DNA of 64,000 bases from Pandoraea thiooxydans (GTDB lineage: Bacteria > Pseudomonadota > Gammaproteobacteria > Burkholderiales > Burkholderiaceae), in assembly GCF_001931675.1 (NCBI RefSeq), contig NZ_CP014839.1, forward strand, positions 3,162,001-3,226,000. Direction: 5' to 3'. The translations under genes and the position numbers were made by a program. The notes beneath the pieces are model-generated. The model searched no databases and was not told the DNA's origin. It was given only the letters and a program-made list of their open reading frames with translations. Position 1 is the first letter of the stretch; every line of letters begins with the position of its first letter. Of the stretch, positions 1-64,000 are shown one piece after another.

Positions 1-306
1 GATTGATATTGGCTTTTTCCCACATGGCGCACTCGCAGAAGATAGAAGGATCGCGGCACCCCGTTGCACCCATCGACCTCATCGGCGATTGCTGTTGACG
101 GGCTTTCGGCAGGGCCGCGGAACCACTCGGTTTTTGCATCGTATGTCGCGTCAAAAACGCCAACCGTGCGCTAGCGCACACAGCTTTTGCAGCTAAGGGC
201 GTAACTTCGAACCGCCTCGACGCCCATTTCCGCACGCACGCATTTTCGATTTTCTTGCGCGCGATCGCTGGAGAGGAACATCAAATTTGACGATGCGAGA
301 ATAAAC
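1..306. other. Non-coding start of window, no gene recognised
   Basis: I see no supported coding region. Open frames here are short, run antisense to the acetyltransferase gene and resemble no family I know. The stretch probably holds the promoter of the acetyltransferase-manC pair, but no convincing -35/-10 pair or operator could be picked out. Confidence 0.5.
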
Positions 307-876
307 ATGGATTGGAAATATGCTGAGTTCACACAACTGAGCACGCCTGAGCTGTACGCGATACTGAGCGTACGCAGCGCAGTTTTCGTTGTCGAATACG
401 CACACATTCATCTCGACATCGATCACCGGGACCCGGGTGCGTTGCATGTCGTCGCTCTCGAACCCGCACAGGACACACCCCAGGTAGCGGCCTACGCACG
501 GCTGCAGCCAGGCGACGAGCAGGACCCTGAAATCACCATCGACCGTCTGCTCACGGCATCGCATCGGCGCGATGACGATACGCGCGATCATCTGGTCGCA
601 CACGCACTAGTGGCTGCTCGCACCAGGTGGCCCGAGCAGCCGATTTACCTCAATGTCCCGGCGGATCAGGCAACCCTCTACGAGCGGTTCGGTTTCAAAA
701 AAGCAGTCGGCCCATTTCTCGACTATGGCATGTCGTTCCTGACCATGGCCTGGCGGCCGACCCCCGCCGGCCGGCGGCGTCGCGCCATCGCCGGCGGGTC
801 GTCTCAACAACGGGCTATCTCGGCCGCGGGTGAATTGCCCGAGCAGGTGGCCGTCATTTTGGGAGCCCTATCATGA
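307..876 (+). CDS. GNAT family N-acetyltransferase, ElaA-like
   Basis: 189-residue protein. The N-terminal half shows the ElaA-type pattern: a Leu-Tyr-Ile-Leu segment, then an Arg-x-x-Val-Phe-Val-Val-Glu strand and a D-x-D-H-x-D element (residues 15-45), followed by a GNAT core ending in an LYERFGF-like beta5/alpha4 element near residue 127. ElaA proteins are predicted acyl-CoA-dependent acetyltransferases of unknown substrate. The usual Glu-Gln after Val-Val is Glu-Tyr here. The last 45 residues are an Arg/Ala-rich tail beyond the usual ElaA length of about 150. The stop overlaps the manC start by 4 bases (ATGA), so the two genes are probably translationally coupled. The ribosome-binding site is weak. 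Confidence 0.75.
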   Translation: MDWKYAEFTQLSTPELYAILSVRSAVFVVEYAHIHLDIDHRDPGALHVVALEPAQDTPQVAAYARLQPGDEQDPEITIDRLLTASHRRDDDTRDHLVAHALVAARTRWPEQPIYLNVPADQATLYERFGFKKAVGPFLDYGMSFLTMAWRPTPAGRRRRAIAGGSSQQRAISAAGELPEQVAVILGALS

Positions 877-2390
877 ATACCACGCATGCCACGCGAGCAT
901 CTTCAGCCGACTCCCTAGCCGCCCTGCCCGACGCGCCCCCGACTTCCATCAGACACATTCAGCCGGTTGTGCTGGCCGGCGGATCGGGAACCCGTCTTTG
1001 GCCTCTATCTCGCGAACATCATCCAAAGCAAATGGTTGGATTGCTAAGTAATGACTCGCTTCTTGAAGAAACCGTACATAGACTGGACGGCTTTTCCGGG
1101 GCGTTCGACGTCGCCGACGAATGGATCCTGGTGTGTGGCGAGAATCATCGCTTCATGAGCGCCGAGCTGCTGCGGCGCGGCGGCCGCGCCGCACGGATCG
1201 TACTCGAGCCCGATCCGCGCAATACGGCCCCGGCACTCACCGTTGCGGCTCTTGCCGCTGCCAGCGGCGAACAGGATCCGATCCTGGCGGTCATGCCGGC
1301 CGATCATGCGGTTACCGATAACGCGGCTTTTCAACTCGCTTTGTCGAAGGCTGCCACGTATGCCGCGGACGGTGCCATCGTGGCGCTGGGCGTGATACCG
1401 CATCGGGCGGAAACCGGCTATGGCTACATTCGCGTCGGCATGGCACTTGGCCGGGAAGGCGGCTACGTGCTCGATCGCTTCGTTGAAAAGCCCCACCGGG
1501 AACTCGCTGAGCAATACCTGCGCTCCGAAGAGTATTGGTGGAACAGCGGAATTTTCGTGATGCGCGCCTCCGTGTGGCTGGCCGCCATCAAGACATTGCG
1601 GCCCGACATCTTCGAAGCGTGTGCCGCCGCATATCGCGGCGTCACCAACGATGCATCGTTTTCCCGCCTCGACGCGGCGGCATTCGATCAGTGTCCGGCC
1701 GACTCGATCGATTACGCGGTGATGGAGCGGCTTGGCGAGGACGCCCGCTTTCCCGGTGTCGTTGTGCCGCTCGATGCGGGCTGGTCGGACATTGGCTCAT
1801 GGGACGCCATCTGGGAAATCATGCCCAAGGACCACGAAGGCAACGTCGCGCGCGGCAAGGTCGTGTTCGAGCAGAGCACCGACAGTCTGGCCCACTCGGA
1901 GGGCCGCCTGATCGCCTGTATCGGACTGCGCGGAGTCGTGGTCATCGAGACGGCCGATGCGGTCCTGGTGGCAGACAAGCAGTATGCGCAACAAGTCAAG
2001 GCGGTGGTCGGCCGCCTCAGATCCGACCACGGTGCCGAGGTCAGCGACCATCGCAAGGTGCACCGCCCCTGGGGTTGCTATGACTCGGTCGATACCGGCG
2101 AGCGCTTTCAGGTCAAACGGATTATCGTCAACCCCGGCGCCAGCCTGTCGCTGCAGATGCACTACCACCGCGCCGAACACTGGGTGGTGGTGCGCGGCAC
2201 CGCCAAGGTGACGTGCGGCGAGAAATCGTTTCTGTTGACCGAGAACCAGTCGACCTTCATCCCGTTGGGTACCACGCATCGACTGGAAAACCCGGGCAAG
2301 ACGCCGCTTGAAATCATCGAAGTCCAATCCGGCGCCTATCTCGGCGAGGACGACATCGTCAGGTTCGAGGACCGGTTCGGGCGCGCGTGA
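873..2390 (+). CDS. manC: Bifunctional mannose-1-phosphate guanylyltransferase / mannose-6-phosphate isomerase
   Basis: 505 residues, the normal length for the two-domain (type II PMI) family that includes AlgA, XanB and CpsB. Residues 30-55 carry the nucleotidyltransferase signature LAGGSGTRLWPLSRE followed by HPKQ. FVEKP and NSGIFV motifs follow near residues 203 and 225. The C-terminal 120 residues form the cupin isomerase domain, with HYHRAEHW as its metal site. It makes GDP-mannose from fructose-6-phosphate-derived mannose-6-phosphate for polysaccharide or lipopolysaccharide sugars. The ATG lies inside the stop of the upstream acetyltransferase and is preceded by GGGAG at 861-865. About 30 disordered residues precede the catalytic core. 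No other exopolysaccharide gene is nearby. Confidence 0.95.
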   Translation: MNTTHATRASSADSLAALPDAPPTSIRHIQPVVLAGGSGTRLWPLSREHHPKQMVGLLSNDSLLEETVHRLDGFSGAFDVADEWILVCGENHRFMSAELLRRGGRAARIVLEPDPRNTAPALTVAALAAASGEQDPILAVMPADHAVTDNAAFQLALSKAATYAADGAIVALGVIPHRAETGYGYIRVGMALGREGGYVLDRFVEKPHRELAEQYLRSEEYWWNSGIFVMRASVWLAAIKTLRPDIFEACAAAYRGVTNDASFSRLDAAAFDQCPADSIDYAVMERLGEDARFPGVVVPLDAGWSDIGSWDAIWEIMPKDHEGNVARGKVVFEQSTDSLAHSEGRLIACIGLRGVVVIETADAVLVADKQYAQQVKAVVGRLRSDHGAEVSDHRKVHRPWGCYDSVDTGERFQVKRIIVNPGASLSLQMHYHRAEHWVVVRGTAKVTCGEKSFLLTENQSTFIPLGTTHRLENPGKTPLEIIEVQSGAYLGEDDIVRFEDRFGRA

Positions 2391-2753
2391 GAAACGGCAG
2401 CGCCGGGCCAGGCCAGCACTGGGCAAGCCTCAACGCCTACAATCGCGTCTGTCAGAGGAGCGCTCGGGGCGCTGGCGATACATTGGCATAAGCGCACTTC
2501 TTATCACTCAGATCCGGGCGGATGACTGCGGTTACGCCAAACGATCGTTTGCCGCGATGCTCGGTTCCGCTCGTGACTTTCTCCGGCCATGCGCGGCGCC
2601 GATTGTGCGAAATCTCGCACAACCGCCTCATGTCAATCAAAGGATATGCCCAGCCAATGGGGCTTGCGCGCCGCCGCGCTGCTGGCCCGACTCTTGCTAA
2701 CTTCAACGGCGACATTCAAACCTGCCACCGAAGTTACAAAGGAGACAATCGTT
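2391..2753. other. Intergenic region with transporter promoter
   Basis: This 363-base gap carries the control region of the downstream MFS gene. Long open frames cross it, but they are extensions of the transporter frame or shadows. It contains one clear palindrome (2603-2622, separate entry) and a strong ribosome-binding site, GGAGA, at 2741-2745, eight bases before the transporter ATG. Confidence 0.6.
2603..2622. promoter_or_regulatory. Perfect inverted repeat, candidate operator
   Basis: TTGTGCGA, a four-base spacer AATC, then TCGCACAA: perfect 8-bp arms centred 141 bases before the MFS start. Size and symmetry fit a dimeric repressor site, for example of a GntR-family regulator. No candidate regulator gene is adjacent, so the protein that binds is unknown. 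Confidence 0.55.
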
Positions 2754-4010
2754 ATGGCCTGGACCAAGCAGCAAAAGAGCGTTGCGCTCGCCAGTTTTCT
2801 CGGTTGGACGCTCGATGCGTTCGACTTCTTTCTGATGGTTTTCGTACTGAAGGACATTGCCAAGGCGTTCGACGTCGAGATCACAAGTGTGACGATCGCG
2901 ATCATGCTCACACTAGCGCTGCGCCCGCTAGGCGCCCTGATCTTCGGGCGGCTCGCCGATCGCTTTGGCCGGCGCCCGGTGCTGATGGCCAATATTCTGC
3001 TTTTTTCCGTGCTCGACCTGGCCTCCGGCTTCGCCACGAGTCTCACTATGCTGCTCGTGCTTCGGTGCCTGTTCGGTGTGGCAATGGGCGGCGAATGGGG
3101 CGTGGGATCGGCGCTCACGATGGAGTCGATTCCGGCAAAATCGCGCGGCATCATGTCGGGCATCCTGCAAGCCGGCTACCCGGCCGGCTATCTGCTGGCC
3201 TCCGGCGTATTCGGCCTACTGCACGACACGATCGGCTGGCGCGGCATGTTCGTGATCGGCATCGCGCCCGCGCTGGTAGTGCTCTTCATCCGCCGCAACG
3301 TGCCCGAGTCGCCGACCTGGCAGCGCGGCGCCGGCAAACCCCGTCCAAGCATCGTCGCGGTGTTCGCACGCGAATGGAAGCTGGCGCTGTATGGCATTGT
3401 GCTGATGACCGCCTTCAATTTCTTCAGCCACGGCACGCAGGACATGTACCCGACTTTCCTGACGGTCCAGCACAAGTTGTCGGCGCACATGGTCGGGCTG
3501 CTGGCCGCGACCTCGGCGATCGGCGCGATCATCGGCGGCATCGTGTTCGGCGCGCTCTCGGAGCGCATCGGCCGGCGCAAGGCAATCGCTATCGCCGCCC
3601 TGCTCGCGCTGCCGGTGCTGCCGCTGTGGGCGTTCTCGACCGGCAGCCTCGCACTCGGCATCGGCGCATTCCTGATGCAGATTTCGGTGCAGGGGGCGTG
3701 GGGCGTGATTCCAGCCCATTTGAACGAACTCTCGCCCGGCGAGGTGCGTGCGACTTTCCCGGGGCTCATTTACCAACTGGGCAACTTCCTCGCGTGCGCC
3801 AACGCAACGCTGCAGGCCGGCATCGCGGCCAATCACGGCGGCGACTACGGTTATGCCATGGCGTTGGTCGCGGGCATCGTCGCGATCGTCATCAGCGTGC
3901 TGATCATGTTCGGTCCGGAGCGGCGCGGCACACAAATGCAGATGACCGAGTCGGCCAGCCAGGGCGAAACCGATACGCCGAGGTTTGTGGCGTCACCGGC
4001 GACGCATTGA
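2754..4010 (+). CDS. MFS transporter, SHS/lactate-type carboxylate symporter family
   Basis: 418 residues with 12 predicted membrane segments. The first helix has the WTLDAFDFFL motif, which carries the Asp typical of sialate/lactate (SHS) and aromatic-acid symporters. The loop 2-3 motif is GRLADRFGRRP and the repeat in the second half is GALSERIGRR. Predicted role: proton-coupled uptake of a monocarboxylate at the inner membrane; the substrate is not determined. The frame is open upstream to 2589, but the ATG at 2754 follows GGAGA with ideal spacing and begins at the conserved Lys-Gln-rich N terminus. The gene stands alone, with a palindromic operator 130 bases upstream. Confidence 0.85.
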   Translation: MAWTKQQKSVALASFLGWTLDAFDFFLMVFVLKDIAKAFDVEITSVTIAIMLTLALRPLGALIFGRLADRFGRRPVLMANILLFSVLDLASGFATSLTMLLVLRCLFGVAMGGEWGVGSALTMESIPAKSRGIMSGILQAGYPAGYLLASGVFGLLHDTIGWRGMFVIGIAPALVVLFIRRNVPESPTWQRGAGKPRPSIVAVFAREWKLALYGIVLMTAFNFFSHGTQDMYPTFLTVQHKLSAHMVGLLAATSAIGAIIGGIVFGALSERIGRRKAIAIAALLALPVLPLWAFSTGSLALGIGAFLMQISVQGAWGVIPAHLNELSPGEVRATFPGLIYQLGNFLACANATLQAGIAANHGGDYGYAMALVAGIVAIVISVLIMFGPERRGTQMQMTESASQGETDTPRFVASPATH

Positions 4011-4166
4011 CGCACGATGCAACAACCGGGGCTTCAGTTCAGTCAGAAGACCCGGTCAATGCCGACTCGCCGCACGAGTCGGGCAAGGTAATTGAAGCGC
4101 GCCACGGGACACGCAAGCTTTCAGCACGCTATCGCTTGCCGCCGGCGAGTTTGAAGGCCTGTGGTT

Positions 4167-4206
4167 GCCTGCGCTGGGGTGCATCGCGATGCACCCCAGC
4201 GCAGGC
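4167..4206. repeat. 40-bp perfect palindrome without spacer
   Basis: From GCCTGCGCTGGGGTGCATCG the sequence is exactly mirrored as its reverse complement (20 + 20 bases, centre between 4186 and 4187). It sits where the frame of the MFS remnant degenerates (last family-like residues Gly-Cys-Ile-Ala-Met), so it probably arose by inverted duplication at a rearrangement point. It is not followed by a T-run, so it is not a standard terminator. Confidence 0.85.
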
Positions 4207-4350
4207 CCGAGCGCGAGCATGCCGAAGCCGCCTTGCCAGCCGAACTTGGTCACGACCGCCGGCACCAGTTGAATACTCACCGTGGTCAGCAAAAAGCCGG
4301 CGCAGGTTTGCACGGTCAGCAGCGTGCCGATCGATTCAGGCTCGGCCACG
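4182..4350 (-). pseudogene. Remnant of an MFS transporter C terminus
   Basis: On the minus strand about 55 residues read as the last two membrane segments of an MFS protein (LLTVQTCAGFLLTTVSIQLV, then a Gly-Trp-Gln and an ALGPALG element). Upstream the frame runs directly into sequence that codes for a cupin on the other strand. Downstream it enters a 40-bp palindrome and then random sequence. The first roughly 350 residues of the transporter are missing. It is a deletion scar and not expected to be functional. Confidence 0.65.
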
Positions 4351-4362
4351 CCCACCGGCGGC

Positions 4363-4605
4363 ATACTCGAATTGCTGGAAGTCGTTTTGCCAGCGCAGGT
4401 GAGAATCCCGTATCCGGCCACGGCGTTTGCCTTTCAGCACCAGCAGATCTGGGTGCGCCAAGGAACGCTGATTTTCGAGGAGGGATCGCAAGCTCATCGC
4501 CTGGAGACTGGCGACTGCCTGCAGCTCGGCCCGCCAACGGATTGCACTTTCTTCAATCCGGGCTCCGACCCGTGCGTTTATGTCGTGGCGCTGGTGCGCC
4601 GCTAG
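4363..4605 (+). pseudogene. Remnant of a cupin-type (HTH-cupin) transcriptional regulator
   Basis: About 80 residues, from a Leu-Glu-Val-Val-Leu-Pro strand to a terminal VYVVALVRR, match the small C-terminal cupin domain of XRE-cupin regulators (GDCLQLGPPTDC followed by FNPG). The N-terminal helix-turn-helix domain is absent. The open frame can be extended to an ATG at 4282 only by translating the opposite strand of the MFS remnant. The intact ancestor was probably a regulator adjacent to the lost transporter. Confidence 0.6.
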
Positions 4606-4629
4606 AACGCTCCTGGCGATGGCGCCTGA

Positions 4630-5253
4630 TCAGTCGAGCAACCCGCGCTCGACCAACAACGCATGCACCTGCGCGAGGCGCAGCTTCGGATCATCCTGGC
4701 TCAGCAGCGTTTGTTTCAGGTCTGGCGGCAGCGCCAGCAACTCGCTCCAGCGGTTGGCGACCCAGCCACACTCGTCGAGCCGAAACGGCGCGGCTATCGG
4801 CATCTGCTCGATGGGCACCGCCTGCTTCTGCAGACGCGCGATAAGCCGCCCCAGTGCGTCGGCACTGCCCTGCAGCGCCGCTGGAACCGGCACGACAGGA
4901 TCGTCTTCGAGCGTCACGCACTGCCCCTGCCACAAGCCGTATTTGCCTGGCTCGGTCGATCTCAGCCGAAAACGTGTCGTGCCGACACAAGTCAGCTCCA
5001 GGAGTGCCGGCATCGGTGCCTCGCAGGATTCGATCCGGGCCATCGTACCGACCGACCCAAGCAGCTCGGTCTTGCCCGGCTGGCGCACCTCATTGCCCTC
5101 GAGCAGTATCACGACGCCGAACTCCGTCCCCTCGGCCAGGCATCGGCGGATCATATCGAGATAGCGCACTTCGAAAATGCGCAAATGCAATACGCCGGAT
5201 GGAAACAGCGCATTGCTCAACGGAAACAGCGGGATGGGTGGCGGCAGCGACAT
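4630..5253 (-). CDS. LON peptidase substrate-binding domain protein
   Basis: 207 residues. The start, IPLFPLSNALFPSGVLHLRIFE followed by RYLDM, is the signature of the Lon N-terminal (PUA-like) substrate-binding domain, without any ATPase or protease domain. Such stand-alone proteins are widespread in proteobacteria; their function is unknown, but they may bind unfolded proteins. It is cytosolic. It is monocistronic, converging on the cupin remnant with 24 bases between the ends. Confidence 0.88.
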   Translation of the reverse strand: MSLPPPIPLFPLSNALFPSGVLHLRIFEVRYLDMIRRCLAEGTEFGVVILLEGNEVRQPGKTELLGSVGTMARIESCEAPMPALLELTCVGTTRFRLRSTEPGKYGLWQGQCVTLEDDPVVPVPAALQGSADALGRLIARLQKQAVPIEQMPIAAPFRLDECGWVANRWSELLALPPDLKQTLLSQDDPKLRLAQVHALLVERGLLD

Positions 5254-5432
5254 GCCGCCATGATGACACAGCCGCGGGGCGCTACAACAGCGTGTTGCCG
5301 ATTGCGTCTCGGAGATTGTCGCGCCGGCGCACGGGCCGGTGACCGCGCATTGCAGACAGAAGCTCTGCGGCCGGGCACGTCAAAAGCATCGGCAGATGCA
5401 GTGAAAGGCCCCGCCGATCTTGATGCCGCGAT

Positions 5433-6656
5433 TCAGTGGACCCGGCCAGCATCGCGCAGCACCCACAGCAAGCCGGCCAGCGGCAGGATGGGAATGGCTG
5501 CGCACAGCAGCACCGCCCGATCGCCGAATTGGTCGATCACCAGGCCGAAGGCAAGCGGTGCGGCCACCGTGATTAGGTTGCTCACGGCCTGAAAGCCCGC
5601 GTTCGCACGCGGCAGCTCCTCGATCGGCACCGCGTCCGCGACCAGCGCGAGGGCGACCGGGTAGGTCAATCCGTGCGGCGCGCCGAGAATTGCCAGCGCA
5701 AACATGAAAAGACCGATGCCGTGACCGAACGCCAGGAGACCGATGCCGCACAGCGTGGCCGCGACGCACACACCGAACAATCTCAAGCGATGTCCGACGG
5801 CAGGCCAACGCGTCAGTGCAACGCGGCAGAGGAACGAGACCGTGAAGAAGATTGCAATGCCCACCTCGGTGGTCGAAGCGGGGATGTGATACAGGGACTT
5901 GCCGATCAGGCCGATGAAAACGACGACCAGCGAGAAGGGAACCATGTAAACCGCCTGGCCGCATACGGCAAGGCACCACTTCTGGTTGCGAAACAGCGAC
6001 CCGAGGCCCGCCATCGATGCCCAGAACGAGGCCGGCGCCGCAGGCGCCGCGTCGGTCGTTGCCTGGCTTTGGCGTGTCACCCTGGCACCGATCAACGCGA
6101 TCGGCAGAAACGCCAGATACGCCGCCGACAGGTGCTCATGCGCGGCTGACAGGACAACAGACTCGTAGATCGGGCCAAGCGTAAGACTGATCGAGAGCAC
6201 CAGCGCCAACGTGGCAAAGGCGCGCCCGCGAGTCGCGTGGGTTCGGTCGCCCTGGTTCGACGCACGCTGGCCGATGGCAGTGGCCGCGCTCGGCAGCACA
6301 AGGCCGCCCGCGACACCCAGAAGCAGCGCGCCGACCAGGAGCATGAACTGGGCCGGGATGAGAAAGCTCACGAGCGAGGCGGTCATGAAGAGCAGGCCCA
6401 CGTAGACCGCCCGCTGTGCGGCACTGGTGCTCAGATGCGCGGTGATCAGCAGCATGGTGAGCACGGCAACCAGGTTGGCACCGGCCGCGATCGCCCCGAT
6501 CGCCGCGCTGCCGAGTCCCAGGGACACGCCCAGCAGCGAGAGCGTGGTCTGCGCCATGTTCTGCGTCGCGCGGAACGCGCCGGTGGCCGTCAGCAAGGGG
6601 GTCGTCTCCGATTCCCTCACTCGCTCGAGTAATCTGCTCGCATAACGGATTGTCAT
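5433..6656 (-). CDS. MFS transporter of unknown substrate
   Basis: 407 residues with about 12 hydrophobic segments. The loop motifs are weak (no canonical GRxxDRxGRR), which fits a drug-efflux-like or metabolite MFS family. ATG at 6656 is chosen over an upstream in-frame ATG at 6671 because GGGGAGG lies seven bases before it. The gene stands alone between the LON-domain protein and the tRNA-Leu gene. I cannot assign a substrate or direction of transport. Confidence 0.8.
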   Translation of the reverse strand: MTIRYASRLLERVRESETTPLLTATGAFRATQNMAQTTLSLLGVSLGLGSAAIGAIAAGANLVAVLTMLLITAHLSTSAAQRAVYVGLLFMTASLVSFLIPAQFMLLVGALLLGVAGGLVLPSAATAIGQRASNQGDRTHATRGRAFATLALVLSISLTLGPIYESVVLSAAHEHLSAAYLAFLPIALIGARVTRQSQATTDAAPAAPASFWASMAGLGSLFRNQKWCLAVCGQAVYMVPFSLVVVFIGLIGKSLYHIPASTTEVGIAIFFTVSFLCRVALTRWPAVGHRLRLFGVCVAATLCGIGLLAFGHGIGLFMFALAILGAPHGLTYPVALALVADAVPIEELPRANAGFQAVSNLITVAAPLAFGLVIDQFGDRAVLLCAAIPILPLAGLLWVLRDAGRVH

Positions 6657-6989
6657 GCGGCACCTCCCCATGCAACGGAAAAGGCGCGCGAATGCCGTTC
6701 GATTCCGTCGTGTCGGGCCTCGGCAGGACGGCAGTGCGCGTCAATACCCGTCTTGCCGCACGACCGGTACCACGAATCGGTGAAGTCGCCGGAACGGGTC
6801 ATACGGCACGCTCGGCATGTTTGGCGATGGCGTCGCAAGACGAGATGACGCATTGGCAACTCGCGTCAGGGATGAAGATATGCGGGTTCATGAAGGCAAT
6901 CAGGAGCGCGCCGACACGGCCAAGCCCCTTTTAAATCCGGACGTTCGCGCGCTTTTACAGGTTTTTCTTGTTCTTTGCCGAACAAGGGA
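6657..6989. other. Intergenic region, no gene recognised
   Basis: 333 bases between the MFS start and the 3' end of tRNA-Leu. Only shadow frames are present. It presumably holds the MFS promoter and the trailer of the tRNA transcript. A stem (6967-6973 with 6980-6986) lies next to the tRNA, but its T-run is on the wrong side for a terminator of the tRNA. Confidence 0.5.
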
Positions 6990-7290
6990 TGGTGCCGGGG
7001 ACCGGACTCGAACCGGCAAGCCCGAAGGCGGCGGATTTTCTTCACACTGCGTCTTTCGACGCCAGCTGGGCTGTTCGTGCGCTGGACTATGCCTTCGCCT
7101 TGGCGTGTGCTTTAGGCGCCCCCCGTCTAGTCTCTACACCTTCCCGCCGCTTGCGCGCCGGGCTTGGCTCGGCGTTGCCTCGGCCCGGGGCCAGGGGTTT
7201 CGCCGAATTTGAAGGGTTCTGCACCGCCCGTTTCCGGGCGGGCACTCAAGTATTTAAGTCCGCTATGTTTACCAATTTCATCACCCCGGC
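6990..7290 (-). tRNA. leuZ: tRNA-Leu(UAA), interrupted by a group I intron
   Basis: Acceptor arms GCCGGGG (7284-7290) and CCCCGGC (6994-7000) pair perfectly. Discriminator A and an encoded CCA (6990-6992) end the gene. The T arm reads GGTTCGAGTCC and the variable arm is long, as in class II tRNA. The 5' exon is 7256-7290 and the 3' exon 6990-7039. Joining them gives the anticodon arm GCGGA-CUUAAAA-UCCGC, anticodon UAA, and an 85-nt mature tRNA. In E. coli leuZ follows glyW and cysT downstream of pgsA; here it is 28.7 kb away from tRNA-Cys, in the same orientation. Confidence 0.96.
7040..7255 (-). ncRNA. Group I intron (IC3-like) in the tRNA-Leu(UAA) anticodon loop
   Basis: 216-nt intron inserted after U34, between the first and second anticodon bases. 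P1 forms between the exon end ACUU and GAGU in the intron, giving the diagnostic U-G wobble at the 5' splice site. The last intron base is the required omega-G (7040). P2 is a GC hairpin capped by GAAA. The catalytic core is clear: R element GGTGTAGAGACTAGACGG (7123-7140) and S element GAAGGCATAGTCC (7084-7096), which pair as P7 and are nearly identical to the Azoarcus tRNA-Ile intron. No homing endonuclease is encoded. It is expected to self-splice. Confidence 0.95.
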
Positions 7291-7302
7291 ACGGGGGACA
7301 GC

Positions 7303-7308
7303 ATTCTA
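7303..7308 (-). promoter_or_regulatory. Possible -10 box of the tRNA-Leu gene
   Basis: TAGAAT on the minus strand, 12 bases before the tRNA 5' end, is placed as a sigma-70 -10 element. The -35 region is poor. If real, the tRNA is transcribed on its own rather than from the distant pgsA/tRNA-Gly promoter. Confidence 0.4.
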
Positions 7309-7401
7309 CCATTGCGCCGACACCCGCTGCCAGCGGTTGTCACGGTGGGCGTGTATCATGTCTGGAAGCATGGCCCCGCGATCTCTATTGGAGAGTTGAC
7401 G

Positions 7402-7605
7402 ATGCTGGAAAATCTCGACCGAATCGCTCATTCCCTGGACGCTATCGAGTCCGCCGCGCGTGGCGTCGCCATCCGCTTTCCCGAGGCGTCGCAGGAGCTC
7501 TATACGGCGCTGATGGAAGTTCGCAATGCGATCGGCCTGGTCGCGCAGGAGGTGGTGCGCATCGAGCAGGAGCTGCACGCGAATTCCGGCAATGGGCAGT
7601 CCTGA
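7402..7605 (+). CDS. Small conserved-looking hypothetical protein
   Basis: 67 residues, MLENLDRIAHSL to the C terminus, predicted as two amphipathic helices with no cysteine and no membrane segment. ATG at 7402 is preceded by GGAGAG six bases upstream; the frame is open further upstream to 7312, but that part overlaps the tRNA promoter. I do not recognise the family. It may be a small cytosolic helical protein. It precedes egtB by 157 bases and need not belong to that operon. Confidence 0.6.
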   Translation: MLENLDRIAHSLDAIESAARGVAIRFPEASQELYTALMEVRNAIGLVAQEVVRIEQELHANSGNGQS

Positions 7606-7762
7606 GCGCGCGCACCGCCATGCGCATCGCAATGTTACTTGTCCCGACGCGGTGACGTCGTTAAGATAAATCTTGCGCGACACGCCGGTTCGCGCAGGTT
7701 CGGCCGGCACAGTGTCGCAATCCCCATCTACCGATCCAAGCGATCGCAGCCCGGGAGAACCT

Positions 7763-9061
7763 ATGAGCGCAGTTCACGCCGCCCTGCAGGACACCGCGGA
7801 TCCTGGAACATCCATGCTGGCGCAGCGCTTTGCCGTCGTCCGGCGCGCCTCGATCGACCTCTGCGCCGGATTGACAGAGGCGGACATGACAGTGCAGTCG
7901 ATGGATGACGCCAGCCCGCTCAAGTGGCATCTGGCTCACACCACATGGTTTTTCGAAACCTTTCTGCTGATTCCATGCAGTCCGAATTATTCACCGTTCT
8001 CCGCCGATTTCGCCTTTCTTTTCAACTCGTACTACGAAGCGGCCGGTCCGCGGCACCCTCGCCCGCTTCGCGGCCTGCTGACCCGTCCGACACTGCCAGA
8101 GGTGTTGGCGTATCGCGCGCACGTCGATGACGCCATGGCTTTTCTGATCGAGGCCGCGCAGGACGACGCGACCCTCGCGCTGATCGACCTGGGCTTGCAC
8201 CATGAGCAGCAGCATCAGGAGCTGATGCTCACCGACGTGCTGCATCTGTTCGCGCAAAATCCGCTGCGCCCGGTCTACCGCGCGGCCAACCCGGCGCAGC
8301 CTGCGACAGCCGCGCCGGTGCTTGGCGATTTGCACGACTGGGTGGCAGTGAACGGTGGGCGCTTCACTGTCGGCCACGACGGCAATGGCTTCGCATTCGA
8401 TTGCGAGGGACCGAGTCACGACGTTTTGCTACGCGATTTCGCGCTGGCCGCGCAGCCGGTTACCAATGCGCAATGGTGCGCTTTCATCGATGACGGCGGC
8501 TATCGCAATCCAGCGCTGTGGCTCTCGGACGGATGGCAAACCGTCCAGCGCGAGGCGTGGGAGGCACCCCTTTACTGGGAGCGTCGCGACGACCGGTGGT
8601 GGCGCATGACCCTGCATGGCATGCACCCGCTCGATGCGCACGCGCCGGTCAGTCACGTCAGCTATTTCGAAGCGGATGCATTTGCTCGCTGGGCCGGCAA
8701 GCGCCTGCCGACCGAATTCGAATGGGAAGTCGCCGCGCGCGGCACTGCGACGCACGGCCATTTCGCCGACAGCCTCTGGCTCGACCCGCTATCGGGCGCC
8801 AACGCGTCGGCGGCGCGGCTGCGGCAGATGTTCGGCAGCGTCTGGGAATGGACCGCCAGCCCCTACATGTCGTATCCCGGCTTTCGCCCCGCCGCGGGTG
8901 CCGTCGGCGAGTACAACGGCAAGTTCATGTGCGGCCAGTTCGTGCTGCGCGGCGGCTCCTGCGTCACGCCGGCCGGTCACATCCGCGCCACCTACCGGAA
9001 TTTTTTCTACCCACACCAGCGCTGGCAATTCACCGGTCTGCGTCTGGCGGAGGACCGCTAG
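7763..9061 (+). CDS. egtB: Hercynine oxygenase EgtB (ergothioneine biosynthesis)
   Basis: 432 residues. The N-terminal DinB-like domain carries LKWHLAH (residues 53-59) and HHEQQHQE (146-153), which supply the histidines that bind the non-haem iron. The C-terminal formylglycine-generating-enzyme-type domain shows VTNAQWCAFIDDGGY, the GKRLPTEFEWE motif and a final NFFYPHQRWQFTGLRLAED. It joins a thiol donor to hercynine, forming the sulfoxide intermediate of ergothioneine. ATG at 7763 follows GGGAGAA; the 30 upstream in-frame residues look non-coding. Its stop TAG shares a base with the GTG start of egtD. Confidence 0.93.
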   Translation: MSAVHAALQDTADPGTSMLAQRFAVVRRASIDLCAGLTEADMTVQSMDDASPLKWHLAHTTWFFETFLLIPCSPNYSPFSADFAFLFNSYYEAAGPRHPRPLRGLLTRPTLPEVLAYRAHVDDAMAFLIEAAQDDATLALIDLGLHHEQQHQELMLTDVLHLFAQNPLRPVYRAANPAQPATAAPVLGDLHDWVAVNGGRFTVGHDGNGFAFDCEGPSHDVLLRDFALAAQPVTNAQWCAFIDDGGYRNPALWLSDGWQTVQREAWEAPLYWERRDDRWWRMTLHGMHPLDAHAPVSHVSYFEADAFARWAGKRLPTEFEWEVAARGTATHGHFADSLWLDPLSGANASAARLRQMFGSVWEWTASPYMSYPGFRPAAGAVGEYNGKFMCGQFVLRGGSCVTPAGHIRATYRNFFYPHQRWQFTGLRLAEDR

Positions 9062-10047
9062 TGTCATCGAACCCATTATCCGCATATGCCTGTCCGTCGC
9101 TGCCGCAAGACGCCTTTGCCAGCGCCACGCTCGAAGGCCTCGGGCGCTCGCAGAAGATCATCCCCTGTGCGTGGCTCTACGATCAGCGCGGTTCGGAGCT
9201 TTTCGAGGAAATCACCCAACTCGACGAGTACTACCCGACCCGCACCGAAATCGGCATTCTGCAGGCCTGTGCGCCATTGCTGGCCGAGGCGATCGCGCCC
9301 GGCGCGGTGGTCGTCGAGCTGGGTAGCGGCTCGAGCCGCAAGACGCCGCTGCTGTTACGCGCGCTGCGCGAGCCGCATGCCTATGTGCCGGTCGATATCG
9401 CGGAAGACTTCTTGCGCGCATCGGCCAGCGCGCTCGCCGCGGATTTCCCCGAACTGACGGTATTGCCGGTGGTAGCCGACTTTACGCAGCCGTTCCACCT
9501 GCCGCCGCAGGTCAGCGGCACGCCGCACCCGCGCCTCGGTTTTTTCCCGGGTTCGACCATCGGCAATTTCACGCCCGCCGAGGCGGTGCGCTTCTTGCAG
9601 CATGCCGCCAGACTACTGGGGCACAACCGGCGCATGGTGATCGGCGTCGACGCCACCAAGGATCCCGCGGTATTGGTGCCCGCCTATAACGACAGCCGGG
9701 GCATCACAGCCGAGTTCAACCTGAATCTGCTGCATCGCATCAACCTGGAGCTGGGCGCCGATTTCGATGTGAACGCGTTCCGCCACGAAGCGCGCTACCA
9801 CGACAGGCTGGGACGCATCGAGATGCATCTGGTCAGCCAGCGCAAGCAGATCGTCAATCTGCTCGGGCACCGTTTCTCTTTCGAGGCGGACGAGACGATC
9901 CACACCGAGAATTCCTACAAATATTCGGTCCCGGAATTCCAGGCGCTGGCCGCCTCGGCCGGCTGGCACCCCCAAGCGGTATGGCAGGACCCGGCTGGAC
10001 GCTTCAGCGTGCATCTTTTGAGCAATATTGTCTCGGAAACAGCGTAA
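9061..10047 (+). CDS. egtD: L-histidine N-alpha-methyltransferase EgtD
   Basis: 328 residues, the normal EgtD length. SAM-binding motif VVELGSGSSRKTPLLL at residues 84-99; family motifs AWLYDQRGSELFEEITQLDEYYPTR-like (residues 37-61, quoted in part) and FFPGSTIGNF. It trimethylates histidine to hercynine, the substrate of EgtB. The start is GTG, whose G is the last base of the egtB stop (TAGTG), so the pair is strictly coupled. No EgtA, EgtC or EgtE homologue is next to it, so the thiol donor and the C-S lyase step must be encoded elsewhere. Confidence 0.93.
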   Translation: MSSNPLSAYACPSLPQDAFASATLEGLGRSQKIIPCAWLYDQRGSELFEEITQLDEYYPTRTEIGILQACAPLLAEAIAPGAVVVELGSGSSRKTPLLLRALREPHAYVPVDIAEDFLRASASALAADFPELTVLPVVADFTQPFHLPPQVSGTPHPRLGFFPGSTIGNFTPAEAVRFLQHAARLLGHNRRMVIGVDATKDPAVLVPAYNDSRGITAEFNLNLLHRINLELGADFDVNAFRHEARYHDRLGRIEMHLVSQRKQIVNLLGHRFSFEADETIHTENSYKYSVPEFQALAASAGWHPQAVWQDPAGRFSVHLLSNIVSETA

Positions 10048-10117
10048 TTCGTTGCTGCTATGTTGCGGCGCAACAATGGTGGCCGTATCATTCGGGAAAA
10101 CCCTTAGGAGCTTTCTC

Positions 10118-10267
10118 ATGACCACCCAAACGATGACCGCCTCTTCCTCGATTTTTGCCAAACTTGGCCGCCTGTTGGCCGAGATGTGGGATGCGCACGC
10201 GCGCACCTACGAGATCGTGGCCGACAACTACAAAGCCGGCTCGCACAGCAACCGCCTGCCGCGCTGA
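10118..10267 (+). CDS. Small hypothetical protein
   Basis: 49 residues, with Thr/Ser-rich start, a central amphipathic helix (AKLGRLLAEMWDAHARTYEI) and a basic tail. ATG at 10118 follows TAGGAG with seven bases spacing, which supports translation. It lies 70 bases after egtD on the same strand. I do not recognise a family; the size and helix resemble many small unannotated Burkholderiales proteins. Confidence 0.5.
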   Translation: MTTQTMTASSSIFAKLGRLLAEMWDAHARTYEIVADNYKAGSHSNRLPR

Positions 10268-10312
10268 CCGGCTTCACCGGCCGGAATCGCCATAGCGACC
10301 GGCCGTAACGCC

Positions 10313-11608
10313 TTAATCGAGTTCGCGCCCGGCGAATTCGCGAATCGGCCATAGCGCCAGCAGCGACGCTGCGCCGCAGCCGATCACGTACCACGAGGGT
10401 GACAGCGGGTCGCCGGTGACCTTGATCAGCCAGGTCACGATGAACTGCGCGAAGCCGCCGAACAGCGCCACGCCGACGCTGTAGACGATCGCCATGCCGG
10501 TTGCGCGCACGGCTTTGGGAAACAGCTCCGGCATGATCACGATGGTCGGCACCCCGCTCATCGCATTGAGCAGCGACATCACGGCCACCACCGCCAGCAG
10601 CATGCCGACGCTCGGCCAGCCGTGCAGCAGCCAGAAGGCCGGATAGATCAACGCGATGATCGCCAGGCGCGACCACAGAATCAGCGGCTTGCGTCCCCAG
10701 CGGTCGGACCATGCGCCGAACAATGGCGACGACACGAAGGTGATCAGACCCGCCATCACGCCGGCGAGCATCGCTACTTTCATCGACATGCCGAGGATGC
10801 GGATCGCGTAGGTCGGGATGTAGAACAGCACGATGTAGTTGGCCACCGTGCCGCCGACGGTCAGCACGATACCCAGCAGCGTGATGGTGCGATGCCGGCC
10901 GAGCACTTCACGCACCGAGCCGTGCGGCGCCTCGGCCGCACGCGGCGTATGCGTTTCGCCCAGGCGGCGACGAATGAATGCGCCCAGCGGAGCGACCAGA
11001 ATCCCCAGCAGGAACGGCAGGCGCCAGCCCCAACTCTCCAGCGACTCGACCGGCAGCGCCGCCGACAGCAGCGTTGCCAGCAAAGCGCCGAACAGCGCCG
11101 CAGCGCCCTGGCTCGCCAGTTGCCAACTGCCGTAGAAGCCGCGCGTGCGGGCGCTCGCGTACTCCACCAGCAAGGTCGTCGACGCGCCGACTTCGCCGCC
11201 GGCCGAAAAACCCTGCAGCAAGCGCGCCAGCACGATCAGCGCGGGCGCGGCCAGGCCGATCTGCGCATAGGTCGGCGTCAGGCCGATCAGGCCCGTGCTC
11301 AGCGCCATCAGGAAAATCGTCAGTGTCATCGCCGCCTTGCGGCCGGCCCGGTCGGCATAGGCGCCGAGCATCACGCCGCCCAGCGGGCGCGTGATGAAGC
11401 CCGCGCCGAAGGTGCCCACCGAGAGCAGCAATTGCCCGAGCGGATCGTGTACCGGGAAAAACAGCTTGCCGATCAGCACCGCGAAAAAGCTGTACACGGT
11501 GAAGTCGAAAAACTCCATGCCGTTGCCCAGCGTCACTGCAAAAATGACCTTGGCGCGCGACATTGCGCGAGGTTGCGTCACGGCCTGCGGCGTGATCGAA
11601 ATGTCCAT
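10313..11608 (-). CDS. MFS transporter, metabolite:H+ symporter (MHS) type
   Basis: 431 residues with 12 membrane segments. The first helix has GNGMEFFDFTVYSFFA, the loop 2-3 motif is YADRAGRKAAM, and helix 4 has LLQGFSAGGEVGASTTLL, all typical of the MHS family (citrate, shikimate, proline/betaine, ketoglutarate carriers). Good ribosome-binding site (GAGGAGA). It lies 66 bases downstream of the M20 amidohydrolase gene on the same strand, so it may import the N-acyl or amide substrate of that enzyme. Exact substrate unknown. Confidence 0.88.
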   Translation of the reverse strand: MDISITPQAVTQPRAMSRAKVIFAVTLGNGMEFFDFTVYSFFAVLIGKLFFPVHDPLGQLLLSVGTFGAGFITRPLGGVMLGAYADRAGRKAAMTLTIFLMALSTGLIGLTPTYAQIGLAAPALIVLARLLQGFSAGGEVGASTTLLVEYASARTRGFYGSWQLASQGAAALFGALLATLLSAALPVESLESWGWRLPFLLGILVAPLGAFIRRRLGETHTPRAAEAPHGSVREVLGRHRTITLLGIVLTVGGTVANYIVLFYIPTYAIRILGMSMKVAMLAGVMAGLITFVSSPLFGAWSDRWGRKPLILWSRLAIIALIYPAFWLLHGWPSVGMLLAVVAVMSLLNAMSGVPTIVIMPELFPKAVRATGMAIVYSVGVALFGGFAQFIVTWLIKVTGDPLSPSWYVIGCGAASLLALWPIREFAGRELD

Positions 11609-11674
11609 GGTGTCTCCTCTTTGTGAATTCTGTTTGTCAGGCCTGCGCGGCCAGCCGGCTCGAGCGCTGGCCCG

Positions 11675-12856
11675 TCAGGCGGCCAGGAAGCGCTCCGTCA
11701 ACAGCGCCCAATACGCGGCGCCAGTCACGATGCATCGATCGTTGAAGTCATAGCCCGGATTGTGTACCGTGCATACCTGCTCGCCCGCGCCATTGCCAAT
11801 CAGCAGATAACTGCCCGGGCAATGCTGCAGCAGGTAGGCGAAGTCCTCGCTGCCCATCAGCGGCCGGGCGTCGGCGATCACGTTCTCGCTACCGACCAGT
11901 TCCTCGCCGACGCGTTGCGCGAATTCGGTCTGCCCGGCATCGTTGACCAGCACCGGGTACCCCCGCCAGTAATCGATCTCGGCGCGCAGCCCGAAACTCT
12001 GCGCCTGGGCCTCCACCAGCGCGCGAATGCGCGCCTCCAGCAAATCGCGCACGCCGGCGTCCAGGGCGCGGATGCTCAATTCCATCTGCGCGCTTTGCGG
12101 CACCACGTTGGCGACTTCGCCCGATTTGATCGAACCCACCGTGATGACCGCCGGGTGCTGCGCATCGACGTTGCGCGCGACGATGGTCTGCAGTCCGAGC
12201 ACGATGCTGGCGGCGGCCACCACCGGGTCGATCGCCTTGTGCGGCTCGGCGCCATGCCCGCCCTTGCCGTGCAGCGTGATGCTGGCCCGATCGGACGACG
12301 CCATGAATGCGCCGGCGTGAAACACCAGCTTGCGCTCGGCGAACCCGGGCATGTTGTGCATGGCGAAAATCGCGTCGCAGGGAAAGCGCTCGAACAGGCC
12401 ATCGTCGAGCATGCGCTTGGCGCCCGCCAAACCTTCCTCGGCGGGCTGGAAAATCAGATTCAACGTACCCGAGAAACGCCGGGTGGCAGCCAGATAGCGT
12501 GCCGCGCCCAACAGCATCGCGGTATGTCCGTCGTGGCCGCAGGCGTGCATCTTGCCGGCATGCACGCTGGCATATGGCAGTCCGGTTTGCTCCTGGATCG
12601 GCAAGGCATCCATGTCGGCACGCAGGCCCAGGCGACGCTGGCCGTCGCCCACGCGCAGCGTGGCCACCAGCCCGGTGCCGCCGATATCGCGTGTGAGCTC
12701 GTACCCCCACGACAGCAGCCGGTCGGCGACCAGGTCGCTGGTCTGATACTCCTCGAATCCGAGTTCGGGGTGCTGGTGAATCTGATGCCGCAACGTAACG
12801 ATGTCGTCGGCAAAGGCGGCAATGGCATCCAATGGGGAGGGATCGTGCAGGGCCAA
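11675..12856 (-). CDS. M20 family metallo-amidohydrolase (hippurate/IAA-amino acid hydrolase type)
   Basis: 393 residues. HQHPELGFEE near residue 28, the metal-binding MHACGHDGHTAMLLGAA near residue 105, and QPAEEGLAGAK near 137 define the M20D amidohydrolase family, which hydrolyses N-acyl amino acids. The start is TTG at 12856, preceded by AGGAGA at proper distance; no ATG is available before the conserved N terminus. It probably forms an operon with the downstream MHS transporter and is divergent from a LysR gene, its likely regulator. Confidence 0.88.
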   Translation of the reverse strand: MALHDPSPLDAIAAFADDIVTLRHQIHQHPELGFEEYQTSDLVADRLLSWGYELTRDIGGTGLVATLRVGDGQRRLGLRADMDALPIQEQTGLPYASVHAGKMHACGHDGHTAMLLGAARYLAATRRFSGTLNLIFQPAEEGLAGAKRMLDDGLFERFPCDAIFAMHNMPGFAERKLVFHAGAFMASSDRASITLHGKGGHGAEPHKAIDPVVAAASIVLGLQTIVARNVDAQHPAVITVGSIKSGEVANVVPQSAQMELSIRALDAGVRDLLEARIRALVEAQAQSFGLRAEIDYWRGYPVLVNDAGQTEFAQRVGEELVGSENVIADARPLMGSEDFAYLLQHCPGSYLLIGNGAGEQVCTVHNPGYDFNDRCIVTGAAYWALLTERFLAA

Positions 12857-12873
12857 CGGCGTCTCCTGGAATA

Positions 12874-12924
12874 GTCTGAATAGGAAGTCTTATCAGACGA
12901 TGGTAGAGTGACTCTGAGACTACC
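12874..12924. promoter_or_regulatory. Dyad repeats in divergent M20/LysR promoter
   Basis: Two inverted repeats with 13-base spacers occur between the divergent genes: GTCTGA (12874-12879) with TCAGAC (12893-12898), and GGTAG (12902-12906) with CTACC (12920-12924). Their position fits binding sites of the adjacent LysR regulator, which normally controls the divergent gene and itself. Confidence 0.45.
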
Positions 12925-13020
12925 GGAAGACAATATTTTCGGGTACCGAACACCATTGGTTGTCATTCGGTCGATCCAACCGCGCCGCCGCCCACCCCCC
13001 GATTACGGCCAGGAGCCCGC

Positions 13021-13923
13021 ATGAAATATCACCAGTTGCGCGCCTTCGTCAGCGCCGCCGAGCACGGCAGCATCCGCGCCGCGGCGCGCGCGCTGTTTCT
13101 GTCGCAGGCCGCCGTGACCAAGGCGCTGCGCGAACTGGAAGACGACGCCGGCTTGCCGCTGATCGCGCGCAATGCACGCGGCATCCAGCTGACCCAGGAT
13201 GGGCAGCGGCTGTTGATGCGCGCCCGGCTGATCGTGCGGCAAATGCAGCAGGCGCGCGATGAATTGAATCAGTCGCAAGGCATCGATACGGGCAGCGTGG
13301 CAATCGGCCTGACACCGGCGGTTGTCCTGACGGTGCTGCCGGACGCGCTCAAGGCATTCCGTCAGCGCTATCGCAACGTCGCGCTGCGTCTGGTCGAAGG
13401 CCTTGCGCCGATCGTCGTGCCGGGGGTGCGCAACGGCACGCTCGACTTCGCCATGACGGTGCAAAGCAATGTGTCTCTGGGCAACGATTTCGTCACCGAG
13501 TCCTGCTTCCACGCCCAGCAGGCGATAGCCGCGCGGGCCGGCCACCCGGTGCTGGCCGATCCGTCGCCGGCCGCCTTGGCCGCGCAGGAATGGGCGCTGA
13601 GCAGCCGTCTGCAGGAGGGGCACGGCGGGCTGATCCAGCAAGTATTCGCGACCAGCGGCGTCGCGCCGCCCGAGCGGATCCTCGTGTGCGAGTCATACAG
13701 CACGGCGGTCGCGCTGGTGCGCAATACCGATTTGCTGAGCCTGTTCCCCGAACCCTTGCTGGCGCTGCCCGAATGCACCGGCATCGTCGCCGTGCCGGCG
13801 CGGCTGCCGAGCCTGAGCACCGAGATCAGTCTGGTGCGTCGCGCCGACGTGCCGCTGACGCCGGCCGCGGCCTATCTGGCGGCATGCCTGATGCAAGCCG
13901 GCCGCACGCGCTTTCCGGGTTGA
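13021..13923 (+). CDS. LysR family transcriptional regulator
   Basis: 300 residues. N-terminal winged helix-turn-helix with HQLRAFVSAAEHGSIRAAAR (4-23) and the SQAAVTKALRELE recognition helix, then a periplasmic-binding-like effector domain. ATG at 13021 follows CAGGAG. It is divergent from the M20 amidohydrolase/MHS transporter pair, which it probably activates in response to the substrate or product. The effector is unknown. Confidence 0.92.
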   Translation: MKYHQLRAFVSAAEHGSIRAAARALFLSQAAVTKALRELEDDAGLPLIARNARGIQLTQDGQRLLMRARLIVRQMQQARDELNQSQGIDTGSVAIGLTPAVVLTVLPDALKAFRQRYRNVALRLVEGLAPIVVPGVRNGTLDFAMTVQSNVSLGNDFVTESCFHAQQAIAARAGHPVLADPSPAALAAQEWALSSRLQEGHGGLIQQVFATSGVAPPERILVCESYSTAVALVRNTDLLSLFPEPLLALPECTGIVAVPARLPSLSTEISLVRRADVPLTPAAAYLAACLMQAGRTRFPG

Positions 13924-14046
13924 TCGGCCGCACTGGCGTGCGCCGGGCGGCCGGACGCGCACCGATTTAAGGCATAATCCCTGCGCAGGATCGGCCCCTT
14001 CGCAGGGCTGGCGCCACCTTCACGTCAGCAAGACCCCAGTGATGTC

Positions 14047-14835
14047 ATGAGCGAAGACAATAAATATGCGGTACCCGGCCTCGAACGCGGGCTCAGGATC
14101 CTGATGGAATTTTCCAAACAGGAGCCCGTGCTCAACGGGGCCGAGTTGTCGCGCCGGCTCGACGTGCCTCGCTCGACGGTATTCCGCCTGCTGCAGACGC
14201 TCGAATCGCTCGGCTTTATCGAGCGCGCCGCCAGCGGCGATCGCAATTACCGGCTGGGCGTATCGGTGCTGCGGCTGGGTTTCGAATATCTGAACTCGCT
14301 GGAGCTGACCGACCTGGGCAATCCGATCATCGAGAGATTGCGCGACGCGACCGGCTATTCGAGCCACATCATCATTCTGGATCGGCAAGACGCGGTCTTC
14401 GTCGCCAAGGCCGCCAGCCGCGATCCGGTGTTCAGCGCGGTGAGCATCGGCACCCGCCTGCCGGCGCATGCCACGGTGATCGGCCAGGTGCTGTTGGGCG
14501 ATTGCGATCTGGCGGCATTGCACAAGCTGTATCCGCAAGGCCCGCTCAAGCGCTACACCGACCATACCCCCGAGACCATCGAGGCGCTCTTCGCACGCGT
14601 GCAGGAGTATGCGGCGCGCGGCTATGCGACCAGCCAGTCGTTTTTCGAGTACGGCATTTCCACGGTGGTCGCGCCGGTACGGGATCACCGCAACAAAATC
14701 GTCGCGGCAATCAGCGTCACGGTGCCGCGCCCGCAACTCGAGGACCGGGCGCAGGACAACGATCTGGTCAGCCAGGTCGTTGCCGCGGCCAATGAACTGT
14801 CCTACAAGCTCAATTACCGGCAGGCGCCGGCCTGA
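14047..14835 (+). CDS. IclR family transcriptional regulator
   Basis: 262 residues: YAVPGLERGLRIL at residue 7, helix-turn-helix NGAELSRRLDVPRSTVFRLL (28-50), then a GAF-like effector domain ending in AAANELSYKLNY. It is strikingly similar to the IclR protein encoded at 24763-25629 (same VPGLERGL, FRLLQTLES and LRLGFEYL segments), so the two are paralogues. It points toward and ends 26 bases from the last gene of the catabolic operon, which runs the other way. Likely an aromatic-acid-responsive regulator of that operon. Confidence 0.92.
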   Translation: MSEDNKYAVPGLERGLRILMEFSKQEPVLNGAELSRRLDVPRSTVFRLLQTLESLGFIERAASGDRNYRLGVSVLRLGFEYLNSLELTDLGNPIIERLRDATGYSSHIIILDRQDAVFVAKAASRDPVFSAVSIGTRLPAHATVIGQVLLGDCDLAALHKLYPQGPLKRYTDHTPETIEALFARVQEYAARGYATSQSFFEYGISTVVAPVRDHRNKIVAAISVTVPRPQLEDRAQDNDLVSQVVAAANELSYKLNYRQAPA

Positions 14836-14860
14836 TACCGCCGCCGGCCTGCCAGGCCGT

Positions 14861-15829
14861 TCAGCGCTTGTCGGTATCGGTCATGAATTTGCCGCCGGGC
14901 GCCTGCCCGGCGTTCTTCTGCCGGCGCGTCACGCCGTCGAGCCCGCCGTCGACCGCCCATTCGGCGAATACGGTCGGGCCCGGCTCGAAGTCGCGCGGCT
15001 GCCAGGCCGGCGTCAGGATGTCTTCGTCGGCGTAATACTCGATCAGCGCGCCGCACGGATTCTTGAAATACCAGAAGTAAGCCGATGAGATCGGATGGCG
15101 CCCCGGCCCCAGCTGCGTTTGCCAGCCGCAGCGGTCGATGTGCAGGCCGCCGCCAAATACCTCGTGGATGTCGCGCACCGTGAAGGCGACGTGATTCAGG
15201 CCGCGCTTGCCGTTGGGCAATTGCAGCAGGAACAGGTCGTGGTGCCCGCCGTGCGGCGCGCAACGCATGAACGCGCCGCGCTCCGGATAACGGTCGGACA
15301 GCTCGAAGCCCAGCGCCTCGCGGTAGAAGCGCTCGGTCTGGGCCAGCGCATTGGTGAAGAACACCACGTGCCCGACCTCGATCGGCTCGGCGCGCTCGTA
15401 GATCGGGCTGGGCTGGTCGATGCGCGCGGCCTGGCCCCATGCGTTGGACGGCGAGCCCCTCACGTCGAGTTCGCGCTTGCGGCTCGCCTCGATGCGGATC
15501 GCCAGGCCGTTCGGATCGATGCAACCGAGCGCGCCGTCGCGTGCATAGAAGCCCGGTTGCTGCGCCAGGCGCGGCCGCAGATCGTCGAGCTCAGCCGCGC
15601 TGGCCACGCCCCAGGTCACTTCGCGCAGCGTCGGGCCTTCTTCCATGGCCGGCGGCAACGACGGATCGTCATGCGCGGCCAGCACCACGCGGCAGCCGTT
15701 GAGCGTCTCGAAGCGCGCGCCGTGCGCGTCGCGCGTGAGCTCCTTGAGGCCCCAGTCGCGCAGGAAACGGCAGCAGGTGTCGAGATCCGTCACGCCGTAG
15801 GTGATTTGTTCAATACCGAGAATCGTCAT
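14861..15829 (-). CDS. VOC-family extradiol-type ring-cleavage dioxygenase
   Basis: 322 residues with two vicinal-oxygen-chelate modules. The N-terminal module (ILGIEQITYGVTDLD) is structural. The C-terminal module has all three Fe(II) ligands of type I extradiol dioxygenases: His in EVGHVVFF, His in GLNHVAFTV and Glu in ALIEYYAD. Predicted to cleave a catechol-like ring produced by the Rieske oxygenase of the same operon. Last gene of the 17-gene array, 22 bases after the reductase. Substrate not known; length and fold resemble dihydroxybiphenyl or homoprotocatechuate dioxygenases. Confidence 0.85.
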   Translation of the reverse strand: MTILGIEQITYGVTDLDTCCRFLRDWGLKELTRDAHGARFETLNGCRVVLAAHDDPSLPPAMEEGPTLREVTWGVASAAELDDLRPRLAQQPGFYARDGALGCIDPNGLAIRIEASRKRELDVRGSPSNAWGQAARIDQPSPIYERAEPIEVGHVVFFTNALAQTERFYREALGFELSDRYPERGAFMRCAPHGGHHDLFLLQLPNGKRGLNHVAFTVRDIHEVFGGGLHIDRCGWQTQLGPGRHPISSAYFWYFKNPCGALIEYYADEDILTPAWQPRDFEPGPTVFAEWAVDGGLDGVTRRQKNAGQAPGGKFMTDTDKR

Positions 15830-15851
15830 TGTGTTATTTCCAGGCAGGCAG

Positions 15852-16817
15852 TCAGAGGTCGAGCACCAGGCGCTCGCCCTTGCAGCCCGATACGCAGATC
15901 ATCATTACTTTGTTGGTGGCGCGCTCCGCTGCACTGAGTACCGAGTCGCGGTGATCGGGGCACCCTTCGAGCACGCGCGTCTCGCAGGTGCCGCAAATGC
16001 CTTCCAGGCAGCTGGTCTGGACGTCGGCACCCGCCGCAAGCAAGCTGTCGAGCAGGGTCGCGCCGGGCTCGACGCGAACGCTCTTGCCGCTCCTGGCGAG
16101 TTCCACCGTGTAGCCGCTGGCGGCCGCCGCGGGGGGCGCGGCATCGGGCGCCGGAGCGAAGCGTTCGAGGTGTACGTGGGCGATGCCAGCGGCCTCGCAC
16201 GCCTGCTCGAATGCGCCAAGCATCACCGCCGGGCCGCAGCAATAGGCATGCGTGCCGGCCGGCTTGCCTGCCAGGTAAGCGGCGAGATCGGCCGGACGAT
16301 CGTCATGCGCCTCGTCGAAATGGCAGGTCAGCTTGCCGCCGAGCGCATGCAGCTCGTCGACAAACGCCGCCTGCGCGGCATGGCGCGCGCAATAGAGCAT
16401 CTCCACGCTGCGCCCGAGTTCGCTCAGCCGGCGATACATGCAAAGGATCGGCGTGATGCCGATACCGCCGGCGATCAGCACGGTATGGGGGGCGTCCTCG
16501 ACCAGCGCGAAGTTGTTGCGCGGCGGTGCGATCTGCACGGTCATGCCGACGCGGAAATTATCGTGAATGAAGCGCGAGCCGCCGCGGCTTTTCGGGTCGG
16601 CCAGGATGCCCAGCACGTAACGATCGCGCTCGCCGGGTGAATTCACCAGCGAATAGCTGCGCACCAGCCCGCTCGACAGGTGCAGGTCGATATGCGCGCC
16701 GGGCTCGAACGGCGGGAAGCTGCCGCCTTCGGTCGGCACCAGTTCCACGCTCATGATGCCGCGCGCCTCGTAGCGCAGCGTGCGGATCATTGCCGACAGA
16801 TTATTTGCACTGCTCAT
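15852..16817 (-). CDS. PDR/VanB-family oxidoreductase (Rieske oxygenase reductase)
   Basis: 321 residues in the phthalate-dioxygenase-reductase order: flavin domain (RSYSLVNSP, around residue 54, for FMN), NAD-binding domain (LIAGGIGITPILCM, 114-127; a CCGPAVM near 190) and a C-terminal plant-type [2Fe-2S] domain with CLEGICGTCETRVLEG followed by a fourth Cys near residue 310. It passes electrons from NAD(P)H to the Rieske oxygenase encoded two genes upstream. Only the RidA-like gene lies between them. Confidence 0.93.
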   Translation of the reverse strand: MSSANNLSAMIRTLRYEARGIMSVELVPTEGGSFPPFEPGAHIDLHLSSGLVRSYSLVNSPGERDRYVLGILADPKSRGGSRFIHDNFRVGMTVQIAPPRNNFALVEDAPHTVLIAGGIGITPILCMYRRLSELGRSVEMLYCARHAAQAAFVDELHALGGKLTCHFDEAHDDRPADLAAYLAGKPAGTHAYCCGPAVMLGAFEQACEAAGIAHVHLERFAPAPDAAPPAAAASGYTVELARSGKSVRVEPGATLLDSLLAAGADVQTSCLEGICGTCETRVLEGCPDHRDSVLSAAERATNKVMMICVSGCKGERLVLDL

Positions 16818-16860
16818 GTTACGTCCTGCCTTCTACCGTCTTGCGGGCCGCGCGACGCGC

Positions 16861-17313
16861 TCAGCCCAGCCGAGTCATATCGATGTCGCGGCGCGCGAAT
16901 GCGTCGATCTCCACGCGCAGCTCCGGAAACACCAGGCCACTGACCTGTACCAGCGTCGAGCAGGGGTAAGCGCCACCCTGCCCCACGATGCCGGCGAAAA
17001 ATTCCTGCCGCGCCCGCCCCACCTCGTCCTTGTCGGCGATGTCGGTGACGTACACCACCAGGCGATAGACGTTGGCCAGCGTGCCGCCGCCGGCCTCGAC
17101 CAGCGCCTTGACTTTGCCGAGCACCAGCAGCGTTTGCTCATACGCCGACAATGGGCTCGCCGCATCGCGCGAAGCCGGATGAGCGGTCATGCCCGACAGC
17201 ACGATATCGTTGCCCGCCACGATGCCGTTGCTCCACGTCGCCGTGGGCGCCTCGGGCACGCTCGCGCAACGGATGCGCACCGCGCCGCGCGCGGCATCGT
17301 GACTGGCGCTCAT
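16861..17313 (-). CDS. RidA-like protein lacking the catalytic arginine
   Basis: 150 residues of the YjgF/YER057c/UK114 fold: SGMTAHP near residue 40, the LANVYRLVVYVTD strand-helix (79-91) and a terminal VEIDAFA. In deaminating RidA proteins the Arg of the Pro-Ala-Arg-Ser segment binds the imine acid; here the aligned segment is YPCST, so Ser replaces Arg. It therefore belongs with the Rid subfamilies that lack this residue, and imine deaminase activity should not be assumed. Its ATG overlaps the Rieske stop (ATGA), so it is coupled to the oxygenase. Confidence 0.85.
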   Translation of the reverse strand: MSASHDAARGAVRIRCASVPEAPTATWSNGIVAGNDIVLSGMTAHPASRDAASPLSAYEQTLLVLGKVKALVEAGGGTLANVYRLVVYVTDIADKDEVGRARQEFFAGIVGQGGAYPCSTLVQVSGLVFPELRVEIDAFARRDIDMTRLG

Positions 17314-18332
17314 GCTTTTTCCGACCGCTCGAGTTCAGCCTTGGCCAGATTGCGCAGATGCCGCCGCAGGCGCACGATCCCCATGTCATGCTGATACAGG
17401 TGCTCGTACTGGTTGGCGTCGGGCTCCATATTCTCGAGAATCTCGCGGTCCTGCTCGAGCACCGCCCAATGGCGCGCTTCGAGGCGGTTGCGATACAGGA
17501 AGCGCCACACGTCGCGCTGCCAGCCGCTGACCTTGCGGCAACGCCAATGGAACACCGCGGCCAGATTCGGGGCGATCGGCGTATAGCTGCCGATGATGAT
17601 GAAGTTGCCGCCCGGGCCGCCGGTCTTCGGATAGGGGATCTCCAGGCGCATCCAGTGGATGCCGGTGTCGGCCCACTCGGTCCAGTCGAAGTTGACGTCG
17701 CGCTGCCCTTCTTTCTCGAAGATAAAGCCGTGCTCGGTGTCGCGGATGCGGAAATTCGCGGTAGTCTGGCCGGCGGCCATCGAATGCGACTGCTTGTGCA
17801 GGTACGTGCCGTGCATCGGATCCATCACATTGTCGAGCACGTAGCGGTAGTCGCCCTTCCACTCCGTGTAGCAGATGAACGACGAATACGCGTCGCCGGT
17901 CAGCTCCTCGGGCAGATTCAGCGGCGGCGGCGTATCGATATTCGTGGTGGCGTTGTAGAGAAAGATCACGCCGGCCTGCTCCCGCACGTGAAAGCCGAGC
18001 CCCGCGCGCGAGCCTTCGAGCTTGCAACCGGGACTGCCCGGCACGCTGGTCACCACGCCATCGCAGCGCACCTGCACGCCGTGATAGCCGCACTGGATGC
18101 GATCGCCCAGCACCACGCCCTTGGACAGCGGCGCGCCGCGATGCGGACAATGGTCCTCGAGCGCGCGAACCTGGCCTTCCTGGTCGCGCCAGAAGACCAT
18201 CTTGCGGCCCAGCCGCTGCAACGACACCGGCTCATGACCGACCAAATTCGACGGGCAGATCGGGTACCACAAATTCACCAGACCGCGTTCCAGGACGGCA
18301 TCGGTCACATCTTGCTGTTGATTCGTTTTCAT
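17310..18332 (-). CDS. Aromatic ring-hydroxylating Rieske oxygenase, alpha subunit
   Basis: 340 residues. Rieske [2Fe-2S] ligands Cys62, His64, Cys81 and His84 (CPHRG and CGYHG). Mononuclear iron site in DNVMDPMHGTYLH: Asp171 bridges to His174 and His179. The short length and the PDR-type reductase partner fit the phthalate 4,5-dioxygenase/vanillate demethylase-like group (no beta subunit seen). It hydroxylates or O/N-demethylates an aromatic acid; which one is not readable from sequence. It lies centrally in the operon with the RidA-like gene overlapping its stop. Confidence 0.92.
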   Translation of the reverse strand: MKTNQQQDVTDAVLERGLVNLWYPICPSNLVGHEPVSLQRLGRKMVFWRDQEGQVRALEDHCPHRGAPLSKGVVLGDRIQCGYHGVQVRCDGVVTSVPGSPGCKLEGSRAGLGFHVREQAGVIFLYNATTNIDTPPPLNLPEELTGDAYSSFICYTEWKGDYRYVLDNVMDPMHGTYLHKQSHSMAAGQTTANFRIRDTEHGFIFEKEGQRDVNFDWTEWADTGIHWMRLEIPYPKTGGPGGNFIIIGSYTPIAPNLAAVFHWRCRKVSGWQRDVWRFLYRNRLEARHWAVLEQDREILENMEPDANQYEHLYQHDMGIVRLRRHLRNLAKAELERSEKA

Positions 18333-18350
18333 GAAACTCTCCGCGGCGGC

Positions 18351-18569
18351 CTATTGACCCAGACGGGCCATTTCCTGGCAAAAATTCTGCTCGGTCCATG
18401 CGGTGCCGACCTGCGGTCCGGGACCGGCCTGATTCAGATAAGCGATCAGACCAGGCAATTCGACGATGCCCTGGGCAAATGCCCGCTCGATCGAATCGCC
18501 CAGCAGGCTTTCATATTGCGTCGGCGGACGCAGCCGCGCCTGATGCGGCTCGAGATAACGTTCCATCAT
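18351..18569 (-). CDS. Small HTH-like protein linked to the Rieske oxygenase
   Basis: 72 residues, YLEPHQARLRPPTQYESLLG then a helix and TAWTEQNFCQEMARLG. The C-terminal pattern (small residues, Trp, Thr, Phe, Met) looks like the recombinase-type helix-turn-helix found in small proteins that accompany Rieske oxygenases, a resemblance recalled from other genomes and not tested here. It overlaps the next gene upstream by 4 bases (ATGA) and precedes the oxygenase by 18. Role unknown: DNA binding, or a small accessory subunit. Confidence 0.7.
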   Translation of the reverse strand: MMERYLEPHQARLRPPTQYESLLGDSIERAFAQGIVELPGLIAYLNQAGPGPQVGTAWTEQNFCQEMARLGQ

Positions 18570-18892
18570 TGACCTCCATTGCGAACCCGTTCGCGAATCC
18601 GCTCGCGCACCGGGACAAAATCATAGGTGGGATAACATTCGGTGCGAAACACACCCCAGGCCGAGCGCTCCAGCTCGAGGTTGACCACCGGCAGCAGGGC
18701 CGGCGGCAATTCCAGCGTGACGATCTGGCCAAACCCCATCGCCACGGTCCACGACACCACGCGCGCGCCTTCGGGCGGAAACCGCTCCCACCAGTCGGCG
18801 GCCTTCAGGCGCGACTGAAACGCGTCGAGATTGTTCGACTGATCGTGCTTCAGGAAAACCGTTAGCAGCATCGTCGAGGGGTCGCTTGCCAT
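18566..18892 (-). CDS. Hypothetical protein of the Rieske operon
   Basis: 108 residues with no membrane segment, signal peptide or cysteine cluster except one Cys near residue 86. It begins with a beta strand (TMLLTVFLKHD) and has a Trp-Trp-Glu-Arg-Phe-Pro-Pro element, a layout like a ferredoxin-like dimeric alpha/beta barrel domain of small monooxygenase or isomerase accessory proteins. Coupled to the downstream HTH gene by an ATGA overlap and 17 bases after the ABC binding-protein gene. I do not recognise a named family. Confidence 0.7.
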   Translation of the reverse strand: MASDPSTMLLTVFLKHDQSNNLDAFQSRLKAADWWERFPPEGARVVSWTVAMGFGQIVTLELPPALLPVVNLELERSAWGVFRTECYPTYDFVPVRERIRERVRNGGQ

Positions 18893-18908
18893 GGCGCGGG
18901 CTCCGTGC

Positions 18909-19928
18909 TTATTTGACGAACTGATTGGTGAACAAGTCCTTCACGTCAGTCTTTTTGCTCACGACTTTTTCCTTGACGTAAAAGTCCTGCAGCTTCTCGA
19001 CGCGCGCCGGATCGAACGCGCCGAGCGTTTTCTGACCCGGATAGACGTCGGTGGCGTAGTAGGTCAACACCTTCTGCACTTCGGCCTCGTGCCCCTTGTA
19101 GGACGGCACCGCGGCCACATAGGCTTTTGCCGCGGCAGCCGGGTCCTTCATGATCTCGGCCAACGCCGTCAGCGTCGCATGCACGAATTTGCCAACCATC
19201 GCCGGGCGCTCGGCGATGGTCTTGTCGGAGGCCAGGATCGCCTGGGCCATGCCCGGGAAATACTTGTCGGTCGAAGTCATGACGACCTTGGTTCCGGCAT
19301 TTTGCACGTCGAAGCCCCACTCGGGCACGCCCACCAATGCCTGCGCCTTGCCGGCGGCAACCTGCTGCCACACGCCCGCCGGGCCGGCCGCCTGGATGTG
19401 CACGTCGTTACGGCTCAGGCCGGCGCTGGCCAGCACGGCGAGCGTCGCGTAGAACGAGGTGTCCTGATAAGCGAGCACGGTAATCGTCTTGCCCTTGAGA
19501 TCGGCCGGCGTCTTGATATTGGCATCGGCGCGGGTGACCAATTGGTGCAGCGTGCGCCCGCCCAACAACGCCACGCCTTTGATCGGAATGCCGTTCTGGC
19601 GCAGGATGATCGGGGTATCGCCCAGGCCATCGCCCAGGTCGCCGTTGCCGGCGGCCAGTTGCTTGCCGACTTCGGCGCCGCCCTGCACGGTAATGAAGCG
19701 CACCGACAGGCCTTCTTTTGCATAATAGCCCTGCTTGTCGGCCAGCATCAGCGGCGCGAAGGCGATCATATTGGCCGGTGCCGGCAGCAAAAACGTGATC
19801 TGCTGCGTTTGCGCGCGCGCGGTGCCGGCAGCGGCCAGCGCGGCCGCGCCCAGCACGCCGGCCATCGCCAGGCGGCGCGACATGCGCGCGGAAAAATGCC
19901 GGACGGATTCAGAGAATTTTGAAGACAT
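18909..19928 (-). CDS. ABC transporter substrate-binding protein (NitT/TauT type)
   Basis: 339 residues. N-terminal signal peptide with a twin-arginine-like MSRRLAMAGVLGAAALAAAG and cleavage after an Ala-Arg-Ala, then an NMT1/SsuA-like periplasmic binding fold. ATG at 19928 has GAGGAG directly upstream; an in-frame TTG at 19943 is less likely. It should bring the aromatic or sulfonate-like substrate to the permease and ATPase encoded at the front of the operon, nine genes away, an unusual separation within one transcription unit. Confidence 0.9.
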   Translation of the reverse strand: MSSKFSESVRHFSARMSRRLAMAGVLGAAALAAAGTARAQTQQITFLLPAPANMIAFAPLMLADKQGYYAKEGLSVRFITVQGGAEVGKQLAAGNGDLGDGLGDTPIILRQNGIPIKGVALLGGRTLHQLVTRADANIKTPADLKGKTITVLAYQDTSFYATLAVLASAGLSRNDVHIQAAGPAGVWQQVAAGKAQALVGVPEWGFDVQNAGTKVVMTSTDKYFPGMAQAILASDKTIAERPAMVGKFVHATLTALAEIMKDPAAAAKAYVAAVPSYKGHEAEVQKVLTYYATDVYPGQKTLGAFDPARVEKLQDFYVKEKVVSKKTDVKDLFTNQFVK

Positions 19929-19991
19929 GGACTCCTCGCTCAAGGTAAGAGAAATTGCCTGGCGACTCCCCCGTCGCCGTGGGTAACAGCT

Positions 19992-21488
19992 TCATGCGCC
20001 CGCGGCCCAAGGCAGCGGCGCCTCGTTCAGGCCCCAATACAGGCTTTTCTGCTGGGTGTATTCGAGCAGGCCCAGACGGCCTTTCTCGCGCCCCACCCCG
20101 CTTTCCTTCCAGCCGCCGAAAGGGGTGGAAATCGAAAACTGCTTGTACGTATTGATCCAGACCGTGCCGGTCTCGAGCGCACGGGCCACGCGCCAGGCGC
20201 GCTTGTAGTCGCGCGTCCAGATGCCGGCGGCCAGGCCGTAGACGCTGTCGTTGGCCTGGCGCAGCAGGTCGGCTTCGTCGTCGAACGCCATCACGGCCAG
20301 CACCGGACCGAAAATCTCCTCGCGGCACATGCGCGCTTCGTTGTTCAGGCCCGCGAGAATCGTCGGCAGATAGAAATAACCCTTGTCGCGCCCCTCGCCG
20401 GCCGGCCGCGCCCCGCCGCACAACAGGCGCCCGCCCTCGGCCAGGCCGAGCTCGACGTAGCGCTCGATCGAGGCGCGGTGAGCCCCGGTGACCAGCGGCC
20501 CCATCTGGGTATCCTCGCGCAGCGGGTCGCCCACGCGCAGCGCGCGCGCGCCGGCGACCAGCCGTTCGACGAACGCGTCGTGCACGGAGGTATGAACGAA
20601 CAGGCGCGAACCGGCGATGCACGACTCGCCCGACGAGCTGAAAATGCCGTACAGCACGCCGGCCACCGCATGATCGAGATCGGCGTCGGCGAATACCATG
20701 GTGGGCGACTTGCCGCCCAATTCGAGCGACACCGGCATGAGCTTGTCGGCGGCCAGGCGCGCGATGCCGCGCCCGACTTCGGTGCCGCCGGTGAATGCAA
20801 CCTTCTTGACCTTGGGGTGGCGCACCAGTGCGTCGCCGATGATCGAACCCTTGCCCGGCAGTACGCTGAGCACGCCCGGCGGCACGCCGGCCTCCAGGCA
20901 AATACGGCCGAGTTCGAGCGACACCAGCGGCGTGACTTCAGCCGGCTTGAGCACCACCGCGTTGCCGGCGGCCAGCGCGGGTGCCAGCTTTTGCGCGTCG
21001 GAGGCGATCGGCGAATTCCACGGCGTGATCGCCGCGATCACGCCCAGCGGCTCGTGCACACTCATGCTCAGGTAGTCGCCGCGCTGCGGCGTGAGATTTT
21101 CTTCGAGCGTCTCCAGACACGCCGCGAAATAGCGGAACGTGCCGGCGGCACTGGCCACCAGCGCGCGCGTCTCGCTGATCGGCTTGCCGTTGTCGCGCCG
21201 CTGCAAATGCGCGAGCGGCTCGGCGCGCGCCTGAATCAGGTCGGCGATACGATGCAGCACCGCGGCGCGCTGATGCGGCTTGAGGCCCGACCAGTCGGCG
21301 CGGCGCCACGCGGCATCGGCCGCCTCCACCGCCTCGGCCGCGTCGCTCGCGTCGGCCGCGGCGATTTCGGCGTTGACGCTTTCGTCGGCCGGATACAGGC
21401 TGGCGTAGCGCGCGCCGCGCCCGGCGCGCCACTGGCCACCGACCAGAATGTCGCTGGAGAAGTTATTCAACAAATCGTTTGCACTCAT
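19992..21488 (-). CDS. NAD(P)-dependent aldehyde dehydrogenase
   Basis: 498 residues, standard for the superfamily. PWNSP (156-160, catalytic Asn), LELGGKSP with general base Glu256, FTGGTEVG nucleotide-binding motif and nucleophile Cys290 in SSSGESCIAGSR. Closest in style to betaine-aldehyde, vanillin or hydroxymuconic-semialdehyde dehydrogenases. In this operon it may oxidise a ring-cleavage semialdehyde or an aldehyde released by the TPP enzyme. It follows the aspartate dehydrogenase gene by 24 bases. Confidence 0.93.
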   Translation of the reverse strand: MSANDLLNNFSSDILVGGQWRAGRGARYASLYPADESVNAEIAAADASDAAEAVEAADAAWRRADWSGLKPHQRAAVLHRIADLIQARAEPLAHLQRRDNGKPISETRALVASAAGTFRYFAACLETLEENLTPQRGDYLSMSVHEPLGVIAAITPWNSPIASDAQKLAPALAAGNAVVLKPAEVTPLVSLELGRICLEAGVPPGVLSVLPGKGSIIGDALVRHPKVKKVAFTGGTEVGRGIARLAADKLMPVSLELGGKSPTMVFADADLDHAVAGVLYGIFSSSGESCIAGSRLFVHTSVHDAFVERLVAGARALRVGDPLREDTQMGPLVTGAHRASIERYVELGLAEGGRLLCGGARPAGEGRDKGYFYLPTILAGLNNEARMCREEIFGPVLAVMAFDDEADLLRQANDSVYGLAAGIWTRDYKRAWRVARALETGTVWINTYKQFSISTPFGGWKESGVGREKGRLGLLEYTQQKSLYWGLNEAPLPWAAGA

Positions 21489-21512
21489 GATGTAGGCCTG
21501 ACGTATCGACTT

Positions 21513-22331
21513 TCAGATCACGCAGCGCGCGACGCGATTGCGCAGCGCGCGAATCGCGCTGAATGCGGTCAATGCGGAAGTCTTGGGGTTGTCGGGCAAC
21601 GGCTTGCCCGCCATTTCCAGCGACATGTCGCCGAACGCGCCGCGTGCATGGATGTGGTGCACATTGCGGGTGACCGCCGGATCGGCGATCAGCCGCACGC
21701 GGGTGCGATCGAGCCCGAGTCCGGCCAGCGCCACCGTGGCGGCCACATTGGCGTTCTTCGGGTACAGGCGCGCGGCGTCGCGCGCGCTGCCTTCGAAAAT
21801 CACCGTGGCATCGCGCAGCGAGGCGAGATCGACCACCGACTCCGCTGGCGTGCCCTGCCAGCCCAGCGGCGGCTTGCGGCCCGTATAGACGACCTCGTCG
21901 AGCCCGCCTTGCCGGGCCGCGGCCAGCGCGTCGATGCCGCCGATCGCGCCGGACAGCAGCGTGAGCGTGGCACCGCCTTCGCGCGCGGCCTGCTCGAGCG
22001 CATCGAGCAACGCGACATCCGACAGCGCGCCGATCGAGGCCACCGCGCAATCGACGCCGGCCTTGAGCAGCGGCACCACGTGGCCGGCCAACGCGCTGTG
22101 ACCGGCGCATTCGAGCACATAGTCGGGCCGCCCGCCGAGTTGCGCGGTGGAGGTGATCACCTCGACGCCGGGCTGTACGCTGTGGCGCACCCGCTCGGCA
22201 TCGCGCTCGGGCACGATGACGTGCCCCACGTGCAGGGTCTGATCGTGTTCGAACTCGTGATAGACCATCGAGCCGATGGCGCCAAAGCCGATCAGCGCGA
22301 CGTCGACCGGATGAGCGGCGGCGTTATGCAT
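21513..22331 (-). CDS. L-aspartate dehydrogenase family protein
   Basis: 272 residues. Rossmann motif [13 protein letters not shown] at residue 10 and the family's C-terminal signature: Asn-Val-His-His-Ile-His, then [12 protein letters not shown] and a terminal basic helix. Such enzymes oxidatively deaminate aspartate or reductively aminate oxaloacetate; in NAD synthesis they replace NadB, but no nadA or nadC is present here. Its place in a catabolic operon suggests a deaminating role on an amino-acid-like intermediate. ATG at 22331 overlaps the TPP-enzyme stop by 8 bases. Confidence 0.88.
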
Positions 22332-23976
22332 GGGCCGGCTCCCGTACCGGCGGGCCGGCGAATTGCGCGGCGAACTGGCCCACCGAGAGCATGTCGACTT
22401 CGAGCAGCACCGGGCCGTCATGAGCCAGCCCGCGCGCGATGGCGGCTTCGGCCTGGTCGATCGCATCGATCTTTTCGTGGCGCATGCCCAGGCTCGCGCA
22501 AAACGCCGCAAACTCCGGTTGGTGCAGGTCGACGTAGCAGCGACGCCCGCCGTATTGGGCGTCCTGGATATTGCGGATCACGCCGTAGCATTTGTCGTTC
22601 ATCAAAATCACCAGCAGGTTGGCGCGCTCCTGCACCGCCGTGGCCAGCTCACCGACATTGACCATCAGGCCGCCGTCGCCCACCAGGCAGACGGTCTTTT
22701 GCGCGGCCCCGGCCAGCGCCGCGCCGATGCCCATCTGCAGGCCCTGGCCGATGCCGCCGCCCAAGGCGTGAACGCCGGCGCGCGGCGAGAAAATCTTGAG
22801 CAGACGATTGCCCCAGGTGCTGTTGGAGATGGTGACGTCGCGCACCCAGTTGTAGTCGCGCCCGACCGCCCGCTGCAGCGCCTCGACCAGATGACGATAC
22901 GGCCCGAGCCCTTCGGCGACCTGCTGGACTGCACGCTCGCGGGTGGCGGCCAGGTCGGGCAGGAAGGCCGGATCGATCGCGATGCGCCCGGCCAGCTTGT
23001 CGGCCAGCGCATTGAGCACCGCGCTGGCGTCGCCATGGACGAACAGCTCGTTCGGGTAGCCGCGATTGTCGGCCAGCGCATCGGCGTCGATGCGGTACAG
23101 CGGGCTCGGCAACTTGAGCTTGTATTTGAGCGTCTCGTTGCCGCGCAGGCGCGAGCCCACCACCAGCAGCGCGTCGCAGGTCTTGTAGAAGGCCTCGGCC
23201 GCCGGATGCACGTTGAAGGCGCCGAGCGTGGCGCGATGGTCTTCCGGCACGATGCCGCGCCCCTGGACGCTGGTCACCACGCCAAAACCCATATCAAGCA
23301 AGCGCTGTACCGCGGCGCCGGCGCCGCGCGCACCGCCGCCCAGCCACAGCAGCGGACGGCGTGCGCCGGCCAGCGCATCGGCCAGGCGCGCGACCCGCGC
23401 GTCGTCGTGGCTGCCAATGCCGACGTGCGGCGCGCCAATGTCCTCCGGCCAGTCGATCGCGGCGGCCTGAATGTCGATCGGGATCTCCACGCTGACCGGG
23501 CCGCTGGGCGCGCTTTGCGCGACGCGCACCGCCTCGCGCAGGGTGGCCAGCACGGTGTCGGCCGAACGCACGCGGTACGCCGCCTTCGACACGGCGGTGA
23601 GCATGGTCAATTGGTCCGGGGCCTCATGGATATAGGCCAGGTCGCGATCGAGATATTCGGTTTCGATTTGCCCGGTGATATGCAGCAGCGGCGTGCCTGC
23701 GGTGAGGGCCTCGACCATCGCGCCGGCGGCGTTGCCGGCGGCCGTGCCGGTACTGGTAAAGGCCACGCCGAGGCCGCCGGAGACACGCGCCAGGCCATCG
23801 GCCATGTTGACGGCGCCGGCTTCGCCACGCGCACCGACATAGCGGATGCGATTGCGCCGGGCAATCGCGTCGAGGATCGGCATGTTGTGGATCGAGATCA
23901 CGCCGAACGCGGTTTTCACGCCGCACTGCTCGAGAAACGCCGCGATCAGTTCGCCCACGGTGGTTTGTTTAGACAT
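22324..23976 (-). CDS. Thiamine diphosphate-dependent decarboxylase/lyase
   Basis: 550 residues with the three domains of the acetolactate synthase/benzoylformate decarboxylase superfamily. Catalytic Glu52 lies in [14 protein letters not shown]. The ThDP-binding motif starts at CLVGDGGLM and ends at ILMNDKCYG (about residues 426-457). No FAD-binding signature of true acetolactate synthase was evident, and no small subunit gene is nearby, so a 2-oxo acid decarboxylase or carboligase is likely. Overlaps the SDR gene by 8 bases upstream and the aspartate dehydrogenase by 8 bases downstream. Confidence 0.9.
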
Positions 23977-24766
23977 GTCTTGCTAAGCCTCCAGAAACAT
24001 CGAGATGGCTGCCCGTCGTGTACGAGGACAAGGCGGTTGCCAGAAAAAATATGGCCGACGCGGCTTCTTCGGGGCGGCCGAGCCGACCCAGCTGAATCCC
24101 TTTCTTGTGCGCGAGCTCCTGCGTCCAGTCCTCCCAGCTTTGCCCTGGCGCGGCCTGCGCGGCAAAGCGCCGGCGCCACTGGCCGGACTCGACCAGACCG
24201 ATCAGGATCGCGTTGACGCGAATCCCGTCGGGCGCGAATTCGGTGGCCATCGAACGCACCAGGTTCTGCACGCCGGCGCGCGCCGAGGAGGTCGCCACCA
24301 TATGCGGCTCCGGCTGCAGCGCCAGCAGCGAATTGACGCAGACGATGGCCGCCGGGGCGGCCGCGCGCAGCATCGGCAAGAACGCGCGCGTGGGCCGGAT
24401 GATGCTGAAGTACTTGAGCTCGAGCTCCTCGCGCCATGCGTCGTCGGTGGTGTCGGCGAATTTGGAGACGCGGCCCTGACCTGCGTTGTTGATCAGCATG
24501 TCGACCCGGCCGAAGCGTTCCCGCACCTGCTCGGCGAATGACGCGACGTCATCGGCGGCAAGCACGTCGCAACGCACGGCAAGCAGTTGCGCATCCGGGT
24601 GCCGCTCGCGCAGCCTCGCTTCGGCCGTGGCCAGACGCTCGGTGTCGCGCCCGCAGACGGCTACCGAGGCGCCGGCCGCAAGAAACATCTCGGCGCTGGC
24701 CAACCCGATCCCGGAGGAGCCCCCCGTGACTACGGCCACCCGCCCGCTGAGGTCTATCTTCATCAT
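23969..24766 (-). CDS. SDR-family protein with atypical catalytic motif
   Basis: 265 residues. Cofactor motif TGGSSGIGLAS (14-24) and NNAGQG (about 91-96) are normal, and the catalytic Ser is present in CVNSLLAL. The usual Tyr-x-x-x-Lys is not: the aligned segment is VATSSARAGV, so Thr and Arg stand where Tyr and Lys belong. It may be an SDR with different acid/base chemistry or a non-redox member. Start ATG at 24766 overlaps the IclR stop (ATGATGA), end overlaps the TPP-enzyme start, so all three are coupled. Confidence 0.85.
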   Translation of the reverse strand: MMKIDLSGRVAVVTGGSSGIGLASAEMFLAAGASVAVCGRDTERLATAEARLRERHPDAQLLAVRCDVLAADDVASFAEQVRERFGRVDMLINNAGQGRVSKFADTTDDAWREELELKYFSIIRPTRAFLPMLRAAAPAAIVCVNSLLALQPEPHMVATSSARAGVQNLVRSMATEFAPDGIRVNAILIGLVESGQWRRRFAAQAAPGQSWEDWTQELAHKKGIQLGRLGRPEEAASAIFFLATALSSYTTGSHLDVSGGLARHV

Positions 24767-25629
24767 TTGATTTCCAGTGATTCACGTGCCGGCGACGGTG
24801 CCTGAGCCGCTGGCGCCGGCCGGTAGTTCAAGCGACGCGACAGATCGGCGGCCGCTTGCCTGACCTGCCCCACCAAATCGCTGTCGAGCAGCGGTTGATC
24901 GATTTCGGCGCGCGGGATGGTGACCGTCACGGCCGCGACAATGCGCCCGAGATCGCTGCGCACCGGTGCGCTGACCACCGAGATGCCGCGCTCGAACGAC
25001 GACGAACTCACCGCGTAGCCGCGTGCGGCATCCTCGCGCACCCGCTCGTACAGGTCGTGCACGGTGGCCGGGGTTTGCGCGGTGAATTTCTCCAGGCGTC
25101 CCTCCGGATACAGCCGCATGAGTTCGTCGAGCGTCAGGTCGCCCATCAGCACGTGCCCGTGCACGGTGGCGTGCGCCGGCAGCCGCGTGCCGACATTGAC
25201 CTTGATCGAGCTGAACACCGGCGCCACGCTTTGCGCCTTGGCGACAAACACGATGTCGCGTCCGTCGCGGATCACGATGTGGCTGGTGAAGCCGGTCGCG
25301 TCGCGCAGCTTCTCCAGCACCGGAATGCCGTGGTCGGTCAGCTCGAGCGAGCTCAGGTATTCGAAGCCCAGGCGCAGCACCGCCACGCCCAGACGGAAAT
25401 TCTTGTCGCCGCCGGCACGTTCGAGAAAGCCCATCGACTCGAGCGTCTGCAGCAGCCGGAAGACGGTCGTGCGGGGAATGCCGAGACGACGCGAGAGCTC
25501 CGGCGCGCCCAGCACCGGCTCGCGCGGGGTGAACTCGGTGAGAATCTTCAGTCCGCGCTCGAGCCCCGGCACCGAGTAACGGGACTCGGCGGCGTCTGCC
25601 TTGTCTTGATTGTCCATTGGGCTGTTCAT
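24763..25629 (-). CDS. IclR family transcriptional regulator (operon-embedded)
   Basis: 288 residues. YSVPGLERGLKIL, then HTH with APELSRRLGIPRTTVFRLLQ, and an effector domain with LRLGFEYLSSLELTDHG. Paralogue of the IclR protein at 14047-14835. The gene sits inside the catabolic operon: its ATG overlaps the hydrolase stop (ATGA) and its stop overlaps the SDR start, so it is co-expressed with its presumed targets. It is a candidate binder of the palindromes at 29729-29750 and 31085-31120. A longer upstream frame exists but is a shadow of the hydrolase. Confidence 0.92.
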   Translation of the reverse strand: MNSPMDNQDKADAAESRYSVPGLERGLKILTEFTPREPVLGAPELSRRLGIPRTTVFRLLQTLESMGFLERAGGDKNFRLGVAVLRLGFEYLSSLELTDHGIPVLEKLRDATGFTSHIVIRDGRDIVFVAKAQSVAPVFSSIKVNVGTRLPAHATVHGHVLMGDLTLDELMRLYPEGRLEKFTAQTPATVHDLYERVREDAARGYAVSSSSFERGISVVSAPVRSDLGRIVAAVTVTIPRAEIDQPLLDSDLVGQVRQAAADLSRRLNYRPAPAAQAPSPARESLEIK

Positions 25630-26567
25630 GACTTTGAAGCGCTGGCGCTTGCGTTGGCCCGCCGGCTGAGCGCTTCGATCAATGCGTTCAGCGACGACGG
25701 TGTTTCGATATAGCAGGCATGGCCCGCGCCCTCGATGCGTTGCAGCGGCACGCGCGCGGCCGCCGCGATCGGCTCGCAAGCGGCGGGCGGGGTTATCGCA
25801 TCGGCAGCGCCCACGACGACCTCGACCGGTCCGGCGTAGTCCGTCAGATCGGCAGCCAGATCGGCTTGCGCGAGCAGATGCGTGGCTTGCCGGTAACCGT
25901 CGGGGACGATGCGCGCCATGTTCCATTGGACCCAGGCGCGTGCACCGGGCTCGGCGTGCGGCGCCAGCAGATTGGCGCTGCGCTGGGCCGCCAGGCCGGC
26001 CGGGCCGAGCGATTCGAGCAGAGCCAGGCGCGCGTCGCGCTTGGCCGCGCGTTGCTCGGCCGAGGCGGCGCCGTAGCCGGCCGCGGGCGAACACAGCAGC
26101 AAACCGCTTACGCGCTGCGGCGCCACGCGCGCGAAGGCACCGGCCATCACCGCGCCGAGCGAGTGTCCAACCAGCAGCACACGTTCGATCGCCAGCGCAT
26201 CGAGCCACGCCGCCAGCGCATCGGCATAGTCGGCCGCGACCGGTTCTCGCGCGGCCAGCGGCGCCGACTCGCCATAACCGGGAGCGTCCCAAGCCAGCAC
26301 GCGATGCGCGGCGCCGAGCGCTTCGAGCTGGGCCAGCCACGACGGCGCGCCCGACCCGATGCCGTGCAGCAGCACCAACGGCGTGCCCGCCGTCGATGCG
26401 CCGGCTTCGCGGTAGCCGATCACGCCGACGCGCGTGCTCACGCGGCGCGCCGGGAACGCGGCCAGCCGCTCGAGCAGGGCCGCCGGCGCGCTCGCCAGCA
26501 GGTCCGGCGTGGCGGACGAGGCGCTCGGGGGCGGCGACAAAGGCGCGTCGTTGGCGGTCGAATGCAT
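25626..26567 (-). CDS. Alpha/beta-fold hydrolase
   Basis: 313 residues. HGIGSG oxyanion-hole motif near residue 62, nucleophile elbow LLVGHSLGAVMAG near 135, a late Asp in VVVGAADAITPP, and the final catalytic His in IEGAGHACYIE. The arrangement is that of meta-cleavage-product hydrolases or N-formylmaleamate deformylase (NicD)-like enzymes, a sensible partner for the extradiol dioxygenase of the operon. ATG at 26567 gives a start just before a Ser/Pro-rich leader of about 25 residues. No secretion signal. Confidence 0.87.
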   Translation of the reverse strand: MHSTANDAPLSPPPSASSATPDLLASAPAALLERLAAFPARRVSTRVGVIGYREAGASTAGTPLVLLHGIGSGAPSWLAQLEALGAAHRVLAWDAPGYGESAPLAAREPVAADYADALAAWLDALAIERVLLVGHSLGAVMAGAFARVAPQRVSGLLLCSPAAGYGAASAEQRAAKRDARLALLESLGPAGLAAQRSANLLAPHAEPGARAWVQWNMARIVPDGYRQATHLLAQADLAADLTDYAGPVEVVVGAADAITPPAACEPIAAAARVPLQRIEGAGHACYIETPSSLNALIEALSRRANASASASKS

Positions 26568-26581
26568 GGCGGGTCCTGGCC

Positions 26582-27130
26582 TTAGCGCTTGATCTTGGCC
26601 AGCGGCGAGTCGGGCGGATAGGTGGGCGTGACCGGCTTGGCCGAACCCAGCATCACGCACATCAGCACGTCTTCGTCGCCGATGTTGACTTCGCTGCGGT
26701 AGACACCCGGCGGCACGGAAATCAGGTCGCGGTCCTTGAGCACGGTTTCCCAGGTCTGGCCGTCTTTCTCGCAAATCACTTTGACCTTGCCGCGCAGCAC
26801 GAAGAAGATTTCCTCGACATCGTTATGGATGTGCATCGGCCCGATGTTGCCCGCCGGAATCACCATGGTCGAAAAGGTGAAGTGCCCGGCCGGCACGGTG
26901 TTCACGTCCTTGGCCACGCCCGTGCCGCCAGTGCCGACATAGCGCATTTGGGCGCGCCGGTACTTGGGATCGAAGTCGGCCTGGAACTTCAGGGCGTCCC
27001 AGTCGTAGCGGCGGGTTTCGAGGCGCGCCACGCGCGACTCCAGCCATTGCTCGAAGCTGGTGCCCGGCGCCGGCGCCCAGCTGGCGGCCGCGGGATCGGT
27101 GGACGGGGTGGGGAAATCGGCTTCAGCCAT
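26582..27130 (-). CDS. Cupin-domain protein
   Basis: 182 residues, single cupin. Motif 1 is complete: GPMHIHNDVEEIFFVLRG (two His and one Glu). In motif 2, VPPGVYRSEVN, the fourth ligand His is replaced by Arg, so it may bind metal with three ligands or not at all. Function in the pathway is unclear: dioxygenase, isomerase or ligand sensor. Strong ribosome-binding site AAAGGAG seven bases before ATG 27130. Lies between the second SDR and the hydrolase genes. Confidence 0.85.
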   Translation of the reverse strand: MAEADFPTPSTDPAAASWAPAPGTSFEQWLESRVARLETRRYDWDALKFQADFDPKYRRAQMRYVGTGGTGVAKDVNTVPAGHFTFSTMVIPAGNIGPMHIHNDVEEIFFVLRGKVKVICEKDGQTWETVLKDRDLISVPPGVYRSEVNIGDEDVLMCVMLGSAKPVTPTYPPDSPLAKIKR

Positions 27131-27156
27131 AGTGCACTCCTTTAACGGGTAAGCGA

Positions 27157-27927
27157 TCAGTTCATGACAAAGCCGCCGTTGACCGGCAGCACCTGGCCCG
27201 TGACGAAGCGGGCCGCATCCGAGAGCAGAAACATCACTGGCCCGGTCACGTCGTCGGGCACCTGCGCGCGTTGCAGGGCACGTCCCTGCAGGTATTGCTG
27301 GTGCCGTGCGGCCGGCACATAGGCGGTGGCCTCGACCTCGACCAGTCCGGGCGCGACGGCGTTGACGGTGATGCCGTGCTCGCCAAGCTCGCGCGCCAGC
27401 GAGCGGGTCATGGCGATCACCGCGCCCTTGCTGGCGACGTAGGCGAGCAGGCGCGGCGCGCCCCACAGGGCGGTATCGGAGGCGATATTGACGACACTGG
27501 CGCAGGACGACTGGCGCAGGCTCGGCAAGGCCGCCACGGTCATCAGCCAGGTGCCGCGCACGTTGACATCCATCACGGCGTCCCAGGCATCGAGCGACAA
27601 TTCGGTGGCCAGCTTGCCGCCGGAGTTGGTGATGGCGCCGTTGTTGATCAGCGCATCGATGCCGCCCATCCGTTCGGCGGCGGTTTGCGCGGCGCGCTCG
27701 ACCGACGCCGGGTCGGCCAGATCGAGCGGCACGAACTCGGCGCTTGCGCCTTGCGCACGCAATGCCTGGGCCAGCGCCTGGCCCGGCTCGACGAGAATGT
27801 CGGCGATCGTGACGTGCGCGCCGGCGGCCGCCGCGGCGCGCGCGAAGCTCTCGCCCAGGCCGCGCGCGGCACCGGTGATCAGGACTTTGCGGCCGTGCAG
27901 CGACGATGCGGTAATGGGTTGGCTCAT
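27157..27927 (-). CDS. Classical short-chain dehydrogenase/reductase
   Basis: 256 residues. TGAARGLGES cofactor motif (residues 18-27), NNGAITNSG (NNAG-like), catalytic Ser in NIASDTALWG and an intact Tyr-x-x-x-Lys in YVASKGAV. C terminus PVNGGFVMN. It is a normal NAD(P)-dependent alcohol/keto reductase or dihydrodiol dehydrogenase, in contrast to the other SDR of the operon. A dihydrodiol dehydrogenase role after the Rieske enzyme would fit the neighbourhood but is inference. Confidence 0.9.
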   Translation of the reverse strand: MSQPITASSLHGRKVLITGAARGLGESFARAAAAAGAHVTIADILVEPGQALAQALRAQGASAEFVPLDLADPASVERAAQTAAERMGGIDALINNGAITNSGGKLATELSLDAWDAVMDVNVRGTWLMTVAALPSLRQSSCASVVNIASDTALWGAPRLLAYVASKGAVIAMTRSLARELGEHGITVNAVAPGLVEVEATAYVPAARHQQYLQGRALQRAQVPDDVTGPVMFLLSDAARFVTGQVLPVNGGFVMN

Positions 27928-27944
27928 GATGCGCTCCGTGCGTC

Positions 27945-28727
27945 TCAAACCATGTTCATCGCGGCGCGTGGCACGTAGTGCAGCACGCGGCGTTCGAGCA
28001 GCACCACTGCGGCGTAGGCAACGATGCCGATGAGCGTGAGGCCGGCGATCGAGACAAACACCATCGCGGTGTTGCCCTGGCCTTCGCCGTAGGTCAGCAG
28101 ATAGCCCAGGCCGCGATCGCCACCGACCAGCTCGCCCACCGTGACACCGATCACGGCCAGCGTGGAGGCAATGCGCAAGCCCGAGAAAAGCGCCTGCATG
28201 GCCGACGGAAATTCGACGAAGCGGAACACCTGCCAGCGACGTCCGCTGAGCGCGCGCACCAGATTCACCATGTCGGGATCGACCGAGCGCACCGCACTGA
28301 GCACGTTGATCATGACCGGGAAGAAGACGATCAGCACGGCCACCAGGATCTTCGGATAGACGGTGTAGCCCATCCACATCACGAACAGGGGCGCGAACGC
28401 GACCTTGGGCGCGATCTGCAGCGCCAGGATGTAGGGCGAGAGCATCGCTTCGGTCGACGGCGACAGGCCCAGCGTGACGCCGATCACCACGCCCAGCAGC
28501 GACCCGACGACGAAGCCGGCCACCACTTCGAGCGCGGTCACGCCAATGTTCATCCACAGGTTCTGGGTCTGGAACATGTCGATTGCCTCGCTCACCGTGG
28601 CCGACAGGCGGGGCAGCACGTAGGCCGGTACACCCAGCATTTGCGGCCCCCACTGCCAGAGCGCGGCGAAGGCGATCAGCAGCAAAATGCTGCCGGCGGT
28701 GAGTTGGGCTTTGGTCAGGGCTTTCAT
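27945..28727 (-). CDS. ABC transporter permease (NitT/TauT type)
   Basis: 260 residues with six membrane segments and the EAA loop near residues 163-180 (VRALSGRRWQVFRFVEFPSA). Family of SsuC/TauC/NrtB. Start is set at ATG 28727 because MKALTKAQ resembles other family starts; an ATG at 28778, exactly after the stop of the ATPase gene (TGAATG), would add 17 residues and cannot be excluded. Works with the ATPase at 28779-29651 and the binding protein at 18909-19928. Confidence 0.9.
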   Translation of the reverse strand: MKALTKAQLTAGSILLLIAFAALWQWGPQMLGVPAYVLPRLSATVSEAIDMFQTQNLWMNIGVTALEVVAGFVVGSLLGVVIGVTLGLSPSTEAMLSPYILALQIAPKVAFAPLFVMWMGYTVYPKILVAVLIVFFPVMINVLSAVRSVDPDMVNLVRALSGRRWQVFRFVEFPSAMQALFSGLRIASTLAVIGVTVGELVGGDRGLGYLLTYGEGQGNTAMVFVSIAGLTLIGIVAYAAVVLLERRVLHYVPRAAMNMV

Positions 28728-28778
28728 GAGAGCTTTTTCCGAGAATGTCTTGAAATGTCGCGGCCGATGCCGGGCCAT

Positions 28779-29651
28779 TCAGCCGAGATGGTCCTCGCGG
28801 CCGACGTGCAGCAGGTCCATCAGATGCGCGACGTAATCGTTCATGCGGGCGAGCTTGCGCCGCTGCAGCGGGCTGTCGCGCTCGGGCAGATCGACGGCAA
28901 TCTCTTCGATGATGGTGCCGGGCCGGTCGCTCATGACGAACACGCGGTCCGACAGCGCGATCGCTTCGGTCAGGTCGTGGGTAATCATCAGCGCGGTCTT
29001 GCCTTCGGAGGCGAGCATCTGCGCGAGGTCTTGCTGCAGCACCATCTTGGTTTGCGCATCGAGCGCGGAAAACGGCTCGTCCATCAGCAGCACGTCGGGC
29101 TCGATGGCCAGCGTGCGGGCCAGCGCCGCGCGCTGGCGCATGCCGCCGGAGAGCTGATGCGGGTAGTGCGCCTCGAACCCCTTGAGGTGGCAGCGCTCGA
29201 GCAGGCTGCGTGCCACGCTCTGGCGCTCGGCGCGGGACTTGCCGCGAATCTGCATGCCCAGTTCGATGTTGGCCTGGATCGTGCGCCACGGCATCAGCAG
29301 ATCTTTTTGCAGCATGAAGGCAACGTGCGGGTTCGGGCCGCGCACCGGTTTGCCGCCGACCATGACCTGCCCTTCGCTGGGCGCGTACAGACCCGCGCCC
29401 ATATTGAGCAGCGTGCTCTTGCCGCAGCCGCTGGGACCGATCAGCGAGACGAATTCGCCAGCCTTGATGCCCAGCGACACGTTGGTCACGGCGGTCATCT
29501 CGCCCTTGCCGTGGCGGTTGCGAAAGCGCCGCGTCACGCCTCGGTATTCGATCGCGAAGGCAAGCGGCTCGGCCGCGCCACTCTGAGCGCGCTGCAACGA
29601 CAGTTCACTTGTGCCCACGCTTGACTCTTGCAATTTGATTGACCTGAACAT
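28779..29651 (-). CDS. ABC transporter ATP-binding protein (NitT/TauT type)
   Basis: 290 residues. Walker A GPSGCGKST near residue 74, Q-loop FMLQKDLLMPW, signature LSGGMRQRAALART near 166, Walker B VLLMDEPFSALD, switch His in ITHDLTEA. First gene of the catabolic operon. About 80 bases upstream lies a 22-bp palindrome, probably the operator. The N-terminal 30 residues are variable in the family; ATG at 29651 was used. Confidence 0.93.
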   Translation of the reverse strand: MFRSIKLQESSVGTSELSLQRAQSGAAEPLAFAIEYRGVTRRFRNRHGKGEMTAVTNVSLGIKAGEFVSLIGPSGCGKSTLLNMGAGLYAPSEGQVMVGGKPVRGPNPHVAFMLQKDLLMPWRTIQANIELGMQIRGKSRAERQSVARSLLERCHLKGFEAHYPHQLSGGMRQRAALARTLAIEPDVLLMDEPFSALDAQTKMVLQQDLAQMLASEGKTALMITHDLTEAIALSDRVFVMSDRPGTIIEEIAVDLPERDSPLQRRKLARMNDYVAHLMDLLHVGREDHLG

Positions 29652-29728
29652 GAGACTCCACCATCAGCCCTGGGATATTCGGCATTCGCCGGTCAGAGCG
29701 CGGAAACAGCGTTGCGCTCCGTTTGCTT

Positions 29729-29750
29729 GATGTTCCATATTTGGAACATC
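29729..29750. promoter_or_regulatory. Palindromic operator upstream of the catabolic operon
   Basis: GATGTTCCA, spacer TATT, TGGAACATC: perfect 9-bp arms, centred about 88 bases before the ATG of the ABC ATPase. The core is shared with the sites at 31085-31120 and 31301-31344. Length and symmetry fit an IclR-family dimer; the IclR gene inside the operon is the natural candidate. The remaining sequence between 29652 and 29947 shows no gene. Confidence 0.7.
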
Positions 29751-29947
29751 AATTTACCAATGAATCAATTATAGGACGAAGAAACACGGCCGACTTTGCT
29801 TTTTTCGTCGGTAAAAACCCTAATCCGGGCTTTTACCGACTTCTCGCGAAAGATTGATTTCTCAATGAAACTCGGCGTCCGCACGGCCTTGTCCCGTGTC
29901 CGGAGACGGCGCGGGCACAAAGCGTGCGGACGCAGCCGGCGTACCGC

Positions 29948-31021
29948 TCAGAACGAGTGGTGAACGCCGGTCATGACCACCAGCTGATTGCCGTTGGACG
30001 ACGCGCCGGCGGTGTTGATCGACGCCACCGCGCCGCCCGTGGCACGCTGATAGACGCCGCTGATGTAGATCTGCGTGAGCTTGGAGAACGCATATACGTC
30101 GCCCACCTGGAATTGCGTCCAATGCATCCCCGCAAGGCTGGTGGTCGCCGCGCCCAGCGTGACCCGATTGGCCGGATTGGTGGCGTAGTCGGCACCGGCG
30201 TCATACGATTGGTACGTGTCGGACTGGCCCGGCGATTGGAGCTTGACTCGCGTATAGAGCGCATGCAGCAGCCAGGGCCCGACAGCGTAGGACGCCCCCG
30301 CCCCCATGTTTTCCACATGATCGGCAGCATAGTTCGCCGCCGCTACGCCCTGGAAGGTACTCACGCCGAGGCCGGCGACGTTCGGCGTACGGTTGTTTTC
30401 GTTGGAGTACACGGCTGCGGCTTTCAGCGGACCATTCGCGTAGTGCAGCCCGACGCTGTAGTTGCGTCCGGTGGCGAAGTTGGTGGTGTTGCCGAAGGCG
30501 AACATCGCGCCGACGCTCAGCCCGTTGTAGCTGGGCGAGACGTAGCGCACGGCATTATTGACCTGGACTACCGTGGTGTTGGCCAGCTCGTCGATGTTGC
30601 CGGGGTGGAACATATACCAGTTCTCGCCCAGGTAAGCCGTGCTGAACGGCCCCAGCCAGTCCATGTTGAACAGCGTCATGTGGCCGAGCGTGAGCGTACC
30701 GAGTCGATCCGAGGACAACCCGACGATCGACATGCGGTTGAACATTGAATTGGCGCTCAGCGTCCGGCCGTTGAGCGTGGAAAAGCCGTTTTCCAACTGG
30801 AAGATCGCCTTCAGGCCGCCGCCGAGGTCTTCGGCGCCCCGCAGGCCCCAGCGATCGGGTTGCGTGCCGCCCTGCTCCGCGATCCATTTGCTGTTGCCGC
30901 CCTGGTTGCTGACGTAGGCCACACCGGCGTCCATGCTGCCGTACAACGTCACATTGCTTTGGGCATAAGCCGCTCCGGCGCATGCCAAGGCAAGCGTGAG
31001 CCCCGTAACCACGTGTTTCAT
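29948..31021 (-). CDS. Gram-negative porin (Porin_4 / OmpC-like)
   Basis: 357 residues. Signal peptide MKHVVTGLTLALACAGAAYA with cleavage before QSNVTLYG, the usual start of Burkholderiales porins. It has a GLRGAEDLGGGLKAIFQLE segment and ends in a C-terminal Phe (GVHHSF), needed for outer-membrane assembly. A 16-stranded trimeric beta barrel is expected. The gene lies upstream of the ABC operon on the same strand, under an operator like that of the operon, so it probably admits the same substrate. Confidence 0.93.
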   Translation of the reverse strand: MKHVVTGLTLALACAGAAYAQSNVTLYGSMDAGVAYVSNQGGNSKWIAEQGGTQPDRWGLRGAEDLGGGLKAIFQLENGFSTLNGRTLSANSMFNRMSIVGLSSDRLGTLTLGHMTLFNMDWLGPFSTAYLGENWYMFHPGNIDELANTTVVQVNNAVRYVSPSYNGLSVGAMFAFGNTTNFATGRNYSVGLHYANGPLKAAAVYSNENNRTPNVAGLGVSTFQGVAAANYAADHVENMGAGASYAVGPWLLHALYTRVKLQSPGQSDTYQSYDAGADYATNPANRVTLGAATTSLAGMHWTQFQVGDVYAFSKLTQIYISGVYQRATGGAVASINTAGASSNGNQLVVMTGVHHSF

Positions 31022-31084
31022 CCGCGTTCTCCCGTCGTATCGTTTGAAAAGATCATGAGCCCCGCCATGGGGCCGAGTATCGCG

Positions 31085-31120
31085 TGTTCCATATTTGAAA
31101 CCATATGCTATATATGGAAC
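31085..31120. promoter_or_regulatory. Operator-like inverted repeat upstream of porin
   Basis: GTTCCATAT (31086-31094) and ATATGGAAC (31112-31120) form a 9-bp inverted repeat, 17 bases apart. The left part, TGTTCCATATTTGAAAC, is one base off the operator core at 29732-29747. It lies 64-99 bases before the porin ATG, a promoter position, and suggests common control of the porin and the ABC operon. Confidence 0.6.
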
Positions 31121-31300
31121 GCAATGAAAGCTTAGGCGTCTGGCCCAAATTTGCGAGCGGGACATGCACGAATTGCCTGTCAACCTGGTCTGTGTTAATT
31201 CGCGCGCGTAACCAGTTTGCGCAACGCGTGGCGCGAAGTGCCGTGATGCCGATCGGGCCGTCTCAGCCGGGTCTTGTTATTTGGTCAAGCCAAAGTGATA

Positions 31301-31344
31301 ATATTTGAACGATGTGTTCATATTTGAACATATCGTTCAAATAT
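31301..31344. promoter_or_regulatory. 44-bp compound palindrome before the flavin hydroxylase
   Basis: Outer arms ATATTTGAACGAT (31301-31313) and ATCGTTCAAATAT (31332-31344) are exact inverse complements. Nested at the same centre is TGTTCA-TATT-TGAACA (31315-31330). Only two of the 22 symmetric pairs mismatch. It ends 37 bases before the hydroxylase ATG. It is likely a double site for the IclR regulator encoded just downstream, and it is related to the sites at 29729 and 31085. Confidence 0.7.
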
Positions 31345-31381
31345 CCAACAGCTTGAATCATTTTTCCAAGAGGGACGGCAC

Positions 31382-32527
31382 ATGGCATCTCCATTGATTG
31401 GCATCACCGGCGCTGGCATCGGCGGACTGGCGGCGGCGATTGCATTGCGGCGGCTCGGCTTTGAGGTGGCCGTGTTCGAGCAGGCCGCGCAATTCGCGCG
31501 CGTAGGCGCCGACATCAACCTGACGCCGAACGCGGTGCGCGCACTGGATGGCCTGGGCCTGGGCGTGGGCGAGGCGCTGCGCGAGACGGCCGCGCAGCCG
31601 ACCTATCGCATCAGCCGCATGTGGGACAGCGGCGAAGTCACGTCGAAGCTCGAGATGGCGCGCGCGGCCGAAGAAAGCTATGGCGCGCCGCAATTGACGA
31701 TGCACCGCGCCGACCTGATGCAGGCGCTGGAGAACGCATTGCCCGCGGGCGTGGTGCATCTGGGGAAAAGGGTGAGCACCGTCGGGCAAGGCCGCGACAG
31801 CGTGGAGCTGGCGTTTGCCGACGGCACCACGCACGAGGTGGATGTGCTGATCGGCGCCGATGGCATTCATTCGGCGGTGCGCACGGCGATGTTCGGCCCG
31901 GAGCATCCGGACTTCACCGGAGTAGTCGCGTATCGCGCGGTGGTGCCCGCACAGCGGCTGGCGGGCGTGCCCAACCTGGACGCGTTCACCAAGTGGTGGG
32001 GACCGGCGCCCGAGAGCCAGATCGTGACATTCCCGTTGAACCGGGGGCGCGATATCTTCATTTTCGCGACGACGCCGCAAGACAGCTGGCGTCACGAGTC
32101 GTGGACCACGCCGGGCAGCGTCGATGAGTTGCGCGCGGCGTATGTCGATTTCCATCCGGAGGCGCGCGCGCTGCTCGAGGCCTGCGACAGCGTGCTGAAG
32201 TCAGCCCTGTATGTGCGCGACCCGCTGCCGGTATGGTCGGCGGGCCGCATGACCCTGCTCGGCGATGCATGTCATCCGATGATGCCGTTCATGGCGCAGG
32301 GCGCGGGTATGGCGATCGAGGATGCTGTGGTACTGTCGCGGCATTTGAGCGGGGTCGATCTGTCGACGCAGGCATCGGTCAGCCAGGCATTGCAGCGCTA
32401 CGAGCAGTCGCGCCGCGAGCGCACCGCACGCGTGCAGATCGGCTCGCGCGGCAATAACTGGCTCAAGGCGGGCGGCAACGCCGACTGGGTGTATGCGTAC
32501 GACGCCTGGCAGGTGCCGCTCGCCTGA
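31382..32527 (+). CDS. FAD-dependent aromatic monooxygenase, NicC-like
   Basis: 381 residues of the class A flavin hydroxylase family. GAGIGGLAAAIAL (residues 10-22) binds FAD; DVLIGADGIHSAVR (DG motif, 153-166) and GRMTLLGDACHPMMPFMAQG (GD motif) follow. TKWWGPAP and the terminal NWL...DWVYAYD resemble 6-hydroxynicotinate 3-monooxygenase (NicC) more than salicylate hydroxylase, from memory of family sequences. It should hydroxylate or oxidatively decarboxylate an aromatic or pyridine acid. The 44-bp palindrome lies just upstream and an IclR gene 58 bases downstream. Confidence 0.88.
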   Translation: MASPLIGITGAGIGGLAAAIALRRLGFEVAVFEQAAQFARVGADINLTPNAVRALDGLGLGVGEALRETAAQPTYRISRMWDSGEVTSKLEMARAAEESYGAPQLTMHRADLMQALENALPAGVVHLGKRVSTVGQGRDSVELAFADGTTHEVDVLIGADGIHSAVRTAMFGPEHPDFTGVVAYRAVVPAQRLAGVPNLDAFTKWWGPAPESQIVTFPLNRGRDIFIFATTPQDSWRHESWTTPGSVDELRAAYVDFHPEARALLEACDSVLKSALYVRDPLPVWSAGRMTLLGDACHPMMPFMAQGAGMAIEDAVVLSRHLSGVDLSTQASVSQALQRYEQSRRERTARVQIGSRGNNWLKAGGNADWVYAYDAWQVPLA

Positions 32528-32585
32528 GCTTGCGACGCAGGGCGATGCCGAGCACGCCCCGCCCGGAATCAACTTTTCGTCGGAT

Positions 32586-33407
32586 ATGCGTATGGAAGAC
32601 AGCGACGTCAAACAGGAGCAACTGGTCTCGCCAGTCATCCGGACTTTCAAGCTGCTGCGGTATTTGGCCGAAGGCGGGTCGAGCGCCAACTTGAGCGACG
32701 TCGGCCGGCGCCTGGACATCAACCGGGTGACGGTCATGCGGCTGCTGGCAACGCTGGAGCACGAAGGCATTATCGAGGCATTGCCCCAAGGCGGGCACCG
32801 CCTTGGGCTGGGTTTTCTGACGCTGGCGTCGACCGCGCTGAGCGAGCATGACATGCTGAGCGCGGCGCGGCGCGTGCTGGCGCGGGTCACCCAGCAAACC
32901 GAACTGTCGAGTTATCTGACCGTGCTGGACGGCGGCCAGGTGCTATACCTGCTCGCGCATACGCCACAGACGCCACTGGTCAGCAACATCCGCGTCGGCA
33001 GCCGCGTCGCGGCACATTTGACTACGCCAGGGCGCGTCATGCTGGCGTATCGGTCTGCCGACGAGGTTCGCGCATTGCTCGGCGACGAGCCGTTGCCGAC
33101 CGCAACCGAACAAAGCGTGAGCAGTTACGCACAACTCGACGAGATGCTTGCGGCCGATCGGGCCCGTGGCTGTGCGTGGAGTTTTTCCGGATTCGAGTCG
33201 AGCATCGATTCGTGTGCGGCGCCAGTGTTCGACACTGCCGGTCAGGCCATCGCCGCGCTCAGCGTGGCCGGCCCGACCGATCGGGTGCGCGGTAGTGCCG
33301 CGCTGCGCGAATCGATCGAGCAGGCGGTCAGGCAAGGCGCGGCCGACCTGTCGAAACTGGTCGGCTATGCACCGGAGCTGCTCCGGAGTGCGGCGCGGGC
33401 CGGCTAG
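32586..33407 (+). CDS. IclR family transcriptional regulator
   Basis: 273 residues: HTH with SDVGRRLDINRVTVMRLLATLEHEG, then an IclR effector domain ending SKLVGYAPELL. It is clearly more distant from the two paralogous IclR proteins of the big operon (it lacks VPGLERGL). ATG at 32586 is chosen; the frame is open upstream to 32493, where it overlaps the hydroxylase gene, and another ATG follows at 32592. Ribosome-binding site weak. Probably controls the hydroxylase in the same orientation through the 44-bp palindrome. Confidence 0.88.
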   Translation: MRMEDSDVKQEQLVSPVIRTFKLLRYLAEGGSSANLSDVGRRLDINRVTVMRLLATLEHEGIIEALPQGGHRLGLGFLTLASTALSEHDMLSAARRVLARVTQQTELSSYLTVLDGGQVLYLLAHTPQTPLVSNIRVGSRVAAHLTTPGRVMLAYRSADEVRALLGDEPLPTATEQSVSSYAQLDEMLAADRARGCAWSFSGFESSIDSCAAPVFDTAGQAIAALSVAGPTDRVRGSAALRESIEQAVRQGAADLSKLVGYAPELLRSAARAG

Positions 33408-33447
33408 GTATTGCTGCCGGGCGATAGGCAACGGCTCGCGTGGCGGC

Positions 33448-34569
33448 TCAGACCCGCTGCCGGGAAAATTCGGACAGCGCATCGCACAGCGTGTCGACTG
33501 CCGGCTCGGTGACCGCGTTGTAGAGCGACGCGCGCAACCCGCCGATCGAACGGTGCCCCTCGAGACCGACGATATTGCGCTCGCGCGCCGCCTCGACGAA
33601 TGCGTTGTCGAGGCGGGCATCGCCGAAGCTGAAGGCTACGTTCATCTGCGAGCGCCAGCGCGGCCGCGCATGAACGCGCACCGCATCGCCGAGGCGATCG
33701 AGCGTGTCGTACAGGCGCTGCGCCTTTCTCGCGTTGATGCGCTGCATCGCCTGCAGGCCGCCGATCTCGAAGCGCAGCCAGCGGGTAATCAAGGTCAGCA
33801 CATAAATCGCGAATACCGGAGGCGTGTTGTAGTTCGAACCGTGTGAGACATGAGTCCGGTAATCGAGAATCGCCGGCAAACCGTCCGGAACACGCTCGAG
33901 CAGCGCACGCCGGATTACCGCGACGGTCACGCCGGCCGGACCGAGATTCTTCTGCGCATGCGCGTAGATCATCGAGAACAAATCGGTACGGCATGGCTTC
34001 GAGAGAAAATCGGAGGACATGTCGGCAATCATCGGTGCGGCCAGCGCCGCGTCCCGATCGGGAAACTGCACGCCCTCGACGGTTTCGTTCGACACGTAAT
34101 GCAAGTAGGCCGCGCCTGGGCCCGTTTCGACTTCATCGAGCTCCGGCAGTTGCCGATAGCCGGTGTCGCGCCCGTCCCAGGCAACGCTGCGCCCGGGCAC
34201 GACCTTGGCTGCTTCGGCCGCGGCTTTGCCGCTCCAGTAGCCCGAGACGACATAGGCCGGCGGCATGCTCGGATGCGCGGCGAAATTCATCGGAATCATC
34301 GCGAACTGCAGACTGCTGCCACCTTGCAGAAAGGTGACTGCATAGTCATCCGAAATATTCATCAGCGCCCGCAGATTCTGTTCGGCTTCGTCGAGAATCG
34401 CGCGAAACCAGTCCGAGCGGTGGCTCATGCCGAGCACCGAGATGCCGGTCTCCGGCACCGCCACGATGGCTTCACGGGTCTGTTCCAGGACGCCGGCAGG
34501 CAAGGCGCCGGGTCCGCCGGAAAAATTGAGTGCGTTGGCTTTCATCGGGATGACATCGCGCGTGCTCAT
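33448..34569 (-). CDS. SerC-family aminotransferase (phosphoserine transaminase-like)
   Basis: 373 residues. Starts NALNFSGGPGALPAGVLEQ, has EMSHR-like GMSHRSDWFRAI, FLQGGSSLQFAMIPMN, and the PLP lysine in YAHAQKNLGPAGVTV; ends with RSIGGLRASLYNA. These are the hallmarks of phosphoserine/phosphohydroxythreonine aminotransferase. Its partner is not a serine gene but an ATP-grasp enzyme, whose stop overlaps the ATG here (ATGA). A specialised substrate is therefore possible. A second start, ATG at 34545, would remove eight residues. Converges on the IclR gene with 40 bases between. Confidence 0.85.
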   Translation of the reverse strand: MSTRDVIPMKANALNFSGGPGALPAGVLEQTREAIVAVPETGISVLGMSHRSDWFRAILDEAEQNLRALMNISDDYAVTFLQGGSSLQFAMIPMNFAAHPSMPPAYVVSGYWSGKAAAEAAKVVPGRSVAWDGRDTGYRQLPELDEVETGPGAAYLHYVSNETVEGVQFPDRDAALAAPMIADMSSDFLSKPCRTDLFSMIYAHAQKNLGPAGVTVAVIRRALLERVPDGLPAILDYRTHVSHGSNYNTPPVFAIYVLTLITRWLRFEIGGLQAMQRINARKAQRLYDTLDRLGDAVRVHARPRWRSQMNVAFSFGDARLDNAFVEAARERNIVGLEGHRSIGGLRASLYNAVTEPAVDTLCDALSEFSRQRV

Positions 34570-35813
34570 GCGGGCCGCCCGGCGGCTCGCCGCAACATGG
34601 CCTCGAACGCCGCGAATACGCGTTGTATTTGTGGCAGCTTGTAGGGAAACGTGGCGCTATCGTCCATATCGTGCACAACCATGCCGGTGGCGATTTCGAA
34701 GATCAGCAATCGCCCGTCGCTCGTTTCGGCGCAGTCGAAGCCGACATAGTCGAGCCCGGTCAAATCGGCGATGCGTTGCAGCGCGTCGCGGTGGCGCACT
34801 GCGAAGTCGGTGTCGAAGGTCGCCATCAGATCGGCCTCCTCCTGGCGACGCTCGGGGTGCGCGATCATTTCCGCATAGGGGTAGTGCACCATCCATTCGG
34901 AGGAGATCCCCATGTGGCAGACGAACGGCTTGCCGTCGATGATGACGATGCGATATTTGCGGAATAGCCCGTCGGCATCGCTGTAGTCGATAAACGGCGC
35001 AACGTAATATTCGGCCGCGTCGGACTCATTCAGGTATTGCGCCAGGGACGCCGCATCGGCAACCTTCACGAGCCCCTGTCCGGCGTGAGAACCGACCGGA
35101 CGAATGATGAACGGAAAATCCCGCCCCAGTGCGGCGGGCAGGTCGAAGCGACCGGCGATGGCATCGAGCACCTGTTCGCGGCGCAGGCGCAGTGTGTGCG
35201 CCATGCAGATGCCGGGCTCAGCGCCCAGCAGCGCGTAGGCCGCGTCGCGCGTGGTTCGACCGATGCAGCCCGGACGATTCAACACGCGCGCGGCGGGCCC
35301 GATATCGGCAATGAGCGTGGCGATGCGCACCAGCACCTCGGCGTTTTGATCGGAGGCGCAGGCCGCCACGAGGATCACGTCGTGCGCGGGCAGATCGGAC
35401 GGCTGCAGCGGCTGGTCGTCGATATAGAAGGCCTCGATCTGCAGATCGGCTTGCTCCAGCAGGCATTCGAAGGGGGTATTGGCCATCAGATCACCCGGCG
35501 CCTTGAGTGCCAGCACTTTTAACGGCGCAGGGTCGACGCTGGCCTGCTTGAGCCGATAATGCCGACGCAGTTGTATGGCCTGGGCCTGCACCGCGAGCGC
35601 CGCGGGCTTCTGGTATTTGAGCTGCAACACGAGCGACAGATCGAGCAGCGCGTCGGGGTCGTCGTGGTTGCGTACGTATTCGAGCAGTTGAGCGCCCAGC
35701 GGGGTGAGATCGCCGCCGGCGGTGACCTCACGAAGCAGCACCGGCAACCCGAGCAGCCGGTAGGTGAATGGAGTTGCCGCGTTCGGCGTCGGCGATGTCT
35801 GGTTGATGCTCAT
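34566..35813 (-). CDS. ATP-grasp domain ligase with N-terminal helical domain
   Basis: 415 residues. Residues 1-95 are helical and repeat-like (LLEYVRNHDDPDALLDLSLVLQ), residues 96-200 form an alpha/beta pre-ATP-grasp domain, and the rest an ATP-grasp domain of the RimK/D-Ala-ligase class: FIIRPVGSHAGQGLVKV (ATP-binding Lys/Arg loop), Tyr-Tyr-Val-Ala-Pro-Phe-Ile, RKYRIVIIDGKPF and the metal-binding FDCAETSDGRLLIFEIATG. Predicted to join a carboxylate to an amine using ATP. The product is unknown. Operon partner: SerC-family aminotransferase. ATG at 35813; upstream frame is a shadow. Confidence 0.82.
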   Translation of the reverse strand: MSINQTSPTPNAATPFTYRLLGLPVLLREVTAGGDLTPLGAQLLEYVRNHDDPDALLDLSLVLQLKYQKPAALAVQAQAIQLRRHYRLKQASVDPAPLKVLALKAPGDLMANTPFECLLEQADLQIEAFYIDDQPLQPSDLPAHDVILVAACASDQNAEVLVRIATLIADIGPAARVLNRPGCIGRTTRDAAYALLGAEPGICMAHTLRLRREQVLDAIAGRFDLPAALGRDFPFIIRPVGSHAGQGLVKVADAASLAQYLNESDAAEYYVAPFIDYSDADGLFRKYRIVIIDGKPFVCHMGISSEWMVHYPYAEMIAHPERRQEEADLMATFDTDFAVRHRDALQRIADLTGLDYVGFDCAETSDGRLLIFEIATGMVVHDMDDSATFPYKLPQIQRVFAAFEAMLRRAAGRPA

Positions 35814-35973
35814 GGGTGGCCTGCCTGGTCGCTTAATAGGCTGCCGTCGCCGCGCGGCACCACACCGCGGCGGCACGGTGCCCCGATGTGCAGAGCATAC
35901 GGGAACGAGCAACGCGGCAAGCCGATGAACAGGAGTCCGATTTGCCGCCTGTTCGGCCAAATGCCCGGCCCAT

Positions 35974-36010
35974 AAAAAAAGCCCGGCGGGTTGGCGCGCG
36001 GGCGTTTTTT
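35974..36010 (-). terminator. Rho-independent terminator after tRNA-Cys
   Basis: On the minus strand GCCCG...CGGGC is followed by seven T residues; the other flank is also an A/T run (TTTTTT on the plus strand), so it may work in both directions. It lies 13 bases beyond the CCA end of tRNA-Cys and closes the tRNA transcript. Confidence 0.75.
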
Positions 36011-36022
36011 CAGGCTAATGTC

Positions 36023-36096
36023 TGGAGGTGCGGGCCGGAGTCGAACCGGCCTAGCTGGCTTTGCAGGCCAGAGCATAACCGCTTTGCTACCGCACC
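36023..36096 (-). tRNA. tRNA-Cys(GCA)
   Basis: 74 bases with an encoded CCA (36023-36025). Acceptor arms GGTGCGG and CCGCACC pair perfectly, discriminator is U as required for CysRS, anticodon loop CTGCAAA gives GCA. It is the last member of a tRNA-Gly, tRNA-Gly, tRNA-Cys run downstream of pgsA and is followed by a terminator. Confidence 0.98.
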
Positions 36097-36254
36097 ATTC
36101 GGGGCCGTGCCGGAACTTCTCGCACGACCATGGCGGCTGTTGCTTGCGAGTGTGCGATGTAGTCGCCCCACCCGAATTCGCCAGCCGGCTTTTCAACCGT
36201 TATCGCATTGTAACCGCACGCCTGGGCTGACTCGCAGCGGGCCACCTGCGGCAC

Positions 36255-36280
36255 AAATAAAAAGGGAAGCTCGGCTTCCC
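36255..36280 (-). terminator. Rho-independent terminator downstream of tRNA-Gly
   Basis: GGGAAGC-CGA-GCTTCCC on the minus strand followed by TTTTTATTT. It lies ten bases after the CCA of the promoter-distal tRNA-Gly, between it and tRNA-Cys, and may attenuate transcription into tRNA-Cys. Confidence 0.8.
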
Positions 36281-36289
36281 TCGGGATCT

Positions 36290-36365
36290 TGGAGCGGGAG
36301 ACGAGTCTCGAACTCGCGACCTCAACCTTGGCAAGGTTGCGCTCTACCAACTGAGCTACTCCCGC
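36290..36365 (-). tRNA. tRNA-Gly(GCC), distal copy
   Basis: 76 bases with CCA encoded (36290-36292). Acceptor GCGGGAG/CTCCCGC, discriminator U, anticodon loop TTGCCAA gives GCC. Sequence identical to the copy at 36420-36495; the 54-base spacer between them has no gene. Confidence 0.98.
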
Positions 36366-36419
36366 ATTTTCTCTACAGTCATGCACGCCATCAAGGCGCG
36401 CAAATCTCGCCGATACAAC

Positions 36420-36495
36420 TGGAGCGGGAGACGAGTCTCGAACTCGCGACCTCAACCTTGGCAAGGTTGCGCTCTACCAACTGAGCTACTCCCGC
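36420..36495 (-). tRNA. tRNA-Gly(GCC), proximal copy
   Basis: Identical over 76 bases to the copy at 36290-36365, including the encoded CCA. First tRNA after pgsA (103 bases). A recent tandem duplication or gene conversion keeps the copies identical. Confidence 0.98.
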
Positions 36496-36597
36496 AATGG
36501 CGATGACTGCCGATCAGCGCCACGCGCGGAAACCCGGTACGCGGCGAGAGGCAGATTATGGGGCAAACGGGATTTCCGTGTCAACCCCGTCAGGGGC

Positions 36598-37191
36598 TTA
36601 AATGTGGGTGCCAGCCCGCTCGCGAATTTGCGGCCACGCCAGCTTGAGATAGTAGAGCATCGACCAGATGGTGAGTACGGCCGCCAGGTAAATCAGCCAG
36701 GTACCCCACAGGAAGGTATCGATATGCAGCGCGCCGTGGCTCAGCACGCCGTTGAAGAGCAAAAACGGTATCGCGGTCATCTGCGCGAAGGTTTTGATCT
36801 TGCCCAGCGAATTGACGGCGACATTGCGCGAGGCGCCGATATGGGCCATCCACTCGCGCAGCGCTGAGATGGTGATCTCACGCCCGATGATGATCAGCGC
36901 GACCGGCGCGCTGACGCGGCCGAGTTCGAGCAGCATCAGGAGCGCCGCGGCCACCATCAGCTTGTCGGCGACCGGATCGAGAAAAGCGCCGAATGCCGAG
37001 GTCTGGTTCAGGCGCCGCGCCAGAAAGCCGTCGAACCAGTCAGTCAGGGCGGCCAGCACGAAAATGAAGCACGCGACCCAGTTCATTTGCTGCGGCGAGA
37101 GCCAGTACAGCGGCAGGTAATACACGCCGACCACCAGCGGGATCAGGACGATCCGCAGCCAGGTCAAGAGAATGGGGACATTGAATGGCAT
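36598..37191 (-). CDS. pgsA: CDP-diacylglycerol-glycerol-3-phosphate 3-phosphatidyltransferase
   Basis: 197 residues with about five membrane segments. The CDP-alcohol phosphotransferase motif D-x2-D-G-x2-A-R-x8-G-x3-D-x3-D is present (DWFDGFLARRLNQTSAFGAF, then LDPVADK). It makes phosphatidylglycerol phosphate, the committed step to anionic phospholipids, in the inner membrane. ATG at 37191 begins at the conserved MPFNVPILLTWLR; the upstream extension is not family-like. It sits between uvrC and tRNA genes, as in E. coli. Confidence 0.96.
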   Translation of the reverse strand: MPFNVPILLTWLRIVLIPLVVGVYYLPLYWLSPQQMNWVACFIFVLAALTDWFDGFLARRLNQTSAFGAFLDPVADKLMVAAALLMLLELGRVSAPVALIIIGREITISALREWMAHIGASRNVAVNSLGKIKTFAQMTAIPFLLFNGVLSHGALHIDTFLWGTWLIYLAAVLTIWSMLYYLKLAWPQIRERAGTHI

Positions 37192-37326
37192 GGCAATCTG
37201 CTGTCGGGACGGGCGCAAGGTAAGTGGGTCAGGCTGCATTGTGCCGATTATGGCCCGCCCTGGCAATTCGCGTGCCTGCGCAGCAGGCGAGGCGATGCGC
37301 GGGGGCGGCGCGCCGCGCCCGACGCG

Positions 37327-39309
37327 TCAATGCAGTTGCCGGTAGATCTGCTCGGCCAGCGCATGCGAGATGCCTTCGACGCTGGCGAGCTCGTCGATGC
37401 TGGCCGCGCTCACGCCGTGCAGGCCACCGAAGCGCGCCAGCAGCCGCTGGCGCCGCTTGGCGCCGATTCCTTCGATTTCATCGAGGCGCGAGCCCTGGCG
37501 AGCCTTGGCGCGCTTGGCCCGCATGCCGGTGATGGCAAAGCGGTGGGCTTCGTCGCGAATTTGGGCGATCAGCATGAGCGCGGCGCTCTCGCGCCCGAGC
37601 TCCTGCGGCGCGCGATCGTCGGCGAAGACCAGGGTCTCCAGACCGACCTTGCGGCCCTCGCCTTTGGCCACCCCCACCAGCAGCCCGACATCGAGGCCGA
37701 GTTCCTCGAAGACCTGCCGCGCGACCTCGACCTGTCCCTTGCCGCCGTCGATCAGCACCAGATTGGGCATCACCGGGGCGGCAGGCGCGGTGGCGGCGGA
37801 TGACGTTTCGGCCAGCGCGGCGTCTTGCGCTTGCGCCTCGTGCGAAGCTTCCTCGATGGCCTCGTCGGCTGCCTCGGCTTCGGCTTCGATCATTTTGCCG
37901 TAGCGGCGGGTGAGAACCTGGCGCATGGCAGCGTAGTCATCGCCGGGCGTAATGCCGGCGATGTTGTAGCGTCGATACTCGCCGTTCTGCATTTTGTGGT
38001 GATGAAACACCACGCAGGATGCCTGGGTGGCCTCGCCAGCCGTGTGGCTGATATCGAAGCACTCGATGCGCAAGTCGCCCAAATCCTCGAGATCGAGCCC
38101 GAGGGTGTCGGCCAGTTGACGAGTGCGCGCCTGCTGCGTGCCCTGCTCGGCCAGCAGACGGGACAACGCGAGCTGAGCGTTTTGCCGAGCCATGTCGAGC
38201 CAGGCACGGCGGCGCCCCTGCGGCTGGCGCACGACGCTGACCTTGCGCCCGGCCTGCTCGGCCAGCAGGTCGATCAGCTCCCGTTCGCGCAATGCATGAC
38301 TGACGATCAGCAACGGCGGAATCGTCTGCCCCAGATAGTGCTGCGCCACGAAGGCTTCGAGGATACCGCTCTCGAGTTCGCCGGCGCGCGAAGATTCGGC
38401 GTCGGTGTCGGTGTCGAGCGCAGCCGTATCGAGGTGCGCGGGGAAATGGGCCTTGTCGCCCAGATGCCGGCCGCCGCGCACCATCGCCAGATTCACGCAT
38501 GCCCGGCCGCCTTCGAAGGCTACGGCGAGCACGTCGGCGTCGACGTCGCCGCTGGTCTCCACGGACTGCTGCTGCAGCACGCCGGACAATGCGCTCATCT
38601 GGTTGCGCACCGCGGCGGCCTGCTCGAATTTGAGCTCGGCGGCGTATGCCAGCATCTTTGCCTCGAGCGCCTTGAGCACTTCGTTTTGTCGCCCGGACAG
38701 GAAACCGGCGGCATTGCGGACGTCGCGGGCATAGTCCTCGGCACTGATGGCCCCGACGCACGGCGCGGTGCAACGGTGAATCTGGTGCAGCAGGCAGGGG
38801 CGCGTGCGGTTGGCGAAAACCGAGTCTTCACAGGTGCGCAACTGAAAGACCTTCTGCAGGATCTGCATGCTCTCGCGCACCGCCCAGGCGCCCGGGAATG
38901 GCCCGAAATATTGATGCTTGCGATCGGTCGCGCCGCGGTAATACGCCATGCGCGGGAACGCATGCTGGGTGATTTTCAGATAGGGGTACGACTTATCGTC
39001 GCGGAACAGAATGTTGTAACGCGGGCGCAGTGCCTTGATCAGATTGTTTTCGAGCAGCAGCGCTTCGGCTTCGGAGCGGGTGACGGTCGTCTCAAGCCGC
39101 ACGATGCGGCTTACCATGTGGGCGATGCGGGGCGACAGCTGGGTTTTGTTGAAATAACTCGATACGCGTTTTTTCAGGTCGCGCGCCTTGCCCACGTACA
39201 GCACCGTGCCGGCCACGTCGTAGTAGCGATATACCCCCGGCAGATGGGGCAATTGGGCCAGCGTGGATTTGGCGTCGAACGGCGTGTCGGCAGGAGCGGT
39301 GTCGGTCAT
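37327..39309 (-). CDS. uvrC: Excinuclease ABC subunit C
   Basis: 660 residues. N-terminal GIY-YIG nuclease ([20 protein letters not shown], residues 24-43), Cys-rich region with [16 protein letters not shown] motif for UvrB, RNase H-like C-terminal nuclease ([14 protein letters not shown]) and a helix-hairpin-helix pair ending at residue 660. It makes both incisions in nucleotide excision repair. An acidic Ala/Glu-rich insert of about 40 residues ([14 protein letters not shown] onward) separates the conserved [18 protein letters not shown] part from the RNase H domain. Confidence 0.97.
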
Positions 39310-39411
39310 GAGTCGGGATGCTGCGGTGCGGCTGGGTCAGCTGGCGCGCCAAGGCGCGTGCGGCTTCCGGCTAAAATTGCAAGTTTAGATCAAACCACGG
39401 GATAGCCGCTG

Positions 39412-40584
39412 ATGCGCTTGCGCTGCGACATTTTTTGCACGGTCGTCGACAATTACGGCGATATCGGCGTGTGCTGGCGCCTGGCGCGGCAATTGGCCGC
39501 CGAGCACGGCTGGGCGGTACGGCTGTGGGTGGATGATCTCGCCAGTTTCGCCCGCCTGCGCCCGGAGATCGACGCGCAGGCGGCCCGCCAAAGCCTGGAT
39601 GGTGTCGACGTGCGGCACTGGCCGACCCCATGGCCGGCGCCACCGGCGGCCGAGATGCCTGCCGAGGTAGTCATCGAGGCGTTCGCCTGCGACATTCCGC
39701 AGGCTTATCTGCAGGCGATGGCCGAGTACAGGCCGGCCCCGGTGTGGCTGAACATGGAGTATCTGAGCGCGGAAGACTGGGTCGACGGCTGTCACTTGCA
39801 GCGCTCCCCCCACCCTCGTCTGCCGCTGACCAAGATTTTCTTTTTCCCCGGCTTCAGCGCCGCCACCGGCGGCTTGCTGCGCGAGCACGATCTGCTCGGG
39901 CGACGCGATGCATTTCTGGCACAAGGACAAGCGCAACGGGACTTCTGGAAAAATCTGTGTCTGCCGCAACCAGAGCCGCAAACGCTTATCGTCTCGTTGT
40001 TCGCCTACGAAAACCCGGTGCTGCCGGCCCTGCTCGCGGCATGGCGCGACGGCCCACGCCCGGTCACCTGCCTGATCCCCCAAGGGCGCATCAGTCCCCA
40101 GGCCGCTGCCTTTGTCGGCAAACCATCGCTAGGGCCCGGCGAAAGCGCGCGGCAAGGCGCCCTGACCATGCATGGCGTGCCGTTTCTGCCCCAGGACCGC
40201 TACGACGAATTGCTATGGGCGTGCGACTTCAATTTCGTGCGCGGAGAAGACTCGTTCGTGCGTGCCCAATGGGCCGCCAAGCCAATGGCCTGGCACATTT
40301 ATCCACAATCCGACGCCGCACATGCGCTCAAGCTGGACGCCTTTCTGAGGCGGTATTGTGCCGCGCTGCCGGCATCCGCCGGTGCGGCGCTGCAGCGATT
40401 CTGGCATAACTGGAATGGTTTCGACGCGTCGCCGCAGGCATCGGCGATAGCTGCGACGTGGGGAGAACTCGCACAGGCCATGCCGGCGCTCAGCGCCCAC
40501 GCACGAGCCTGGGCACAACACCTGGCGCGGCACGAGGACTTTGCCTCGGCGCTGGTACAGGTTTGTAAAAATCAGTTAAAATAA
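39412..40584 (+). CDS. earP: EF-P arginine rhamnosyltransferase EarP
   Basis: 390 residues. N-terminal CDIFCTVVDNYGDIGVCWRLARQL is the family start, with the general base Asp in the Asp-Asn-Tyr-Gly-Asp loop; the C-terminal Rossmann domain has NFVRGEDSFVRAQWA, the dTDP-rhamnose-binding segment. It transfers rhamnose from dTDP-L-rhamnose to Arg32 of EF-P, which rescues ribosomes stalled at polyproline. The efp gene follows 117 bases downstream and encodes Arg at 32, so substrate and enzyme are linked. Confidence 0.96.
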   Translation: MRLRCDIFCTVVDNYGDIGVCWRLARQLAAEHGWAVRLWVDDLASFARLRPEIDAQAARQSLDGVDVRHWPTPWPAPPAAEMPAEVVIEAFACDIPQAYLQAMAEYRPAPVWLNMEYLSAEDWVDGCHLQRSPHPRLPLTKIFFFPGFSAATGGLLREHDLLGRRDAFLAQGQAQRDFWKNLCLPQPEPQTLIVSLFAYENPVLPALLAAWRDGPRPVTCLIPQGRISPQAAAFVGKPSLGPGESARQGALTMHGVPFLPQDRYDELLWACDFNFVRGEDSFVRAQWAAKPMAWHIYPQSDAAHALKLDAFLRRYCAALPASAGAALQRFWHNWNGFDASPQASAIAATWGELAQAMPALSAHARAWAQHLARHEDFASALVQVCKNQLK

Positions 40585-40701
40585 CCAGCTTTTTCAAGTA
40601 TTTGCTGCTGAATCTGATGCCTATGCACCCGACGCGGGCCACGCTGGCAAAGCGGCAAGTGGGCACAATTCGACATAGGTATTGGTACAGGACTTAGCTT
40701 T

Positions 40702-41259
40702 ATGAAAACCGCACAGGAACTCCGCGCTGGCAACGTCGTCATGATCGGCGGCGAGCCGTTGGTCGTGCAGAAGGCCGAATACAACAAATCTGGCCGCAAC
40801 GCTGCCGTGGTCAAGATGAAATTCAAGAATTTGCTGACGGAAACGCCCAGCGAATCCGTCTACAAGGCAGACGACAAGTTCGATGTCGTGATGCTCGAGC
40901 GCAAGGAAGTGACCTATTCGTACTTCGCCGATCCGATGTACGTTTTCATGGACGCCGATTACAACCAGTACGAAGTCGAGAAGGACAACCTCGGCAACGC
41001 GCTGAATTACCTGGAAGACGGCATGCAATGCGAGGTGGTTTTCTACAACGAGAAAGCCATTTCCGTGGAACTGCCGACCACGGTCGTGCGCGAAATCATC
41101 TACACGGAACCGGCCGTCAAGGGCGATACGTCGTCGGGCAAGGTCATGAAGAACGCCAAGATCTCGACCGGCATGGAACTGCAAGTGCCGCTGTTTTGCG
41201 CCATCGGCGACAAGATCGAAATCGACACTCGCACCGACGAGTACCGCAGTCGCGCCTGA
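40702..41259 (+). CDS. efp: Elongation factor P, arginine type
   Basis: 185 residues, three beta-barrel (KOW-like, OB, OB) domains. The loop that reaches the peptidyl-transferase centre reads [12 protein letters not shown], with Arg32 at the tip rather than the Lys of the EpmA/B type, consistent with EarP next door. A strong terminator follows at 41281-41306. There are 117 bases to earP, so it may have its own promoter in that gap. Confidence 0.98.
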
Positions 41260-41278
41260 GCGATTCAGCCAGCGGAAC

Positions 41279-41309
41279 AAAAAGCGCCTTGCGAGGCGCT
41301 TTTTTTATT
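41279..41309 (+). terminator. Rho-independent terminator after efp
   Basis: AAAGCGCCT (41281-41289), TGCG loop, AGGCGCTTT (41294-41302), then a T-rich tail. It starts 20 bases after the efp stop and separates it from the response-regulator gene. Confidence 0.92.
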
Positions 41310-41520
41310 GTCCGGAACTTTCTTCCGACTCCTTTTACAAACACGGGGATGAACAATAAGTTACGCCTGGCCTAAGTTGCCGCGCTGCAAAATCGGGGAA
41401 TGTTCCAGGCCGATCTACCCAGTGGCCCATTACGCGAATTCCCCGGCACCCAACCTGTCTGTGCGAAATCGCGAGTGCCGGCTGCAGTGGTTTTAGCGGC
41501 TCTACTATTTGGTGATTTCC

Positions 41521-42054
41521 ATGCCACATGTTTTGTTTCTCGAAGACGATCCGGATCGGATCGCTCCGCTCTCCGAAGTCGCCCGCGCGAGCGGATTCAC
41601 GGTGGATGTCGCCGCCGATTTGCAGACCGCACGACTGATGTTCGAGCGCACATCGCCAGATATCGTCCTGGTCGACCCGGCCTCGCCAAACGTTCACGAC
41701 GTGAATTTGCTGAAGAGCCTATCGTGGCAAGCCAGTCGCCCGATTCCGGTGATCGCCCTGCCCTCGATGGCCTCGCTGGACTGGCGTTTGCAGTTGATGC
41801 GCGCGCTGATGCTCGCCAAGACGCAATTCTCGCCTCCCGGCATGCCTCACGAGACGACGAGCGCCGCCCCGGTCCGGGATGGCGAAGGCGCGCTGACCTT
41901 TGCCCCGGGCACACCGCTTGCTCAGGTGGAGCGGCAGTTGATCCTGGCGACCCTGGCGGCCAATGGCGGCGTGCGCGGCAAAACCGCGTCGCTGTTGGGA
42001 ATCAGCCCGAAAACGCTCTACAACAAGCTCAAACAGTTCGGCACGCCTGTTTGA
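41521..42054 (+). CDS. Short response regulator: receiver plus Fis-type HTH
   Basis: 177 residues. Receiver-like N terminus (VLFLEDDPDRIAPLSEVARASG, then DIVLVDPASP with a candidate phospho-acceptor Asp), followed by a linker and a Fis-family helix-turn-helix at the C terminus (ANGGVRGKTASLLGISPKTLYNKL). The NtrC-type AAA+ ATPase domain is missing, as in RegA/PrrA/ActR. The conserved Lys of the receiver could not be located with confidence. No sensor kinase is adjacent. ATG at 41521; the gene converges on nagZ. Confidence 0.82.
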   Translation: MPHVLFLEDDPDRIAPLSEVARASGFTVDVAADLQTARLMFERTSPDIVLVDPASPNVHDVNLLKSLSWQASRPIPVIALPSMASLDWRLQLMRALMLAKTQFSPPGMPHETTSAAPVRDGEGALTFAPGTPLAQVERQLILATLAANGGVRGKTASLLGISPKTLYNKLKQFGTPV

Positions 42055-42109
42055 CGCTGCCGCCGGCTCCGTTTGACCGACCTTGCCGGCGTGGTGGCGT
42101 CGCCGGCTC

Positions 42110-43138
42110 CTAAAATACCTCGCGCAGCAATGCCAGGGCCGCTTGGTATTGCGCTTGCGCGTGTAGCTTTTCCCAGCGAAGCGCCTTGGTCTGCGGCAGT
42201 AATTGGCGAATACGCCTGGTCGCTACCGGGTCTTCCTGATAGCTCAGTTCGCGCAGTAGCTGATCCGCCTTGTCCGGACTGTTGCAGATCAGCACCATGT
42301 CACAGCCGGCGGCGAGTGCCGCCTGCGCGCTGGACACGACGTTGCCAGCCACGCTCGCGCCCTGCATGCTGAGGTCATCGCTGAAAATCACGCCGTTGAA
42401 TCCCAGCCTGGCGCGCAGGATGTCCTGCAACCATATCCGCGAGAAACCCGCCGGTTGCGAATCGACTTTCGGATAGATCACGTGGGCGGGCATCACGGCA
42501 GCCAGACTGAGCCCCAGCCACGCATACGGTTGAGCGTCGTCGTTCAGGATGGCATCGAGCGGCCGCTCATCGATCGGGACCTCCAGATGCGAGTCGGCCG
42601 CAACGAAGCCATGTCCGGGGAAGTGCTTGCCGCAGTTGGCCATACCTGCGAGCAGCAAGCCATGATTGAGGCTCTTGGCCAACAGGGTGACGACCCGTGG
42701 ATCGCGGTGAAAGGCGCGATTGCCGATCACCGTGGAGGCGCCGAAATCGAGATCGAGCACAGGCGTGAAGCTGAAGTCCACGCCGCACGCACGCAGCTCC
42801 GCAGCCAGCACATAACCCACGGCGGTAGCGGCGCGCGTGGCGAGCAGGACGTCTTTGTCCCATAGCGCGCCCAACTGGGCCATCGCGGGCAAATGGGTGA
42901 AACCGTCGGTCTTGAAACGCTGCACACGGCCACCTTCGTGGTCGACCGCGATGACGATGTCGTCACGCACTGCCCGGATCTGCTTCGTCAACCCGCAAAG
43001 CTGCGCACGATCGTCGAAATTGCGCGTGAACAGAATTACCCCGCCGGTCAGGGGATGGGCGATCCGTCGAACATCGGCTTCGCTAAGTGTCAGCCCAACC
43101 ACATCCAGCATGACCGGGCCCGGTTTGCGTTTACTCAT
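42110..43138 (-). CDS. nagZ: Beta-N-acetylhexosaminidase NagZ
   Basis: 342 residues, GH3 family. [21 protein letters not shown] is the family signature with the GlcNAc-binding Lys-His and catalytic dyad; [12 protein letters not shown] carries the nucleophile Asp. It removes GlcNAc from anhydromuropeptides in the cytosol during cell-wall recycling and so influences AmpC-type beta-lactamase induction. ATG at 43138 overlaps the acpS stop by 8 bases; an upstream in-frame start is inside acpS. Confidence 0.96.
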
Positions 43139-43544
43139 GCCTGCTCTCCACTGCATTGCTCTCGGCGATCACAAAGGCGATCGCATAATCCTTTTCGTCG
43201 CTTATCGATATCTGAATGCGCACGCCGCGGGCCGCCAGCCAATCGGCGAGTTCACCCGAGGCGATCGCCTGCGGCTGGCCCGACGGCGCGTTCAGGGTTT
43301 GCACTGCGCGCCACGTCATGGGCCATCGCATGCCCAACCCGATGGCTTTTGAAAAAGCCTCCTTGGCGGCGAAGCGTGTCGCCAGGAAGGCCAGGCCGCG
43401 CTGGGCAGAGCGCGCATTACGCGCGTGATATTTGACCAATTCGTCGGGGCCGAGAACACGTTCGGCAAAGCGTCCGCCGGTTCGTTCCATGACGCCGGCG
43501 ACCCGGGATATCTGGATGATGTCCGTGCCGATGCCGTAGATCAT
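43131..43544 (-). CDS. acpS: Holo-[acyl-carrier-protein] synthase
   Basis: 137 residues. [12 protein letters not shown] at the start binds Mg2+ and Co[13 protein letters not shown] is the catalytic motif. It attaches phosphopantetheine to ACP (acpP lies 12 kb upstream in the same block). Overlaps nagZ by 8 bases and follows pdxJ by 28. Confidence 0.97.
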
Positions 43545-43572
43545 TGAATCGTCCGTCTGTAGCGATCGCGAA

Positions 43573-44334
43573 TCATGCGGCGCCGAGCCGGCTGGTGACC
43601 ATGATCGCCTTCATTTCCCGCACTGCGTTTTGCCAGCCGGCGAACAGTGCGTGAGCGACGATCGCGTGCCCGATGTTCAGCTCGGCGATGCCGGCAATCG
43701 CGGCAATTCGCTGGACGTTCTGGTAATGCAGTCCATGACCGGCATTGACCTTGAGTCCGAGTGACCCGCCCAGGTCGACGCTGCGCACGATGCGCTCGAA
43801 CTCCTGCTGCTGCAGCCCGGGATCGTGCGCCTCGGCATATCGACCGGTGTGCAGTTCGATGACCGGCGCGCCGGCTTGCGCAGCGGCGCGAATCTGGGCC
43901 TCGTCGGGATCGATGAAAAGGGACACGCGGATCCCGCTTTGCGCCAGTTGCCGGCACGCAGCCTGGATGCGCGACAGTTGCCCGGCCACGTCGAGCCCGC
44001 CTTCGGTGGTAAGTTCCTGGCGCTTTTCCGGCACCAGGCACACGTCATGCGGCGCAATCCGACAGGCGATCGCGAGCATTTCCTCCGTTACCGCACATTC
44101 GAGATTCATGCGGGTATGCAATTGAGGACGCAACGCTTCGACATCGGCATCGCGAATGTGGCGGCGGTCTTCGCGCAAATGCAGGGTGATGGCGTCGGCG
44201 CCGGCCTCTTCCGCTTGCAAGGCTGCTTGAATGGGGTCGGGATACTGGGTGCCCCGCACGTTGCGCAGGGTGGCGACGTGATCGATATTCACGCCGAGAT
44301 CGATGCCTTGAGGGTCGGTGAGGAAATGGCTCAT
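43573..44334 (-). CDS. pdxJ: Pyridoxine 5'-phosphate synthase
   Basis: 253 residues. [24 protein letters not shown] near the N terminus, HLREDRRHI, and GHGLHYQNV near 205 mark the PdxJ TIM barrel. It condenses 1-deoxyxylulose 5-phosphate with 3-amino-2-oxopropyl phosphate. ATG 44334 overlaps the recO stop (ATGA), so it is coupled to recO, as in many proteobacteria. Confidence 0.97.
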
Positions 44335-45149
44335 AGCTTTTGCAGATCGAGGAGGATTTGGCGCGTATTGAGCGGCACGCCTCCGAGATGGTAATTCAGC
44401 AGAAACCGCATCAATAACTTGCTTTGGGCGACGGTTTGCGGCCGCCCGTAATTGTCGGCTTCCATGTCGAGCAAGGTCTGCCCACTGACTACCGGCCACT
44501 CGGCCGGGTCATCCTGACGCGCCGGCCTCACGCCCACTTCCGGATGAAACACATATTGCGCGGCGGGTATCACCGACGCTCGCGTTTGCGTGCAGCGATC
44601 GAAGGCCGCCGCATAGCCGGTCTCGCGCAGCAGAACCCGCTCGAAGATGCGCAGTGTCTGGGCCGCCGGCTCGCCATGCGCGAGGTGATGCAGCGTCTCG
44701 ACGTAGTGATTGAAAAGCAATTCGTGCGGATCTTCGCGCGCACAGAATTTGACCAACAATTCGTTCGCGTAGAAGCCGCTGAGCAGTGCGTCGCCCGATA
44801 GCGGCAGCAGCCCCCCGACCCACTCCGCACGGATGAGCGTGCGTAACTCCGACTTGCCGCTCCAGGACAGCGAGAGCGGCTGAAAGGTCTGCAAAACGCC
44901 ACGCAGCGCCGAATGCGGCCGCTTGGCTCCCTTCGCGACGAGGGCGATACGACCGTGGTCACGCGTCAGGACATCGATGATCAGACTGGTTTCGCGGTAG
45001 GGGTAGCTGTGCAGCACGAAGCCGGGCTGAGCGGTGACGCGCACATTCCTGGTTTGCCGCGTCGCGTGGATGGCTGCGGACAATGCCTCGTCGTGACCAG
45101 CGGGTTCCGAGGTTGCCGCGGACTGCGCCAGCACGTCACTCGTAGCCAT
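44331..45149 (-). CDS. recO: DNA repair protein RecO
   Basis: 272 residues. After a variable leader of about 32 residues the OB fold begins at [20 protein letters not shown]; the helical domain includes [20 protein letters not shown]. It loads RecA on SSB-coated gaps with RecR. ATG at 45149 lies inside the end of era (14-base overlap); upstream frames are shadows of era. The Cys4 zinc motif is not evident, as in other proteobacterial RecO. Confidence 0.93.
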
Positions 45150-46029
45150 ACGCCCGCAGACCTGCTTCGTTGTCTGCCCAGCCACTTTTGATCTTGACCC
45201 ATACCTCGAGATAGACCGGGCCATCGAACAATTTTTCCATATCGACCCGGGCTTCGCTGCTGATCTGCTTGAGCTTTGCGCCCTTGGCGCCAATGATCAT
45301 GGCCTTGTGGCTGTCGCGGTCCACCAGAATGGTGGCGAAGACCCGCCGCAACCGACCCTCCTGCTCGAATTTGTCGATAATGACGGTACTGGTGTACGGT
45401 AGTTCGTCGCCGGTCCAGCGGAATACTTTTTCACGCAATAGTTCGGCCGCAAGGAATCGTTCGCTGCGATCGGTCAGGTCATCTTCGCCGTAGATCGGCT
45501 CGCCTTCCGGCAGATAGGGGCGAATGACTTCGAATAAGCGTGTGATGTCTTCGTGGCGCTTGGCCGACATTGGGACGATGGCGGCGAACTCGCGCTGCTG
45601 CCCCATCATTTCGAGAAACGGCAGCAGTACCGTGCGGTCTTCGATGCGATCCAGCTTGTTGAGAATGAGCAACACCGGCACATTGCCAGGAATCAAATTG
45701 AGTACGCGCTCGTCATCGGCATTGAAATGGCCCGCTTCGATGACGAACAACACCAAATCGATGCTCGATAGCGTCGAAGTGACCGCCCGGTTGAGCGACC
45801 GATTCAATGCCGACGCATGGCGCGTTTGGAATCCCGGGGTATCCACAAAGATGAATTGCGCGGTTTCCGTGGTGCGAATACCGGTGATACGATGCCGCGT
45901 CGTTTGTGCCTTGCGGGAAGTAATACTGATCTTTTGACCGACCAGCGCGTTCATCAACGTCGATTTGCCCACGTTGGGTCGCCCAACGATGGCGACTGTG
46001 CCGCAGCGGAATTTGGCGTCTTCAGTCAT
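45136..46029 (-). CDS. era: GTPase Era
   Basis: 297 residues. G1 GRPNVGKST near residue 16, G3 DTPGF near 64, G4 NKLD near 126, and a C-terminal KH domain with [23 protein letters not shown]. It binds 16S rRNA and guides 30S maturation. Five bases separate it from rnc upstream; the two form the usual rnc-era-recO unit. Confidence 0.97.
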
Positions 46030-46034
46030 CGCGA

Positions 46035-46934
46035 TTACCCTTTCTGCGGTACTGCCGCCTCGCCGCCACGCGACTCCTTGGCGACGTGGCCAGCCGGTTT
46101 CGGCTCGCCTGCGGTCCCTTCGGGTGCCGCACTGCCCGCCGCGCTATCAGCCACCGCGGTGGTGCCCGTATTCGCCTCGGAGGGCTGCGCCGACTTGCTG
46201 GCCGCACGCTTGCGGCTGATCTTGGGCGCCTTATCGCTTTTGCCTTTCAGTAGGTGCGCGTGTCGCTGGACTTCCTCGAGCGCCTTCTTGGCGGCGGCCT
46301 GCTCCGCGGCGCGCCGGCTGGGCCCCGAACCGAATACCTTGATTTCGAGTTTTGGCACCAGGCACTCTACTTCGAATTGTTGATTGTGCGCCGCACCATG
46401 CGTGGCGATCACCGTATATTGAGGCAAGGCGATCTTGTGTCCCTGCAGGTATTCCTGCAGGAGCGTCTTGGCATCCTTGCCGAGCGTTTGCGGGTCGACG
46501 TGTTCCAATATTGGTGTGTACAAGCGCTTGATGACGGCGAACGCCGTATCGAACCCGCCGTCGAGGAAAATCGCGCCCAGAATCGCCTCCAGCGTGTCCG
46601 CCAGGATCGAGGGGCGGCGAAAACCGCCGCTTTTGAGTTCGCCCTCGCCCAGGCGCAGGAAGTCGCTGATACCGAGGGTTTGGGCAATTTCGTACAAGGA
46701 CTGCTGTTTGACCAGATTGGCCCTCACGCGGGACAGGTCACCCTCGTCGAGCTTGGCATAGCGCTGGAAAAGCACGGTAGCCACCGTGCAATTCAGGACG
46801 GAATCCCCGAGAAACTCGAGCCGCTCGTTGTTGGCGGCGCTATGGCTGCGGTGTGTCAGCGCTCGACACAATAATTCCGCATCGTGAAAACGATACTGGA
46901 GGCGATCTTCCAGCTGATTAAGAGATACAGGCAT
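46035..46934 (-). CDS. rnc: Ribonuclease III
   Basis: 299 residues. Signature [13 protein letters not shown] (residues 36-48), second acidic site in [17 protein letters not shown], and a double-stranded RNA-binding domain to about residue 225. It processes rRNA precursors and double-stranded regulatory RNAs. The last about 70 residues (from [18 protein letters not shown]) are a low-complexity basic then Ala/Gly/Glu-rich tail not found in E. coli RNase III but typical for Burkholderiales; its role is unknown. Confidence 0.97.
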
Positions 46935-47069
46935 GGCGGAAGTATAGCGCGGCCGCCCTTGACCAGCGCGAGTATTTGCTCGGAAGGCCGAGGAGCGATT
47001 TGGCGGAAAAACAACCGTCGCGACGGTGTTTCCGCCCCCTCACTCAACACCAGGCGAGTCGTCGAATCT

Positions 47070-47963
47070 TCAGTGAATCATGCCGATCCGCTTGAGATCG
47101 CTGAAATTCATCCAAATGAAGAAGGCCTTGCCGATGATGTTCTTTTCCGGCACGAAACCCCAATAGCGGCTGTCGGCACTGTCGTCGCGGTTGTCGCCCA
47201 TCATGAAGTAGTGGCCGGGCGGCACTTTGCAAACCACACCTTCGCTGTTGTAGGTGCAGTTATTCCGGTATGGGTAGTCGCTGGCGCCAAGGATGAACGG
47301 CGGCACATTCGGGTCGTTGAGAATGCGATGCGTCACGCTGCCGATCGTCTCGTCGTACTGCTTGAAGTATGCGATGCGTTCCTGATCGAAGTAGTCGGGC
47401 AACTGCGTCATCGGCAGCGGCTTGCCGTTGATGATCAGACGCTTGTTTTCGTATGCGACGATATCGCCCGGCACCCCGATGACCCGCTTGATGTAATCCT
47501 CCGATTCATCTTTCGGGTAGCGGAACACCATGACGTCGCCCCGCTGCGGCTCGCCAATGTTGATGATCTTTTTGTTGAGCAACGGCAAACGAATGCCGTA
47601 ATCGAATTTGTTGACCAAAATGAAATCACCGATGTGCAGCGTCGGGATCATCGAGCCGGAAGGAATCTTGAACGGCTCGACCACGAACGATCGCACCAGG
47701 AACACGGCCAGTATCACCGGAAAGAAGCTGGCCGAGTATTCCAGCCACCAGGGCTGACGCAACTTATCGTCGCGCAGCTTGGCCCGGGCGCTGGCCACGG
47801 CATCGGCGTTGGTTGCCGTGCCTGTCGCCAGTTGCTGCTCATCGAACGAGGCGACCGCGGCTTCGGCCGCACGCCGACGGCCCGGTTGAAAAACGAGTTT
47901 GTCGGCTATCCAGGCAAGTCCAGTAACAATGACCAGAACGAAAAGAATCAAGGCGAAATTCAT
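47070..47963 (-). CDS. lepB: Signal peptidase I
   Basis: 297 residues. Membrane segments at residues 3-20 and around 78-98, then catalytic Ser in FKIPSGSMIPTL and general base Lys in RYPKDESEDYIKRVIGVPGD, and box E GDNRDDSADSRYWG. It removes signal peptides from exported proteins at the outer face of the inner membrane. It follows lepA by 15 bases. Confidence 0.97.
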   Translation of the reverse strand: MNFALILFVLVIVTGLAWIADKLVFQPGRRRAAEAAVASFDEQQLATGTATNADAVASARAKLRDDKLRQPWWLEYSASFFPVILAVFLVRSFVVEPFKIPSGSMIPTLHIGDFILVNKFDYGIRLPLLNKKIINIGEPQRGDVMVFRYPKDESEDYIKRVIGVPGDIVAYENKRLIINGKPLPMTQLPDYFDQERIAYFKQYDETIGSVTHRILNDPNVPPFILGASDYPYRNNCTYNSEGVVCKVPPGHYFMMGDNRDDSADSRYWGFVPEKNIIGKAFFIWMNFSDLKRIGMIH

Positions 47964-47978
47964 GGATTATCCCGAGGT

Positions 47979-49772
47979 TTATTTGTCTTGGACTTGCAAG
48001 ATGGCCAGGAAGGCTTCTTGAGGAATTTCGACGCTGCCCACCTGTTTCATGCGTTTCTTGCCAGCCTTTTGCTTTTCGAGCAGCTTCTTTTTGCGGGTAA
48101 TGTCGCCGCCGTAACACTTTGCCAGCACGTTTTTGCGTAACGCCTTGATGTTTTCGCGCGCGATGATATGCGCCCCGATAGCAGCCTGGATCGCCACGTC
48201 GTACATCTGGCGGGGGATGATTTCGCGCATTTTCGCGGCGACTTCGCGACCACGATGCTGACTGGCCGAGCGATGCACGATGATCGACAGCGCATCGACT
48301 TTCTCCCCGTTGATCAGCATGTCGACCTTGACCACATCCGCGGCTCGGTACTCCTTGAATTCGTAATCCATCGAGGCATAGCCTCGCGACACCGATTTCA
48401 GGCGATCGAAGAAATCCAGCACGATTTCGGCCATCGGGATTTCGTAGGTCAACTGAACCTGCCGACCGTGGTACGACATGTTGATCTGCACACCGCGCTT
48501 TTGCGTGCACAGTGTGATCACAGACCCAACGTACTCCTGCGGCATATAGAGATTGACCGTGACGATCGGTTCCCGGATTTCCTCAATTTTTGACGGATCG
48601 GGCATCTTCGACGGATTCTCGACGATGGTCAGCGTGCCATCGTTCTGCTGAACTTCGTACACGACCGTCGGCGCGGTCGTGATCAGGTCCATGTCGAATT
48701 CGCGCTCGAGCCGCTCCTGCACGATCTCCATGTGCAGGAGCCCCAGAAAGCCGCAGCGGAAACCGAAACCAAGCGCCTGCGATACTTCGGGCTCGTACTG
48801 CAGCGACGCGTCGTTCAACTTGAGTTTCTCGAGCGACTCGCGCAGGGCATCATATTGATTGGCTTCGATCGGGTAAAGACCGGCGAAGACCTGCGGCTTG
48901 ACTTCCTTGAAGCCAGGCAGCGGCGCGGCCGCGGGCTTGAGCGCGTGCGTGACGGTGTCGCCCACCTTGGCAGCCTTGAGCTCCTTGATGCCGGCAATGA
49001 TGAAGCCGACCTGACCTGCCGAGAGCTGCTCGCGCGATTGCGACTTGGGCGTGAATACGCCGACCTGTTCGACCAGATAGCTCGCGCCGCTGGCCATCAT
49101 CTGAATCTTTTCCTTTGGCTTGAGCACACCGTTGACGATGCGCACCAGCATGACGACGCCAACGTAGTTGTCGAACCAGGAATCGATGATCAATGCCTGC
49201 AGGCGCTCGGCAGGGTCTCCCTTGGGCGGCGGCACTTTGGCAATCAACGACTCGAGCACGTCCTCCACGCCCAGGCCGGTCTTGGCGCTGCATCGCACGG
49301 CATCCATCGCATCGATGCCGATCACGTCCTCGATCTCCTGAATGGCGTTGTCGGGGTCGGCCGACGGCAAATCAATTTTGTTCAGGACCGGTACGACCTC
49401 GACGCCCAGTTCGATGGCGGTGTAGCAATTGGCGACTGTCTGCGCCTCCACGCCCTGGCTGGCGTCGACGACCAGCAACGCGCCTTCGCAAGCCGAGAGC
49501 GAGCGGCTGACTTCATACGAGAAGTCGACGTGCCCCGGAGTATCGATGAGATTGAGGTTGTAGAGTTGGCCGTTGCGGGCCCGGTAGCTCAGCGCGGCGG
49601 TCTGCGCCTTGATGGTGATGCCTCGCTCCCGCTCGAGGTCCATCGAATCGAGGACCTGGGATTCCATTTCGCGATCGGACAGACCGCCGCACAGTTGGAT
49701 GATGCGATCCGCCAAGGTCGATTTGCCGTGGTCGATGTGCGCGATGATGGAAAAATTGCGAATGTGGTCCAT
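47979..49772 (-). CDS. lepA: Elongation factor 4 (LepA)
   Basis: 597 residues. [23 protein letters not shown] holds the G1 loop; DTPGHVDF (G3) and NKIDLPSAD (G4) follow. Domains II to V and the LepA-specific C-terminal domain end with [17 protein letters not shown]. It is a translational GTPase that acts on ribosomes after initiation or stalls. ATG 49772 is the canonical start; a longer frame upstream is not conserved. Confidence 0.98.
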
Positions 49773-49887
49773 GCGATACAGGAAAGAGGAACGGGATCTG
49801 CCAATCCAAAGCAGCAAGATGCCCTGGCTATCGGCAAACGTCGTATTTTAGCTGAAACCGCTCACGCCCAACGCCGGTCGGGGCGAT

Positions 49888-50166
49888 TTAAGTCTCGGGG
49901 GGAATTCCTGAGGCGGCTGCCAGCGCGGTGCGCACTCGCGGCTCGTCCAGATGATAGTGGCACAACTCGACGTCACCCATCATGAGTACCGGCACCCACT
50001 CGCCGAACCGGTTTTCAAGCTCGGGCGCGCTATCGACATCGACCAGAGTGACCTGGAAATCAAATACTTGCCGCAAAGGCTGCAGGGCATGCAGCATGTT
50101 CTCGCACAAATGGCACCACGACCGGCCATACAACGTCAGCGCAATGGGGCGGCCGGTCGAGGTCAT
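49888..50166 (-). CDS. Glutaredoxin-family (DUF836-like) thioredoxin-fold protein
   Basis: 92 residues. TLYGRSWCHLCENML gives a Cys-x-x-Cys active site at residues 18-21, in the position typical of the small glutaredoxin-like proteins found between mucD and lepA in Burkholderiales. The conserved Pro before the last strands is in WVPVLM. Probably a cytosolic thiol-disulfide exchanger. Eight bases from the mucD stop. Confidence 0.88.
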   Translation of the reverse strand: MTSTGRPIALTLYGRSWCHLCENMLHALQPLRQVFDFQVTLVDVDSAPELENRFGEWVPVLMMGDVELCHYHLDEPRVRTALAAASGIPPET

Positions 50167-50174
50167 TGAATAAG

Positions 50175-51725
50175 CTATTTCTTGGCAGCGCTCGGCCGCA
50201 GCGGAATGAATTGCGTCGCATCGCCGCGGCGCACTAGAACAGCAACGAGTTTCTTGCTGTCCAATCCCTGCACCAATGCCGCAAATTGCTTGGCATTGAC
50301 AATGTCGGTGTCACCGATACGCAAAATGATGTCGCCCTGCTGTATGCCAGCGCCGGCAGCCGGCCCGGTGGCGAGTTCGACCATCACGCCGTTCCTGACC
50401 TTGAGATCCTTGCGCTGCGCGTCGGTCAGGTCGGAGACCACCAGGCCCAGTTTGTTCGGGGCGGCCTGGTCAGGCGGGGTAGCGCTATTGTCCGCCTTCG
50501 TGGTTTTGTCCGGGGCCATTTCGGCCACCACCACGTGTAATTCGCGTACCGCCCCCTTGCGCCATACTGAGAGCGTCGCTCGCGTGCCTGGCTTGGTCTC
50601 ACCTACCAGACGCGGCAAATCGGTGGCGTGATCGACTGATTGTCCGTTGAATTTGAGAATGATGTCGCCACCCAGCAAGCCGGCCTTATCCGCCGGGCCG
50701 CCCGGCTCAACTGTACGCACCAACGCGCCCTGGGGTTTGGGCAATCCAAGCGACTCGGCAACGTCTTGCGTCACTTCGCTGATCGCCACACCGATGCGCC
50801 CTCGGATCACCCGGCCGGTTTTTTTCAGTTGATCGGCAACCCGCATGACCTCGTCGATCGGGATGGCGAACGAAATCCCCATGAAACCGCCCGTTTGGCT
50901 GTAAATCATCGAGTTGATGCCGATGACTTCGCCTCGCATATTCAGCAGCGGCCCGCCCGAGTTGCCAGGATTGACAGCGACGTCGGTCTGGATGAACGGC
51001 AAGTAATCGCCGGTATCGCGCCCCTTGGCGCTCACGATGCCCGCAGTCACCGTATTATCGAGACCGAATGGCGAACCGATGGCGACGACCCACTCGCCGA
51101 CCTTGAGCTTGTTCGAGTCTCCCAGTGCGACGACCGGCAAATTGCTTGCGTTGATCTTCACCAGGGCGACGTCAGTCCGCTTGTCCAGTCCGATCAATCG
51201 CGCCTTGAATTCCCGCTTGTCGGTCAATGTGACGTAAATGCTATCGGCGCCATCGACCACGTGGGCATTGGTCATGATGTAACCGTCCGGCGTGATGATG
51301 AAGCCTGACCCGACTCCACTGTTTTGCTCTTCGTCCTGAGGCGCGGGTTGCTTGTTATTGGGCGTTTTGCCGCTACGCGGCCCTTGCGGCAAAGGGATGC
51401 CGAAGAAACGTCGGAACAGCTCCGCCATTGCGTCGTCGTTCATCCCCGGAATGCTGCCGCGCTGTATGCGTACTTTTTCCGTCGTTCTGATATTGACGAC
51501 CGCGGGTCCGACCTTAGCCACCAACTGCGTGAAGTCAGGCAGCGATGAAAATCGTTGCGCTCCGACCGGTGCGCATGCAGCCGCAGGCGCCGAGGCCGCT
51601 GCCGCAGACGATGGGGCAACAGCGGACGAAGCCGCAGCAGTGGAGGCGGGGGACGACGCAGCCGACGACAACGTCGCGACGGCGAGCAGAACGCTCCCTA
51701 GCACATAAAGCGGGAATCTTTTCAT
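50175..51725 (-). CDS. mucD: Periplasmic serine endoprotease, DegP/MucD type
   Basis: 516 residues. Signal peptide MKRFPLYVLGSVLLAVATLSSA. Catalytic triad: His in TNAHVVDGAD, Asp in RTDVALVKI, Ser in GNSGGPLLN. Two PDZ domains follow. It degrades misfolded envelope proteins and dampens the RpoE (AlgU) response; it follows rseB in the rpoE-rseA-rseB-mucD operon. Start uncertain: ATG 51725 used, ATG 51731 also possible. A long Ala/Ser-rich linker (about residues 23-45) follows the signal. Confidence 0.94.
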   Translation of the reverse strand: MKRFPLYVLGSVLLAVATLSSAASSPASTAAASSAVAPSSAAAASAPAAACAPVGAQRFSSLPDFTQLVAKVGPAVVNIRTTEKVRIQRGSIPGMNDDAMAELFRRFFGIPLPQGPRSGKTPNNKQPAPQDEEQNSGVGSGFIITPDGYIMTNAHVVDGADSIYVTLTDKREFKARLIGLDKRTDVALVKINASNLPVVALGDSNKLKVGEWVVAIGSPFGLDNTVTAGIVSAKGRDTGDYLPFIQTDVAVNPGNSGGPLLNMRGEVIGINSMIYSQTGGFMGISFAIPIDEVMRVADQLKKTGRVIRGRIGVAISEVTQDVAESLGLPKPQGALVRTVEPGGPADKAGLLGGDIILKFNGQSVDHATDLPRLVGETKPGTRATLSVWRKGAVRELHVVVAEMAPDKTTKADNSATPPDQAAPNKLGLVVSDLTDAQRKDLKVRNGVMVELATGPAAGAGIQQGDIILRIGDTDIVNAKQFAALVQGLDSKKLVAVLVRRGDATQFIPLRPSAAKK

Positions 51726-51759
51726 AAACATCAAGTACCGGAATATAAAGGGACGATCT

Positions 51760-52812
51760 TTATTTGACGGGTTTATATTCTATGCTAGCGGCAAATCGCT
51801 GCAAGGTGGCCTGAGGAACTTCCCCTAGGAGCGTCAACCAGAAATTATCATACTTTTTGATCAGAATATTGGTCGCGCCCGTGCTACCGTGTCCTTCCTT
51901 GCGCTCCCGCGTCGCCGGCTCGATAAAGACCGACAGGCCCGACATGCCGTCGGAGTAGACGGCCTGCAATACCTCTATCGGACCGCTGCCAGGGTTGGTA
52001 TTCATGACTCGTCGCACCTCCCGGATCTCTTTGAACCCAGGCACATTCGCTTTGATCGACCACCCTGTGTCCGCCAGATGTACGGTTTGAATATGCGGCT
52101 TGACGATCCGCCACCCACGGACGTCGTGGATTTCAGCCATGATCCGATTTTTTTGGCTGGGTACACCGATACTCACCTGCGAGAAGGAGGCCTGCTCCAG
52201 CACATGCCCCTTCGCATCGACCGTCTGAGCCCGCAACAGCAGCCCAGAGCGCTCATCCGCCCAGAGTCGATAACCGAATCGGTACGCGTCCCTGGGCACG
52301 AGATCGATCACGACACAATTGAACCCCGCAACCCGCTCAGGCGCCAGAAGCTTCGGTTCGTAGAAATTCAGAACGTCGTGCTCGCCCGCGGCGAGCAAGG
52401 CGGGAAACGAGTCCTTGTTCTCCCGCTTCTCGATAAAGATGATCTTGTGCTCGGGAATGAAGCTGTAAACGTCTTCGTCGTGCCTCAGAATCTTGCGCGG
52501 TTGACCATCCAGCGTCTCGAGTTGCTCGTATTCATGCCCGCGATCGGCAAAATGGCTAATCCGCGACGAGCGGATGAAGCTGCCTCGCTGATACACGAAT
52601 GTACCGACGTAGTTCTGGGTCTGTGCGGCCCGGTGGATTTTGGTCAACCATGCGTTGACTTCGCGGCGCGCGATCAACGGGTCGGTACTTGATGGAGTGA
52701 CGGGTGTACTGGCCCAGGTTCGAGCCTGAACTAACATCACCAGAAGGAAGAGGCCTACGAAAACGCGCCCCAGGGCGGCGCGAGAGGAACGCTCAGTATT
52801 CAAGTACCGCAT
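51760..52812 (-). CDS. rseB: Sigma-E regulatory protein RseB (MucB)
   Basis: 350 residues with an N-terminal signal anchor (FVGLFLLVMLVQA) and the MucB/RseB two-domain lipid-binding fold (NYVGTFVYQRG and LETLDGQPRKILR). In the periplasm it binds RseA and shields it from DegS cleavage; mislocalised lipopolysaccharide releases it. Its ATG directly follows the rseA stop (TAAATG), so it is coupled. Confidence 0.95.
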   Translation of the reverse strand: MRYLNTERSSRAALGRVFVGLFLLVMLVQARTWASTPVTPSSTDPLIARREVNAWLTKIHRAAQTQNYVGTFVYQRGSFIRSSRISHFADRGHEYEQLETLDGQPRKILRHDEDVYSFIPEHKIIFIEKRENKDSFPALLAAGEHDVLNFYEPKLLAPERVAGFNCVVIDLVPRDAYRFGYRLWADERSGLLLRAQTVDAKGHVLEQASFSQVSIGVPSQKNRIMAEIHDVRGWRIVKPHIQTVHLADTGWSIKANVPGFKEIREVRRVMNTNPGSGPIEVLQAVYSDGMSGLSVFIEPATRERKEGHGSTGATNILIKKYDNFWLTLLGEVPQATLQRFAASIEYKPVK

Positions 52813-53439
52813 TTATTGGTCCGCTTGGGCCGAAGCTCGGACATAAGGCGACACCCCCTGTCCGACTAAATATGGCGCGTATTGCTGATGCGCAGCGAGA
52901 TATTGGTCCAGTCGGGCATCGCGAATCACGATGAGGTCGCTGGTTTTGTCGTTCACTGCAGGTCCGCCGGCAGAGACTTGCCGTATCGGCGAGGAGGTGG
53001 GCGCCGAATTCTGCGCCACGATGGCAACTGCCCCGCCACCATTGGCAGGCGCCTGAATACGAGGAATAATTACCCAACTCAGCATTGCCACTGCGGCCAT
53101 CGCCGCAGCGGTCGGCAGTACACGGCGCACTCGCAAAAACCCGTTGTGGCGTGCGGAGCCGCCCCGCGCTTCAAGGGCCGCCGGCGCCAACAGATGCGGC
53201 TCGGTTGCCAATCGCGCAGAGAAATTCGCGAGAAAAGCCGATTCCGAGTGAGTTTCAACCAATTCGTCGGAGCGCAGCGCATCCCCAATCAAGTGATACG
53301 CTGACCAGATTTGCCGCTCGGACTCGGCTCCGAGGCTGTTGAGCCACATCGCCTCGGTCGCATCGAATTCGCTGTCGATCAACACCGAAATCTGCTCGGC
53401 CGACAGCCCCCGCTGCGTTTTTACCGTAGCTGATTCCAT
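52813..53439 (-). CDS. rseA: Anti-sigma-E factor RseA (MucA)
   Basis: 208 residues. The cytosolic N terminus includes SAEQISVLIDSEFDATEAMWL and WSAYHLIGDALRSD, the sigma-binding RseA domain; one membrane segment at about residues 110-128 (LPTAAAMAAVAMLSWVI); then a periplasmic tail for RseB. It sequesters RpoE until proteolysis. Good ribosome-binding site GGGGGAT before ATG 53439; 37 bases after rpoE. Confidence 0.93.
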   Translation of the reverse strand: MESATVKTQRGLSAEQISVLIDSEFDATEAMWLNSLGAESERQIWSAYHLIGDALRSDELVETHSESAFLANFSARLATEPHLLAPAALEARGGSARHNGFLRVRRVLPTAAAMAAVAMLSWVIIPRIQAPANGGGAVAIVAQNSAPTSSPIRQVSAGGPAVNDKTSDLIVIRDARLDQYLAAHQQYAPYLVGQGVSPYVRASAQADQ

Positions 53440-53476
53440 GATATCCCCCAACAAAAGCTTACGATCGCACGCGCCA

Positions 53477-54076
53477 TTACCAGCGCTTGCCATCTGGTGT
53501 ATCCAGCAACGGCTTGAGCCGGCTGGCGATTGCCTCACGCGCCCTGAAAATTCTTGACCGGACCGTCCCGATCGGGCACCCCATTGCTTCCGCTATTTCC
53601 TCATAACTCAACCCTTCGATCTCACGAAGGGTAATCGCAGTTCGCAACTCATTGGGCAAGGCTTCCATCGCCGAATTCACCGTTTGGGCAATCTGCTTGC
53701 TGATCAACATGGATTCCGGCGTATTGATATCCCTTAGTTGTTCGGCCTCTGCAAAAGTTTCAGCCTCTTCTGCATCCGCCTCGGTGGATGTCGGGGCACG
53801 CCGGCCCTGGGTCGCCAAGTGGTTTTTGGCTGTGTTGATCGCGATCCGATACAACCAGGTGTAGAAGGCCGAATCGCCGCGGAATTGAGGCAAAGCTCTG
53901 TATGCCTTGATAAAGGCCTCTTGCGCCACGTCCTCGACCTCGGCGGAGTCTCGCACGAGGCGCGATACCAGCCGGATGATCTTGCGGTGATATTTGACGA
54001 CCAGCAGCTCAAAAGCGCTTTTGTCGCCTTTTTGCACGCGCTCCACAAGGGCTTGGTCGATATCTCTTTCACTCAC
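53477..54076 (-). CDS. rpoE: RNA polymerase sigma-E factor (RpoE/AlgU)
   Basis: 199 residues, ECF sigma. Region 2 has DVAQEAFIKAYRALPQFRG and YTWLYRIAINTAKN; region 4 has LREIEGLSYEEIAEAMGCPIGTVRSRIFRARE. It directs envelope-stress transcription and is held by RseA. Start codon is GTG (54076). The gene heads the rpoE-rseA-rseB-mucD unit. Confidence 0.97.
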   Translation of the reverse strand: MSERDIDQALVERVQKGDKSAFELLVVKYHRKIIRLVSRLVRDSAEVEDVAQEAFIKAYRALPQFRGDSAFYTWLYRIAINTAKNHLATQGRRAPTSTEADAEEAETFAEAEQLRDINTPESMLISKQIAQTVNSAMEALPNELRTAITLREIEGLSYEEIAEAMGCPIGTVRSRIFRAREAIASRLKPLLDTPDGKRW

Positions 54077-54107
54077 CTGGAATCCGTCGTTCTTAAATCT
54101 ATTTGGT

Positions 54108-54569
54108 CTATTTCAGCCGTGGATCGACTTGAGTTCCGGCCTTCGCACACACCTGCGTGCGCCGCTGGGCATGACGTTTGACTAGCACCTGCAAGACGCG
54201 ATGCCGATCGCTCGGTAACGCGCCGGCCGCCACCGGCAAAATTTCTGTGCGTCCGTTTTGATGCCGCAGCGTCAGCATGACAAGCCACCGGCCAATGCAG
54301 CGGCCGTCAACCAGGGAAACGGGTACCACAGGCCCATCTCCCCTGCCAAGAAGTACTGCCCCTCGGCCGCAAACCTCACCGTTCGGACCATGCGGCGCAA
54401 CCCATCGCCACACCGCGGCCAGCGCCAGTGCGGCCCAGGCGAAGCCAGTCAGTTTTACGACCAAGCCATCATGCGAACACAACGTCAGCGCGACCGCGCA
54501 TAGATTGCCCAGCACCATCAACAATGTCAGCTGCAGCAATCTGCGCGAAGGTCGAAGCAGGAAAAGCAT
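54108..54569 (-). CDS. Small membrane protein, YgfX/CptA-like
   Basis: 153 residues. Two membrane segments (about residues 9-29 and 38-56) are followed by a beta-rich domain with CIGRWLVMLTLRHQNGR and a basic tail. Such a layout is that of YgfX (CptA), a membrane protein known from E. coli; the match is by architecture and position (between fabF and rpoE in Burkholderiales) rather than strong sequence motifs. It lies 31 bases upstream of rpoE. Confidence 0.65.
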   Translation of the reverse strand: MLFLLRPSRRLLQLTLLMVLGNLCAVALTLCSHDGLVVKLTGFAWAALALAAVWRWVAPHGPNGEVCGRGAVLLGRGDGPVVPVSLVDGRCIGRWLVMLTLRHQNGRTEILPVAAGALPSDRHRVLQVLVKRHAQRRTQVCAKAGTQVDPRLK

Positions 54570-54618
54570 CGCGCTCAGAAGACATCCGCATCAAACCGCG
54601 AGCGCGACGCAGACACGA

Positions 54619-55851
54619 CTAGACGCGCTGGAACACCAGCGTGCCATTAGTGCCGCCAAAGCCGAAAGAGTTCTTCATCGCGACGTCAATTTTCATGTCT
54701 CGCGCCTGATTTGCGCAGTAATCCAGGTCACACTCAGGATCCTGGTTGAAAATATTGATGGTCGGCGGGGATACTTGATGATGCAACGCCAGGACAGTAA
54801 ACACCGACTCCAGACCGCCCGCGCCGCCCAGTAAATGGCCGGTCATCGACTTGGTCGAGTTGACGACAATTTTATAAGCGTGCTCACCGAAAGCCGCCTT
54901 GATTGCGTCAGTCTCATTCTTGTCGCCCAACGGGGTCGAGGTACCGTGTGCATTAAGGTAATTCACGGTGTCGGCGTTGAGCTTGGCATCCCGCAGCGCA
55001 TTGAGCATGCAGCGCCGAGGGCCATCGATGTTGGGCGCGGTGATGTGATAGGCGTCCCCGCTCATGCCGAACCCGGTGATCTCGGCATAAATCTTGGCGC
55101 CACGCGCCTTCGCGTGCTCGTACTCTTCAACCACCATCACGCCGGCCCCTTCGCCAAGCACAAAGCCATCGCGATCCTTATCCCACGGACGGCTGGCTGT
55201 CGCCGGATCGTCATTACGCGTCGACAAGGCCCGGGCTGCGGCAAAACCGCCGACGCCCAGCGGCGACACCGTCGACTCGGCACCGCCGGCGACCATAACA
55301 TCGGCGTCACCGCACTGAATCATGCGGGTCGCCTGACCAATACAATGCAGGCCGGTCGTGCAAGCGGTGACAATCGCCAGATTGGGGCCCTTGAAACCGT
55401 ATTTGATGGAAAGGTGCCCGGAGATCATGTTGATGATCGATGCAGGCACGAAAAATGGGGAGATGCGACGCGGTCCGCGATTGAGCAGTTCGATTTGCGT
55501 TTCTTCGATAAGCGGCAAACCACCGATTCCCGCCCCAACCAGCACGCCGACCCGGTCTGCAGTCTCTTCAGTAACGGTCAAGCCGCTGTCCTGGACTGCC
55601 TGCATGCCGGCTGCAACGCCATAATGGATGAATGTATCCATATGACGCGCCTCTTTCTCGGGCAAATAGGCCGTGACGTCAAAACCTTTGACCTCGCCCG
55701 CAAAACGCGCCGTCATGGCGGATGCGTCGAACTTGGTGATGTGGGCGATGCCCGACTTCCCGGCCATCAGATTGGCCCACCCTTCGGCGACGTTATTGCC
55801 GACGGGCGAAATCAACCCCAGGCCAGTAACAACTACTCGGCGACGGCTCAC
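54619..55851 (-). CDS. fabF: 3-oxoacyl-ACP synthase II
   Basis: 410 residues. GTG start at 55851 with GGGGAG upstream gives [17 protein letters not shown]. Catalytic Cys in [10 protein letters not shown] (TACTTG) and the two His in [11 protein letters not shown] and [11 protein letters not shown]. It elongates acyl-ACP chains, including unsaturated ones. An upstream frame extension to 55905 is not family-like. The upstream hairpin (55891-55935) separates it from acpP. Confidence 0.97.
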
Positions 55852-55890
55852 GATACTCCCCTTCTTTTGCAGCAATACATAAAAAACAAC

Positions 55891-55935
55891 AGCCACAGAG
55901 GGCACAGAGTTTGTCGCTCCGTGTTCTCTGCGGCT
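55891..55935. repeat. Intergenic hairpin repeat between acpP and fabF
   Basis: AGCCACAGAGGGCACAGAG (55891-55909), loop TTTGTCG, CTCCGTGTTCTCTGCGGCT (55917-55935). Of 19 positions 15 pair canonically and the rest are near-wobble. The CACAGAGGGCACAGAG theme is a dispersed intergenic repeat recalled from various proteobacteria. It may set the acpP:fabF mRNA ratio or serve as a weak terminator. Confidence 0.55.
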
Positions 55936-55988
55936 GACAGGAATCCCTGGTTTCCGGGAACCCGGTCAGGCCGCCCGGACAGGACTGT

Positions 55989-56228
<240 letters not shown>

Positions 56229-56352
56229 TCAACCCTCCAGGGAAATTAGTCCATACAAGTGCGCGCATTTTAACAGGTTTGCTCGGTAAAATTCAGTTCC
56301 GAAAAACGTTTGTTAAATATGCGAAAAATCGCACGATTTTACCGCAACTTGC

Positions 56353-57111
56353 TCAATTCATAAACATACCGCCGTTCACATGCAGCGTGACGCCGGTAAT
56401 GTAAGCTGCTTGCGGCGATGCCAGAAATGCGACCGCGTAGGCAATTTCTTCGGGTCGCCCCAACCGCCCCAAAGGAATCTGGCTTTTCAGCGCGGCGTGT
56501 TGCTCTTCACCGAGCGCCTTGGTCATATCCGTATCGATAAAACCAGGGGCCACGCAATTGACCGTGATATTACGGCTGCCGATTTCGCGCGCCAGCGCGC
56601 GAGCCATGCCAGCGACGCCGGCCTTTGCGGCCGCATAATTCACTTGCCCCGGATTACCCGACGCACCAACCACCGAAGTCACATCGATGATGCGACCCTG
56701 ACGGGCTTTCATCATCGGCTTGAGCACAAGACGCGAGAGGCGAAAGACCGCCTTCAGATTGGTATCGAGTACGTCGTCCCACTCATCGTCTTTCATGCGC
56801 ATCGCCAATTGATCACGCGTGATGCCGGCATTATTGACGAGGATATCGATCTTTCCAAATTGTTTGAGCAGATCATCCAGCACGGCGTCGCACTGAGCCG
56901 CATCGGTAACGTTCAGCACAACGCCTTTGCCGGCAAGATTTTCCGCCGACAAATACTCATCAATACCACTCACGCCAGCGGCGCTGGTGGCCGTGCCGAC
57001 GACCGTTGCGCCACGCCGCGCGAGTTCCAATGCGATGGCCCGCCCGATGCCGCGCGACGCCCCGGTGACCAATGCCACCTGATTTGTTAGGTTTTTATCC
57101 ATAACGCTCAT
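56353..57111 (-). CDS. fabG: 3-oxoacyl-ACP reductase
   Basis: 252 residues. TGASRGIGRA, NNAG, catalytic Ser in VTSVVGASGNPGQVNY, Tyr-x-x-x-Lys in YAAAKAG; ends HVNGGMFMN. NADPH-dependent reduction of 3-oxoacyl-ACP. ATG at 57111 or 57102 (MDKNLTNQ). It follows fabD by eight bases. Confidence 0.97.
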   Translation of the reverse strand: MSVMDKNLTNQVALVTGASRGIGRAIALELARRGATVVGTATSAAGVSGIDEYLSAENLAGKGVVLNVTDAAQCDAVLDDLLKQFGKIDILVNNAGITRDQLAMRMKDDEWDDVLDTNLKAVFRLSRLVLKPMMKARQGRIIDVTSVVGASGNPGQVNYAAAKAGVAGMARALAREIGSRNITVNCVAPGFIDTDMTKALGEEQHAALKSQIPLGRLGRPEEIAYAVAFLASPQAAYITGVTLHVNGGMFMN

Positions 57112-57119
57112 TTATTCCG

Positions 57120-58049
57120 TTATTTCAGAAGAGCAAGCGCATCAGCCAGGGAAGCCGCATCCGTGATAGCAACACCGGCCAGTTCGCCGTCGATGCGTTT
57201 GGTCAAGCCCGTCAGCACTTTGCCCGGCCCGCACTCGACCACATGCGTGACACCAGCACTTGCCATCTTGCGCACGGTCTCGACCCACCGCACCGGCGAA
57301 GCAGCCTGTCGCACCAACGCATCCTTGATTTGCGCCGGATCGCTCACGATCGCCACGTCGACGTTATTGATCAGCGGGATGCTCGGCGCGACGAACGTGA
57401 CATCGGCCAGATACTCGCGCAAGCGATCGGACGCCGGCTTCAGCAGCGACGAGTGAAATGGCGCAGACACCGGCAACGGCAGTGCACGCTTGGCGCCCCG
57501 AGCTTTGGCGATTTCACAGGCTTTTTCCACAGCGGCCTTATCGCCGGCGATCACGACTTGAGCCGGCGCATTGAAATTGACCGCTTCAACAACGCCGGCG
57601 GCCGATGCTTCCGCGCAGACCGCGCGCACGGTGTCGTCGTCGAGTCCGAGAATTGCAGCCATACCACCCTGCCCGACCGGCACGGCTTCCTGCATTGCTT
57701 GGGCACGAAAGCGCACCAATGGGACAGCATCCCGGAACGCGATAACGCCGGCAGCCACGAGCGCGGTGTATTCGCCCAGGCTATGCCCCGCCACGAGCGA
57801 CGGCGCCGCGCCGCCTTCGGCCAGCCAGACGCGATATACCGCATAGGCCGCAGCCAGCATCACCGGTTGCGTGTTGGTCGTCAGATTCAAAGCCTCGGCA
57901 GGCCCGGAGGCGATGAGCCCGGCGACGTCCTGCCCCAGCGCGTCGGACGCTTCCTGCAGCGTTTCACGCACCACCGCATGCCCGTCGAACCCGGCCAGCA
58001 TGCCGACCGATTGCGAGCCTTGCCCAGGAAAAACAAATGCGAATTTCAT
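57120..58049 (-). CDS. fabD: Malonyl-CoA:ACP transacylase
   Basis: 309 residues. MKFAFVFPGQGSQSVGM start with the oxyanion Gln, nucleophile Ser in VAGHSLGEYTALV near 90, Arg in VRFRAQAMQ, His in SAPFHSSLL. It charges ACP with malonate for elongation. ATG at 58049. Confidence 0.97.
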   Translation of the reverse strand: MKFAFVFPGQGSQSVGMLAGFDGHAVVRETLQEASDALGQDVAGLIASGPAEALNLTTNTQPVMLAAAYAVYRVWLAEGGAAPSLVAGHSLGEYTALVAAGVIAFRDAVPLVRFRAQAMQEAVPVGQGGMAAILGLDDDTVRAVCAEASAAGVVEAVNFNAPAQVVIAGDKAAVEKACEIAKARGAKRALPLPVSAPFHSSLLKPASDRLREYLADVTFVAPSIPLINNVDVAIVSDPAQIKDALVRQAASPVRWVETVRKMASAGVTHVVECGPGKVLTGLTKRIDGELAGVAITDAASLADALALLK

Positions 58050-58139
58050 TTTTGATTCACCGCTCACTGAAATACGTTGCGAAGTATGCACGCGGCGCGC
58101 ACGGAGTCGAGCGACTCCACCGGTCTGCGCGCCCCTGGA

Positions 58140-59129
58140 TTACATGCGCAGCAATGCAGCGCCCCAGGTGAATCCGCCGCCGACGCCCTCGAGCATCACC
58201 CGTTGGCCACGCTGAATCCGGCCGTCGCGCACGGCGACGTCCAATGCCAGAGGGATCGATGCCGCCGACGTGTTGCCGTGCTCGTCGACCGTTACGATCA
58301 TCTTTTCGGTAGGCAAGTGCAGCTTGCGGGCCGTGCTGAGCATAATCCGAATATTGGCTTGGTGAGGAATCAGCCAATCGATCTGCGACGCTTCCAGGCC
58401 AGCCTTATCCAACGCCTCCAACGCCACTTTCTCAAGGACACCGACGGCCAGCTTGAAGACGGCCTGGCCGTCCATGTAGAGAAAGGCATTGCCCTGAATG
58501 GCACCACCATGCACATTACCCGGCACGCACAGGATATCCGCGTAGCGACCGTCCGCATGCAAAGCCGTCGAGAGTACACCGGGCTCGCTGGATGCGGACA
58601 ACAGCACCGCACCCGCGCCATCACCAAAGAGAACACAAGTGGTGCGGTCGTTGAAGTCGAGAATACGGGAGAAGGTTTCTGCGCCGATCACCAGCACGTT
58701 CCGGTATGCGCCGCTGCGGATAAAGTTATCAGCCGTGGCCAGTGCATACACGAAGCCGGAACATACCGCCTGCACATCAAATGCCGCGCAACCATTTGTG
58801 ATGCCCAGCTTGCTTTGCACCAAACACGCCGTGCTCGGAAACACGAAATCCGGCGTCGAGGTGGCAAGAATAATCAGGTCCACGGCCTGAGCATCGACGC
58901 CTGCCATGTCGAGCGCCTTGCGCGCCGCCTCGACGGCGAGATCGCTGGTCGTCATGTCCGGCGGCGCAAAATATCGAGCCTTGATGCCCGTGCGCGCCAC
59001 AATCCATTCGTCGCTCGTCTCGACCTGACGCGCAGCCAGCTCTTCAGCCAGTTGCTGGTTGCTGACGCGGCGCGGCGGGAGATAGCTGCCGGTGCCGATA
59101 ACACGAGAATAGATCGCGGGTTGAGTCAT
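58140..59129 (-). CDS. fabH: 3-oxoacyl-ACP synthase III
   Basis: 329 residues. Catalytic Cys123 in [12 protein letters not shown], His in [10 protein letters not shown] and Asn in [12 protein letters not shown]. It starts fatty acid synthesis from acetyl-CoA and malonyl-ACP. ATG 59129 is preferred over an upstream TTG. Twelve bases after plsX. Confidence 0.97.
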
Positions 59130-59141
59130 GTCACACAACGC

Positions 59142-60203
59142 TCAGTATGCCGGGGCAATCGGGGCAGCCTGCGCGGCACCGGTCTCCCCGAGCTGGGTTT
59201 TATTGTCTTCCATCGCGCGCTCCAGGCGCGCCTGAACACCATTGCGCACGGCATCGTAGCCGCGCTTGATCGCCCACTCGAACGCGTAGGCGTCCGCTGA
59301 GCCATGGCTCTTGATGACCAAACCGCGCAAACCAAGCAAAGCCGCGCCATTGTAGCGGCGATGATCGACGCGATGTTTGAAGCGCTGCAGCACGGGCAGC
59401 GCCACCAGCGCCGCCAGCTTGGTCAGCCAGGAGCGCTCGAATTCTTCCTTGATCATATTGCCCAGCATCTGCGCCAGGCCTTCGGACGTCTTCAGGACCG
59501 CATTGCCGACAAAACCGTCACACACGACGATATCGGTGGTGCCCTTGTAGATGTCGTTACCTTCGACATTGCCGTAGAAATTCAGCGTGCTGGCGCGCAA
59601 CAGCTCACCGGCCTGCTTGATGACGTCGTTGCCTTTGATGATCTCTTCACCGATATTGAGCAACCCGATGCTCGGCCGCTCCTTGCCGCCGACAGCCGAC
59701 ACCAGCGCATATCCCATTTCAGCGAATTGCAGCAAGTGCGTGGGTTCACAGTCGACATTGGCTCCCAGGTCGAGCACAGTCGTGTAACCACCGGTTTGAT
59801 TAGGCAGTTGCGTGGCAATCGCGGGCCGCTCGATGCCGACCAGCGTCTTGAGGACATACCGCGACACGGCCATCAGCGCGCCGGTGTTTCCCGCAGATAT
59901 GCAAGCCTGAGCCTGTCCATCCTTGACCAGATTCAGCGCCACTCGCATCGACGAGTCTTTCTTTTTGCGCAGCGCGACTTCGACCGAGTCGTCCATTGAT
60001 ACTACTTCGGACGCCGGCACGACAGACAGCCGGGAATGCGTCTGGGCCTTCAGTTTGGCCAACTGTGCCTGAATGGGCTGCTCCAGCCCGACCAATACGA
60101 GTTCGACATCGTCGGTGTGCTGCACGAATTTGACTGCTGCGGGCACCGTAACCGCTGGGCCGTGGTCCCCGCCCATACAGTCGATCGTCATTCTGACTGT
60201 CAT
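59142..60203 (-). CDS. plsX: Phosphate acyltransferase PlsX
   Basis: 353 residues. [11 protein letters not shown] near the start and [15 protein letters not shown] mark the family. It converts acyl-ACP to acyl-phosphate for PlsY-dependent phosphatidic acid synthesis. It precedes fabH, as in most bacteria. Between it and rpmF lies a bidirectional terminator-like hairpin. Confidence 0.97.
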
Positions 60204-60240
60204 GCGTGTCGACGTAGTTGGCTTGTAGAGTTTGATCCGC

Positions 60241-60280
60241 TAATAAAAAAGCGGCATGTCACCGCCGCTTTTTTTATTAC
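60241..60280 (-). terminator. Hairpin between rpmF and plsX
   Basis: GCGGC (60251-60255) and GCCGC (60264-60268) flanked by A6 and T7 runs, so it can terminate on either strand. On the minus strand it lies between rpmF and plsX and would act as a partial terminator, allowing rpmF to exceed plsX expression. Confidence 0.8.
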
Positions 60281-60341
60281 TTCAACCGATTCGCAGATGC
60301 CGGCAAAGCGAAGCATGCGGCGAATCGCTTGTGTGCAGCAA

Positions 60342-60521
60342 TCAGTCGTTTTTGGTCTTGACGACTTTCCGGCCACGGTAGAAACCGTTCGGCGTGATGT
60401 GGTGACGCAGGTGCGCCTCACCCGAAGTCGGCTCGACGGCCAGGGGCAATTGACCCAGAAAATCGTGCGAGCGGTGCATGCCGCGCTTCGACGGCGATTT
60501 TTTGTTCTGTTGAACAGCCAT
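60342..60521 (-). CDS. rpmF: 50S ribosomal protein L32
   Basis: 59 residues, [20 protein letters not shown] then [20 protein letters not shown]. The pattern lacks the four zinc-binding Cys of some L32 forms, as in other beta-proteobacteria. Between yceD and plsX, the conserved position. Good ribosome-binding site (GAGGAG) before ATG 60521. Confidence 0.97.
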
Positions 60522-60614
60522 GATAACTCCTCAGAATTTTGCGAATTTTAACACAGTTCAAGCGTCTGCCAGTGACCTGATCTATCGGTCAAACCACGAT
60601 GACGCGTGAGTTCT

Positions 60615-61205
60615 TTATTTGCCCTCGTCGCTTGGCACGCGCTTTAGCGCAGCCAACGCGGCGAATGGCGACGGCTTGTCCTGCACATCCTCCTCCGCAG
60701 GCTCGGCTTGCCCATCGGGGCCGGTAACCAAACTGACATGAACCTCAGGACATACCTCATGCTTCGGCACCAGCGGGAGCGCCAGCAGCAACTCTTCTTC
60801 CACCAGCTCGATCAGGTCGAAATTTGCCGAGCCGACGATCGCCTCCGGCAATGTATCGTCTGCCAGACAGGCATCGGCTTGCGCCTCATCGCGCACCACT
60901 TCGAACACCGTCTCGGTCGCCATCGGGTGCCGGTATGGCGTCATGCAGCGCTGGCACTCCAGCCACATGTCGCCCGCGACCGCCAAGCGAAGATACTGCC
61001 GCACCGCCATGCCACCATCGGCGCGATGTTCGCTGCGCTCAAAACCCTGCGCACGCCAGTGGAATACCACGGTCGAGCGCTCGGTTACTGGCACAGCCGC
61101 CGGAACTTCGGTTAACATGCGCGGCAACTCCTGCACGGGCACATCGCCTTCGGCGATCATCCCGGTACGGGCGAATTCGAAAAGATTGACCACGTATTCG
61201 CGCAT
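60615..61205 (-). CDS. yceD: YceD/DUF177 family protein
   Basis: 196 residues. Conserved acidic-basic pattern with LAVAGDMWLECQRCMTPYRHPM (Cys-x2-Cys) and DLIELVEEELLLALPLVPKH, the DUF177 hallmark. Linked to rRNA/23S metabolism in bacteria and plants; it co-occurs with rpmF. ATG at 61205 (MREYVVNLFEF) fits; a GTG 30 bases upstream does not. Divergent from maf. Confidence 0.93.
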   Translation of the reverse strand: MREYVVNLFEFARTGMIAEGDVPVQELPRMLTEVPAAVPVTERSTVVFHWRAQGFERSEHRADGGMAVRQYLRLAVAGDMWLECQRCMTPYRHPMATETVFEVVRDEAQADACLADDTLPEAIVGSANFDLIELVEEELLLALPLVPKHEVCPEVHVSLVTGPDGQAEPAEEDVQDKPSPFAALAALKRVPSDEGK

Positions 61206-61310
61206 ACATCCGCCGTCTTGCAGAGCCTTCGGCACAGCAAAGCCGCACCGAACCGGAAAAGCGGTCGATTCTAATTAAATTTTCTTTTTTCGTCAAACAC
61301 TTAAAGCCCC

Positions 61311-61919
61311 ATGCCGCTACACAGCAATCCGCCACTGATCCTTGCCTCGGGCTCCCGCTATCGGCGAGAGTTGCTCGAGCGGCTGCGCGTTTCGTTCACG
61401 GTTAAGGCCCCACACGTCGACGAAACACCGCTGGCGGGCGAAAACCCCCACCAGACGGCACTGCGGCTGGCACAGGAAAAAGCGCATGCGGTCGCTGCGG
61501 CCCACCCAGACGCGGTCATCATCGGCTCCGATCAGGTCGCGATGCTCGACGGTCGGCAGATCGGCAAACCCGGCGATCACCCGACGGCCATGGCGCAACT
61601 GCGCATGATGCGCGGCAAGGTTGTCGAATTCCATACGGCGCTGTGCGTGCACGATGCGCGCTCGGGCCTTTCCCAGGCCGATGACGTAGTGACTTTCGTG
61701 ACAGTCCGCAACCTGCCCGACGAGACGCTTGACGCTTATTTACGCGCCGAAGAACCCTATGACTGCGCCGGCAGTGCCAAATCCGAAGGGCTTGGCATCA
61801 TGCTGCTCGAGAAAGTGGAGTCCACCGATCCGACCGCGCTGATCGGCCTGCCATTGATCGCGCTGACGACCATGCTGATGCGCACTGGCTTCACCCTACC
61901 TGGTCCGGGAACCCAATGA
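61311..61919 (+). CDS. Maf-family nucleotide pyrophosphatase, YceF type
   Basis: 202 residues. ILASGSRYRRELLERL phosphate-binding loop, VDETP, IIGSDQVAMLDG and CAGSAKSEGLGI. The Ser-Asp-Gln-Val pattern assigns it to the YceF (m7GTP-hydrolysing) rather than the YhdE (dTTP/UTP) branch. Its stop overlaps the downstream methylase start by 4 bases. Confidence 0.93.
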   Translation: MPLHSNPPLILASGSRYRRELLERLRVSFTVKAPHVDETPLAGENPHQTALRLAQEKAHAVAAAHPDAVIIGSDQVAMLDGRQIGKPGDHPTAMAQLRMMRGKVVEFHTALCVHDARSGLSQADDVVTFVTVRNLPDETLDAYLRAEEPYDCAGSAKSEGLGIMLLEKVESTDPTALIGLPLIALTTMLMRTGFTLPGPGTQ

Positions 61920-62632
61920 CCGGCGCACTTTACCTGATTCCCAATACACTGGGCCCCGCCACCGCCGGAGGCCTTGCGGCCGTCCTGCCGGACGAGGTCA
62001 GGCACTGCGCCGCTCGGCTCGAATACTTCATCGGAGAGCAGGCCAAGAGCACCCGGGCTTTCCTGAAATTGGCGGGCTGCGCCAAACCACTTCAGGAAAT
62101 TACGATTCGAGAGCTGAACGTCAACACACCAGCGGCGGCCATCGACGACTTGTTGGCGCCGATCGTGGCCGGTTCGGACGGCGGCCTGATTTCCGAAGCC
62201 GGCTGCCCAGCAGTCGCCGACCCTGGCGCCCTGCTGGTGCGGCGCGCCCACGAGCTGGGCATCCGGGTCGTCCCGCTGGTGGGTCCCAGCTCGATATTAC
62301 TGGCCTTGATGGCGTCCGGCCTGAATGGCCAAAGTTTCGCTTTCGCCGGCTATCTGCCGGTGGATGCCGCGGAGCGCATCAAACGCATTCGCGAGCTCGA
62401 ACTGCGCTCGCGGCGCGAGAGGCAGACTCAAATTTTCATCGAGACGCCATATCGCAATCAGGCCATGCTCGATGCGCTACTCGGCACCTGCGCGGGCACC
62501 ACGCTATTGTGCGTCGCGGTCGACCTGACCCAGCCCGAAGAAATCGTCGTCAGCCACCGAATCCAGGATTGGCCGCGCAAACGGCTGGACCTGCACAAGC
62601 GGCCCGCTATCTTTTTGCTGCTGGCTCAGTAA
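61916..62632 (+). CDS. SAM-dependent tetrapyrrole-methylase-fold protein, RsmI-like
   Basis: 238 residues. LYLIPNTLGP start, GLISEAGCPAVADPGALLVRRAHE (SAM pocket) and VPLVGPSSILLALMASGL define the TP-methylase fold. It resembles RsmI (16S rRNA C1402 2'-O-methylase) but is about 45 residues shorter and lacks the RsmI C-terminal helical domain. It is coupled to maf (ATGA). A distinct paralogue is likely; its RNA target is not known. Confidence 0.85.
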   Translation: MTGALYLIPNTLGPATAGGLAAVLPDEVRHCAARLEYFIGEQAKSTRAFLKLAGCAKPLQEITIRELNVNTPAAAIDDLLAPIVAGSDGGLISEAGCPAVADPGALLVRRAHELGIRVVPLVGPSSILLALMASGLNGQSFAFAGYLPVDAAERIKRIRELELRSRRERQTQIFIETPYRNQAMLDALLGTCAGTTLLCVAVDLTQPEEIVVSHRIQDWPRKRLDLHKRPAIFLLLAQ

Positions 62633-62676
62633 AAACCCCGCACCGGGGGTGGGGATCATGTGACCGCGCAGCACGC

Positions 62677-63699
62677 TCAGCGCATGGACATGCGCCCGCT
62701 CATCAACAGCGTCTCGATGGCGGCGTTGCCAACGGCCGCGCCGAATCGCCGCGCAACGCGGTCGGGAAAGCTCTCCTTCACGGTGTAGTCGACGATATCG
62801 CTGGCTTTGATAACGTCGCGCGCCACGGAATCGACCGTGCCGTAGCCGTCGGCCAGTCCGAGCTGAATGCTTTTCTCGCCCGTCCAGAACAGGCCGGAGA
62901 ACAACTGCGGATCATTCTTCAACCGTGCGCCCCGGCCCTTTTTCACCGCGTCGATGAACTGCCGGTGCACGTCGGACAGCATTTGCAGCGCATACGCTTT
63001 CTGCTCGTCGGTCTCGGGGGAGAATGGGTCGAGAAACCCTTTGTTCTTGCCAGCCGTCAGCAAGCGACGCTCGATGCCCAATTTGTCCATCAAGCCGGTA
63101 AAGCCGAACCCGTCCATCAACACGCCGATCGAACCAACGATACTGGCCTGATTGACGAAAATCTTGTCGGCGGCAGCCGCTACGTAATAACCGCCCGACG
63201 CGCACATCTCGTCAACCACCACATAGATCGGCTTGGCGGGATACTTGGCCCGCAGCCGCATGATTTCGTCGTAAATACGGCCGGCTTGCACCGGACTGCC
63301 ACCGGGACTGTTGATGCGAAGAATCACGCCTGCCGTTCCACTGTCGGCAAACGCGGAATCCAAGGCCTTATTGATGGCGTCAGCACTGGCTTGCCCGCTC
63401 GCCGAAATCTCGCCAGTCAATTTGACCAGAGCGGTGTGCCGGCCGGCCGTGGTCACGGGCGTTGTGCCGGTGTCCATCAACGCCCAGGCAATCAGACCGA
63501 ACAACGCAAGCGCCACCAACCGAAAGAATATTTTCCAACGACGCGCCGCCCGTTGCTCCTTGAGCGTTGCTAGCAGCACCTTTTCCAGCACGGTCCGCTC
63601 CCAGTTTTCGTCGGTGCCAGCTCGGCCAACTGCCTGACGAGCGTCCGACGGGCGCGACTCATCTCGAGGGGGATTGTCGGGCGGAAAAGATTCGGTCAT
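62677..63699 (-). CDS. sppA: S49-family signal peptide peptidase (SppA-like)
   Basis: 340 residues, the short single-domain SppA type. One membrane segment at about residues 57-76 (IFFRLVALALFGLIAWALM). Catalytic residues are in VDEMCASGGYYVAAAADKIFVN (Ser) and GSIGVLMDGFGF (Lys later). It degrades cleaved signal peptides in the inner membrane. ATG 63699 is preferred over an upstream TTG at 63705. Confidence 0.9.
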   Translation of the reverse strand: MTESFPPDNPPRDESRPSDARQAVGRAGTDENWERTVLEKVLLATLKEQRAARRWKIFFRLVALALFGLIAWALMDTGTTPVTTAGRHTALVKLTGEISASGQASADAINKALDSAFADSGTAGVILRINSPGGSPVQAGRIYDEIMRLRAKYPAKPIYVVVDEMCASGGYYVAAAADKIFVNQASIVGSIGVLMDGFGFTGLMDKLGIERRLLTAGKNKGFLDPFSPETDEQKAYALQMLSDVHRQFIDAVKKGRGARLKNDPQLFSGLFWTGEKSIQLGLADGYGTVDSVARDVIKASDIVDYTVKESFPDRVARRFGAAVGNAAIETLLMSGRMSMR

Positions 63700-63735
63700 G
63701 ACCAATCAACAAGAAATCATCGAAAAAACGGCCGC

Positions 63736-64000
63736 TCAGACCGGCGCAAGCGGTTGGATATCGCGCTCCGGCAACCAGACCACTGTAGCCTCGCCCTCGC
63801 TGCCACGCTCCTCGACACGCAGCTTATGCAGCGCACCGCCGCGGCAAGGGCCGCCGACGCAGCGGCCCGTGTCGGGCTCGTAAGTCGCACCGTGAGTCGA
63901 ACACATCAAGTATAAGCCGGAGCTTTCGAAAAACTGCCCCTCGGCCCAGTCGAGCTCCATCGGCACATGCGCGCACTGATTGAGATAGCCGTGCACCTGG
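63736..64000 (-). CDS. Rieske [2Fe-2S] protein, partial at window edge
   Basis: 88 residues visible; the N terminus lies beyond the window end. CAHVPMELDW and CSTHGATYEPDTG give the two Cys-x-His-type ligand pairs of a Rieske cluster. It is a small stand-alone Rieske ferredoxin-like protein next to sppA, a common neighbour in Burkholderiales. The GTG at 63996 is unlikely to be the true start. Confidence 0.85.
   Translation of the reverse strand, partial: QVHGYLNQCAHVPMELDWAEGQFFESSGLYLMCSTHGATYEPDTGRCVGGPCRGGALHKLRVEERGSEGEATVVWLPERDIQPLAPV

Follow-up and report, generated by a model that had tools for sequence, protein, structure and literature searches.

A group I intron of the Azoarcus and cyanobacterial tRNA type in the tRNA-Leu(UAA) gene of Pandoraea thiooxydans, with relatives on plasmids and phages

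Structural RNA genes house most bacterial group I introns, and the phage introns known by 2014 lay in protein-coding genes, according to a 2014 review (PMC3984707). The hosts of group I tRNA introns named in a second source are cyanobacteria and the alpha- and beta-proteobacteria (PMC4033280), and a third describes IC3 introns as lacking P5(a-d) (PMC11835236). The open-access literature that we searched, a scope that leaves most subscription journals outside, yielded no direct report of Leu(UAA) introns in proteobacteria. One such intron, in the tRNA-Leu(UAA) gene of a gamma-proteobacterial Pseudomonas isolate, was reportedly described by Vepritskiy et al. (2002, J. Bacteriol.) and likened to the Azoarcus intron. 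It reportedly resembles the intron described here in occupying tRNA-Leu(UAA) outside cyanobacteria and plastids. With that case, the hosts enumerated in a preliminary description of the present locus (cyanobacterial tRNA-Leu, alpha-proteobacterial tRNA-Arg and Azoarcus tRNA-Ile) form an incomplete list.

The locus lies in a 64,000-nucleotide stretch of the genome of the soil bacterium Pandoraea thiooxydans, hereafter the window. ARAGORN in intron mode reads it as tRNA-Leu(taa) with a 216-nt intron after gene base 35, in base-exact agreement with the intron claimed earlier after U34 of tRNA-Leu(UAA), and the joined exons fold as a normal 85-nt tRNA-Leu(taa) with an ARAGORN score of 114.5 (Table 1). 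The gene was missed by the default ARAGORN run and by Rfam at gathering thresholds. Two other claims of the preliminary description, a P1 U-G pair and a terminal omega-G, are likewise borne out: the U.G pair is invariant among the aligned Leu introns (Table 1), and the last intron base is G, as in 18 of 18 intron rows, the window's included. The covariance-model check proposed there gave a divided answer, in that Rfam RF00028 matches 7265-7082 on the minus strand (E 4.2e-6) and the 31.8 bits fall short of the gathering score of 50. The Azoarcus-type intron L045 is also below that score, at 49.1 bits, so the cut-off has its limit here and does not decide membership. The window intron is the sole RF00028 match in the whole genome (E 4.9e-6). 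No endonuclease gene fits within its 216 nt, which hold just short overlapping reading frames, and it does not belong to the homing, endonuclease-bearing class. Scans beside the tRNA gene returned no promoter- or terminator-like patterns. Elsewhere in the neighbourhood, two overlapping plus-strand reading frames at 7673-10047 carry sulfatase-modifying/DinB and histidine-specific methyltransferase domains, and look like an ergothioneine gene pair (EgtB/EgtD).

Table 1. Coordinates, in the window, of the interrupted tRNA gene, the helices of its intron and the adjoining locus marker.
Feature	Position	Strand	Basis
tRNA-Leu(UAA) gene with intron, CCA encoded	7290..6990	-	ARAGORN intron mode, joined exons
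5' exon, 35 nt, terminal base U34 of the anticodon	7256..7290	-	ARAGORN intron mode
Intron, group I (IC3-type), 216 nt, final base G at 7040	7040..7255	-	RF00028, ARAGORN, alignment
3' exon, 50 nt, first base A35	6990..7039	-	ARAGORN intron mode
P1: exon ACUU with guide GAGU, U34.G at splice site, extension of two A-U pairs	7244..7259	-	U.G in 17/17
P2 hairpin, GAAA loop at 7231-7234	7224..7241	-	Double changes in 6/7 pairs
P3 5' strand, CCCUUC	7211..7216	-	6 pairs, 100% of cells paired, 3 with double changes; strand varies by clade
P4 (7201-7206 with 7169-7174) around P5 (7178-7195)	7169..7206	-	98.0% and 94.1% of cells paired
P6/P6a	7139..7167	-	Alignment
P7 5' strand, guanosine-binding helix	7128..7132	-	100% of cells paired, double changes in 3/5 pairs
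P3 3' strand	7119..7124	-	Alignment
P8	7096..7118	-	100% of cells paired
P7 3' strand	7085..7089	-	Alignment
P9, P9a and P9b (GAAA loop in P9b)	7043..7081	-	Double changes in 9/14 pairs
67-aa gene beside the tRNA, locus marker in intronless genus mates	7402..7605	+	tblastn, 10/11 intronless loci fetched

A P1-P9 structure, drawn up manually on the window sequence, was scored on an alignment of 17 Leu introns that come from the window and from its genus, family and order; L004, almost identical to L003, and L016, which matched piecemeal, were excluded. Standard pairs fill 96.0% of the 1,019 cells, and double-sided changes occur at 32 of 60 pairs; in P7, GACUA/UAGUC is replaced by GAGCA/UGCUC in four sequences. 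None of 500 shuffles attained any of five measures, and sliding the structure by 1-3 columns left just 30-40% of cells paired. The folding energy of the intron alone (-91.7 kcal/mol, z -2.22, with 4 of 200 shuffles equally good) is a modest signal; the covariation is the real evidence, and it rules out a chance pattern or a degenerate remnant. P3-P8 and P4-P6 domains with P7, the mark of a group I intron, are established by that covariation. IC3 introns, beyond the absence of P5a-d, are defined as compact with a core as in Azoarcus, and the window intron is compact, has no P5a-d and carries an Azoarcus-like core. As judged from its sequence, this is a real group I intron of the Azoarcus/cyanobacterial tRNA type in a beta-proteobacterium.

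Leu(UAA) introns of Burkholderia, Paraburkholderia, Trinickia, Mycetohabitans and Ca. Vallotia sit in the same tRNA at the same site as the window's, which is shorter (216 nt versus 248-326 nt in the parsed named records of these genera). We take L045 to be the Azoarcus tRNA-Ile(CAU) IC3 intron, recognised from the crystallised sequence. It resembles the window intron in its IC3-type fold, its GAAA loops and four identical core segments of 15-21 nt, whereas identity across 186 aligned positions of the whole intron is 80%; the earlier statement that the core is near-identical to that of Azoarcus is thus true of the core segments only. The Azoarcus-type intron follows position 36 of tRNA-Ile and the window's follows U34 of tRNA-Leu, and P5 reads CCUAAG/UAUGG in the former and CCUGG/CCGAGG in the latter. 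In place of the CCCUUC of the window intron, the P3 5' strand is GGUGUC in six of seven Ile introns, GGCGUC in the seventh and GCUCUC in 13 of 14 cyanobacterial Leu introns.

The preliminary description regarded the insertion site as a cyanobacterial one taken over by a beta-proteobacterial core, a view that the distribution of sites does not uphold. In an order-wide Rfam scan, which has no lean towards Leu, ARAGORN assigned 11 of 30 loci to Leu(taa) and 8 to Met(cat), the latter calls being interpreted as Ile(CAU). Among 100 chosen loci, a choice that leans towards Leu (as does the R1 core model, built from 23 introns, 16 of them Leu, with the window's among them) and in which some assignments were made by hand, we counted Leu(UAA) 81 times, Ile(CAU) 7, Arg(CCU) 6, Thr(UGU) and Arg(UCU) 2 each, and Leu(CAA) and Ser(UGA) once each. 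For L060 and other Leu rows the best ARAGORN parse was another tRNA, and Leu(UAA) was set by hand from the U34/A35 junction. When named genomes were scanned using a pattern modelled on Leu introns, at least 118 stretches were obtained, 80 of them listed. The matches listed come from cyanobacteria, Burkholderia, Paraburkholderia, Trinickia, Ca. Vallotia, Rhodoferax, Dechloromonas, Niveibacterium, Accumulibacter and a few others, and those among them that parse as Leu(UAA) have the same junction after U34; a few cyanobacterial records were misnamed by ARAGORN and five gave no parse. Alpha and gamma class labels are our reading of kinship labels, with Bradyrhizobium (L123) as the named alpha-proteobacterial case. 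On these assignments, Leu(UAA) after U34 is the commonest site found for this intron type in Pseudomonadota. Three single loci may be recorded here: L063, with the intron in an apparent tRNA-Leu(CAA), where the splice-site pair would be C-G; L066, with the same intron type in an apparent tRNA-Ser(UGA); and L139, a cyanobacterial-type tRNA-Leu intron on a metagenome-assembled contig labelled Tatlockia, which is probably mis-binned.

BLAST of 101 genomes found the intron-bearing gene at 97% identity in two genus mates (G024 and G029), as well as in further genera of the family and order, where identity is 68-87%. Within the genus, 3 of 32 genomes, the window's included, bear the intron. The exon halves abut, leaving an empty site, in 28 of the 29 intronless genus mates; the remaining genome (G006) showed the first half only, among the matches listed. 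Since the 67-aa gene neighbours 10 of 11 empty loci fetched, the intron-bearing and empty genes are alleles of one locus. An RpoB tree was built from 25 of the 101 genomes, picked for presence or absence of the intron, with intronless genomes elsewhere in the family left out and an outgroup that does not form one side of a branch. It places the P. thiooxydans trio outside the intronless Pandoraea (support 88/93) and requires three changes of intron state, which would most simply be three losses, a count that depends on the choice of genomes because these were hand-picked. From the trees we infer loss rather than gain in Pandoraea. The introns of two further genomes, G046 and G056, belong to a different Leu clade, and G046 lies on the Burkholderia side of the RpoB tree; same-site replacement therefore also occurs in the family, and descent is not the whole story. 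Genome samples that overlap, all include the window's genome and were strictly filtered, with introns in any gene counted, gave R1 matches in 194 of 398 family, 74 of 369 class and 42 of 398 phylum genomes, and RF00028 matches in 40 of 399 genomes across the order. The intron family is common in related bacteria, and some phages and plasmids carry it too.

A plasmid relative at ~70% identity occurs on 1,284 records, a count that includes replicons of Mycetohabitans, Ca. Vallotia and Bradyrhizobium; Enterobacterales genera account for at least 1,124 of the 1,284 in the tally. On pCTX-M3 (NC_004464, L120:5990-6288) the intron-bearing gene parses as tRNA-Leu(UAA) and is flanked by a small hypothetical gene and an ATPase gene, next to aac(3)-IId; an aac(3)-IId gene adjoins this copy in both of the two plasmid neighbourhoods opened. 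Among 5,426 complete E. coli genomes, 635 have a match to this copy, and no annotated feature lies under it in the 12 records listed of 658. In the tree its intron groups with one of the alpha/other group (100/98).

Intron-bearing tRNA genes are found on phages as well. In Gordonia phage Daredevil (NC_048021, L122:2919-3230) a tRNA-Lys(UUU) gene, unannotated and about 570 bases from the integrase gene, contains, directly after U34, a 238-nt group I intron that scores 94.5 bits with R1 and goes without a report from Rfam at E 0.001; a short copy of an anticodon arm lies near L122:2750. A core-pattern search of IMG/VR gave at least 120 stretches (L309-L428). Among the 120 listed, 83 parse as intron-bearing tRNAs and 37 do not; 45 of the 83 are Leu(UAA) outright, with Lys, Arg, Ser and Thr also represented. 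A scan of ten loci for further tRNA genes found tRNA or tmRNA genes at eight and none at two; on L383 (locus at 6490-6621), 22 other tRNA genes surround the interrupted one. Seven of ten proteins taken from nine IMG/VR loci match phage families, including rIIA on L317 and L332. In a joint tree with 25 chosen viral introns, 20 form one clade (96/95) that stands weakly beside the alpha/other-group introns and the remaining five fall in three other places, none close to the window intron. One IMG/VR contig, L119, was rejected as an intron; it matched the junction pattern, yet gave no tRNA parse and no Rfam or R1 match.

In whole-length comparison with 98 other introns, the ten closest to the window's are all Burkholderiaceae Leu(UAA) introns, at 85-96% identity. 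Trees and tests on the core alone (135 columns, with L139, L091, L099, L053, L096 and L066 dropped from tree and test as long or suspect) were too weak to reject anything, giving p 0.543 for the window intron's own pair with cyanobacteria and p 0.341 with Ile, and two held trees outscored the free tree. The trees were therefore rebuilt on full introns, with 79 rows of the 99 introns extracted and 211 columns; L063 had no parse, and the long branches L038 and L081 were flagged and retained. The window intron here falls in a 15-row Burkholderiaceae Leu clade (99/99), which includes the Burkholderia, Paraburkholderia and Trinickia introns put in the tree and is nested in a 23-row Burkholderiales Leu clade (95/93). 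Ile introns form one clade and 12 cyanobacterial Leu introns another (100/100 each), the cyanobacterial branch being long. The phylogeny proposed in the preliminary description thus sets the window intron apart from both groups with which it was to be compared. Approximately unbiased (AU) tests that join its 15-row clade to Ile or to cyanobacteria gave p 0.12 and 0.262, and for the 23-row clade p 0.373 and 0.195. Holding all Leu introns on one side gave p 0.014, and all proteobacterial Leu introns p 0.038. The former result disfavours a single origin and speaks for old switches between tRNAs, with the long branches as a caution; the P3 strands that Arg(CCU) introns share with Leu introns of the alpha/other group agree with such switches. 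Old site switching between tRNAs is likely, and an old switch uniting the whole 15-row clade with Ile introns may have occurred.

Besides the interrupted gene, no second tRNA-Leu(UAA) was found in the genome; after it, the spliced tRNA matches tRNA-Leu(CAA) best. By the usual decoding rules UUA should thus be readable only after intron removal. Splicing itself we infer from known group I chemistry. The pre-tRNA would fold into the P1-P9 ribozyme; guanosine bound in P7 would attack after U34, held by the P1 U.G pair; and the freed exon would then attack just behind the terminal G, which would ligate U34 to A35 and set the 216-nt intron free, so that tRNA-Leu(UAA) would decode UUA only after splicing. 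We consider it very probable that this is an ordinary, working, self-removing IC3-type intron, which the Burkholderia/Pandoraea part of Burkholderiaceae has kept chiefly by descent and most Pandoraea have precisely lost. The sub-threshold RF00028 score could be read as the sign of a dead or non-splicing relic. A relic is hardly credible, however, given intact covarying helices, the retained U.G pair and terminal G, a gene kept at 97% identity in two related genomes, and the position of the intron in the sole tRNA-Leu(UAA) gene found. The preliminary description had suggested target switching or transfer. A recent move of an Azoarcus-type tRNA-Ile intron into tRNA-Leu(UAA) in this lineage would account for the four identical core segments, and Ile introns are present in the same family and order; it is nonetheless very unlikely, as the window intron groups with Burkholderiaceae Leu introns, the Ile clade is separate, the P3 5' strands differ, and the AU test rejects joining its own pair to Ile (p 0.022). 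A cyanobacterial donor of the intron, or of the entire tRNA gene, would explain the shared tRNA and insertion site, and joining its own pair to cyanobacteria costs 20.8 log units at AU p 0.097, short of formal rejection. Against this stand the separate long-branch cyanobacterial clade, identities of 64-74% (14 compared) that fall below those to the ten nearest Burkholderiaceae introns, and the frequency of the Leu(UAA)/U34 site in Pseudomonadota; direct cyanobacterial transfer is disfavoured, and we give it very little probability. What may survive of the suggestion is old, deep switching; for the window intron neither a recent target switch nor a cyanobacterial transfer is needed.

Arrival in the Burkholderia/Pandoraea ancestor as part of a complete tRNA-Leu(UAA) gene, intron included, that a phage or plasmid carried, with vertical inheritance since, concerns the route and is compatible with vertical descent. 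Such genes on phage contigs, the phage tRNA-Lys, the 1,284 plasmid records and the same-site replacement seen in Burkholderiaceae are points in its favour; the 25 viral introns of the tree and the plasmid intron L120 all fall outside the window's clade, and we regard this route as improbable. Only a little less doubtful is the wider proposal that endonuclease-free tRNA introns of this type spread as cargo rather than by homing, in complete intron-bearing tRNA genes that phages and conjugative plasmids carry and that can replace the host tRNA-Leu(UAA), the Burkholderiaceae lineage being one settled arrival. By itself, the window intron adds one further host for a known ribozyme family. With intron-bearing and cleanly empty alleles in one genus, gain and loss can be studied there. 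More surprising are the intron-bearing tRNA genes on phage contigs, in Daredevil and on plasmids, which would make the movement of endonuclease-free tRNA introns between lineages testable.

Paired R1 matches were seen on two contigs. L308, an uncultured and unannotated 595-kb phage (LR756511), has matches at 939-1102 and 1449-1563 (22.5 and 56.7 bits), and the IMG/VR contig L362 has matches at 13031-13155 and 13641-13772, ~500 bases apart.
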